A stretch of DNA of 36,245 bases. Origin: a virus. Positions within the stretch are counted from its first letter, which is position 1, and each line of letters opens with the position of its first letter. Below are positions 1 through 36,245 of the stretch, piece by piece. The notes beneath the pieces were generated by a model. It was not told where the DNA came from and made no database searches. It worked only from the letters and a program-made list of their open reading frames with translations. Where the stretch lies: positions 1 to 36,245 of the IMG/VR virus record IMGVR_UViG_3300028794_000186; one strand, given 5' to 3'. The position numbers and the translations under genes were made by a program.

Positions 1-167
1 ACACCTCTCCCTTTTCGGCTCACGGTTGAAATGATCAAAGCGGCAAAAGGTTCGGCACGGCGCCGTATCCTGACAAGCCGCCCCAAATAAAGTCAAAACA
101 ATCTTAGCAACCCGCCGCACCACACGCTATGTCTATGCGATGTTGGCTTCATGCCGGGGAGGACGTC

Positions 168-449
168 ATGCGCGTGCTTGCAGCAGCTTCGATCTTCATT
201 CTTGTATCCGCATTTCCCATCTATTCGCTTGCGGCCGGGGCGGGAGACGTCATCGGCCAGTGCCTCGAGGACAATGCCGACGAGGGCCAGACGACGGATG
301 CCATTGCGGCCTATTGTTCCTGCGCCAACGAAAAGATGATGCAGGACAACTACGGTCGCGACATCGACATTTCCGAATGGGAAAAGATGAACGCGGACGG
401 CCAGGAGGCGTGCTCGAAAGAAGCGGGCTGGGTCAGCCGCCCGGACTGA
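168..449 (+). CDS. small exported protein, unrecognised
   Basis: A 93-residue protein opening with a classical signal peptide: MRV, then a hydrophobic stretch (LAAASIFILVSAFPIYSLAA) ending in an alanine-rich cleavage region near residue 20. The mature part is acidic and has four cysteines (QCLED, AYCSCAN, EACSKE), which suggests disulfides in the periplasm. The start at 168 is chosen over an in-frame ATG at 129 because GGGGAGGA lies just before it and because the signal peptide then begins at the N-terminus. It lies in the host flank left of the attachment site, so it is probably a chromosomal gene. I do not recognise the family; a periplasmic role is inferred only from the signal peptide. 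Confidence 0.72.
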   Translation: MRVLAAASIFILVSAFPIYSLAAGAGDVIGQCLEDNADEGQTTDAIAAYCSCANEKMMQDNYGRDIDISEWEKMNADGQEACSKEAGWVSRPD

Positions 450-521
450 GCCTATGGCGCGCCAGCGCGACGTTCGGGAACTTCCGCCTCGGCTCGCCGT
501 TTGCTTGGAAAGGATGAGGCC

Positions 522-725
522 ATGACATCAAGCAAGACCCGGACCGAAAAAGACGCCGAAGGCCAGTTCGCGCCGTCGCAAGGTGACCGCAGGAATAACG
601 GCATCGCCAGCGCGACGCCCCGCACCGTAACCGGCAACGACGATGCGACGCTGGAAGACGCGTCGAAGAAGACAGGACCGAAGCCCGGCTTCGATGAGCG
701 CGGACAGACCAATCGTCGCGGCTGA
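522..725 (+). CDS. small hydrophilic hypothetical protein
   Basis: A 67-residue, highly charged and polar protein (MTSSKTRTEKDAEGQF at the N-terminus) with no hydrophobic segment and many T, D, G and K residues, so it is probably disordered or a small stress-type protein. The start at 522 is preceded by AAAGGATGAGGCC, a good ribosome binding site; an in-frame ATG at 501 lacks one. It lies 72 bases after the exported-protein gene on the same strand in the host flank. No family is recognised. The coding call rests on the ribosome binding site and composition only. Confidence 0.55.
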   Translation: MTSSKTRTEKDAEGQFAPSQGDRRNNGIASATPRTVTGNDDATLEDASKKTGPKPGFDERGQTNRRG

Positions 726-908
726 ATTCCGTTGAAAAGATGAGCGTCGCCAGATGGGATCGGATTCCCGGTTTTTTCGCCACGTGAGCGCGGACTAAAC
801 TGCAGACTTCGATCCGCGATGTCGCGCAGTCCGTCTGCAGAACCTAATCGTGCCACGGTCGAACTAAATCAGGAAACTTGGCCAACAGCGCACATTGTTG
901 ATCCGGAG

Positions 909-1178
909 TCAGCCCCTGGTATTTGCCCATCGCTGCCATAAATCTTGGCTGGTATGTCGCGCATCCACTTTTCGTTCTGCGCGCGATCTAAGCCTCAGCC
1001 ATTCGCGTTTGCGTGTCGACTCATAAGGCCAATCGCAATCCATCTGCCCCGCAATAGTTGCAGCAAGTCCGTCAATCTCGGCTGCGGTTAGCGGCTTTCT
1101 GAATTGGATTTCCTGATAGACATAGATTGCTGCCAATCCAAGCAGGACGCTGACACCCGCGATTTTCCAAACCCTCAT
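909..1178 (-). CDS. membrane-anchored hypothetical protein
   Basis: An 89-residue protein with one N-terminal transmembrane or signal-anchor segment (residues 5-22, rich in V, L, A and I, followed by YQE) and a basic C-terminal half rich in R and W. The Shine-Dalgarno is weak (CTCCAGA before the ATG), so the start is less certain than for the neighbours. It points away from the prophage and lies on the host side of the attachment site. No family is recognised. Confidence 0.45.
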   Translation of the reverse strand: MRVWKIAGVSVLLGLAAIYVYQEIQFRKPLTAAEIDGLAATIAGQMDCDWPYESTRKREWLRLRSRAERKVDARHTSQDLWQRWANTRG

Positions 1179-1282
1179 TCTGGAGCACCCACCGTGGCAA
1201 CGTTAGACGGCCTGCCACACCAATGGCAGCCGGGGTTAACCAAGATTCACCGTTACAATTTGTCTTGTCCACAAATGGAGTC

Positions 1283-1323
1283 GAGTCCGGAAATCGTGGC
1301 GAGAGTCCGGGGATATGTGGCGA
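1283..1323. repeat. two tandem 20-21 bp repeats beside attL
   Basis: GAGTCCGGAAATCGTGGCGA at 1283-1302 is followed directly by a 21-base version at 1303-1323 that differs at a few central positions. The pair sits on the host side, 13 bases from the tRNA fragment. No role can be assigned. Confidence 0.6.
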
Positions 1324-1335
1324 GGCATAAAAGAC

Positions 1336-1380
1336 TGGCGACCCCTGCAGGGCTCGAACCTGCGACAACCTGCTTAGAAG
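1336..1380 (-). other. attL: 3' fragment of tRNA-Arg(UCU)
   Basis: Read on the minus strand from 1380, the sequence gives a 7-base anticodon loop CTTCTAA (anticodon TCT), a 3' anticodon-stem strand GCAGG, a variable loop TTGTC, a perfect T-arm (GCAGG, loop TTCGAGC, CCTGC), an acceptor 3' strand AGGGGTC, a discriminator G and CCA. The sequence upstream of the anticodon loop does not pair with GCAGG, so the gene is broken at the anticodon loop. A 45-base 3' tRNA segment next to an integrase gene is the normal product of tRNA-targeted integration: the intact tRNA is rebuilt at the other end of the element. I therefore call this the left attachment site; the exact crossover point inside the 45 bases cannot be seen. 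Confidence 0.85.
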
Positions 1381-1422
1381 GAATCAAGGTCGACGTTCGA
1401 AAGGTGTTGCTTTCTCAATCGC

Positions 1423-2553
1423 TTAGGCGGTGTCCTTCTTCGCGCTACGGGACAATCTACGGGAATCCGCGACACTGTCGAGAGCCGCCGCGACTTCCTC
1501 GTCGAGGACGTGAGCATAGCGGGACGTGGTCTTGAGCGAGGTGTGATTGAGCACGCGTTGGGTGATCTTGAGGTTGCCGGTCTTGCGGAGCGTCTTGGTG
1601 CCGACATCGTGGCGGATGTCGTGGAATTTGAAGTCCTCGACCTTCGATCTCCCGAGAGTCCGCTGCCATTCGGTCTTGGCGCCTTCATAGGTGATCGGGT
1701 AGCGCTTGCCCCTCACCTTCTCGTCCTTCTTGTTGGTGCGCTTGGCGACGTAGGTGAAAACCCATTCCTCGTCATGGCCCTTCAAGGGTTCGAGCAACTC
1801 GCGGACGGCCCTGGTGATCGGCGTTGTGACCGCACGGCCGCCTTTGCCGGTGGTCGTGATTGTTTTGGCGAACCAGTTGACGTTCTTCCACCGGATCAGC
1901 GTCTCGGCGAGGCGCAGGCCGGTCAGGCGTGCGAATTCGAGCCAAGGGGCATAGTCTTCCCGAACCGCAATATCGAGCGCGTCGCCCTCGTGTTCGTGCA
2001 GCTCGCGCACGCGCTCTTCGGCTTCCTTGAGCCAATGCTCGCGCCAGTTCGGCTCATTCAAAAGCAGGATCTTCCACTTGCGGCGGGCGCGCATGAATAG
2101 GCGCTTGAGGACGGCGGTCGTGTCGCGGTTGACCGTCGCCGGCGATACGGCCGCCATTTCGCGTTCGTCCTTATACTGCGTCTTGCCCCATCGCTTCTGC
2201 ACCCGGCGCCAGGCTATCAGGTCGGCGACCTCGGCATCCGAGATCTCGGACATGCGCTTGTCGGGTCCGAAGAATTTGACGAGCCGTTCAAGGGCGCGCC
2301 AGGTGTCGTCGCTGTTGGCATTGTGCTGGCCGACTTCGGTCCAGTAGCGGCCGGCGGCTATGTTGATTGTGAGTGGCCCCTGCCCTGTCGCTTTCGATTC
2401 CGCGATATCGGCCTTGGATTTTTCGCGAACCTTCGCCTCCGCCGCTACCGCTTCTTTTTTGTTTGTGGCCTTTGTAGAGCCGTGAAAGCGATGACCGTCG
2501 ACGACGAAATCATATTGGTAATATTGCGAGTGGGGACGTTTGAAGACGGACAT
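1423..2553 (-). CDS. int: tyrosine-family site-specific integrase
   Basis: A 376-residue tyrosine recombinase that catalyses integration and excision at the tRNA-Arg site. An N-terminal DNA-binding region begins with VFKRPHSQYYQYDFVVDG and is followed by a SAM-like core-binding region (about residues 60-165). The catalytic domain carries Arg214 (TGLRLAET), Lys in TGKGG near 237, His311 and Arg314 (FHDIRHD), His337 (LNHTSLKTT) and the nucleophile Tyr346 (SRYAHV). All expected catalytic residues are present. The start overlaps the end of xis by 109 bases, so the two are co-transcribed. The stop lies 42 bases from the tRNA fragment, as is usual for an integrase beside its attachment site. Confidence 0.95.
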   Translation of the reverse strand: MSVFKRPHSQYYQYDFVVDGHRFHGSTKATNKKEAVAAEAKVREKSKADIAESKATGQGPLTINIAAGRYWTEVGQHNANSDDTWRALERLVKFFGPDKRMSEISDAEVADLIAWRRVQKRWGKTQYKDEREMAAVSPATVNRDTTAVLKRLFMRARRKWKILLLNEPNWREHWLKEAEERVRELHEHEGDALDIAVREDYAPWLEFARLTGLRLAETLIRWKNVNWFAKTITTTGKGGRAVTTPITRAVRELLEPLKGHDEEWVFTYVAKRTNKKDEKVRGKRYPITYEGAKTEWQRTLGRSKVEDFKFHDIRHDVGTKTLRKTGNLKITQRVLNHTSLKTTSRYAHVLDEEVAAALDSVADSRRLSRSAKKDTA

Positions 2554-2738
2554 TGACGCTTCCTGCGGCGATCGATGAATTCGAGGATGTCGCGCTCGTC
2601 GAACTTCATCCTAACGCGCTTGTCGCCCGTGCCGGTCGGGATATAGGCTATCTCACCTGCCTTGACGTGTTCGCGCAAGGTCTTTTTCGAGATCTGCAGT
2701 TTCGCGGCAGCCTGGTCGGGCGTGAGCAGGTCGTTCAT
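2445..2738 (-). CDS. xis: excisionase-like helix-turn-helix protein
   Basis: A 97-residue protein with a MerR-like HTH_17 or excisionase fold: LLTPDQAAAKLQISKKTLREH is the recognition helix-turn-helix, followed by a wing containing GTGDKRVRMKFDERDILEFI. Proteins of this kind bend attachment-site DNA and direct the integrase to excision. The ATG at 2738 overlaps the stop of the upstream gene as ATGA and has GGGGTGG before it, which favours it over a GTG at 2750. Its last 35 or so residues are basic and are encoded within the start of int in another frame. A transcriptional-regulator role is the alternative. Confidence 0.8.
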   Translation of the reverse strand: MNDLLTPDQAAAKLQISKKTLREHVKAGEIAYIPTGTGDKRVRMKFDERDILEFIDRRRKRQCPSSNVPTRNITNMISSSTVIAFTALQRPQTKKKR

Positions 2739-3331
2739 AACCGCATCCACCCCTGGTACTTGGCATGAAAATCGAGCCAGAGGGCAGCGGCGGCCGCGTC
2801 CGTGTTCAATTGTTTTTTTGACGTGATGCCAAGCTCGGTTTTCAACGCCACGTCGGCCGCTTCCTTGTCGTCGACGACTTCGCCATCCCGGATCTCACTG
2901 AGAAAGCGTTGAAACACAGGGTCGACCAGAAGCATGGACGCCTGCGCGGCATAGTCCTTCTGCCTTCCGGGCGACTGTTCGTTTCTCTCATTCTCGGTCG
3001 GCGCGGCGCCTTTCAGGGCCGCCAGTTCCTGCTCCAGTCTTGCGACTTCCGAAGCAAGATGGCGCGTGCGTTTCGCCGCCCGGTCGAACAGTGGCAGGAA
3101 GAAGGTGAGCTGGTCGAGCGCTTCTGACAGCAGTGTCACTTCATCATTGCGCGCGTAGCGGGTCAGGTCGCAGATGACGTGTTCTGAACCGTCGAAACGG
3201 CTGGAGACTATCCAGCGCTCGCCTCGGTTACTGCGTTCCAGCCGCCATTCGTCGGCGGCGATGCGATCGGCGAGGTTGATCAGCCGTTGCAGGCGGGAAC
3301 GTTCGGCGACATTGTCGGGATTGGCATTCAT
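2735..3331 (-). CDS. conserved phage protein, coiled-coil middle, unknown function
   Basis: A 198-residue protein. Residues 1-75 are mixed alpha/beta with several Trp and Arg (DEWRLERSNRGERWIVSSRF). The middle is a likely coiled coil (RHLASEVARLEQELAALKG). The C-terminal 75 residues begin KDYAAQASMLLVDPVFQRFL and include GITSKKQLNTDAAAAALW, a module I associate with early-region proteins of proteobacterial phages. The ATG at 3331 has CGAGG upstream and overlaps the preceding stop as ATGA; its own stop overlaps xis the same way, so the three genes are translationally coupled. The function is not known to me. Confidence 0.75.
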   Translation of the reverse strand: MNANPDNVAERSRLQRLINLADRIAADEWRLERSNRGERWIVSSRFDGSEHVICDLTRYARNDEVTLLSEALDQLTFFLPLFDRAAKRTRHLASEVARLEQELAALKGAAPTENERNEQSPGRQKDYAAQASMLLVDPVFQRFLSEIRDGEVVDDKEAADVALKTELGITSKKQLNTDAAAAALWLDFHAKYQGWMRL

Positions 3332-3513
3332 GTGGCCTCGCTTTCGGCGAGAAACAGAAGATGCATGGAAATCGCTGGCAGCGAGATCCGGCGCGTGACG
3401 GTGCCGCCAAGGGCTGTGACGCGATAAACGCGGACGACCTTCAACCCGTGCCAGGCCGGCCGCGCGTTCGTCCGGTTTCTCAGAGTCTGGCCATGCGAAG
3501 CAGGTTGCCTCAT
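3328..3513 (-). CDS. small conserved phage protein, unknown function
   Basis: A 61-residue protein linked by ATGA overlaps to both neighbours (3510-3513 and 3328-3331), which is the main support for it being real. The second half (KVVRVYRVTALGGTVTRRI, then LPAISM) looks like a small beta-rich domain; the N-terminus is basic. No catalytic motif or membrane segment is present. It lies between the HNH gene and the coiled-coil gene of the leftward early operon. Confidence 0.6.
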   Translation of the reverse strand: MRQPASHGQTLRNRTNARPAWHGLKVVRVYRVTALGGTVTRRISLPAISMHLLFLAESEAT

Positions 3514-3944
3514 TGTTGGCCTCGCTCCGCCACGTGCGTTTCTTCCTCGACAATCCTGTGGATGTGGATCGGCTCGCCGGCTGGCTCGATCGCCTGCAGG
3601 TAATCCTCAAGGTCGAGCTGGGCATATTTCCGCCGGTTCTTGATGCGAGCATTTGCCTTGCGATGCGGAGCATCCCATTGATTGTGGCAGCGGTTGCACA
3701 GCGCGCGGCACCGATCGGGATCGGCGTGACGTTCGTCGTGATCCATGTGGGCAATCGTCAGTTTCACTTTCGAACCTGTGATCGGATGCGGCAGTCCGTC
3801 TTCGGCTCGGCAATCCGGATTCTGGGGAGTGCCCTCGCAGCGGTTTTCGGCGCGTGCGAGGAGTTCAGCGCGGAAGGCGCGCCATTCCTTCGACCGGATG
3901 CCGCCGCCGGGATATAGTTTCGCGCGTTCGGGCCGGATCGGCAT
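3510..3944 (-). CDS. HNH-type nuclease domain protein
   Basis: A 144-residue protein with a compact HNH signature: a Cys pair region around RCEGTPQNPDCRAEDG, then the catalytic strand TIAHMDHDERHADPDRC, and CNRCHNQWDAPHR closing the beta-beta-alpha-metal fold and supplying the Zn-binding Cys residues and last His. HNH proteins nick or cut DNA using one metal ion. The start at 3944 has GAGGGA upstream and follows the previous stop by one base; an in-frame ATG at 3974 is less well placed. It is distinct from the second HNH protein near the terminase. Being in the early operon, it is unlikely to be the packaging HNH; its target is unknown. Confidence 0.8.
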   Translation of the reverse strand: MPIRPERAKLYPGGGIRSKEWRAFRAELLARAENRCEGTPQNPDCRAEDGLPHPITGSKVKLTIAHMDHDERHADPDRCRALCNRCHNQWDAPHRKANARIKNRRKYAQLDLEDYLQAIEPAGEPIHIHRIVEEETHVAERGQQ

Positions 3945-3945
3945 G

Positions 3946-4029
3946 TCAGTCCCTCGCCGCCATGGCGAAGACACCGAGGATCATGAAAATGGCGCCGATG
4001 ATCTGCGGGTTGAAGATCTGGTCAAGCAT
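3946..4029 (-). CDS. 27-residue single-span membrane peptide
   Basis: A 27-residue peptide, MLDQIFNPQIIGAIFMILGV followed by FAMAARD, that is almost entirely one hydrophobic helix. Its ATG overlaps the end of the Cys-rich gene by 8 bases and its stop ends one base before the HNH start codon, the packing typical of this operon. I cannot assign a function. Tiny membrane peptides in early phage operons can act on host membrane enzymes, but nothing here shows that. Confidence 0.5.
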   Translation of the reverse strand: MLDQIFNPQIIGAIFMILGVFAMAARD

Positions 4030-4270
4030 GGGCGTCGGCCCCCTGTCGTTCGTGATACCGCGCACGGCGGCGTTCGTTGTAGGTAATCTCCCAAAGCTCG
4101 TGCTTGGCGATGCGGTGCTGCTCGCGCAGGTCATCCGGGATCGGTTGCCGGCGCGCGGCCATGTATTGGAATTGGGCCGCGATACGGCGAAGCGGGCAGC
4201 GCTTGCTTTCGTCGTCGCAATCGGGAAGCCTGCAGGACAGGCATGGATGCTTGGGCTTAGACGGGGACAT
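4022..4270 (-). CDS. small cysteine-rich early protein
   Basis: An 82-residue protein. The N-terminus holds four cysteines in CLSCRLPDCDDESKRC, which could bind one zinc ion. The rest is a charged, helical region rich in Arg, ending HERQGADAHA. The start at 4270 (MSPSKPKH) lies 14 bases inside the upstream gene, which fixes it against an in-frame start at 4360. It could be a small DNA- or protein-binding adaptor; the family is not recognised. Confidence 0.65.
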   Translation of the reverse strand: MSPSKPKHPCLSCRLPDCDDESKRCPLRRIAAQFQYMAARRQPIPDDLREQHRIAKHELWEITYNERRRARYHERQGADAHA

Positions 4271-4748
4271 GTCGCACTCCCTTGCGGCAGTCAGGGCATT
4301 GCTCGAAATCGAGCACGCCGTGTTCGCAGGGTGTGGTGAAGGCGCGGACGTAATTTTCACGCTGCGCCTTGTCGTGGGAAGCGCGCTCTTCCTGCGTCAT
4401 GGCGGCAAGCCGGGCATTGGCGCGTTCGACAAGATCCTGAAGGCGCGGGCCTTCCGCGCTCTCGGACGGGGCGGCGGGCTCGATCGTGCTAACGCCGGCC
4501 ATCGTGTTGATCGCGAGCGCGAACAGCTCGGCCAGCCGGCCGACCTCCTGGTCATCCCTGATGCCGAGCGGATCGACCTGCAGGATATCCTTGCCGGCCG
4601 CATCGATGATCTCGCCGAGTTCTTCGACGTGATGGCGAACCGGCACGGTGATGCCGAGTTCGGCGAGTTGCGCGGTGAAGGCCTGCTGCGCCGCCTTGGG
4701 CGGCCATTCGGCGGCGAGGCGAAGGGTGATGGTTTCAGGCTGCGACAT
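4257..4748 (-). CDS. early phage protein with C-terminal zinc-ribbon-like motif
   Basis: A 163-residue protein. The N-terminal half (LAAEWPPKAAQQAFTAQL and on) is alpha/beta without a known motif. The C-terminus has CEHGVLDFEQCPDC, a C-x2-H/x6/C-x2-C arrangement that should bind zinc. The start at 4748 has GGAGGAATCC immediately upstream, a strong ribosome binding site, and overlaps the previous gene by 14 bases. Two consecutive early genes carrying Cys-rich motifs suggests small nucleic-acid or host-protein binding roles, but this is inference. Confidence 0.7.
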   Translation of the reverse strand: MSQPETITLRLAAEWPPKAAQQAFTAQLAELGITVPVRHHVEELGEIIDAAGKDILQVDPLGIRDDQEVGRLAELFALAINTMAGVSTIEPAAPSESAEGPRLQDLVERANARLAAMTQEERASHDKAQRENYVRAFTTPCEHGVLDFEQCPDCRKGVRHVPV

Positions 4749-5151
4749 TGGATTCCTCCAATGCGATCAAGGCCTCGGTGATGGCGGACAGCTTCGCCTC
4801 TACATGGCCGACCTGAACCCGATGGCCGGTGCGAAGTCGCAGTCGTCTGCCCCTCAGACGCCGTAGGCGCTCGATCTCGGCCAGGCAGAGCGCGCCGGCA
4901 CGGATGAGGTTTTCACGGCGGGTACGGGGCTTCCACCAATCATTCGACCATGATGATGGCCAGCCGGCGGATGGAACGTTGGGATTGTGCAATCGTGGAT
5001 CAAAGCGGAAATAGGCGAGTGCGGCCTTGAAGATCGAACCGTCCGTGTGCTGGTCGTCGTGGTCGATCGACCAGCCTTCGATCTCGATCTGTCGAGTGCG
5101 TTCCGCCTCGATCAAGGCGTTTGCACGTTTGCGGGGTGATAACGTCACCAT
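4735..5151 (-). CDS. conserved phage protein of the ER-RQI-EGW type
   Basis: A 138-residue protein with a pattern common in tailed-phage early regions: EAERTRQIEIEGWSIDHDDQH, a stretch AALAYFRFD, a Trp-rich centre (WPSSWSNDWWKPRTRRENL) and RAGALCLAEIERLRR. The conserved acidic and His residues (EGW, HDDQH) could bind metal, and similar segments occur near nucleotide-metabolism domains in some phages, but I cannot name a reaction. It overlaps the deoxyribosyltransferase-like gene upstream by 7 bases, so a shared nucleotide-related role is possible. Start 5151 is the only suitable ATG. Confidence 0.75.
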   Translation of the reverse strand: MVTLSPRKRANALIEAERTRQIEIEGWSIDHDDQHTDGSIFKAALAYFRFDPRLHNPNVPSAGWPSSWSNDWWKPRTRRENLIRAGALCLAEIERLRRLRGRRLRLRTGHRVQVGHVEAKLSAITEALIALEESNVAA

Positions 5152-5588
5152 GTTGCACCCTCCTCAAGAGCGGACGCGACCTCTTCGAACGAAGTGCAGA
5201 TATGGTTCGCCATCAACGCCATTAGCTCTGGCTCTTCGCCGTCGCGCGTCCAGATGATCAGTCGCTTGCCGCGACCCGCAAACCAGCCAGCCTCAAGGTG
5301 TGCCGAGCGGCCGCAAGGCAGAAGCAGAACACAAGTGTCCGCCCACTCTATGCCTCGGAAATCAGTCACGTATCCGCGCGCGGCGATGGGGTGGGTGGTC
5401 AGCAACTCGCGATATTTCTTGGCGCTCCACGCCTGCCAGTCGGGGTCGATCTCCGACCATGCAAAACCGGGTACGCCGTTGGGCGGGTTGCGGAAGTCGT
5501 AGACCTCATGGCCGATCGACTGCAGGAGCGTCACGGCTTCGGGCTGCCTGGCATTGCGCCAGGACGAAGCGAGGTAGATCCGGCTCAT
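5145..5588 (-). CDS. nucleoside 2-deoxyribosyltransferase-like protein
   Basis: A 147-residue protein matching the nucleoside 2-deoxyribosyltransferase-like fold. IYLASSWRN is the first strand and loop, EVYDFRNPP follows, DTCVLLLPCGRSAHLEAGW contains the strand and the Ser-x-x-x-Glu type active-site loop, and AGRGKRLIIW is the next strand. Family members cleave or exchange the base on deoxynucleosides or deoxynucleotides. The ATG at 5588 overlaps the upstream stop as ATGA; an in-frame ATG at 5606 is less well placed. In a phage early operon it could salvage or sanitise nucleotides or feed base modification. The exact substrate cannot be read from the sequence. Confidence 0.8.
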   Translation of the reverse strand: MSRIYLASSWRNARQPEAVTLLQSIGHEVYDFRNPPNGVPGFAWSEIDPDWQAWSAKKYRELLTTHPIAARGYVTDFRGIEWADTCVLLLPCGRSAHLEAGWFAGRGKRLIIWTRDGEEPELMALMANHICTSFEEVASALEEGATW

Positions 5589-5719
5589 AGTGCCCTCCCC
5601 GCCCACGCCACACCGGCCGCCGTTAGGGCGGCAGTGATGACCAGGATTATCAGCAGCGTGAGTTCCGGCCGTGGCGATGGCTCGGGTTCGGCGATCATGG
5701 GCGTGATATGGATGCGCAT
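5585..5719 (-). CDS. 44-residue single-span membrane peptide
   Basis: A short polar N-terminus (MRIHITPMIAEPEPSPRPE) is followed by one strong transmembrane helix (LTLLIILVITAALTAAGVAW). Its stop overlaps the deoxyribosyltransferase-like start as ATGA, which supports translation. No function is known. It is the second tiny membrane peptide of the leftward operon. Confidence 0.6.
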   Translation of the reverse strand: MRIHITPMIAEPEPSPRPELTLLIILVITAALTAAGVAWAGRAL

Positions 5720-5788
5720 CGGGCGTCTCCGGTTCGATTGCATGTCGACCGGCGGCGGGGTTTTACGCCGGTCGACGCGCAATCGCGC

Positions 5789-6094
5789 CTAGGCGTCGGC
5801 CATGGTGCGGCTGTAGATGCGCTTCGCCTCGGCGAAGTGATCGCGGATCTCGTGATCGGTGAACTCGACGAGCATCGCCTCGCGGGTGTTGGCGTCCGGG
5901 TGGGCGCCCATCCAACTTGCCATCGAATCAGGTGTCACCGTGCGGCGATGGGTGTCGTTGGGCTTGACGCGGGCATTGACCCGCGCCGTGCGAGGCTCGA
6001 CGATTTCGGCCATTGGAAGGCCGCCGAAGACGCGGGCGAACGCGGCTTCGTATCTGGCGTCGGTGGCAGGCTGGCGGTGGTGGTAGAGCGACAT
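5789..6094 (-). CDS. first gene of the leftward early operon, unknown function
   Basis: A 101-residue soluble protein (MSLYHHRQPATDARYEAAFA), mixed helical, with no recognised domain. It is the promoter-proximal gene of the operon that ends with xis and int. The ATG at 6094 has GGAG ten bases upstream, but that GGAG is the 3' arm of a perfect hairpin followed by TTTTT, so its translation and transcription are likely both controlled. Its position corresponds to that of lambda N, but it is not Arg-rich at the N-terminus like N, so I do not call it an antiterminator. Confidence 0.65.
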   Translation of the reverse strand: MSLYHHRQPATDARYEAAFARVFGGLPMAEIVEPRTARVNARVKPNDTHRRTVTPDSMASWMGAHPDANTREAMLVEFTDHEIRDHFAEAKRIYSRTMADA

Positions 6095-6095
6095 G

Positions 6096-6123
6096 AAAAA
6101 CTCCGTTCGGGTTTGGAACGGAG
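6096..6123 (-). terminator. hairpin plus T5 in the leader of the leftward operon
   Basis: On the minus strand CTCCGTTC (6123-6116), a 7-base loop and GAACGGAG (6108-6101) form a perfect 8-bp stem followed by TTTTT (6100-6096) and then C and the ATG at 6094. This has the form of an intrinsic terminator. The GGAG of the only visible Shine-Dalgarno is inside the stem, so the element could also block ribosome access. Confidence 0.65.
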
Positions 6124-6132
6124 CAAGAAATA

Positions 6133-6178
6133 GTAGGAAGTTTTCAACTTGTAAGGTGGAAAGTAGAAAACTTCCTAC
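6133..6178. promoter_or_regulatory. repressor operators O1 and O2 (OL-like)
   Basis: Two operator copies in inverted orientation. O1 is GTAGGAAGTTTTCAACT at 6133-6149, identical base for base to O5 at 7594-7610. O2 is AGTAGAAAACTTCCTAC at 6162-6178 on the plus strand, one mismatch from the reverse complement of O1. A -10-like TACTAT on the minus strand at 6135-6130 overlaps O1, so repressor bound here would block the leftward operon. The binding protein is inferred to be the repressor encoded at 6835-7545. Confidence 0.8.
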
Positions 6179-6550
6179 TTATGTCGTGAGGCAAGATAAC
6201 GCCGCCGCCTTCATCGCTGCAACCTGCGACGGAAACATGTACGTCCCTTGAAAGAGCCGTAGGGTCGAGCCTGAGCCGCTTGACTTGACCTCGACCGAAA
6301 AAGGGAATGGCTCCGGCCAGCCTGCAGGAACCACGTAATACTCACTGCCTGGCGTCAGAGTTTGCGCCACGAAACTGAGCTTCAGGGTCGTTGCAGTGTA
6401 GTTGAAATGCGTCAAGCACGAGACAGCAGCATCGGCTGATAGCTGCGACTGATAAGTCTCAAGCGGCGGCTGGCGGCGCACGTAATTGTCATTCATGCAT
6501 CCGGAGATCGGCACTGCCGCAATTAGGAGAACGCCGAATGCTTTCCTCAT
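6179..6550 (-). CDS. lipoprotein, likely expressed in the lysogen
   Basis: A 123-residue protein with a lipoprotein signal peptide: MRKAFGVLLIAAVPISGC, where Cys18 would be lipidated after cleavage at the ISGC lipobox. The mature domain (from MNDNYVRRQPP) is beta-rich with two more cysteines (SCLTHF and SCLTT at the extreme C-terminus), which may form a disulfide. It follows the two-span membrane gene after 16 bases, on the same strand as the repressor. Co-transcription with the repressor predicts expression in the prophage state, as seen for phage-encoded superinfection-exclusion or cell-surface-modifying lipoproteins. That role is inferred from position and topology, not from a recognised family. 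Confidence 0.7.
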   Translation of the reverse strand: MRKAFGVLLIAAVPISGCMNDNYVRRQPPLETYQSQLSADAAVSCLTHFNYTATTLKLSFVAQTLTPGSEYYVVPAGWPEPFPFSVEVKSSGSGSTLRLFQGTYMFPSQVAAMKAAALSCLTT

Positions 6551-6566
6551 GATCTGCCGCCCTGTC

Positions 6567-6821
6567 TTAGGATATCTTGCTCTTGGGAATGTGGATGATT
6601 GTCACATCATAGGCGCGGCCGATAAGCATCATGGGGACGGACAGCAGAACCGCGAAGCCTGAAATAGCAAGCACGATCAAAGTTGCCATTGATGGCGAAG
6701 ATACATAGGCCGCGCTTGTGGAAAGAACGCTGACCAAGGCGATGGCGTTCACGATACTGCCGATCACGAAGAACAGCACGCCCCATATCCCCATGCCCGT
6801 AAAATACTGCGAGACACTCAT
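6567..6821 (-). CDS. two-span inner-membrane protein next to the repressor
   Basis: An 84-residue protein with two hydrophobic helices, GIWGVLFFVIGSIVNAIALV (about residues 11-30) and a second around residues 46-68 (ATLIVLAISGFAVLLSVPMM), and a short basic tail ending PKSKIS. The start at 6821 has the strong ribosome binding site GGGGGAGAACTGA and lies 13 bases after the repressor stop. It therefore sits in the repressor transcript, followed by a lipoprotein. It may be a superinfection-exclusion or abortive-infection component; no family is recognised. Confidence 0.7.
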   Translation of the reverse strand: MSVSQYFTGMGIWGVLFFVIGSIVNAIALVSVLSTSAAYVSSPSMATLIVLAISGFAVLLSVPMMLIGRAYDVTIIHIPKSKIS

Positions 6822-6834
6822 TCAGTTCTCCCCC

Positions 6835-7545
6835 TCAGGCGATCTTTAAACGTCCTTGAATGCCTCCGGCCTTAACCACATGTTTCAGCGAGGTTTTCGG
6901 AAAAACGGCGAAGACTTCCCCGATCCATTCCAAGAATACATCCTCGATCAACGGCGCGTTGAACGATCTCAAATTGACGCCATTAAAGCCACGCTCGATT
7001 GTCTTGAGAAAGCGGCGACCCGTCGATGTCCTGACGACGGCTTCGTCGCCGAAAAAAGCCTCAAGGGGCTTCTTTTGTTGCTCCCAGACGATAACGACGT
7101 GGCCGTGCTTGTAGAACGGCAGCATCGAATCGCCGCGCACCTCAAAGGCTATCAGGCCATCCGGCAGCGGGAACGGCAGCGCCAACTGCTCAAGACCTTC
7201 GGGCGGCACCTGCTCAAAGTCCGGCTCGATTTCAGCGCCCGCACCAATGAATCCCATCACTGGCAGACTGTAATGATCTTCCGGTGGCTCGTCTTCCGAC
7301 TCGATGAATTCCGGGTGTGCTTCATCGATCGGTAACAGCTCACCTCGCGAAAGCGCACTTAGATCAAGCTGTAGAATTTCAGCCAGCAGCGGCATTTTGT
7401 CGGATCGGACACTCTTTTTCCGCTCCGACAGGATGTCGCGCACAAACGTCCTCTCGGCCCCATATTTCGTGGCAGCTTCGATCGGCTTTAGGTTGAGCTG
7501 CTTCAGGCGCTCGGCGACAATTTCCTTAAGTTCCATTCGCATCAT
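6835..7545 (-). CDS. CI/LexA-type self-cleaving prophage repressor
   Basis: A 236-residue repressor that should hold the prophage silent and be cut when RecA is activated by DNA damage. N-terminal helix-turn-helix around residues 8-48 (LKPIEAATKYGAERTFVRDI). The S24 peptidase domain has the cleavage site GAGAE with Ala102-Gly103, the nucleophile Ser140 in GDSMLP and the general base Lys181 in RRFLKTIERG. All cleavage residues are intact. The ATG codons at 7545, 7542 and 7536 have no Shine-Dalgarno, and an operator copy ends two bases upstream of 7545, so translation may be leaderless, as for lambda cI from its maintenance promoter. Two small genes follow in the same transcript. Confidence 0.93.
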   Translation of the reverse strand: MMRMELKEIVAERLKQLNLKPIEAATKYGAERTFVRDILSERKKSVRSDKMPLLAEILQLDLSALSRGELLPIDEAHPEFIESEDEPPEDHYSLPVMGFIGAGAEIEPDFEQVPPEGLEQLALPFPLPDGLIAFEVRGDSMLPFYKHGHVVIVWEQQKKPLEAFFGDEAVVRTSTGRRFLKTIERGFNGVNLRSFNAPLIEDVFLEWIGEVFAVFPKTSLKHVVKAGGIQGRLKIA

Positions 7546-7546
7546 T

Positions 7547-7610
7547 GTAGGAAATATCCAACTATTTGCGAGTTGAAAATTTCCCCTTGAATAGTAGGAA
7601 GTTTTCAACT
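7547..7610. promoter_or_regulatory. repressor operators O3, O4, O5 (OR-like)
   Basis: Three operator copies between the divergent repressor and Cro-position genes: O3 GTAGGAAATATCCAACT at 7547-7563, O4 AGTTGAAAATTTCCCCT at 7571-7587 (opposite orientation) and O5 GTAGGAAGTTTTCAACT at 7594-7610. They share an imperfect dyad, GTWGGA to TCCWAC. Three operators in this intergenic region match the lambda OR layout: O3 abuts the repressor start (autoregulation) and O5 lies between likely rightward -35 and -10 elements. Confidence 0.82.
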
Positions 7611-7615
7611 ATCTC
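7587..7615 (+). promoter_or_regulatory. candidate rightward early promoter (PR-like)
   Basis: TTGAAT at 7587-7592 and TATCTC at 7610-7615 are separated by 17 bases, and operator O5 fills the spacer. A start point 7-10 bases on would fall at or just before the ATG at 7625, giving a leaderless or nearly leaderless message, consistent with the lack of a Shine-Dalgarno there. Neither hexamer is a perfect match, so this is a prediction. Confidence 0.45.
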
Positions 7616-7624
7616 GTTTCACCC

Positions 7625-7885
7625 ATGGAAGCAGAGCTGTCTAAGAATCTGTTCGAACTCGCCGATAGTTTCCGGCATGCCAAGCGGCTGACGGAATCCA
7701 CGGTCGGCAAGATGTGCGCGGCGGACGGACGATTCTTCTCCCGTATCCGCGACGGCAAGACGTTCACGGTCAAGAAATACGATGACCTGGTGGAATGGTT
7801 CTCGGCAAACTGGCCCGATGAAGCCGAGTGGCCAGCGGGCATCGAGCGGCCGGAAACCAAGTCATTCCATGAGGCCGCCGAATGA
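7625..7885 (+). CDS. Cro-position small regulator, putative
   Basis: An 86-residue protein. Residues 5-50 (LFELADSFRHAKRLTESTVG, then RIRDGKTFTVKKYDDL) read like a compact helix-turn-helix, and the C-terminal WFSANWPDEAEWP motif recurs in small regulators of rhizobial prophages. It is the first rightward gene, divergent from the repressor across three operators, which is the place of Cro. The ATG at 7625 has no Shine-Dalgarno upstream (CGTTTCACCC), fitting a leaderless message. DNA binding is inferred from position and weak pattern; it could instead be another type of small early regulator. Confidence 0.65.
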   Translation: MEAELSKNLFELADSFRHAKRLTESTVGKMCAADGRFFSRIRDGKTFTVKKYDDLVEWFSANWPDEAEWPAGIERPETKSFHEAAE

Positions 7886-8010
7886 CGGTCGCCCTTTCCA
7901 TTTCTCACGTCGAGAGCTGGCCCCGCCGGTCAGCCGCCCTCGGCAACCCGTGCGACGCCGCTATGTCGCCCGGCTTTTCCCTGCGGCCTCTACCTCCCAG
8001 CCGCTACCTC

Positions 8011-8044
8011 GCGCCCTGCCGCCAAACCGGCGGGCGCGCTTTTT
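8011..8044 (+). terminator. tR1-like intrinsic terminator after the Cro-position gene
   Basis: GCGCCC (8011-8016), T, GCC (8018-8020), an 8-base loop, GGC (8029-8031) and GGGCGC (8032-8037) form a 9-bp stem with one bulged T, followed by GC and TTTTT (8040-8044). It lies in the 280-base stretch 7886-8165, between the Cro-position gene and the CII-like gene, exactly where lambda has tR1. The rest of that stretch shows no convincing gene or site. Confidence 0.62.
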
Positions 8045-8165
8045 ATTGTCTGCCAGTGGCAACCGCGCCGCCTTGACCTGACGCATTCCTAGCGCGGGTT
8101 GCGGGACCCGTCATGGAATCCTTTTCGCATGAACTTTCCAAGGCTTTCCATCGGGGGAATCCAGC

Positions 8166-8642
8166 ATGAAAGAGCTTCTGCTCCGGCCTTCGTCCGACCG
8201 TCATCGGCGAGATGTCCAATCGCGCATCGGCACGCTTGTCGACCAGATCGGCGCCGGCGAACTGGCGCTTGCCGTGGGCAAGCAGTCGCCCGTGATCTCG
8301 AAGTATGCCAGCGCCGCTTATCCGCATCAGATGCCGGTCGATATCCTGCTCGATGCGGAGATCCGGCACGGCTATCCGCTGGTCACCGAACTGCTGGCGG
8401 ACATTCAGGGATACGCGCTGACCCGTAAAGAACAGCCGTTGGTGATCGATCATGTGCCGGTCAGCGATTCCGACGTGCTCGGCGTGATGGAAGAGATCGG
8501 CCAACTCGTCGCAGCCTACAACGCGGCCAAGGCCGGCAAGGCGGGCAAGCCATTCGACCTTCGCGACCTGCAACTGATTGGCCGCGAGGGCCACGACGCC
8601 ATCGTTTCCATTTCGGCGCTGCTGCGCGGATTGGGGCTCTGA
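8166..8642 (+). CDS. CII-like phage regulatory protein
   Basis: A 158-residue protein. Residues 20-85 resemble phage CII-type regulators of the CP76 family: IGAGELALAVGKQSPVISKY as helix-turn-helix, followed by MPVDILLDAEIRHGYPLVTE and LLADIQGYALTR. The C-terminal half has helices and a low-complexity KAGKAGKAGKP linker (KAGKAGKP in part). In lambda-like switches this position holds the activator of lysogenic promoters. The start at 8166 has CGGGGGAA upstream. It follows the terminator at 8011-8044, so its expression may depend on read-through. Family assignment is by pattern and position; a repressor of lytic genes or a replication accessory are alternatives. Confidence 0.65.
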   Translation: MKELLLRPSSDRHRRDVQSRIGTLVDQIGAGELALAVGKQSPVISKYASAAYPHQMPVDILLDAEIRHGYPLVTELLADIQGYALTRKEQPLVIDHVPVSDSDVLGVMEEIGQLVAAYNAAKAGKAGKPFDLRDLQLIGREGHDAIVSISALLRGLGL

Positions 8643-8643
8643 C

Positions 8644-8892
8644 ATGGCGCAGCTCACCGATCACCAAAAAGCGGCCCTCAAATGGTTCAAAAACCGGGGC
8701 GGCGATGGCATTTTCGACAAGACGCGATGCCTCATTGCGCGCGGCGAACGCGCCGGCGTGATGCGGCAGACCTGGTCATTCCTCGAACGGGCAGGACTGA
8801 TCGAGCGCTATGCCGAAAACCGGCGGGCGCGGATCACTAGGGATGGCGTGCTGGCCGATGTCTCCGGGGTGCGGGAGGCGGATTGCGCATGA
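8644..8892 (+). CDS. small winged-helix-like protein
   Basis: An 82-residue protein with the rhythm of a winged helix: LTDHQKAALKWFKNRGGDGI, a middle helix, RQTWSFLERAGLIERYAENR as recognition helix and turn, and RARITRDGVLADV as the wing. Similar small proteins in other phages act as DNA-binding accessories. It begins one base after the CII-like stop and ends with an ATGA overlap onto the methyltransferase gene, so it belongs to the same operon. Confidence 0.65.
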   Translation: MAQLTDHQKAALKWFKNRGGDGIFDKTRCLIARGERAGVMRQTWSFLERAGLIERYAENRRARITRDGVLADVSGVREADCA

Positions 8893-10319
8893 ACGCCCTC
8901 GCGCCCCTCCAAGAATCCGAATTGCTGGCGACGCTCGCGCATGCGCGGACGCTGCTCGACGATGGCGACATGGCGCTTGCGCTCAAGCTGTCGACGGTCG
9001 TGTATGACCAGGCTAAAGCCGCCGGTGGGTCGGCTGAAAAGGTCAGGGCGTCTCGCAAGCTGGTCGAGAAAGCGCGGCGTGTGCAGGGCGAGGCTCTGAG
9101 GATCGAGAGCATGTGCTCGGTCGCCATGGCCGACGCCGTCGACGAGGGCCAAGCCAATGGGCAGATATCGCGCGGCGGGCGGCCGGAAACGGTCCGAGGC
9201 TTGGACCGTTTTTCGCTCTCGGATCTCGGGATAGATAAACGCCGCCTGAGTGAGGCGCGCAAACTGCGCAACCAGGTGCGGGCCGAACCCGACTTCGTCG
9301 ACCGGATCGTGGATTCGCTTCTAGCCGTGGGCTTCGAACCGACACGTGCCAGCCTTCGTCACGCGATCGGCACGCGCAGCGCCAGCAATGCGGAAAAGGG
9401 CGACCAGCTCTATGAGACGCCTGCCGAGGCGACGCGAACGCTGGTGGCGATCGAGAGCTTTTCCCGGCTGTTCAAGGAACCCTTCGTTGGCCGTGCCGCC
9501 ATTCTGCGCGTGATGGAAGCCGCCGGTTATGACGGGATGATTTCCGATCTTCGCGATCGGGGCATAGTCACGCAGCATGGCGAGGCGCAGGGGGTTGAGG
9601 ACTTCCTCTCCTCGCAGCCGGGCGAGAGCTGCGGCATGGATATCGTGACCAATCCGCCCTATGGCGACGCGGCCAACAAGTGCCTGGCACATGCGCTGCG
9701 CGTGCACAAGCCGGGCAAGATGGCCGCCCTCCTCAACCTCAATTTCATGTGCGGGTTCGACGATCCCGATCGCCGCTACGTGATGGACGAGAACCCGCCT
9801 TCCCGCGTCTATGTCTTCACCCGCCGCCTGCCGATGATGCATCGCGACGGATGGGACGGGCCGAAGGCGACAAGCCAGATGAATACCGGCTGGTTCGTGT
9901 GGGAGCGCAACGCCGATGGCTCATACGGCAACGGCCGGGGCACGTGGGAGACGATTCGTGTCGACTGGCAGGATTTCCAAGCCGCCGAGGCGCTGCCGCC
10001 GGGCGTTCGGCTGTTCCTTGCGCCGGAAGAATTTCCCGAGGCGGAAGAAGATTTCGAGCGGACGACGCCGCGCAAGACCGTCGACGAACGCGTGTCGGAA
10101 GAGTTCGACCGCGCAGCGGCATGGATCGACGGCCGCGCGGGCCTGCCCTTTGCGCATGTGACATTCCGACAGGGCGTGGCGGTGCGCGACAGCGTGGCGG
10201 CGGCGCTGATCGAGGAATTCGAAGAGCGCGGCGTGATCGCCCGCGACCATGCGGGGCTGTGGTGGCCGCCGCTTACGATCGAAGAACCAACCTCTCACCA
10301 ACTGGAGACATCGCAATGA
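8889..10319 (+). CDS. adenine-type DNA methyltransferase, phage-borne
   Basis: A 476-residue protein. The N-terminal 140 residues are helical and charged (about 60-105: KLVEKARRVQGEALRIESM, then SRGGRPETV), a segment shared with other phage early proteins. The methyltransferase domain starts near residue 172 (YETPAEATRTL) and has motif IV NPPY at 255-258 (IVTNPPYGDA), typical of N6-adenine enzymes. Motif I reads EPFVGRAAI where family members normally have a Cys/Gly-rich loop such as EPACGRGAI, so two of the usual cofactor-loop residues differ; SAM binding may be weakened. The start at 8889 overlaps the previous stop as ATGA. Likely role: protecting phage DNA or marking it for regulation. Confidence 0.8.
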   Translation: MNALAPLQESELLATLAHARTLLDDGDMALALKLSTVVYDQAKAAGGSAEKVRASRKLVEKARRVQGEALRIESMCSVAMADAVDEGQANGQISRGGRPETVRGLDRFSLSDLGIDKRRLSEARKLRNQVRAEPDFVDRIVDSLLAVGFEPTRASLRHAIGTRSASNAEKGDQLYETPAEATRTLVAIESFSRLFKEPFVGRAAILRVMEAAGYDGMISDLRDRGIVTQHGEAQGVEDFLSSQPGESCGMDIVTNPPYGDAANKCLAHALRVHKPGKMAALLNLNFMCGFDDPDRRYVMDENPPSRVYVFTRRLPMMHRDGWDGPKATSQMNTGWFVWERNADGSYGNGRGTWETIRVDWQDFQAAEALPPGVRLFLAPEEFPEAEEDFERTTPRKTVDERVSEEFDRAAAWIDGRAGLPFAHVTFRQGVAVRDSVAAALIEEFEERGVIARDHAGLWWPPLTIEEPTSHQLETSQ

Positions 10320-11451
10320 AGCTGGAAACGACCGCCGGCATGCTCAAGGCCGCGTTGAATGCCATCAAGCCCGCGATCGAGCGGCGAAACACCATCCCCA
10401 TCTTGTCCATGGTCAAATTTGACGGCAAGACGATCGAGGGCACCAATCTCGACATGTGGATCAAAGTCGATCTGCCGGCGCGTCTGGCGCGGGGTTCGCT
10501 CTGTGTGCCGTTTCATCCGCTCCTGGCGCTGATCGGGCACGTGGCCGCCGACCAGGTGGTGACGCTGTCCGGCGACGCCGAGGGGGCGGTTCTGGCATTC
10601 GGGCAATCGTCCTATGAGATGCTGGCCCTTGAGGTTGATGATTTTCCCGGCTTCGATCCGATCGACGCGCCGGTGATCAAGGTGGATGGCGATGCGATGA
10701 AGCGCGCCATTGCCTACGTCGCGCCGGCGATCTCGACCGAGGAAACGCGCTACTATCTTAACGGCGTCTGGCTCGAAGGCGACGTGGCCGTGGCGACGGA
10801 CGGGCATCGCCTCGGGTCGCATCCGCTCGGGTTCTCGCTCGGCGACGCCAAGGGGATCGTCCCGGTCGGGGCAGTGCGCACGATTATGGCCATGCCGCCG
10901 GCGACGAGCCTGCAGATCGATGTGGCGAAGGTCCGGTTCGTGGTGAAGGCGCCCGGCATTACGCTGTCGGGCAAGCTGATCGACGGGACCTTTCCGGACT
11001 GGCGCCGCGTGGTGCCGACGTTCCAGAACGAATTTTCGGAACTGCGGGCGGACAAGACCGTGCTCCGGCAAGTGCTGGCGCGACTGGCCGCGCTGGATAG
11101 CGATGCGCGGTCAGTGACGCTCGCATGGCAAGACGATACTCTGGCGCCCGTGACGCGCAGTCCGCATGACCTGAAATTCGGACGTGAACAAATCGATATT
11201 CCCGTTGCGTCCATAGGGGGGGCAGCCGGTTCTCGGTCAACATCCGCTATTTCCTGTCGGCGCTCAGGCTGATCAATCGCGACGAGGTCGAGATCCGCAT
11301 GCAGGACCGTGGCGCACCGATGGTGCTGCGCGGCGACGGCGAGGCCTTTCAGGTCGTGATGCCGATGCGCGGCGACGACAAGACCGAGGCCGAAGCGGCG
11401 GCGATGCTGACTGCTGCCGCCAAGCGCAAGCTGCTTGAGGTGGCGGCGTAA
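10316..11451 (+). CDS. dnaN: DNA polymerase III sliding clamp, frameshifted at a G7 run
   Basis: A phage copy of the beta sliding clamp, the ring that tethers DNA polymerase. N-terminus KLETTAGMLKAALNAIKPAI, middle domain with VAVATDGHRLGSH, third domain with LIDGTFPDWRRVVP are all recognisable. After codon 300 a run of seven G (11216-11222) shifts the frame: the opening frame ends at 11272 as a 318-residue truncated clamp, while the -1 frame continues with SRFSVNIRYFLSALRLINRD and the canonical clamp C-terminus VVMPMR before a 25-residue extension ending at 11451. One extra G would restore a 378-residue protein of normal length. It could be a real mutation, a homopolymer sequencing error or slippage. 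It overlaps both neighbours (ATGA, TAATG). Confidence 0.88.
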
Positions 11452-11831
11452 TGGTTAACGAGCCCACGCCAGAACCCGGCATGGAAGCCCGCGCCCCCTC
11501 TCCGGCTGGCGGCGTACGCCCCTGTCTGGAATGCGGAACGGCCTCGCAATCCAAGGGCGATTTCTGCTCGCGAGCCTGCAAGGATGTGTTCGGCAACCGG
11601 CGGAAGAAGCGCGGGGCCGAGCTTTACGATCTCTACATGGCGCATCGCTGGGACCGGGAAACGGCCAAGCGGCTCGGTGTGCTGCAGGCGATGAACCGCC
11701 TTGCCTCGGTGTTTCGTGACGAGGACCGGAACGAGCGCGAGGGTCGCCGGAGCTGGCGGCGGCCGGGCGAAGTGCTCGGCGAGCGGCCGTATCTCAAGGC
11801 CGTCGCAACGCGCGTGAGGGCTGGCCGATGA
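11451..11831 (+). CDS. small zinc-finger protein
   Basis: A 126-residue protein. A disordered, Pro-rich N-terminus is followed by a four-Cys zinc finger, CLECGTASQSKGDFCSRAC (about residues 25-43), and a basic helical tail (NRRKKRGAELYDLY). It probably binds nucleic acid or a replication partner. Its ATG overlaps the clamp stop (TAATG at 11449-11453), and its end overlaps the next gene as ATGA. The sequence is typical of early regions of Hyphomicrobiales phages; no precise function is known. Confidence 0.72.
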   Translation: MVNEPTPEPGMEARAPSPAGGVRPCLECGTASQSKGDFCSRACKDVFGNRRKKRGAELYDLYMAHRWDRETAKRLGVLQAMNRLASVFRDEDRNEREGRRSWRRPGEVLGERPYLKAVATRVRAGR

Positions 11832-12124
11832 CGCTTCCCATCGTTGAAGAAATCGTGGCGCTTCCCTCGCATGCCGACCGCGCCGAATGGATGCTGCGCT
11901 GCCCCGACTGGCATGTCGTGGGCTTCATCGGCGGCATTCGCAAGGCGCTCGAACTGACAGGTTTTCCCGAGGCCGTCGCCTATCTCGACGCGCGCAGCGT
12001 GTGCCTGCAGGCCGTGCGGACCCGCGAAGGCGCAATCCCAAACACAATCCTTGTGCCGCTCTACATCCGGGAATCCGAGATGCGGGAAGCGGCGCGCAGA
12101 CGCGACGGAGCGAAGAATGGCTAG
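11828..12124 (+). CDS. early phage protein, unknown function
   Basis: A 98-residue protein of mixed alpha/beta character (MTLPIVEEIVALPSHADRAE at the start; TILVPLYIRESEMREAARRR near the end). It has no membrane segment or catalytic motif that I recognise. Coupled to the zinc-finger gene by ATGA and overlapping the next gene by 8 bases. It belongs to the replication/methylation block. Confidence 0.65.
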   Translation: MTLPIVEEIVALPSHADRAEWMLRCPDWHVVGFIGGIRKALELTGFPEAVAYLDARSVCLQAVRTREGAIPNTILVPLYIRESEMREAARRRDGAKNG

Positions 12125-12275
12125 TTTCCTCAAGCGCAGTGTGACCACGACCGAAGACGGAACGGTCATCATCGTCGATCCCGAACTCGGACAGGCGGTG
12201 TCCGGCCGCACGCTGGCCGATGCCGAGGCGGAAGTTCGGCGCCGCCGGGCGATGGCCGGAAAGGAAGCGGCGTGA
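12117..12275 (+). CDS. 52-residue early protein
   Basis: A small protein starting MASFLKRSVTTTEDGTVIIV, a beta-rich first half, then a helical Arg-rich tail (LADAEAEVRRRRAMAGKEAA). The ATG at 12117 has CGGAGCGAAGA upstream and lies within the previous gene by 8 bases; its TGA overlaps the GTG of the next gene (GTGA). No recognised family. Confidence 0.55.
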   Translation: MASFLKRSVTTTEDGTVIIVDPELGQAVSGRTLADAEAEVRRRRAMAGKEAA

Positions 12276-12895
12276 AAATTCTTGTTGCCTGCGAATTCTC
12301 CGGAACCGTCCGGCGGGCATTCGCCGCGCGGGGACACGACGCTTGGTCGTGCGATTTGCTACCGGCGGAAGATGGCTCAAACCGACATATTGTAGGCGAT
12401 GCTCGCGACATTCTTGGCGACGGATGGAACCTGCTTATTGTCGCGCACCCTCCCTGCACGCGGCTTTGCAATTCCGGCGTTCGCTGGCTTTCCAACCCCC
12501 CGCGCGGCCGCACCATTGACGATATGTGGCGTGACCTTGACGAGGGCGCAGCGCTGTTCTCCTCCTTCTGGAACGCGCCGATCGACCGCATTTGTGTCGA
12601 AAATCCCGTAATGCATCGTCATGCAAAGACGCGGATCATAAATTACGAGCCGCCAGCGCAGAGTGTCCAGCCGTGGCAGTTTGGACATGGCGAAATCAAG
12701 CGGACTTGCTTCTGGCTCAGGAACTTACCTGCGCTTGTACCCACGAATGTGGTCGACGGTCGCACAGCGCGCGTGCATCGAATGCCGCCGGGGCCGGATC
12801 GAGCCAAAGAGCGGTCGCGGTTCTTCTCCGGGATCGCAGACGCGATGGCTGATCAATGGGGTGAACTGCGCGCCGACTGTGAGGTGGCGGCGTGA
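12272..12895 (+). CDS. cytosine-methyltransferase-like phage protein
   Basis: A 207-residue protein that starts like SAM-dependent C5 methyltransferases: KILVACEFSGTVRRAFAARG (motif I region), DAWSCDLLPAE, and a Pro-Cys loop in AHPPCTRLCNSGVRW with Cys62 in the catalytic place. ICVENPVMHRHA resembles the ENP motif. The protein lacks a large target-recognition domain, so it is a compact phage variant whose activity is unproven. The GTG start at 12272 overlaps the previous stop as GTGA. Together with the adenine-type enzyme at 8889 it makes two methyltransferase-like genes in one operon, probably to modify phage DNA. Confidence 0.8.
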   Translation: MKILVACEFSGTVRRAFAARGHDAWSCDLLPAEDGSNRHIVGDARDILGDGWNLLIVAHPPCTRLCNSGVRWLSNPPRGRTIDDMWRDLDEGAALFSSFWNAPIDRICVENPVMHRHAKTRIINYEPPAQSVQPWQFGHGEIKRTCFWLRNLPALVPTNVVDGRTARVHRMPPGPDRAKERSRFFSGIADAMADQWGELRADCEVAA

Positions 12896-14106
12896 CCAAG
12901 CAGGCCCGCTTCTCGATCATTCCCGGCTGGATCGTTACCGATCGGCGTATGAAGCCGCGCGACCTGCAGGTGCTCTGCCTGCTCGGCCGGCACACCGACA
13001 AGCATGGATGGTGCCGGCGTAGCCAGGTGAAGATGGCGGGAGAGCTGGACTGCGCGCGCTCGACCGTGCAGGCGGCAATCGACCGGCTCGCCGATATCGG
13101 CGTCGTGGAAAAGCATGTCGAGGACACGAAATCCGGAGCTGACAGCGCCCATTTCTACCGCGTGGTTTTCGATCGTCCGCCACCCTCAGGCTATGCATTC
13201 GACGCATGGGAAGGTGATGAGGACGAGGACGATAATCCTATGACGGGGGATAATGACGGCGCCCCCCCTGCCGGTATATCGGCACCCCCTGCCGACCCTG
13301 AACCGGCACCCCCTGCCGACTCTGGACCGGCACCTATTAACGACCCTTGTTTAACGACCCCTCTCGAACGAAGCGCGAGAGAGCGCGGACGTGAGGATCG
13401 GAAGGCGATAGAGCGCCGCTATTGGGCATTGGTGAAAAACTGGAAGGGCTTTGATGGCATGCCGAAGGATACCGGCCTGCCGTTCTTTCTCGCCATGGCC
13501 GAGGACAAGCGGACCAAGGCTGAGCGGCGATTTCCGGGATGGTGCGAGCGACTGAAGGCGCAGCGTAAGGATCATTGGCCGTCGCCTTCGTCGTATTTCG
13601 GCAAGGAACTGTTCGAGGATATCCCCGATCCCGACGAACCGGCGGTGCCGCCTGAGATCGTGGCGGCCTTCGGCAAGGGCGGCATGGGATATCGGTTCTG
13701 GATCATGAACCAGCCGGAACGGCAGCACCCGATGCCATCGCCCTTTGTTCAGGGGCGGCTCGATGCCGGTGGCGATATTGCCGAAGACGAGATCATTGCG
13801 CGGCGGGCCGTGCATAGCTGGCCACGGCTGGCTGAGCTGAACCGGCGGATATCGGAACGTGAGCAAATTCGAGTGGCGGCGGATATTGCGGCGTTCGGGG
13901 CGGACTTCATCTCTACCGATCTCGCCGGGCCAGTCGGGCAGGCTTGGAAACGGTTCTTCCGCAAGTGCAGGCTGCCCTGGCTGCCGGTTGAGCCGCAATA
14001 CGCATATCTGCCGCCAGTGGGCGACGGCGAGGATCTGGACAGGGCCGTGGCGGCGGCGTGGTGGCAATTTGCGGAAAGGTGCAAGGGACATGCTGATGCG
14101 GCTTAG
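12892..14106 (+). CDS. helix-turn-helix replication-initiation-type protein
   Basis: A 404-residue protein. Residues 10-90 form a winged helix-turn-helix of the HTH_36 kind (GWIVTDRRMKPRDLQVLCLL, then MAGELDCARSTVQAAIDRLA), as found in phage and plasmid replication initiators. A linker at residues 122-146 has an 8-residue Ala-Pro repeat (APPADPEP, APPADSGP). The C-terminal 240 residues are helical and Trp-rich and are not recognised. The DNA encoding the linker is an iteron array with an AT-richer tail, resembling the lambda origin inside gene O. I infer an origin-binding role. It overlaps the methyltransferase gene as ATGA (12892-12895). Confidence 0.72.
   Translation: MTKQARFSIIPGWIVTDRRMKPRDLQVLCLLGRHTDKHGWCRRSQVKMAGELDCARSTVQAAIDRLADIGVVEKHVEDTKSGADSAHFYRVVFDRPPPSGYAFDAWEGDEDEDDNPMTGDNDGAPPAGISAPPADPEPAPPADSGPAPINDPCLTTPLERSARERGREDRKAIERRYWALVKNWKGFDGMPKDTGLPFFLAMAEDKRTKAERRFPGWCERLKAQRKDHWPSPSSYFGKELFEDIPDPDEPAVPPEIVAAFGKGGMGYRFWIMNQPERQHPMPSPFVQGRLDAGGDIAEDEIIARRAVHSWPRLAELNRRISEREQIRVAADIAAFGADFISTDLAGPVGQAWKRFFRKCRLPWLPVEPQYAYLPPVGDGEDLDRAVAAAWWQFAERCKGHADAA
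13258..13360 (+). repeat. iteron array inside the replication gene, candidate origin
   Basis: GGCACCCCCTGCCGA occurs exactly at 13281-13295 and 13305-13319, with a variant at 13258-13272 (GGCG, seven C, TGCC) and a partial copy starting at 13329. Spacing is 23, 24 and 24 bases. Each unit has an internal GGCA/TGCC dyad. Directly after come two copies of TTAACGACCC (13337-13346 and 13351-13360) in locally AT-richer sequence. The repeat is in phase with an 8-residue protein repeat, so a purely protein-level cause is possible. Confidence 0.6.
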
Positions 14107-14746
14107 GGGTGAATTATCGGCGGCTCGGGTGACCTGGCTTGATCTCAAGCCGGAGCTGAGCGAGCGCGAGAATCGCATTCGGTTGTTCCAGCTTTCGAGC
14201 GCTTCGATGAATGTCATGTGCGACAGTGAGGGCCGTAGCGGCTGGATCTGCCTGCACGTCGAGCGCAACTTTGAAAGAGCTGTGGAAAACGTGCTGATGC
14301 GTGGCGGAATTCTTTCGTACCTGCCGTGCTGGCCAGCGACGAAAACGGCTCGTCGGGGCAATTGCAACCGGCCGAAAGTAAGGCCCGGCAACCCGGTTTA
14401 CCCGTCATATGTGCTCGTTCGATGCGCTCTGGAAACCGATGCGCTGCTCGGTCTTGAGGCCATCCGGCACGTCTATGGCGTGATCGGCGGCATTGAGCAT
14501 CGCGCCGTGATCAGCGATGAAACCGTGAATCGATTCAAAGGGATGGTCGAGAGCGGCATGCTCGAAGAGATAGAGGCGGAGAAGGCGTTGAAGCCCGGCG
14601 ACGTGATGCGGGTTACGCTGGGGCCGTGGGTCGATCACTTCGTCACGATCGTGTCAATTGCCGACGACATGGCCATGGTCGAGGTCGCGCTTTTCGGCCG
14701 CAAGCATGACGTTCCGATGCCTATTGCGTATCTCAAGGAATCGTGA
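14090..14746 (+). CDS. NusG/RfaH-like transcription antiterminator
   Basis: A 218-residue protein with the two-domain outline of NusG paralogues. The N-terminal NGN-like part includes SGWICLHVERNFERAVENVL, a loop with RPGNPVYPSYVLVRC (the strand just after the RNA polymerase contact region) and IRHVYGVIGG. The C-terminal KOW-like domain is LKPGDVMRVTLGPWVDHFVT followed by IVSIADDMAMVEVALFGR and PMPIAYL. Such proteins bind elongating RNA polymerase and suppress pausing or termination. It has AAGGTGCAAGGGAC before the ATG at 14090; an ATG at 14096 is an alternative. It is the last early gene, directly before a structured non-coding stretch and the late genes, the position of lambda Q. Cognate targets are inferred, not shown. 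Confidence 0.78.
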   Translation: MLMRLRGELSAARVTWLDLKPELSERENRIRLFQLSSASMNVMCDSEGRSGWICLHVERNFERAVENVLMRGGILSYLPCWPATKTARRGNCNRPKVRPGNPVYPSYVLVRCALETDALLGLEAIRHVYGVIGGIEHRAVISDETVNRFKGMVESGMLEEIEAEKALKPGDVMRVTLGPWVDHFVTIVSIADDMAMVEVALFGRKHDVPMPIAYLKES

Positions 14747-15000
14747 GAGTCGTTTTGCTACGGATGACTCGCTAGAGTTGTCCCGAAGGACGAGCCGAGA
14801 TCCAGCTTGATGAGTTCCGCAAGGGACAAGATATCCAGTCGGCCCCTCCCCTGACCAAGCCTCACGAGGCGAGTGATTCAGGGCCAGTGCGCAAGCTATG
14901 ACACGATGATGACGAGGCGGCCGAGAGGTCGCCTTTTGTGCGTCTAGGGATATGGGCTGCGATGTCGCCCGATGATCAATCCAACATTCAGGAGGCAGAT
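14747..15000 (+). ncRNA. structured non-coding leader with clustered hairpins
   Basis: This 254-base stretch has no good gene but holds several stems: TTGTCC/GGACGA with a CGAA loop (14778-14793), enclosed by CTCG/CGAG (14768-14771 and 14796-14799); GTTCC/GGGAC with a GNRA-type GCAA loop (14814-14827); CCCTGA/TCAGGG (14849-14854 and 14878-14883) enclosing GCCT/AGGC; and the terminator hairpin with a GAGA loop at 14916-14933. Tetraloop hairpins in series ending in a terminator suggest a structured RNA, either a cis-acting antitermination leader or a small RNA. No known RNA family is recognised. Confidence 0.4.
14915..14952 (+). terminator. terminator module, first copy
   Basis: GGCGGCC, loop GAGA, GGTCGCC (14916-14933) followed by TTTT, extended by an A-T pair, is a good intrinsic terminator. 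It continues with the box GCGTCTAGGGATA (14940-14952). Hairpin and box recur together at 15288-15324. Confidence 0.7.
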
Positions 15001-15252
15001 ATGGAAGCGGTCAAGATGCGTGCGAAGGTTCGTGTTGGTGCTATCCATCCCATGGGCGAGCAGGAAGCCGTGACTTTCTTCGGCGTGGCCAAGAGCGGCG
15101 GATATCCGGCTGACGGCAGCGACGAGGACAATTCCTTTGCCCGCTGGTCGCCCTCGGTCAAGTTCGAGATGACGATCGCTAACCCGAACCTTGTCGGCTC
15201 GTTCAAGATCGGGGAAACGTTCTATTGCGACTTCATCCCTGCACCATCGTAG
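15001..15252 (+). CDS. small phage protein between the two terminator modules
   Basis: An 83-residue protein (MEAVKMRAKVRVGAIHPMGE) with a beta-rich pattern, including SVKFEMTIANPNLVGSFKIG and FYCDFIPAPS at the end. The start at 15001 has AGGAGG 5 bases upstream, the strongest ribosome binding site in this part. It is bracketed by the duplicated hairpin-plus-box modules and is the first gene after the NusG-like gene. The overall form suggests a small beta-barrel protein; I have no function for it. Confidence 0.72.
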   Translation: MEAVKMRAKVRVGAIHPMGEQEAVTFFGVAKSGGYPADGSDEDNSFARWSPSVKFEMTIANPNLVGSFKIGETFYCDFIPAPS

Positions 15253-15284
15253 CCATTCGCGGCTGATCATCGATACTGCATTCG

Positions 15285-15324
15285 AAGGGCGGCCGAGAGG
15301 TCGCCTTTCTTGCGTCTAGGGATA
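15285..15324 (+). terminator. terminator module, second copy
   Basis: GGCGGCC, GAGA, GGTCGCC at 15288-15305, with outer AAG/TTT pairs giving a stem of about 10 bp, followed by TTTCTT and the same box GCGTCTAGGGATA at 15312-15324. Hairpin core and box are identical to the first copy; only the few bases between them vary. Confidence 0.72.
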
Positions 15325-15354
15325 AGCGCTCTGCTTTCCCCAAGAGGTTCTCCC

Positions 15355-15630
15355 ATGCCCGACTATCGCGATGTGAAGCGGCCGACTGCATTGATCAAGC
15401 GTGACCTTACCGACGATGAACTTTCGATCGTGATGGCCGGCGGCAATGAGGCGGCGATCGGCACGGACGTCGCGGGTGCCCATGCCACGCAGCTCGATCT
15501 CTGGTATCTCCCGGAGCAAACCTTAGTTGCTGGCAGGCTTGAGGATGCGACCTTCATCACCTGGTCGTTCAACGGCCACGTTAGCCCGCACGACTGCCGG
15601 GAATGGTATCTGGCCAAGGTCAGGGATTGA
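15355..15630 (+). CDS. small phage protein, unknown function
   Basis: A 91-residue protein, MPDYRDVKRPTALIKRDLTD at the N-terminus, with a Trp-containing beta-rich second half (TQLDLWYLPEQTLV, FITWSFNGHV). The ATG at 15355 has AAGAGG upstream. The stop overlaps the likely TTG start of the HNH gene (TTGA at 15627-15630), so it may be co-expressed with packaging genes. No family recognised. Confidence 0.65.
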   Translation: MPDYRDVKRPTALIKRDLTDDELSIVMAGGNEAAIGTDVAGAHATQLDLWYLPEQTLVAGRLEDATFITWSFNGHVSPHDCREWYLAKVRD

Positions 15631-15962
15631 ACTTGGACGCTCGCAGCAAGGATGCTCGCGAGTGGCGAGGCTGGTACTCACTGGCACGGTGGCGCGGCAA
15701 GTATGGCCGTCGCACCCTGCAGCTCAAGGCAGAGCCTCTCTGCCGGATGTGCATGGCACAAGGTAAGGTGACACGCGCAACGGTCGCCGACCATATCGAT
15801 GCCCATAAGGGCGACCCCGACAAGTTCTGGTTCGGTGACCTGCAGAGCCTATGCGCCGAGCATCACGATGCGACCAAGCAAGCCGAAGAGCATCGTGGGT
15901 TCTCGAACGCGACCGGCTCGGACGGATGGCCGATCGACCCCAAGCACCCGGCCAACCGATGA
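15627..15962 (+). CDS. HNH endonuclease of the packaging module
   Basis: A 111-residue HNH nuclease. CRMCMAQGKVTRATVADHID holds the first Cys pair and the His of the HNH core, HKGDPDKFWFGDLQSLCAEH supplies the middle Asn/Asp region and the second Cys, and HHDATK carries the closing His. HK97-type phages keep such an HNH protein next to terminase, where it stimulates cohesive-end cleavage. It lies directly upstream of a G-rich cos-like stretch and the small terminase. The start is taken as TTG at 15627 (TTGA overlap, AAGGTCAGGGA upstream); ATG at 15603 is the alternative. Confidence 0.85.
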   Translation: MNLDARSKDAREWRGWYSLARWRGKYGRRTLQLKAEPLCRMCMAQGKVTRATVADHIDAHKGDPDKFWFGDLQSLCAEHHDATKQAEEHRGFSNATGSDGWPIDPKHPANR

Positions 15963-16082
15963 CGGGAGGGGGTGGGTCGATCTCTAGACCCGCCGGGGAC
16001 GCCCACCGGCTTGGGGGGTTTGTTTGGAATGAATGGAAATTGAAGGGAAAAAGCCACCTGATGAGGGTGGTGTGAAAGGATC
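15963..16082. other. candidate cos site between HNH and small terminase
   Basis: The 120-base gap starts with a G-rich tract (GGGAGGGGGTGGGTCGATCT), then CTCTAGACCCGCCGGGGACG and a second G-rich run (GGCTTGGGGGG). A G-rich run, TC-ATCTCTAG and CCG-rich stretch between an HNH gene and small terminase is a pattern I know from cohesive-end phages of this type. The cut position and overhang cannot be read. Confidence 0.5.
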
Positions 16083-16544
16083 ATGAAAGGCCGTAAACCC
16101 CACAGCGCTGAAGTCATCCCGATGACCGGTGACAAGCCGTTCGCTAATGCGGACGCGTTTGCAGCGCAGAAGGCGCGGGATCTTCGGCCGGATGATCTGC
16201 CCTTCGACGTGCAGGCGATATGGGATCGGCTTGCGCCGCCCCTCTGCCATCCGACGCGCGACCGGCTGAACGAGGCCAACGCCTTCATGTTCGAGCAGCT
16301 CTGCTGGATCACCTCGCGCTACGAGCGGCTACGACTCGATGTTCGGGAAGGCGGCGAGACCTATGAGACCGAGACCCGGAACGGAACTCAACAGAAGGCG
16401 CGGCCCGAGGTCGGCCAGCTCAACGAGACGTTCCGGCAGATCCGTGCCCTGGCGAGCGACTTCGGGATGACGCCGGCGGCGGAACGCGGACTCAAGAACG
16501 GGGCGCAGCTCGGCTTCGGTTTTGGCGAAGATGACTTCGACTGA
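16083..16544 (+). CDS. terS: terminase small subunit, P27 family
   Basis: A 153-residue small terminase of the P27 kind, which recognises the packaging site and recruits the large subunit. Indicative segments are MKGRKPHSAEVIPMTGDKPF at the start, AIWDRLAPPL, and the C-terminal NGTQQKARPEVGQLNETFRQ followed by IRALASDFGMTPAAE. Start at 16083 has GAAAGGATC upstream. It overlaps the large subunit gene by 14 bases. Confidence 0.88.
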   Translation: MKGRKPHSAEVIPMTGDKPFANADAFAAQKARDLRPDDLPFDVQAIWDRLAPPLCHPTRDRLNEANAFMFEQLCWITSRYERLRLDVREGGETYETETRNGTQQKARPEVGQLNETFRQIRALASDFGMTPAAERGLKNGAQLGFGFGEDDFD

Positions 16545-18348
16545 CATCGAATTGCCTGAGGTCACCTATGATAATGACCCGGTGACCGCTTGGGCGGTCG
16601 ATGTGCTGCAGGGCGTGGTGGTTGCCGGACCGCATGTCCGGAACGCCTGCCGGCGCCATCTGCGCGATCTCGAACATGCGCCGTCGCGCGGCCTGGTGTG
16701 GGATCTCGCCGAAGCCAGGAAGCGCATTGCGTGGTTCCCTCGTAACCTACGGCTCAACGGCGGTCAGTTCGAGGGCATCCCGTTCGTGCTCCATCCGAGC
16801 CAAGCGTTCCGGGTCGGCTCACTGTTCGGCTGGAAATGGAAGGATAGCGGCCTGAGGCGCTTTCGTCGGTTCTATGACGAAGAGGGCAAGGGCAACGGCA
16901 AGTCTCCCCTCCTCGCCGGCATCGGCCTGATGATGATGATTGCCGACCGCGAGCCGCGCGCGGAAATCTATGCGGCTGCAGCGAAGAAGGATCAGGCGCA
17001 GGTTCTGTTCCGCGACGCGGTTGCGATGGTCGACCAGTCCCCTCGCCTGGCCGATCGCATCACGAAGTCCGGCGAGAACCCCGTATGGCAGCTCACCTAT
17101 CGCAGCCAGACGGGCGACAAGCGCTGGTTCAAGCCGATCAGCTCCGACAAGCATCAGTCCGGCCCGCGTCCGTCCTGCGCCCTGTGCGACGAAGTGCATG
17201 AGCATCCGAACCGCGACACGATCGACATGCTGGAACGTGGCTTCAAATTCCGCCGCCAGCCGCTGCTAGTCATGGCGACGAACTCCGGAACCGACCGGAA
17301 GTCGATTTGCTACGAAGAGCACATGCATGCGGCAGCGGTGGCCGCCGGGACGGTTGAGGACGATACGGCGTTTTCGTTCATCTGCTCGCTCGACGAGGGC
17401 GACGATTGGGAGAACGATCCGGATTGCTGGTTGAAGGCAAACCCGCTGCTCGATGTCACGGTCAGCACCGACTATCTCGCCGGCGTCGTGTCGCAGGCGA
17501 AGATGATGCCCGGCAAGAGGAACGGCATCGCCCGGCTGCATTTTTGCGTATGGACGCAATCGATCAATGCCGCGATCAAGCGCGAAGCATGGGTCGCATG
17601 CCGCAAGCCGATCGATGTCCGCGAACTCAGGGCCAAGGGCTATCCCTGCTTCGGCGGTCTTGACCTGTCGCGGACGCGGGACTTTACCGCACTGACCCTG
17701 ACGTGGGTGCTCGATGCGACGAAGGATTCAGAGCGGCTAGCGTCTAAAACATGGTTCTGGACACCTGCGGACACGCTCGCCGATCGCGCCAAGACCGACC
17801 AGGCGCCTTATGAGCTGTGGCGCGACCAAGGCCATATCGAAGCGGTGCCGGGGGCTCGGCTCAAGTATTCCTGGCTGGCCGATGCCATCACCAAGATCTA
17901 TGCGGAATTCGAACCGACTGAGATCGCCGCCGACCAATACGGACTCGAACAGCTTTCCGAGGCGGCCACAGAGCGCGGTATATCTCTGCCGCTGGTCATT
18001 CATCCGCAGGGCTTCCAGAAACGCATTCTGGAAAAGGACAAGGATGCGCCCGAAGGCGAACAGGAAATCTATCTGTGGATGCCAGACAGCATCAACAAGC
18101 TCGAAAACGCGATCCTCGAAGAGCGGATCGAGATCCTTCACAACCCGATGCTCGACAGTTGCGCGGCAAGCGTCGTCTATGCCGAGAACCGCACCGGGCA
18201 GCGGATGTTCGACAAGGCCAATGCCTTCGGCCGTATCGACGGCATGGTCTCCACCGCGATGTCAACCGGCGTCGCACTTTGCAGGGAACGGGCGGCGGTC
18301 GTCGCGTCACCCTGGGACGATCCAACCTTTAGCGTGGTGGCTGCCTGA
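16531..18348 (+). CDS. terL: terminase large subunit, HK97-like
   Basis: A 605-residue packaging motor. ATPase domain: Walker A GKGNGKS at residues 119-125 and Walker B LCDE with Asp220-Glu221 (catalytic Glu). Nuclease domain: Asp378 in GGLDLSRTRD is the first metal-binding Asp of the RNase H-like fold, and AADQYGL is the later conserved strand. Length fits the family. The ATG at 16531 is taken over a TTG at 16522. It ends one base into the portal start (TGATG). Confidence 0.95.
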   Translation: MTSTDIELPEVTYDNDPVTAWAVDVLQGVVVAGPHVRNACRRHLRDLEHAPSRGLVWDLAEARKRIAWFPRNLRLNGGQFEGIPFVLHPSQAFRVGSLFGWKWKDSGLRRFRRFYDEEGKGNGKSPLLAGIGLMMMIADREPRAEIYAAAAKKDQAQVLFRDAVAMVDQSPRLADRITKSGENPVWQLTYRSQTGDKRWFKPISSDKHQSGPRPSCALCDEVHEHPNRDTIDMLERGFKFRRQPLLVMATNSGTDRKSICYEEHMHAAAVAAGTVEDDTAFSFICSLDEGDDWENDPDCWLKANPLLDVTVSTDYLAGVVSQAKMMPGKRNGIARLHFCVWTQSINAAIKREAWVACRKPIDVRELRAKGYPCFGGLDLSRTRDFTALTLTWVLDATKDSERLASKTWFWTPADTLADRAKTDQAPYELWRDQGHIEAVPGARLKYSWLADAITKIYAEFEPTEIAADQYGLEQLSEAATERGISLPLVIHPQGFQKRILEKDKDAPEGEQEIYLWMPDSINKLENAILEERIEILHNPMLDSCAASVVYAENRTGQRMFDKANAFGRIDGMVSTAMSTGVALCRERAAVVASPWDDPTFSVVAA

Positions 18349-19622
18349 TGTCGATTTTTGGACCGAGCAAGGAAGAGATCCGGGCCGTTGTCGCTTCCGA
18401 GATGGAGAAGCGCGACGCCTCGATCGAGAATCCGATGGTGCCGGTCAGCGCCGAGAACTTTCTGCAGTTTTTCGGGTTGTCATCCGCGAGCCTGCCGCGT
18501 GTGACCGTGGCATCGGCGCTAGCGGTCCCGGCGTTCGCCGCCGGCGTCGCCTTCCTATCGCGCACAATGGCGTCACTGCCGCTGCATAGCTACAAGCGCA
18601 CCGATCAAGGTCCGGAGCGGCTCAATGATCGCCTGGCGGGCACGATCCATTCGACGCCGAACGACGATATGGACCGCTTCAAGCTGTGGCAGTATTTCTG
18701 GCAGCAGGTATTTACCGGCGGACGTGGCCTAGTGTGGATCGAGCGCAACGGCCGGCGTATCGAGAACTTCTGGCCGATGGACCCGAACAAGACGACCATC
18801 CGCCGCGTGGCGCAAAAGCTGGTCTACAAGTTCGAAAACAAGGAATATCCGGCTTCCGATGTGATCGACATTCCGTTCATGCCGAAGCCTGACGGCGTTG
18901 GACATTTCGGTCCAGTCGGCCTTGGTGGCAAGGCACTGCAGCTCGCCATCGCAATGAACGATTACGGCTCTAACTTCTTTGCCGGCGGTGGGGTTCCGCC
19001 TCTCGCCATTGAAGGGCCAATGCCGGCGAACGCCGAAGCCGTGAAGCGCGCGCAGGCGGACATCAAGCGCTCGATCGACGCGGCCAAGTCCAGTAACGAT
19101 CCGATTTTTCCTATTCCTGCCGGATACAAGCTCAATCCGGTCGGCTTCGACCCTGCGAAAGGCCAGATGATCGATGCCCGCCAATTTCAGGTGCTTGAAA
19201 TTGCGCGGCTGTTGCAGATTCCGCCGAACTTCCTCGCCGATCTTTCGAACGCGACGTTCCGCAATGTCGAGCAGAACGATCTCTATCTGGTCAAGCACCT
19301 CGTCGGCCAATGGGCCGGCGCGCTCGAAGGCGAGATGAATCTGAAGGTCCATGGCCGAGGCGGCAACCGCTATGTCGAGCATAATCTCGACGGACTGCTG
19401 CGTGGCGACTTCAAGACTCGCATGGAAGGCAATGCGCGCGCGATCCAGACGGCGCAGCTCACACCGAATGAAGCGCGTGCTCTCGAAAATCGTCCGAAGA
19501 GCAGTAATCCCGCCGCTGACGAACTGCAAATTCAGGGGGCAACGGTGCCGCTCGGCAAGCAACCGCTCAAGCCAGAACCCACGCCGAACAATGGAGAAAA
19601 TGGCAATGCCGACCAAGTCTGA
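18348..19622 (+). CDS. portal protein, HK97 family
   Basis: A 424-residue portal subunit, the dodecameric ring through which DNA enters the head. Typical features: ASALAVPAFAAGVAFLSRTM and SLPLHSYKR, the WQYFWQQVFTGGRGLVWIER block, and the later LEIARLLQIPPNFLADLSNA with FRNVEQNDLYLVKHLV. The C-terminus is a disordered, polar tail. Start ATG overlaps the terminase stop by one base (TGATG). Confidence 0.95.
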   Translation: MSIFGPSKEEIRAVVASEMEKRDASIENPMVPVSAENFLQFFGLSSASLPRVTVASALAVPAFAAGVAFLSRTMASLPLHSYKRTDQGPERLNDRLAGTIHSTPNDDMDRFKLWQYFWQQVFTGGRGLVWIERNGRRIENFWPMDPNKTTIRRVAQKLVYKFENKEYPASDVIDIPFMPKPDGVGHFGPVGLGGKALQLAIAMNDYGSNFFAGGGVPPLAIEGPMPANAEAVKRAQADIKRSIDAAKSSNDPIFPIPAGYKLNPVGFDPAKGQMIDARQFQVLEIARLLQIPPNFLADLSNATFRNVEQNDLYLVKHLVGQWAGALEGEMNLKVHGRGGNRYVEHNLDGLLRGDFKTRMEGNARAIQTAQLTPNEARALENRPKSSNPAADELQIQGATVPLGKQPLKPEPTPNNGENGNADQV

Positions 19623-20205
19623 ACCGGAACTGCGCAGCCTGGTCCGCACGGTCGAGGCGCGTTCCGATGGCAACAAGATGACCGTCGCGGGATATGCGGC
19701 CGTCTTCGGTGAAGAGGCTAATATTTATGATTGGTTCATCGAAACCGTTGCACGCGGTGCCTTCACCAATACCCTGAAGACGGCCGATGTCCGCGCCTAT
19801 TTCGACCATGATCGTGGTCGCGTTCTCGGTCGCATGAGCACCGGAACGCTGCGCCTCAAGGAAGACGATAAGGGGCTTGCCGTCGAAATCGACCTTCCCG
19901 ACACGACCGATGGCCGTGATGTCTTCGTTCTCGTCCAGCGCGGCGATGTCAGTGGCATGTCGTTCCGCTTCGATGCCGTTCGGCAGGAATGGGATGAAAC
20001 CGTTGATCCGCCGAGGCGCACGCTGCTCGAACTCGAACTTGGCGAGGTCTCGATTGTGTCTGAGCCCGCCTATGACGGCACGTCGATCGCGCTTCGCTCA
20101 CGTGAGGACGCGAAAAAGGAGATGCGCTCCAAGAATTTCAATGCGGCCGCCTCGCGGCTTCGCATGAAAGCTGACCTGGACCTGAAAGTCCGGAGTAAAG
20201 CCTAG
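19606..20205 (+). CDS. HK97-type prohead protease
   Basis: A 199-residue serine protease that cleaves the capsid delta domain during head maturation. FETVARGAFTNTL-like start (IETVARGAFTNTLKTADVRA), the catalytic His in FDHDRGRVLGRMSTGTLRL, the catalytic Ser in SGMSFRFDAV and the GEVSIVSEPAYDGTSI strand all match the family. The start is taken at 19606, with GGAG nine bases upstream; ATG codons at 19600 and 19591 are possible. It overlaps the portal gene by 17 bases. Confidence 0.92.
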   Translation: MPTKSEPELRSLVRTVEARSDGNKMTVAGYAAVFGEEANIYDWFIETVARGAFTNTLKTADVRAYFDHDRGRVLGRMSTGTLRLKEDDKGLAVEIDLPDTTDGRDVFVLVQRGDVSGMSFRFDAVRQEWDETVDPPRRTLLELELGEVSIVSEPAYDGTSIALRSREDAKKEMRSKNFNAAASRLRMKADLDLKVRSKA

Positions 20206-20254
20206 GCCTCGCGCCGAAGCCCAATTCCCTTCAAACCATCCGAAAGGAATTCAA

Positions 20255-21538
20255 ATGTCCAAGATCAAGATCAAGGAACTGCGCGAGAAGCAGGCGACCA
20301 TCGTCAGTGAGGGCCGCGAACGTCTCGACCAGATCGGCAAGGCGACCGACGAAGCCCGCGCCAAGGAACTCGAAACACAGCATGACGCGGCCATGGCCGA
20401 GTACGACCGGCTGGAAAAGCAGGTCGAACGTGAAGAGCGCCAGCTCAAGCTCGAAACGCAGCAGGAAGAGCTGCGCGCCAAGAATCGCCCGATCTCTGGC
20501 GAGGGTGGTGAGCATCGCGGCACCGACGACGGCGAAAAGCCGCTCGAATATCGTCATGTCTTCCATAAGTTCCTCGCATCTGGCGCCGACATCGCGGAAC
20601 TGACGACCGAAGAGCGCGCCGTGCTCAGAGCTGGGACACAGGTCAAGGCTGAGTTCCGCGCCCAGACCGCCGGAACGACCACTGCAGGCGGCTTCACGGT
20701 CCCGACCGAACTTGCCGAGGAAATCATCAAGACGATGAAGGCCTGGGGACCGATGTACGACGAAGACATCTGCACGGTCATGAACACGGCGAGCGGCAAC
20801 CCGATCAAACTGCCGACCGTCGACGATACGGCCGTTACCGCTGAAAAGCATACGGAAGCGACCGCGCTTACCGACGATGGCGGCAAGGATGTCACCTTCG
20901 GCCAGAAGTCGCTCGATGCCTATGTGTTCGATACGGAATTTGTTCGCTTTTCCATGGAGCTTGCACAGGATTCCGTCTTCAATATGGAGGCGCTACTCGG
21001 GGCGTTGCTCGGCGAACGGCTGGCCCGCATCGCGAACAAAGAGCTTACGATCGGCGATGGCGTGGGCGATCCGAATGGCATCGTCACTGCGTCTTCGCTC
21101 GGCAAGACCGCAGCAGCCGTCGCGGCGATTACGTCAGACGAGTTGATCGACCTGCAGCATTCCGTCAATTCGGCATATCGCCGGTCGCCGAAAGCCAGGT
21201 GGATGTTCGCAGACACGACGCTTGCCGCCATCCGCAAACTCAAGGATGGCCAGGGCAATTATCTGTGGCAGATGGGCGACATCAAGACCGGCGCGCCGGC
21301 CTCGCTACTCAATCATCCCTACAGCATCAACGATGACATGGACTCCCTTGCGGCCGCCAAAAAGGTCGCCATTTTCGGCGATCTTTCGAAGTATTTCGTC
21401 CGCAAGGTCGGTTCCCCGATCATCGGCGTGCTTCGCGAACGGTTCTGGCCGGATCTCGGGATTGCGGGCCTGATCCGCTTCGATGGCGAGCTGGGGGACA
21501 CGGCCGCCGTCAAGCACCTGATCACCGCCGCCGCCTGA
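20255..21538 (+). CDS. major capsid protein, HK97 fold
   Basis: A 427-residue capsid protein. Residues 1-95 are a charged coiled coil (KIKIKELREKQATIVSEGRE onward), the delta/scaffold domain removed by the protease. The shell domain follows: GTTTAGGFTVPTELAEEIIK, the long E-loop region with LPTVDDTAVTAEKHTEATAL, and DTEFVRFSMELAQDSVFNME of the spine helix. Start 20255 has AAAGGAATTC upstream. Size and order (protease then capsid) are standard. Confidence 0.96.
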   Translation: MSKIKIKELREKQATIVSEGRERLDQIGKATDEARAKELETQHDAAMAEYDRLEKQVEREERQLKLETQQEELRAKNRPISGEGGEHRGTDDGEKPLEYRHVFHKFLASGADIAELTTEERAVLRAGTQVKAEFRAQTAGTTTAGGFTVPTELAEEIIKTMKAWGPMYDEDICTVMNTASGNPIKLPTVDDTAVTAEKHTEATALTDDGGKDVTFGQKSLDAYVFDTEFVRFSMELAQDSVFNMEALLGALLGERLARIANKELTIGDGVGDPNGIVTASSLGKTAAAVAAITSDELIDLQHSVNSAYRRSPKARWMFADTTLAAIRKLKDGQGNYLWQMGDIKTGAPASLLNHPYSINDDMDSLAAAKKVAIFGDLSKYFVRKVGSPIIGVLRERFWPDLGIAGLIRFDGELGDTAAVKHLITAAA

Positions 21539-21557
21539 TCCGCATTGGCTTGAACCG

Positions 21558-21584
21558 GCAGGCGCTTACGGGCGCCTGCTTCTC
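21558..21584 (+). terminator. hairpin after the capsid gene
   Basis: GCAGGCGC (21558-21565), loop TTACGG, GCGCCTGC (21572-21579), then TTCTC. A perfect 8-bp stem with only a weak T tract. It may attenuate transcription or protect the capsid message, lowering expression of distal genes relative to capsid. Confidence 0.5.
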
Positions 21585-21602
21585 AAACCAATGGAGAGTG
21601 CG

Positions 21603-22064
21603 ATGAAACTCAAGATGCTTACCAGTATGAGCGGCCCGTTGTTCGCGCTGTCCGCCGGCGACGAAACCGAAATGTTCAGCGATGCCGAAGCCGCCCGCTT
21701 TATCGAGGCCGGCATCGCCATACTCGCTCCGGAAACCGAGATTGGGCTCCTGCGCGATCAAGTCGCTGCGCTGGATGGCGTAGCGGCGGCGTATGATCTG
21801 GCGAAGGCGGCAAACGAAGATCTCGAAGGAAAGCTGGCGGCAGCGCTCGCCGAGAATGTGACGTTGACGACCCGCGTTTCAGATCTTGAGACGGCGCTGT
21901 CGGACGCCGACGACGCGGCGAAGGCAGATGCCGGTGCTGCCGCGACTGAGATCAAGATTCTTGGCGATCGGCTCGTCGAGCTTGAGACTGCGCTCGCAGC
22001 TAAGCAGCCCGAGGAAGCCGGCGAAAAGGCGGTGAAGCCGAAGGCAGCGGAGAAGCGCGGCTGA
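21603..22064 (+). CDS. capsid-linked small protein with long coiled coil
   Basis: A 153-residue protein. The N-terminal 45 residues (KLKMLTSMSGPLFALSAGDE, FSDAEAARFIEAGIAIL) match a small domain often encoded right after capsid genes in siphoviruses. The rest is an Ala/Glu/Asp-rich coiled coil (LAKAANEDLEGKLAAALAEN onward) with a Lys-rich tail. Start at 21603 has GGAGAGTGCG upstream. A head-decoration or connector-assembly role is possible but unproven. Confidence 0.72.
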   Translation: MKLKMLTSMSGPLFALSAGDETEMFSDAEAARFIEAGIAILAPETEIGLLRDQVAALDGVAAAYDLAKAANEDLEGKLAAALAENVTLTTRVSDLETALSDADDAAKADAGAAATEIKILGDRLVELETALAAKQPEEAGEKAVKPKAAEKRG

Positions 22065-22687
22065 TGTGGTATCCGGGCGTCATCACGGTTGTGCCTACTG
22101 CCGAGCCGATCACCATTGCGCAGGTGAAGCTGCAGTGCTCGATCGCGACCGGCGATACGAGTCGCGACGGCATTATCAACCTGCTGATTCCGGCTGCGCG
22201 ACAGGCGGTACAGACGCATTGCGGCATCCGCCTGGTCGAACAGACGGTCAAGATCCTTTGCGACGGATTTCGGGATTTCGAACGGGTGCCGGAGGCGCCG
22301 GTCAAGTCGATTTCGGCAATCACGTATATCGATACGGACGGCGCATCCCAGACCTTGCCCGGTACGGTCTATGAAGCGCGGATCGAAGGCCTCGCGCCGT
22401 CGATTGCGCTGAAATACAATCAACGTTGGCCGGCGATCCAGCCCGGCTCGCGGATCGAGGTGTCGGCGGTTTGCGGTTTTGCCGCCATTCCGGCCGATAT
22501 CGTATCGGCGCTGCTGCTGTCGGTCTCGAAGCTGATGGCATTCTCCCGATCGGATATGCTCAAGCGTCGTGAGGTCGTCGAGGGTGTCGGCGAAACGCAG
22601 TGGGGCGGCGCTGTCGAAATCTCGGGGGCGCTCGACGACACGATTTGCGGCCTGCTCGAACCCTACCGGAACTGGCCGCTCGCATGA
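22064..22687 (+). CDS. head-tail connector, gp6-like
   Basis: A 207-residue adaptor of the HK97 gp6 kind that docks under the portal. PITIAQVKLQCSIATGDTSR and INLLIPAARQAVQTHCGIRL form the helical core, VPEAPVKSISAITYIDTDGA the conserved strand, and CGFAAIPADIVSALLLSVSK the C-terminal helix. It begins one base inside the preceding gene (TGATG) and overlaps the next by four bases. Confidence 0.85.
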   Translation: MWYPGVITVVPTAEPITIAQVKLQCSIATGDTSRDGIINLLIPAARQAVQTHCGIRLVEQTVKILCDGFRDFERVPEAPVKSISAITYIDTDGASQTLPGTVYEARIEGLAPSIALKYNQRWPAIQPGSRIEVSAVCGFAAIPADIVSALLLSVSKLMAFSRSDMLKRREVVEGVGETQWGGAVEISGALDDTICGLLEPYRNWPLA

Positions 22688-23028
22688 CGCCGTCCGAAGC
22701 CATTGCGGCGCTCGATCGGCAATTGGCCGAACATGGCGAAGACGTGCTGCATCGCCGCTTCGGGGCTCCGGACGAAGATGGCGAACGGGCGGAGACGGAC
22801 ACACCGATGCGGGCATTCGTGCGACCGGTCAAAGCCGAGGACATGATCGGCGATATCAAGATGACCGCTTCGAAGGTCACCTTGAGCGCGACCGGATTTC
22901 TCACGCTCTGGCCGTTCGAGGATGGCGACGCACTGGTTATCGCGGGCCGCGTGCATTCGCTGCGTGTACCGCCTCCGATCCGGGTCAATGGCGCGATCGT
23001 GCGGCTCAACCTGGTGGCCGAGAGCTGA
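22684..23028 (+). CDS. putative head-closure / head-tail joining protein
   Basis: A 114-residue protein with a helical N-terminus (SEAIAALDRQLAEHGEDVLH) and a beta-barrel-like second half (TMPMR-like MRAFVRPVKAEDMI, FEDGDALVIAGRVHSLRV). Its position immediately after the gp6-like connector is that of the stopper or head-closure protein. Assignment is by gene order and fold pattern. ATGA overlap upstream, TGATG downstream. Confidence 0.65.
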   Translation: MTPSEAIAALDRQLAEHGEDVLHRRFGAPDEDGERAETDTPMRAFVRPVKAEDMIGDIKMTASKVTLSATGFLTLWPFEDGDALVIAGRVHSLRVPPPIRVNGAIVRLNLVAES

Positions 23029-23669
23029 TGCCCTCGACCTTCGGCATGTTCGATCGTGAACTGAAGCTGGCGACGGCGGATCTTGCGCCTGAAGCCATCC
23101 GGCGTGCGCTTGCTGCTTTCGCCCGTGAGAGCGTGGCCGAGGTCGTTTCGTCGGGCAAGGGCTCGACGCAATACGAACGGATCGTCAATGGTCGCCCTGG
23201 CCTGTCGGAAGACGCGGTCGAGCTGCCCGGCCCGATCGTTTACGTGTTCTCGAACTGGAAACTGGCGATCGACGTCGCGATCGAAGAACTGCAGCGGCGG
23301 GTTCCGCGCAAATCGGGCACTTACGCCGCATCCTTTATCGTCGTGGTCGGCGGCGCGATCGTTCGGGATTACGCGAAAATCGCGCCTGATGCCGAGGTCA
23401 TCATCATCAACTACCGGCCTTATACCCGCAAGATGGAAGTCGGCGAAAACGGGCCGGCCGGCGATCGGCATTTCGAGCTGTCGCGGTCGGCATTCAATCG
23501 CAGGTTTGCGAGCGCCTTTTCCGCCAAGTTCCTGTTCCTGACCATCGCCGACGGCGTGCATCCACAGATTCCTTATGTGCTCAAGCGCGGCAGTGGCCGC
23601 AGCCGTCGCAAGGACCGCCAGGCCGGGCAACCGATCACCTATCCCGCACTCGTTTTGAACGCGATCTGA
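23028..23669 (+). CDS. neck/tail-completion protein, putative
   Basis: A 213-residue protein starting MPSTFGMFDRELKLATADLA, with mixed helix and strand (VYVFSNWKLAIDVAIEELQR, GTYAASFIVVVGG) and a basic end (GSGRSRRKDRQAG). It occupies the place of the HK97 gp10-like tail-completion protein between head closure and tail terminator. Function is inferred from position only. Confidence 0.6.
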   Translation: MPSTFGMFDRELKLATADLAPEAIRRALAAFARESVAEVVSSGKGSTQYERIVNGRPGLSEDAVELPGPIVYVFSNWKLAIDVAIEELQRRVPRKSGTYAASFIVVVGGAIVRDYAKIAPDAEVIIINYRPYTRKMEVGENGPAGDRHFELSRSAFNRRFASAFSAKFLFLTIADGVHPQIPYVLKRGSGRSRRKDRQAGQPITYPALVLNAI

Positions 23670-24106
23670 TGTCCAGTCCCGAAGCTTATGACGCAATCGA
23701 AACCCGGCTGAAGGCTGCGTGGCTGGCGACGGCTGCCTGGTCGGACATCGCGCTCGTTTTCGAAAACGAGCCCTTCAAGACCGAGGATAGCCCGAAGCTG
23801 TTCGTCTATGTCGAGATCTTCGGCGACGAGCTGTTTCAGGAATCGGTCGGCGCTCCCGGCAACAATCTCTTTCAGGAAACAGGCATCGCCTATGTGCATG
23901 TGATGGTGCCGAAAGACACTGGCACGCGGAAAGCTCGGTCCATGGCGAAGGCCATCGCCAACCTGTTTCGCGAACAGAACACGGATGGCGTGATGATCGA
24001 CCGAATGGCGATCGGCAACGGCGATCCGGGCCGGGATTTCCCACGCTATTGGGCGATGACGCTGTCGCTCAATTGGTATCGGCGCGAATTCACCTCGCTG
24101 CCCTGA
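23669..24106 (+). CDS. tail terminator-like protein
   Basis: A 145-residue protein resembling the lambda gpU / DUF4128-type tail terminator that caps the tail tube: AIETRLKAAWLATAAWSDIA, FKTEDSPKLFVYVEIFGDE, TGIAYVHVMVPKDTGTRKAR, ANLFREQNTDGVMIDR. Starts one base inside the preceding gene (TGATG). It lies directly before the tail tube gene, as expected. Confidence 0.75.
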   Translation: MSSPEAYDAIETRLKAAWLATAAWSDIALVFENEPFKTEDSPKLFVYVEIFGDELFQESVGAPGNNLFQETGIAYVHVMVPKDTGTRKARSMAKAIANLFREQNTDGVMIDRMAIGNGDPGRDFPRYWAMTLSLNWYRREFTSLP

Positions 24107-24165
24107 CTGCGGCTCCGGCCGAATTTCCTCAACCCGCGCTGGCGGAAAACTAACGGAGAGATCTC

Positions 24166-25098
24166 ATGTCGATCGCAGAAGGCTCGCTTGTGCGCCTTGC
24201 CCACATTCCCGAGGTCACGATCGGGACCATTCCTGCCACGCCGGCGTGGCAGATCGCGCGTTGGGTTTCGGCCGATTTCGGCCCGTCGAAACAGACGGAA
24301 ACCCCTGATGAGGTACGGCCGGATGGCAATGGTGTCGCGCCCGTCGATGTCGGGCAGACGACTGGCGGCAATATCAATTGCCTGCTTTCCTACGGCACGT
24401 TCGACGACTGGCTTGCGAGCCTGTTCCGCCAGGCATGGGCAACCAACGTGCTGGTCAACGGCACTGCCGATCGCGCCCTCGCCTTCGAGGAATTCTACGA
24501 GCAGGGCGCCACCGATACGTTCATTCGCCATCCGGGCTGCCGTATCAACACGCTCGATATCACCCTCGAAGCCAAGAAATCGGTGCAGGCGAATTTCGGC
24601 ATCATGGGCCTCGAAACGCTTGCGCCTGCCTCGGCCATCATCGCCGGTGCGACCTATGTCGCAGCGACCGAGACCGAGGTTTTCAACTCGGCGTTGAACG
24701 TCGCCGATCTCGAAATCAGTGGCATCACAAACTCGCCTGTTATCCAGAGGATGAACCTGCGGATTTCCTCGAATGTCTATGACAATGATGCAGTCGGCCG
24801 TCGCGGCACGTATCAGCACGGCAAGGGCAAGTTCGTCGTCAGCGGCTCCATCCTCGCCTATTTCGAAACTCAGGACACCTACGAGGCGGCGCGGGCGCAC
24901 ACGACAGTCGGACTGTCCTGGTCGCTCGGCGATGCCGCCGGCAACTCGTACCTGTTCGAGATCCCGAAAAACAAGCTGATGGACGGCAAGGTCACCAAGC
25001 CCGGCAACGGCCGCGCGGTGATGGTCGACGCACCGTTTCAGGGCTTCGTCGACGCCGGCATCGGCGGAACGATGAAGATCACCCGGACGCCGGCATGA
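24166..25098 (+). CDS. major tail tube protein
   Basis: A 310-residue tail tube subunit of the Phage_tube_2 kind, which stacks in rings to form the DNA conduit. MSIAEGSLVRLAHIPEVTIG and TPATPAWQ-like start, a beta-rich core with DVGQTTGGNINCLLSYGTFD, ASLFRQAWATNVLV, and the late SGSILAYFETQDTYEAARAH and GNSYLFEIPKNKLMDGK segments are characteristic. CGGAGAGATCTC before the ATG is a strong ribosome binding site, fitting high expression. Confidence 0.9.
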   Translation: MSIAEGSLVRLAHIPEVTIGTIPATPAWQIARWVSADFGPSKQTETPDEVRPDGNGVAPVDVGQTTGGNINCLLSYGTFDDWLASLFRQAWATNVLVNGTADRALAFEEFYEQGATDTFIRHPGCRINTLDITLEAKKSVQANFGIMGLETLAPASAIIAGATYVAATETEVFNSALNVADLEISGITNSPVIQRMNLRISSNVYDNDAVGRRGTYQHGKGKFVVSGSILAYFETQDTYEAARAHTTVGLSWSLGDAAGNSYLFEIPKNKLMDGKVTKPGNGRAVMVDAPFQGFVDAGIGGTMKITRTPA

Positions 25099-25127
25099 CC
25101 CGGAAATTGAAAAAGGGAGACGAACCC

Positions 25128-25331
25128 ATGGATAGCCTTGTCACCTTCATGCCGCTCAAGACCTTCACTGGATGGCCGTTCGGTTATGATGTTGGAGATC
25201 CCGAGCGCAGGGCCGGAACGCAGTTCAAGGTCGGGTGGAGGAGCATTGCGGTGCCGGCCGAATTTGCTGCCCTGATGCATGAAAAAGGTTTGGCGGCCGA
25301 CGATATCGCCCCCGAAGCTGCCGGCGAATAG
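25128..25331 (+). CDS. small tail-region protein
   Basis: A 67-residue protein (MDSLVTFMPLKTFTGWPFGY) with a central beta region and an acidic C-terminus. The ATG at 25128 has AAGGGAGACGAACCC upstream; an in-frame ATG at 25095 would overlap the tube stop as ATGA and add a basic 11-residue extension, so either start is possible. It lies between tube and chaperone genes. No family recognised. Confidence 0.55.
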   Translation: MDSLVTFMPLKTFTGWPFGYDVGDPERRAGTQFKVGWRSIAVPAEFAALMHEKGLAADDIAPEAAGE

Positions 25332-25347
25332 TCGCCAGCGGCAAACC

Positions 25348-25377
25348 GGGCGGCCGGCCTGTCGGGGCCGGTCGCCC
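25348..25377 (+). other. strong hairpin before the tail chaperone gene
   Basis: GGGCGGCCGGCC (25348-25359), loop TGTCGG, GGCCGGTCGCCC (25366-25377): a 12-bp stem with one G-U pair and no T tract after it. It is therefore not a standard terminator. It may shield or process the message between the highly expressed tube gene and the chaperone genes. Confidence 0.6.
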
Positions 25378-25403
25378 ATCCCTTCCGACAAAGGAGCATT
25401 CTC

Positions 25404-25820
25404 ATGACCATCAAGCTTTCCTCCCTCGCCGCCGATCTCGCACGCGAGGAAAAGGGCGACTGGATCGACTATCCGGACTGGCCCGGCGTTGCCTTCAACG
25501 TCTCCTCGCTCAACCTGCCGGCCTTCACGGTGGCGCGCGACATCCTTCTGCAGCGGCTCAATCGCGTGTATCATCGCAAGATCCCGCAACAGGTGCAGAC
25601 TGTCGAAGTCGGCAAGCTGATGGCAACGCACCTTCTGCATAACTGGCGCGGCCTCGATGTCCCCTATTCCCCCGAAGTCGCCATGACGACGTTGTCATCG
25701 CCGGAATATCGCGATGTCACGGCGGCAGTCCAGTATTGCGCGGCGATGGTCAGCCAGGTCGAGTTTGAGGTCTTGCCCGACGATCTGGGAAACTCCGGAA
25801 AGCCTGGCGCGCCCGCCTGA
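25404..25820 (+). CDS. tail assembly chaperone G
   Basis: A 138-residue protein corresponding to lambda gpG: SLAADLAREEKGDWIDYPDW, then a helical core (ARDILLQRLNRVYHRKI, KLMATHLLHNWRGLDVPY, DVTAAVQYCAAMVSQVEFEV). It binds the tape measure during tail assembly. The short form ends at the TGA 25818-25820. The GGGAAAC slippery site is 24 bases before the stop and gives the longer GT form. Start has AAAGGAGCATTCTC upstream. Confidence 0.85.
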   Translation: MTIKLSSLAADLAREEKGDWIDYPDWPGVAFNVSSLNLPAFTVARDILLQRLNRVYHRKIPQQVQTVEVGKLMATHLLHNWRGLDVPYSPEVAMTTLSSPEYRDVTAAVQYCAAMVSQVEFEVLPDDLGNSGKPGAPA

Positions 25821-26170
25821 AGCGGGCCGGGATCGGCGAACATCAGGCTTGGCTCGACGAAATGGCGCTTGCGCATCCCGAGCGGGCGTGGCTGCAGGCT
25901 GATGAGCCGGAGCCTGATGAAGAATTCGACGACGAACCCTGGTTCGAATCCTACTTCCGGGCCTTTGAGGATCTACGCTTCGACCGTTCGCTCGGCGGCA
26001 TGGGCGCCGAAGGTATGATCCATTACCAGGCGATCAGTCGATGGTGCCACGATCACGCCATCGTAGGGGCCGATTTCGCCCGGTTCAAGATCTTCATCCG
26101 CGTGATCGACGCGGAAGACATGGCGATACGGCTGGAACAGCAGCCGATGCCTCCCAAGCCAAACCCCTGA
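25404..26170 (+). CDS. tail assembly chaperone GT, -1 frameshift product
   Basis: Read-through form of the chaperone, about 255 residues. After codon 130 (AAC of the slippery site) ribosomes slip back one base at 25793 and continue with LRKAWRARLKRAGIGEHQAW and LDEMALAHPERAW into the frame that ends at 26170. That second frame has no good start of its own (its first ATG at 25862 lies in the middle of a continuous helical segment and lacks a ribosome binding site), so frameshifting explains it best. The T domain is acidic and ends IRLEQQPMPPKPNP. G and GT in a set ratio are needed for tail assembly in phages of this type. Confidence 0.9.
25787..25793 (+). promoter_or_regulatory. -1 ribosomal slippery heptamer GGGAAAC
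   Basis: In the G frame the bases read G GGA AAC, the X XXY YYZ form. A hairpin GCCCGC/GCGGGC (25811-25816 and 25822-25827) starts 17 bases downstream and holds the G-frame stop codon in its loop; it may stimulate slippage, though the spacing is longer than usual. Confidence 0.9.
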
Positions 26171-26182
26171 CAGGAAACATTC

Positions 26183-29100
26183 ATGGCAGAAGTCCAGCTT
26201 CGTTCGCTTCGCGTCTCGGCCTCGCTCGATTCCGCCGATTATGTCGCCGGGATGCAGCGCAAGATCGAGGCCGATCGCGCCGGCACGGAATCGGCCAATG
26301 CGGTCGGAGCGGCCGTAACACAGACCGACCAGAAGCTCTCGCAATCGGGCAATGTCGTCGATCGTCTGAGCCGGCAATATGTCGACGGCTATGCCAATGC
26401 GCAGAAATTCCAGACGGCCATGAACGCGCTGACATCGGGTGTCGAGCGCGGCCGGATAGAGATGACGCAGGCGGCGGTGATCTATGACGGCATGCAGCGG
26501 AAATACGGATTGATGGCGGATGCCTCGGCGCTTGCGGCGCGGGGGCAGCTCGAACTGTCGCGGGCGGTCGAGGTGGCGAATGCGAAGCTCGCACAACAGC
26601 AGGCGATCGGCATTCCCCTGTCCGATTACAGCAATGTTCGGGCGCTTCAAGTCGGCTCGAATTTCACGGCCGACCTGAACAGTCGGCTCGGCGTCGACGG
26701 CTTCGGCAGCTCGGCGCGGACTTCGGCCGCCGCCTTCGAGGAAGCGGCACGGGAGGCCGAACACTATGCGCGCGCCGCCGGAGAGCTGCGCGCCCGGCTG
26801 GACCCGGTCGGGGCGTCGCAAGCACGGCTGAATGCCGAGATGATGGAATATGCCGTGCTGCTCGACAGGGCGGAAATCAGCACGGTGGAGTTCGCGCAAG
26901 CACAGGCGATGGCTCAGGCGCGGCATGACCAGTTCGTCGCGAGCCTGAACCGGATGCCGGCGAACGACAATATGTCATCGAGCCGTGACGATGGGTTTCG
27001 CCGGCAGAACCTTGGCTACCAGCTTTTCGACATAGGGCAGTCCGCTTCGCTGGGCATGCCACTCGCGATGATCGCCGCGCAGCAGGGTCCGCAGATTGCG
27101 CAGCTCTATGCCACGCAGGGCGGATTGAATGCGGCAATGAAGGATTTCGGGGTGATCCTCGGTGGCCTCGCGCGCGTCGCAGGGCCATTCATTGCTATCG
27201 GCGCAGGTCTCTATGGTGTCTATCAACTTCTGGCGTCTTATACGGTCGAAGCGACACTAGCGATCGACGACAATACGCGCGCCCTCGCCGCACAGGCCGC
27301 GCCGATCACATCACTACAAGGTTCCGTGAAGGAACTAAGTGACATCCAAAAAGCGTACAACGACGCCGTCTCGACGGCGGCCATCGTCAGCGATGCGGCG
27401 ACAGCATCGATCGTCGCCAATTCGCAACGAGAGTTCGAGGCGAAAAAAGCGTTGCTCGAACTGGAATTGAAACGCCAGGAGGCGTCCATCGCGTTGCAGC
27501 AGTCCGAGTTGGCGATTGCGGCGGTGCAAATGAAAAGAGACATCGGATCGCAGATTGCAGTTGATCCGGGCTTGGTCAGGAACGGGTTTTCTGACCCGGC
27601 AATAAACGGCGGCATCCCTTTCGTTCAGGTGCCTGACCAGTTTTCCGGCATGGAAAAGCTTCTGACCACGATTGAGAGCAGTCCTGCCGCCGACAAGATC
27701 AAAGAGATCGACGCGCACGCAACTTTAACGCAGATCGCCGTCGAAAAGCTTCGCGAGGGGCTGAAGCTAGTTTTCAGCGCAGGCGGTGGCGACCCGGTGC
27801 CCAATTTTCCGAATGGGGTTCCCATCCCTTCGGCTCGTCCGATCGACGGCGGCGATGAAAGCGCCGCCGAAAAGCGGCTTTCGTTGCTCAGACAGGAAGC
27901 CGGCGCGCGGGCGGACATCGTCTCGAAGATCGAAGCGCAACAGCGTCTCTTGCAATCGCAGAACGACGACCTGGCGCATCTCCGGCTTGAAGCCTCGCTG
28001 ATCGGCGCTTCGGCCGAGGCGCGGGCGCGGGCAACGGCAGCGCTTGAAGCCGAGCAGAAGCTGCGGGCGGATGGCATAGCGCTGCTGTCCCGTGAGGGGC
28101 AGACCTATGTCCAGAACGCGCAGGCGATGGCCTCGGCGCGGGTGGCGATCGAACAGCAGGCGGCGGCTTATTCCAGCCTGCAGACGGCGGGATCATCGGC
28201 GATCGACGCGCTCGTGCAGGGCACGAGTTCGATGGAGGATATCGCCAACACTCTAATCAGCTCGCTCAAGACGCTGGCGATCAGCAATCCGATCTCGAAC
28301 GCGACGCTCGGCACCAACCTGCCGTCGATCTGGTCGCTGTTTTCAGGCGCGCCCACGATCCCCGGTGCCACGACGACGGGCATGATGACGGTGAATGCCG
28401 CCACGGTGATGATCAATGGCGCGATGCCGGGTATTCCCGGTCTCTCGACCGGCGGCGGCCTTGGTGGCCTGCTCGGTGTGCCGGCAAACCAGAACACGCT
28501 GCCATCGACCGACATGCTGGCCTATGCTGCGTCGATACGGAAGATCGAAAGCGGCAGTTTTGCCGGAAACTACTCGGCGGTGGGGCCGACGACGGAAAGC
28601 GGCGACCGGGCCTATGGCGCCTATCAGGTCATGGGCGCCAATGTCGGCCCCTGGACAAAGGAGGTGCTCGGACAGCCGATGACGACGGAACAGTTCCTCG
28701 CCAACAAGGCGGCGCAGGATGCTGTGTTTCAGGCGAAGTTCGGCCAATCCGTCTCGCAATATGGCAATCCGCAGGACGCAGCCTCGGTGTGGTTTTCGGG
28801 CCGGCCGATGACGCAGGCGGCCAATTCGGCCGATATCACCGGCACGACGACGCCGGCCTATATCGACCAGTTCAACTCGAACCTGTCGCAGCTTTCGACG
28901 ACGACGGCCGCGACCAGCTCGAACCTCGGCACGCTTGGCCAGACATCGACGCAGCTCGGTTCGGCATTCGGCAATCTGTTGACCGGCACTGGCGGCGCAT
29001 TTCCGCCGGCGCCGGCATCGGGCGGCTTCCTGTCATCGCTCTTCGGGGGCGGCGTATCGCCATTCTCCCCGACCTATTTCCCGCCGGCGCCGACCGGCTA

Positions 29101-29434
29101 TGCCGATGGCACCGACTTCGCACCAGGTGGCGTGGCGGATGTGGGCGAGCGCGGGAAGGAGCGGGTTTACCTGCCGCGCGGAAGCCAGGTCATCCCGAAC
29201 CACAAGCTGAACGAAGACCGAGCCGAGCGCAGTTCCAGCAATCTCAGCGTTCATATTCATAACAATGTCGGCGCCAAGGTGAAGACGCAGGAAACACAGG
29301 ATAGCCAAGGCAACCGGCGGATCGAGGTCATGCTCGATGAGCAGGTTGCCGGTTCGCTGGCCCGATCGGGTTCGGCGACCCGTAGCACGATGGAAGAGCA
29401 GTATAATGTCGCGCCAAGGATCAAACAGCGATGA
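26183..29434 (+). CDS. tape measure protein with muralytic domain
   Basis: A 1083-residue tail length ruler. Long helical, Ala/Gln-rich stretches (residues 1-300 and 370-680, e.g. FEAKKALLELELKRQEASIA), a hydrophobic region at about 322-362 (FGVILGGLARVAGPFIAIGA), and at about 778-880 a lysozyme/transglycosylase-like domain: MLAYAASIRKIESGSFAGNY with the candidate catalytic Glu, GAYQVMGANVGPW and the rest of the fold. The domain probably cuts peptidoglycan as DNA is injected. A Gly/Thr/Ser-rich C-terminus follows. Start at 26183 has CAGGAAACATTC upstream. Confidence 0.88.
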   Translation: MAEVQLRSLRVSASLDSADYVAGMQRKIEADRAGTESANAVGAAVTQTDQKLSQSGNVVDRLSRQYVDGYANAQKFQTAMNALTSGVERGRIEMTQAAVIYDGMQRKYGLMADASALAARGQLELSRAVEVANAKLAQQQAIGIPLSDYSNVRALQVGSNFTADLNSRLGVDGFGSSARTSAAAFEEAAREAEHYARAAGELRARLDPVGASQARLNAEMMEYAVLLDRAEISTVEFAQAQAMAQARHDQFVASLNRMPANDNMSSSRDDGFRRQNLGYQLFDIGQSASLGMPLAMIAAQQGPQIAQLYATQGGLNAAMKDFGVILGGLARVAGPFIAIGAGLYGVYQLLASYTVEATLAIDDNTRALAAQAAPITSLQGSVKELSDIQKAYNDAVSTAAIVSDAATASIVANSQREFEAKKALLELELKRQEASIALQQSELAIAAVQMKRDIGSQIAVDPGLVRNGFSDPAINGGIPFVQVPDQFSGMEKLLTTIESSPAADKIKEIDAHATLTQIAVEKLREGLKLVFSAGGGDPVPNFPNGVPIPSARPIDGGDESAAEKRLSLLRQEAGARADIVSKIEAQQRLLQSQNDDLAHLRLEASLIGASAEARARATAALEAEQKLRADGIALLSREGQTYVQNAQAMASARVAIEQQAAAYSSLQTAGSSAIDALVQGTSSMEDIANTLISSLKTLAISNPISNATLGTNLPSIWSLFSGAPTIPGATTTGMMTVNAATVMINGAMPGIPGLSTGGGLGGLLGVPANQNTLPSTDMLAYAASIRKIESGSFAGNYSAVGPTTESGDRAYGAYQVMGANVGPWTKEVLGQPMTTEQFLANKAAQDAVFQAKFGQSVSQYGNPQDAASVWFSGRPMTQAANSADITGTTTPAYIDQFNSNLSQLSTTTAATSSNLGTLGQTSTQLGSAFGNLLTGTGGAFPPAPASGGFLSSLFGGGVSPFSPTYFPPAPTGYADGTDFAPGGVADVGERGKERVYLPRGSQVIPNHKLNEDRAERSSSNLSVHIHNNVGAKVKTQETQDSQGNRRIEVMLDEQVAGSLARSGSATRSTMEEQYNVAPRIKQR

Positions 29435-29853
29435 ACGCGGTCTGGCCAGCCGACGACCTGCCTCTGCCCCTGCGCGATGATTTCAGCCGCGCCGGCGTGG
29501 ATGGCCGCGTGCGCAAGCAGATCGAGGCCGGGCCGGTCGCTTACAAGCGGCGCTATTCGCTGGTGCCGAAGCTGATCGGCTTCTCGATGTTTCTCAGCAT
29601 CGACCAGGTCGACCGCTTCTGGCGGTTCTTCGAAGAGGAATGCAAGGGCGGTGCCCTGCCCTTCTGGATGGCCGATCCGCAGCGTGATGGCCAGCCGCTG
29701 CTCTCTAGCGACGGCACGCCGATGCTCGATGCTGACGGCGTGCCTTATCTGCAAACCGTCACGAAGATCTACCAGTTTGGCGATGACATGCCGGCCGAGA
29801 CCCCGCGCGGCATCGACTACAAGGTGGCGTTCGGCCTGGTGGAACTGCCGTGA
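29431..29853 (+). CDS. tail tip protein, distal-tail-like
   Basis: A 140-residue protein: WPADDLPLPLRDDFSRAGVD at the N-terminus, a beta-rich core (YKRRYSLVPKLIGFSMFLSI, VDRFWRFFEEE, LPFWMADP) and DGTPMLDADGVPYLQ, an internal near-repeat of DG-P-L. It follows the tape measure (ATGA overlap) and precedes DUF1833 and NlpC/P60 genes, so it is part of the tail tip. Exact role not established. Confidence 0.72.
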   Translation: MNAVWPADDLPLPLRDDFSRAGVDGRVRKQIEAGPVAYKRRYSLVPKLIGFSMFLSIDQVDRFWRFFEEECKGGALPFWMADPQRDGQPLLSSDGTPMLDADGVPYLQTVTKIYQFGDDMPAETPRGIDYKVAFGLVELP

Positions 29854-30368
29854 GGCTGCTCTCGCTCAATGCGCGTCAATCGCTCGACTCCGGGTCATCG
29901 GAAAATGTCGAGACGGTTCTTGTGATGATCACGCATCCGGACCTCGACGTGCCGGTGCGGATCTCGACGGATTCGACGGAGCGGATTTCCGCCGATCCGC
30001 TGACCTATGGCACGCGCTCGACCTGGCAGACCGCTGACGGCAGCCCGTTCTATTTCTGCATGATCGACGCGCTGCTGCCCGACGACAAGGACAAGGGCAC
30101 GCCGCAGGCGCGGCTGGTGTTCTCCGCGATCGACAATGATTTTGCGGCGGCACTGCGCGGCACACTGACGCCGGCGACGGTCGATCTCGCCGTGGTCTGG
30201 TCGAACTCGCCCGACCTGGTCGAACAGGAATATCGCGGTTTCCTGCTCGTGTCGGCCTCTGGTGACGCGTCGGCCGTGACGCTGACCGTGACGCTTGAGC
30301 CAATCACCAATGAACCCTGGCCGGCCGGCCGGATGACGCAGGGACAATTTCCGGGGCAATGGACATGA
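29850..30368 (+). CDS. DUF1833-family tail tip protein
   Basis: A 172-residue protein with the DUF1833 outline: NARQSLDSGSSENVETVLVM, ITHPDLDVPVRISTDSTERI, a YGTRSTW turn, IDALLPDD, the conserved FSAIDNDFAAALRG helix and VTLTVTLEPITNEPWP near the end. GTG start at 29850 overlaps the previous stop (GTGA). Members sit with NlpC/P60 peptidases in tail tips of many siphoviruses; the biochemical role is unknown. Confidence 0.8.
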   Translation: MRLLSLNARQSLDSGSSENVETVLVMITHPDLDVPVRISTDSTERISADPLTYGTRSTWQTADGSPFYFCMIDALLPDDKDKGTPQARLVFSAIDNDFAAALRGTLTPATVDLAVVWSNSPDLVEQEYRGFLLVSASGDASAVTLTVTLEPITNEPWPAGRMTQGQFPGQWT

Positions 30369-30778
30369 CGCTGAATTGGTCGGCTCGCTTCGTTGGAATT
30401 CCGTTCTCGGACCTCGGCCGCAATCGTTCCGGCGCCGATTGCTTCGGGCTGGTCAAGGTCGTCTATCGCGAAGCGCTCGGTATCGAACTGCCGGATTATC
30501 TCGGCGCTTATGTCTCGACGCAGGAAAAGGCCGAGGTCGCGGCGCTGATCGACGACGTGACGGCGACGCCGACATGGCAACCGGTCACCGACGCGCGGCC
30601 GTTCGATGTCTGTGTGTTCCGGATCGGCCGGCTCGGCTCGCATCTCGGCCTGCATGTGGTGCGCGGCCTGATGCTGCATGTCCCTGAAAACGGGCAATCC
30701 CGGATCGAAGACTACACCGCGCCGCGCTGGGCAAGCCTGCTCGCCGGCTGCTACCGTCACGAGGCCAGCCCGTCATGA
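30365..30778 (+). CDS. NlpC/P60-type tail peptidase
   Basis: A 137-residue cysteine peptidase domain. Catalytic Cys26 in RSGADCFGLVKVVYREALG, and the His in SHLGLHVVRGLMLHV; DARPFDVCVFRI lies between. Such tail-tip peptidases cut peptidoglycan peptide cross-links during infection. The ATG at 30365 overlaps the previous stop as ATGA; an ATG at 30359 is also possible. The stop overlaps the TipJ start. Confidence 0.88.
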   Translation: MTLNWSARFVGIPFSDLGRNRSGADCFGLVKVVYREALGIELPDYLGAYVSTQEKAEVAALIDDVTATPTWQPVTDARPFDVCVFRIGRLGSHLGLHVVRGLMLHVPENGQSRIEDYTAPRWASLLAGCYRHEASPS

Positions 30779-33700
30779 TAGATGCAGCCAGAGACAATCA
30801 ACAGGGCCTGATCGCTGTCAGGGCATCGCCGCTGCTGATGCCCGAAGAGGGCCGGATCTCGCTTTCGGTGCCGGATGGCTCCAGTCTTGCCGAGATCGTG
30901 GCGCGGGCGCTGCCGATGGCGGATGAGGCGGTTCTGAACCATGTCCGTGTGACTGTGGTTGGGCCATCCGGCATGATCGCGGTGGAACGTGAATGGTGGA
31001 GCAAGGTGCGGCCACGCATGGGCTCGACGGTGGTCGTGCGGGTGATTCCATCAGGCGACCAGTTACGCAGCATTTTGTCGATCGTCGTGTCGATCGCGGC
31101 GCTGGCGGTCACGACCTTCCTCGCGCCACCACTGGCGCAAGCATTGGCGCTGACGGGGACCGCAGCGAAGCTGTTCACGGGCGCACTGAGCATCGGCACG
31201 CTGCTGGTGGGCACGCTTGTGGTCAATGCCCTGGTGCCGCCGCCCGAGGAACCGGGACCACCAAAGAGCAATTTCATGCTCACCGGCTGGCGCAACAGCC
31301 TCAATCCCGGCGGCGTCGTGCCCTGCGTGTTGGGCAAGATCCGCTACGCGCCGCCCTTTGCTGTTAAGCCCTATACTGAAATCGTTGCCGGCAAGCAGTA
31401 TATCAATGCGGTGTTCAATTACGGCTATGGCCGGCTGGAATTCTCCAAACATCGGATCGGCGAAACGCCGGTCGGCGAGTTCGACAATGTCCGGATCTAT
31501 GAGCGTCGTGGCCTGAGTGGCGATAACAAGCTCACCGCGTTTCCGCGTCAGGTGCTCGAAGAGCCCTTGGGCATCGAACTGGTGTGCCCCTTGCCGCGCA
31601 ACAATAAGGGCGAGATTACCGGTGACAATGGCACCCCGACGCCCGTGCTGCGGACGCTGGCGCGCGATTGCAATCGTGCCGGGCTGATTTTCCTGTTTCC
31701 GCAGGGGCTTGTCCGCATCGAAAACGATGGCGACGAACGGACGGTGACGATGTCGATCCGAGTCCGTTCGCGCCCGATCGGCGAAAGCGACTGGTCCTAT
31801 GAGAAGACGCTGAAGATCAACAAGTCCACGCGCGATCCCTTCTATGTGCAGCATCGCTGGCCGCTTACGCCGCGCGGCAATCATGAAGTCCAGGTCACGC
31901 GGATGACCGATGAATCGGAGTCGACGCAGAAGCTCGACCGTGTCTCGCTGGTGGCAATCCAGAGCTTCCGGCCGGAATATCCGCTCAATGCGCCCTATCC
32001 GCTTGCCCTGGTCGGGGTGCGGATCAAGGCGAGCTACCAGCTCAGCGGCGCGCTCGACAACTTCAATTCCGTGGTCAGCCGCGTCATTCCCGATTGGGAT
32101 GCCGCGACTGAGACATGGATCGACCGCGAGACCAGTAACCCGGCGAGCAAGTTCCGCTTCGTGCTGCAGGGCCTGCCGAACGCCAAACCGTGGCCAGATG
32201 CCGGGATCGATCTCGACGAGCTACAGGACTGGCACGCATTCTGCGTGGCCAAGGGGCTCTCATATGATCGGGGGCATGATTTCGAGGGCAGCCTCGAAAG
32301 CGTCTTGCGCTCGATCGCAGCGGCCGGCCGGGCGAGCCCGCGGTTCGACGGCCGCAAGTGGAGCGTGGTGATCGACCGTCCGCAGTCGGTGGTGGTCGAC
32401 CAGGTCAATCCGCGCAATTCATCCGGCATGAGCTGGAACCGCAGCTACCTGGTCGACCGTCCGGACGGGTTTAGGGTGCCGTTCCTCGATCGGACAAACG
32501 ACTTTAAATCGGCGGAACGCATCGTGCCCTGGCCGGGCGTATCGATCGACGATGTGGTCAAGACCGAGCGGCTCGACCTGCCCGGCAAGACGCATCCCGA
32601 CGAGATCTGGCGCGAGGCGCGGCGCCACATGCATTCGCGCCGCTACCGGCCCGACGAGATCCGCGTGACGCAGGACGGCGTGGCGCGCGTCGCCACACGT
32701 GGCGACCAGGTGATGTTGAACTACGACGTGCTGGTGGCGACGCAGAAGGCGGCGGCCGTGGTGAGTGCCGAGGGCGGCTTGGTCGAACTCGACGATACCG
32801 TAACGATGTCGGCCGGATCGAACTATGCGATCCGCTGGCAGGCCTATGGTGCCGACGATGTGATCGGTGAAAGCATCGTGCGGCAGGTGCGTGCCGTGGA
32901 CGGCGAGTATCGGGCGGTGCTGATGATCAGTTCCGACCGGTTGCCGGCGCCGGGCACGATCGTGCATTTCGGCACTGTGGCCGAGGAAAGCGAGCCGATG
33001 GTGGTTCGTGATGTCGAAACCGGCCGAGGCGGCACCTCGATCCTGTCGCTGGTGGCGACATCAGACCTGATCGATGCCGACACGGACGCCGAAGTGCCGC
33101 CGGCATGGACCGGCCGCGTCGGCGACGAACTGAGCGGCATCGATGAACCAGGGGCACCTGTCATTACCCGCATCCTGTCGGGCGTGAACGGCACGGGCGA
33201 TCGCGACGGACTGATCGTGCAACTTGTCGACAGCGACGAAAGTGATGTCGCCGCCGAGACGTTCGACATCGACCATTGCCTGTTCGGTGCGCCCGCATGG
33301 ACTACCGTCACAATCGATGTGGCGGATGGTGCTCTTGATATCGACGACTATGAACATGGTGACACGGTGGAAATCCGGGCGCGGGGCGTGACTGACGAAG
33401 ATGTGCCCGGTCCCTATTGCGACGTGATCGACTTCATCATGGGTGAAACGGATGTCGCCATTCCCGAGGCATTGCCCGAGGAATCAATCGTGGTCACGGG
33501 CGGTCTCGGCAGCGTTTCGATCGAGGGCGTGGCCGGCGACGATACGGCGACGCTCAAGGTCCAGGTCTACCGCTCGGCCAGCAGCGATCCGGGAGACCTG
33601 ACCGACGCCGACAAGATCGGTGCACCGTTCGTGGTGGCGCCGAACCGGCCGTGGACCTTCGTTGACGGCGATCCGAGCCGGACCAACATTGTCGTCAGGG

Positions 33701-34143
33701 GCGATTTCAGCTCCGGCAAAGGATGGACGCAAGGGGCGGGCTGGTCGGTCGGCGACGGCGTGGCGAGCAAGGCACCCGGCACCGAAAGCGCGATCTTCCG
33801 TGGCGCGAGCCTGGTCAACAATGCCTGGTATCGCCTCCGCTTCGATATCGAAGATTACGTCGCCGGCACGGTCTGGCCACGGCTCGCCGGCGGCACGCCG
33901 GTCGACGGCGTGGCGGTATCCGCCAACGGCCGGTTCTATGACCGGGTGCAAGCGGATGCCGGAAACGACTTAATCGCGATGCGGGGCGATGACGATTTCG
34001 ACGGTTCGGTCGACGACTTCGTGATGTTCCGGGAATCGGCCGCGAGCCTGCCGCAGGGCGGACATTTCTACTTTTTCGAACCGCTGAACGGTGCCGACGT
34101 GGCCGGCCCGCTCTCTTCCGCTTTTGCCGTCACAGTGACTTGA
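30775..34143 (+). CDS. TipJ-like tail tip / host specificity protein
   Basis: A 1122-residue protein in the place of lambda gpJ. After an N-terminal beta domain there is a hydrophobic segment at about residues 100-153 (SILSIVVSIAALAVTTFLAP and GALSIGTLLVGTLVVNALV) ending in PPPEEPGPP, then GWRNSLNPGGVVPCVLGKIR, characteristic of TipJ-type proteins. Middle domains include NAVFNYGYGRLEFSKHRIGE and DELQDWHAFC; the C-terminal third is made of fibronectin-like and lectin-like beta modules. It should recognise the host surface and trigger DNA release. ATGA overlap with the peptidase gene. Confidence 0.88.
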   Translation: MIDAARDNQQGLIAVRASPLLMPEEGRISLSVPDGSSLAEIVARALPMADEAVLNHVRVTVVGPSGMIAVEREWWSKVRPRMGSTVVVRVIPSGDQLRSILSIVVSIAALAVTTFLAPPLAQALALTGTAAKLFTGALSIGTLLVGTLVVNALVPPPEEPGPPKSNFMLTGWRNSLNPGGVVPCVLGKIRYAPPFAVKPYTEIVAGKQYINAVFNYGYGRLEFSKHRIGETPVGEFDNVRIYERRGLSGDNKLTAFPRQVLEEPLGIELVCPLPRNNKGEITGDNGTPTPVLRTLARDCNRAGLIFLFPQGLVRIENDGDERTVTMSIRVRSRPIGESDWSYEKTLKINKSTRDPFYVQHRWPLTPRGNHEVQVTRMTDESESTQKLDRVSLVAIQSFRPEYPLNAPYPLALVGVRIKASYQLSGALDNFNSVVSRVIPDWDAATETWIDRETSNPASKFRFVLQGLPNAKPWPDAGIDLDELQDWHAFCVAKGLSYDRGHDFEGSLESVLRSIAAAGRASPRFDGRKWSVVIDRPQSVVVDQVNPRNSSGMSWNRSYLVDRPDGFRVPFLDRTNDFKSAERIVPWPGVSIDDVVKTERLDLPGKTHPDEIWREARRHMHSRRYRPDEIRVTQDGVARVATRGDQVMLNYDVLVATQKAAAVVSAEGGLVELDDTVTMSAGSNYAIRWQAYGADDVIGESIVRQVRAVDGEYRAVLMISSDRLPAPGTIVHFGTVAEESEPMVVRDVETGRGGTSILSLVATSDLIDADTDAEVPPAWTGRVGDELSGIDEPGAPVITRILSGVNGTGDRDGLIVQLVDSDESDVAAETFDIDHCLFGAPAWTTVTIDVADGALDIDDYEHGDTVEIRARGVTDEDVPGPYCDVIDFIMGETDVAIPEALPEESIVVTGGLGSVSIEGVAGDDTATLKVQVYRSASSDPGDLTDADKIGAPFVVAPNRPWTFVDGDPSRTNIVVRGDFSSGKGWTQGAGWSVGDGVASKAPGTESAIFRGASLVNNAWYRLRFDIEDYVAGTVWPRLAGGTPVDGVAVSANGRFYDRVQADAGNDLIAMRGDDDFDGSVDDFVMFRESAASLPQGGHFYFFEPLNGADVAGPLSSAFAVTVT

Positions 34144-34151
34144 GGGGTTTC

Positions 34152-36245
34152 ATGTCCGAAGGTATCAGGTTTCCAAATACGCAGCTTCTGACGACCGTCA
34201 GTGCTCTTATGGGTATCAAGTTCGAAGATGGCCAGTTCAATGACGGCCGGATCCCGATCGAGAGTGTGGCACTGCAGATGCTCGGTAGTGCGCCGATGAA
34301 TGCCATGGTGGCGGCCGGCGGGTTCGTTCCGTTCGATACACAAGCCGCGATCAATGCCGACCTCAACCACGTTGCCAAGACGGTCGGCTGGGTGATCGCC
34401 GATACGGATATCGACAAGAACGGCATTTACACCAAAACAGGGGCATCCGGCACCGGCAGTTGGACGAAAGTCATGCCGCTACCCTACAGCTTTGCGCGGG
34501 TGACCGAGGTGGATGGTACCGTCGACGCAATCGAGGCAGTGACCGACGTTGCCGTCAGCGACAAGACGCTGGTGCTGCTCACCGTGGATGGCACCAATAC
34601 CGTGACGCCGGTGACTGTCTCTTTCAACGGCAGCGATCCGCTGACCGTCAAGACGGCCTCTGGCAACAATGTGCCGGTGGGCGCGCTGGTGTCCGGTTTC
34701 GGTGTGGTGGACGGTTCGAATTTCACGCTGTTCACCGATGTTGCGAGCGCGTCGATCGTCGCGGCTGCAGCGGCAAGCGCAGATGTTGCCACCACGAAGG
34801 CTGCCGAAGCGCTGACCAGCGGGAATGCTGCCGCAGCAAGCCAGGTGGCGGCAAACGCTAGTGCCATCAGTGCGGCGGCATTGGCTGAGTATTGGGCAAA
34901 CAATGTTGCAAGCCGCGTCAACTACGCTCTGTGGGCGACATTGAACGGCATCACTGGTTCGGTCGGCAATTTTGCCGATGTTCAGGGCGATACCGGGACA
35001 CACACTGATCCCGTCGTGGGCGGCACCGTTCCCAATAGCGGCATATTCGAATGGATTGCTTCACCTGCAGGTTGGAAGCGGATTGGCGCCGGCCTGTTTG
35101 CCAAGGCCGACGACGAGGCTGTTCATCTGACCATCGGCGAGCAGCTATCCGACTTGAGGGGCTCCGGCTCGGCGGCCAATGGCGCAACGATTTCGCTCGA
35201 TGCCAATGGCTATCCGATCGGCTTTTCCGGCTTGAGCGGATCGAATGCCCGAACCACGGTACTGACGGCCGCGATGTACCCGACGCCGGAAGAGATTGTC
35301 GCACTGACCGGCGCGACCGTCCGAATGTCCATGGTCCTCAATGCCACGGCAGGACTGCTCGCGGCTATCCTCCTGGGTTCGCTTAACGGCCAGGTAGATC
35401 GCAGCGGGGTATTTTCGAATATCGGCACCCGCATCCGGGCCGAGCAGATCGGCACCAAGATCTATTTCGAAACCGACTATGTCGTGACCTCGGCCGATAC
35501 CGGCTTCGGCGCCGCCTTCCAGATCAGCGGCTCGTCGGCGGCAATCGGCTTCGACTTTGCCGCCTCGATCGTTTCGGCCACATGGCGTGTCACGGCATGG
35601 CCAACGAGCATCTCGACCTCGCGCGATGACCGCATGCGCGCGCTTCTCGATGCCCGCAGAACGGCGATCAACAAGGGACTGTTCCGCACCTCGCTCGGCG
35701 AGCAGTGGCATAATGTGATTGCGACCGGTGAAGCGCTGGGCGGCGCGGCCGTGATCACGACCGACAAGCGCATGATGGGATTTACCATCCCGAATGGATC
35801 GACGGGTGCCAACGCCTATATCGTGCCCGAATGGCGTCCGGTGTCCTGGGTGCTTGCCGCGCTGGTCGGTGCGACGATCAGGGTTGCCGCCGTCTATACC
35901 GTCACGGCCAACTTCCGGAAGAACAAGGCGCCATCGGCCACCATGTTCAAGGTTCGTCGGACGCTGCTGACCAATGCTGGCACCGTTGTCGGCACGGTCA
36001 AGCGTGACGAACAGATCGGCACCAAGCTCTATCGGGATGTCGAATATGTTGTGACATCCGACGACCTTGCCTTCATCTCACAACTGCAAATCCCTGCCGG
36101 CGCCACCAATGCCGGCGTCGATCACAGTGTCGAGCTGGTCTCGCTCGACTGGTATGTCGTGGCATGGCCGACTTACAGCGTGGAATCGGATGGCGACCGG
36201 CAACGGCGTGTCAGGGATAGCCAACCTGTCGTCGAGAAGGTTCGC
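34152..36245 (+). CDS. tail fibre protein, C-terminus outside the window
   Basis: An open frame of 698 codons with no stop before the last base. RBS GAGGGG precedes the ATG at 34152. N-terminal attachment region MSEGIRFPNTQLLTTVSALM; a GSWTKVMPLPYSF-type turn; an Ala-rich coil around residues 200-260 (AAAAASADVATTKAAEALTS); then two copies of one module about 189 residues apart, marked by EQIGTK(I/L)Y at residues 431 and 620, each followed by (D/E)YVVTS-D-F-QI and W-V-AWPT. Likely a trimeric fibre that binds a surface polysaccharide or protein. Several apparent reverse-strand frames inside it are shadows. Confidence 0.85.
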   Translation, partial: MSEGIRFPNTQLLTTVSALMGIKFEDGQFNDGRIPIESVALQMLGSAPMNAMVAAGGFVPFDTQAAINADLNHVAKTVGWVIADTDIDKNGIYTKTGASGTGSWTKVMPLPYSFARVTEVDGTVDAIEAVTDVAVSDKTLVLLTVDGTNTVTPVTVSFNGSDPLTVKTASGNNVPVGALVSGFGVVDGSNFTLFTDVASASIVAAAAASADVATTKAAEALTSGNAAAASQVAANASAISAAALAEYWANNVASRVNYALWATLNGITGSVGNFADVQGDTGTHTDPVVGGTVPNSGIFEWIASPAGWKRIGAGLFAKADDEAVHLTIGEQLSDLRGSGSAANGATISLDANGYPIGFSGLSGSNARTTVLTAAMYPTPEEIVALTGATVRMSMVLNATAGLLAAILLGSLNGQVDRSGVFSNIGTRIRAEQIGTKIYFETDYVVTSADTGFGAAFQISGSSAAIGFDFAASIVSATWRVTAWPTSISTSRDDRMRALLDARRTAINKGLFRTSLGEQWHNVIATGEALGGAAVITTDKRMMGFTIPNGSTGANAYIVPEWRPVSWVLAALVGATIRVAAVYTVTANFRKNKAPSATMFKVRRTLLTNAGTVVGTVKRDEQIGTKLYRDVEYVVTSDDLAFISQLQIPAGATNAGVDHSVELVSLDWYVVAWPTYSVESDGDRQRRVRDSQPVVEKVR

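Follow-up and report, generated by a model that had tools for sequence, protein, structure and literature searches.

A phage gene for a NusG-like protein, followed by two copies of the same hairpin and sequence box ahead of the late genes, raises the question of which of these elements belongs to the protein and what they might control together. The window analysed here is the whole 36,245-nt stretch of viral DNA (IMG/VR record IMGVR_UViG_3300028794_000186), and the genes, hairpins, boxes and RNA element located below lie on its + strand. A DNA methyltransferase gene, a RepO-like initiator gene and the NusG-like gene are followed by an intergenic region, two small genes, an HNH gene and the genes for the small and large terminase subunits. 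The replication initiator-like HTH gene (12892-14106; phrog_270, E 8e-22) is the last early gene ahead of nusG (14090-14746), which it overlaps. Downstream lie small gene 1 (15001-15252, 83 aa; phrog_6978, E 4e-8, and iterative HMM), small gene 2 (15355-15630, 91 aa), for which relatives were sought and none found, and the HNH endonuclease gene (15603-15962, with its start at 15603 or 15633; phrog_2323, E 1e-27), the usual first late gene of relatives. The genes for the small (16083-16544) and large (16522-18348) terminase subunits (PF05119, PF03354, PF20441) mark the start of the packaging and head operon.

The gene at 14090-14746 encodes a 218-aa paralog of NusG (PF02357, E 2e-10; phrog_6386, E 2e-21), as the sequence-only reading of this DNA had supposed. 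Its AlphaFold2 model (pLDDT 89.5) comprises an N-terminal helical extension, an NGN domain and a KOW domain, the last modelled as a beta-barrel and not in the all-alpha autoinhibitory form of RfaH, although AF2 may miss fold switching. PDB profile and fold searches rank NusG above RfaH, and the NusG profile matches span both domains. With NGN and KOW domains and a sequence distinct from housekeeping NusG, the protein is a specialised NusG paralog (NusG-SP); such paralogs score 154-263 bits, versus at most ~135 bits for the remaining, largely presumed host, NusG matches. The helical extension (residues 16-45) is typical of the phage NusG clade and absent from housekeeping NusG, and is a candidate RNA-binding part. 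A single-protein search of viral and genome contigs with the window's NusG returned nothing, and its relatives were recovered by phage tblastn. The NusG proteins of these relatives are mostly 22-40% identical in pairs, which makes the RNA described below the better conserved partner.

The 18-nt hairpin GGCGGCCGAGAGGTCGCC is present in two exact copies (14916-14933 and 15288-15305), as is the 13-nt box GCGTCTAGGGATA (14940-14952 and 15312-15324), and a T-rich tract separates hairpin from box in both. The chance expectation for both copies jointly is far below one, and the 36-kb window holds no third copy of either sequence, even at 2-3 mismatches. Over the span from hairpin to box (14916-14952 versus 15288-15324) the copies share 35 of 37 bases and differ only in the T-tract spacer (TTTTGT versus TTTCTT); the sequences flanking them are unrelated. 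The duplication and the restriction of change to the spacer are thus just as the sequence-only reading described them, and each copy does stand ahead of a small gene; its statement that each directly follows the NusG-like gene holds for copy 1 only, whose hairpin lies 169 nt past the nusG stop codon, whereas copy 2 lies behind small gene 1 and ahead of small gene 2. The exact hairpin-plus-box pattern had zero matches in viral contigs.

Both hairpins were taken for terminators in that earlier reading, and RNA folding (-21 to -25 kcal/mol for 49 nt) and a stem-plus-T-tract scan agree. The scan places both among just four + strand candidates in 36 kb, where simple shuffles give 1-2; a strict consensus terminator scan misses both because their T-tracts are short. 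Each nevertheless has the G+C-rich stem followed by a T-tract, here a short one, of an intrinsic terminator. To judge from these features, the two hairpins are in-series candidates for intrinsic terminators that separate the phage nusG-like gene from the late genes, with terminator 1 at 14916-14937 and terminator 2 at 15288-15311. Box copy 1 overlaps an ATG (14952) from which an ORF of just 7 codons runs, and in box copy 2 this ATG is lost (ATAAGC). Short leader ORFs running from the box ATG ahead of the first small gene, as at 14952-14975 in the window (MGCDVAR), have counterparts behind box 1 of relatives L102 and L062 and behind the box of L005 (MSCRAGLM..., MSIAQAFAS).

Just 5' of hairpin-box copy 1 lies a structured RNA element of ~100 nt (14811-14906) that the first reading overlooked and that we propose as a loading signal for the NusG paralog. 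Covariance model R1 scores it at 64 bits (E 8e-14) as the sole match in the window, so that copy 2 and its terminator have no RNA element of their own. An alignment of 63 non-redundant copies supports four helices: P0 (14814-14827 in the window), with a loop often of GAAA or GCAA type; P1 (14849-14854/14878-14883), CCCTGA/TCAGGG, with many C-G/U-A exchanges and 98.7% paired; P2 (14859-14862/14867-14870), GTCTC/GAGAC plus variants; and P3 (14885-14900), CAGUGC-GNAA-GCUAUG. In the unfitted alignment 82.5% of cells are paired versus 74.2% in shuffles, and 111 cells are altered on both sides versus 47.5, a count that no shuffle attains; the fitted alignment, which leans toward the model, gives 88.3% paired and 169 double-changed cells. 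The invariance of the P3 stem is partly imposed by the search pattern, and phages found via their protein (L003, L007) keep P3 too. The P3 loop, in which three positions were free, is GNRA in 49 of the 63 copies versus ~12.5% by chance given the fixed last A, and UNCG in none; the GNRA-rich loops together with G-U pairs indicate that the element acts as RNA. Rfam gave no relevant match for the window or 8 relatives (isrG and mir-2797 matched far below threshold), and the open literature searched contained no account of this RNA or its link to phage NusG. On the strength of its alignment, the element is a new RNA family with covariation support, absent from Rfam. A promoter scan of 12-18 kb, in which rhizobial promoters are poorly covered, returned no sigma-70-like site, be it at the element, at the box or elsewhere.

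The element is tied to nusG almost without exception. The core pattern GGNCAGTGCNNNAGCTATG, searched in viral and genome contigs, occurs at 243 places including the window, and 123 of these (107 distinct) follow a NusG-like ORF on the same strand, 93-161 nt from its stop; the other places are mostly chance matches, the covariance model confirming just 4 among 100 tested, each at the end of a cut-off locus. In all, the element lies directly after a phage nusG at 124 viral and genomic loci. Four element copies seemingly without nusG (L041, L064, L084, L092) lie at sequence ends, where the nusG side is cut off. Eleven whole genomes carry one element each, with two in one of them. Of 200 whole genomes of the same family, 18 carry the element, in 21 copies altogether, and a NusG-like ORF immediately precedes every copy. 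In this set the element accompanies 19 of 19 NusG paralogs of at least 182 bits, 2 of 11 paralogs of 154-173 bits, and none of the matches at or below ~135 bits, which are largely presumed housekeeping NusG. A search of 384 other alphaproteobacterial genomes, sampled from the class, found none, and in the searches made the element is confined to rhizobial phages and prophages.

Five named phages (Sinorhizobium phi2LM21 and phi3LM21, Rhizobium PPF1, Agrobacterium Rivra and 'Nostoc' Nsp-JY10) share the initiator and nusG genes followed by an intergenic region, in which a common segment lies 5' of a terminator-like hairpin; late genes come next in every one whose record continues. The order rep-nusG-RNA-terminator-HNH/small gene-terminase is kept though NusG is only 24-31% identical to that of the window. 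Sister nusG paralogs have neither the RNA element, by the covariance model, nor the terminator. Downstream of the gene, sister paralogs (L284-L287, L290-L293) have a different conserved 3' segment (CAGGNGACCTG..., GCGCCATCGGCCCCAGG...), which is perhaps a second type of RNA signal.

Comparison with relatives also clarifies the box. A hairpin with a T-tract equivalent to terminator 1 follows the RNA element in 55 of 65 relatives, usually at most 25 nt away, with stems that vary by phage (GGCGGCC/GGTCGCC, GAGCGCC/GGCGCTC, GAGCCCGG/CCGGGC). The element lacks a nearby terminator in 7 of the 65, and in some a tRNA-Met gene takes its place; tRNA-Met (CAT) genes lie between the RNA element and the terminator or late genes at L062:1510-1586, L056:682-758 and L150:4494-4570, all on the - strand. 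In 37 of the 55 terminator-bearing relatives an ATG stands 16-19 nt past the hairpin, the usual distance being 17 or 18 nt. The proteins that begin at this ATG belong to several unrelated families (HNH MGRL..., MSAEI..., MDFQF..., MASKP...). The stretch before it reads T-Y-W-A-R-G-G-K-T; position -1 is T in 89%, and a Shine-Dalgarno-like GGG lies just 0-2 nt from the start codon. By its sequence and position, then, the box is a short linker that joins the terminator hairpin to the first late start codon, and box copy 1 of the window equals this linker.

In loci whose terminator has moved 58-153 nt away from the RNA, the box has mostly moved with it (L036, L079, L081, L182; weaker in L058). The box is absent from element-bearing loci and from nusG-paralog loci that have no terminator, a comparison that is descriptive, the box profile having been trained on terminator-bearing loci. 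It is far more variable in sequence than the upstream RNA, and is recognisable after most relatives' terminators, even in some where it no longer touches a start codon. Judged by this distribution, the box travels with the terminator rather than with nusG. The earlier notion that hairpin and box belong together is thereby upheld across relatives, and the expected link between box and NusG-like gene gives way to another: the feature tied to nusG is the covarying RNA 5' of the terminator.

The second hairpin-box copy can be understood from the layout around small gene 1. Of the HNH relatives the closest is L043 (79% identical), where the box is directly followed by the start of the HNH gene; in the window two small genes and a second hairpin-box stand between the two. 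Iterative HMM searches place the small gene 1 family in L068, L102, L062 and L150, each time as the first protein gene after the RNA element. L102 and L062, which are distant phages, show the window's order of hairpin-box, small gene, hairpin-box and HNH, and in L068 the small gene is accompanied by only one terminator. The hairpin sequences are phage-specific (TTGG and TTCG loops in L102; GGCGGTCCGCAAGGGCCGCC twice in L062), the copies within the window, L102 and L062 being identical or nearly so and those of different phages differing. The layout shared with L102 and L062 indicates that the duplication is recurrent, and not the one-off recent copy, unconserved in relatives, that the sequence-only reading had named as a possible objection. 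The sequences suggest that repeated duplication or conversion made the copies within a phage alike, and the small gene resembles a cassette bounded on both sides by a terminator and box.

We observe the anatomy of the locus, its conservation, the covariation of the RNA, its exclusive linkage to nusG, the terminator-like hairpins and the NGN and KOW fold. From these we infer, as the probable explanation, an early-to-late switch in which the phage NusG uses the nascent RNA element, modifies RNA polymerase and passes the terminator or terminators into the HNH-terminase-head operon. The early operon of this rhizobial-type phage would end in nusG, its transcript continuing into the folded RNA and then the intrinsic terminator, where termination is presumed. 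Once accumulated, the paralog would be recruited to RNA polymerase through contact with the nascent RNA and remain bound, and the modified polymerase would pass terminators 1 and 2 and continue into the HNH, terminase and head genes by processive antitermination. The timing would follow from the supply of NusG, late genes being released once it suffices, and duplication of the hairpin-box around an added small-gene cassette would set a second barrier in series. The short T-tracts, the 7 of 65 relatives without a nearby terminator and the sister paralogs without RNA and terminator speak against such a switch. An attenuator was also considered: pairing between the RNA and the terminator arms does not exceed that obtained when arms are exchanged between phages, and this want of complementarity beyond chance makes simple attenuation unlikely.

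The sequence-only reading had suggested that the box could be the recognition element of the NusG-like protein, which here would mean an ops-like nontemplate-DNA recruitment site, a reading favoured by its exact duplication and its recognisability after most terminators in relatives, in some even away from a start codon. We consider this very improbable: the box sits 3' of the terminator to be overcome, and a site beyond the termination point cannot aid polymerase over that terminator. Its absence from nusG-paralog and element-bearing loci without terminators, its variability relative to the RNA and its overlap with the first late start codon in most terminator-bearing relatives point the same way. 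Of that reading, the antitermination idea, in the inferred form given here, and the pairing of hairpin and box find support; the box is probably not the recognition site. The RNA might instead act directly on RNA polymerase, as HK022 put and Tn916 canT do, with the paralog accessory or acting elsewhere; protein-free antitermination RNAs (PMC9378689, PMC11658703) provide precedent and conservation is much higher in the RNA than in the protein, but every element lies directly behind a nusG of one clade, with zero elsewhere in the whole genomes searched, and that two distinct parts are never found apart points to a joint function, which leaves the protein-independent reading unlikely.

A structured RNA ending in a terminator is also the anatomy of many sRNAs, so the pair could be a separate, 3'-UTR-derived phage sRNA whose terminator is merely its 3' end. 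That the RNA stays where the terminator is missing, displaced by 58-153 nt or behind a tRNA gene in several relatives, and that its position always guards the late operon, give this proposal only a slim chance. More plausible, though still doubtful, is that the hairpin-box duplicates are just a pair of repeats for recombination, through which the small-gene cassette is gained and lost, copy 2 having no regulatory role. Copies near-identical within a phage and different between phages are what repeated copying or conversion predicts, and L068 has the small gene with one terminator; recombination would account for copy 2, however, and not for the conservation of hairpin 1, the RNA or the nusG linkage, and it is compatible with the proposed NusG-RNA switch.

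Among known systems the locus most resembles LoaP of Bacillus velezensis, which requires a leader RNA hairpin, of UNCG type, to pass an intrinsic terminator (PMC12691694). As with LoaP and the dfn/mln hairpin, a NusG paralog is encoded beside its target operon and a small cis RNA structure, adjoining the paralog gene, lies 5' of an intrinsic terminator, with readthrough into a long operon, here proposed. The LoaP targets are antibiotic operons, whereas those here are phage late genes in alphaproteobacterial hosts; the single UNCG-type hairpin contrasts with an RNA of several helices and mostly GNRA loops, no P3 loop being UNCG; and the phage paralog has an extra N-terminal helix and a function that is so far predicted. 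LoaP-type antitermination further comprises protein-RNA binding and relief of NusA-dependent intrinsic termination, which would be expected of the phage protein too. Lambda Q, AlpA and GafZ (PMC11150451) likewise serve phage-type late operons, with a terminator immediately after the antiterminator gene as the gate, but proteins of the Q type fall outside the NusG paralogs and are loaded at promoter-proximal DNA, whereas the linked signal here is an RNA structure. RfaH is also a NusG paralog with a dedicated cis signal; ops, however, is nontemplate DNA at a pause, read before the terminator, whereas the conserved signal here is RNA before an intrinsic terminator, the box lies 3' of the hairpin in both copies and in relatives, and the phage KOW domain is predicted to be a beta-barrel. 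HK022 put, EAR, Tn916 canT and conAn1-conAn2 of pLS20 are cis-acting antitermination RNAs of mobile elements too, and conAn pairs a protein with its RNA (PMC9378689, PMC11658703); Rfam shows no similarity to them, and the RNA here is tied to a NusG paralog. In light of these comparisons, the locus is most likely a new variant of RNA-guided NusG-paralog antitermination, LoaP-like with a different RNA. More speculatively, and with rather low confidence, it could represent an undescribed class of late switch, in which the paralog and its own RNA pass the terminator and, ribosome-bound like RfaH, the paralog hands the ribosome to the start codon held at ~17 nt past the hairpin with its closely spaced GGG, coupling antitermination to translation of the first gene.

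With a covariation-supported RNA family outside Rfam tied, essentially without exception, to one phage NusG clade, control of phage late genes by a NusG paralog and an RNA becomes directly testable. If the proposed switch is correct, it would carry the LoaP principle, in which a protein and a leader RNA together counter intrinsic terminators, over to alphaproteobacterial phages, and would explain how many prophages of rhizobia and the Brucella group could turn on their late genes with no recognisable Q protein.

Nsp-JY10 (L004; PP395642.1, 'Nostoc phage') carries a rhizobial-type nusG and the RNA element; its stated cyanobacterial host may be doubtful, the true host perhaps being a companion bacterium. 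A G/C-rich palindromic stretch lies at 15964-16030, between the HNH and terminase small subunit genes, with similar stretches in the corresponding position of L004 and L006; this stretch, and not the hairpin-box site, is a possible candidate for the cos region.
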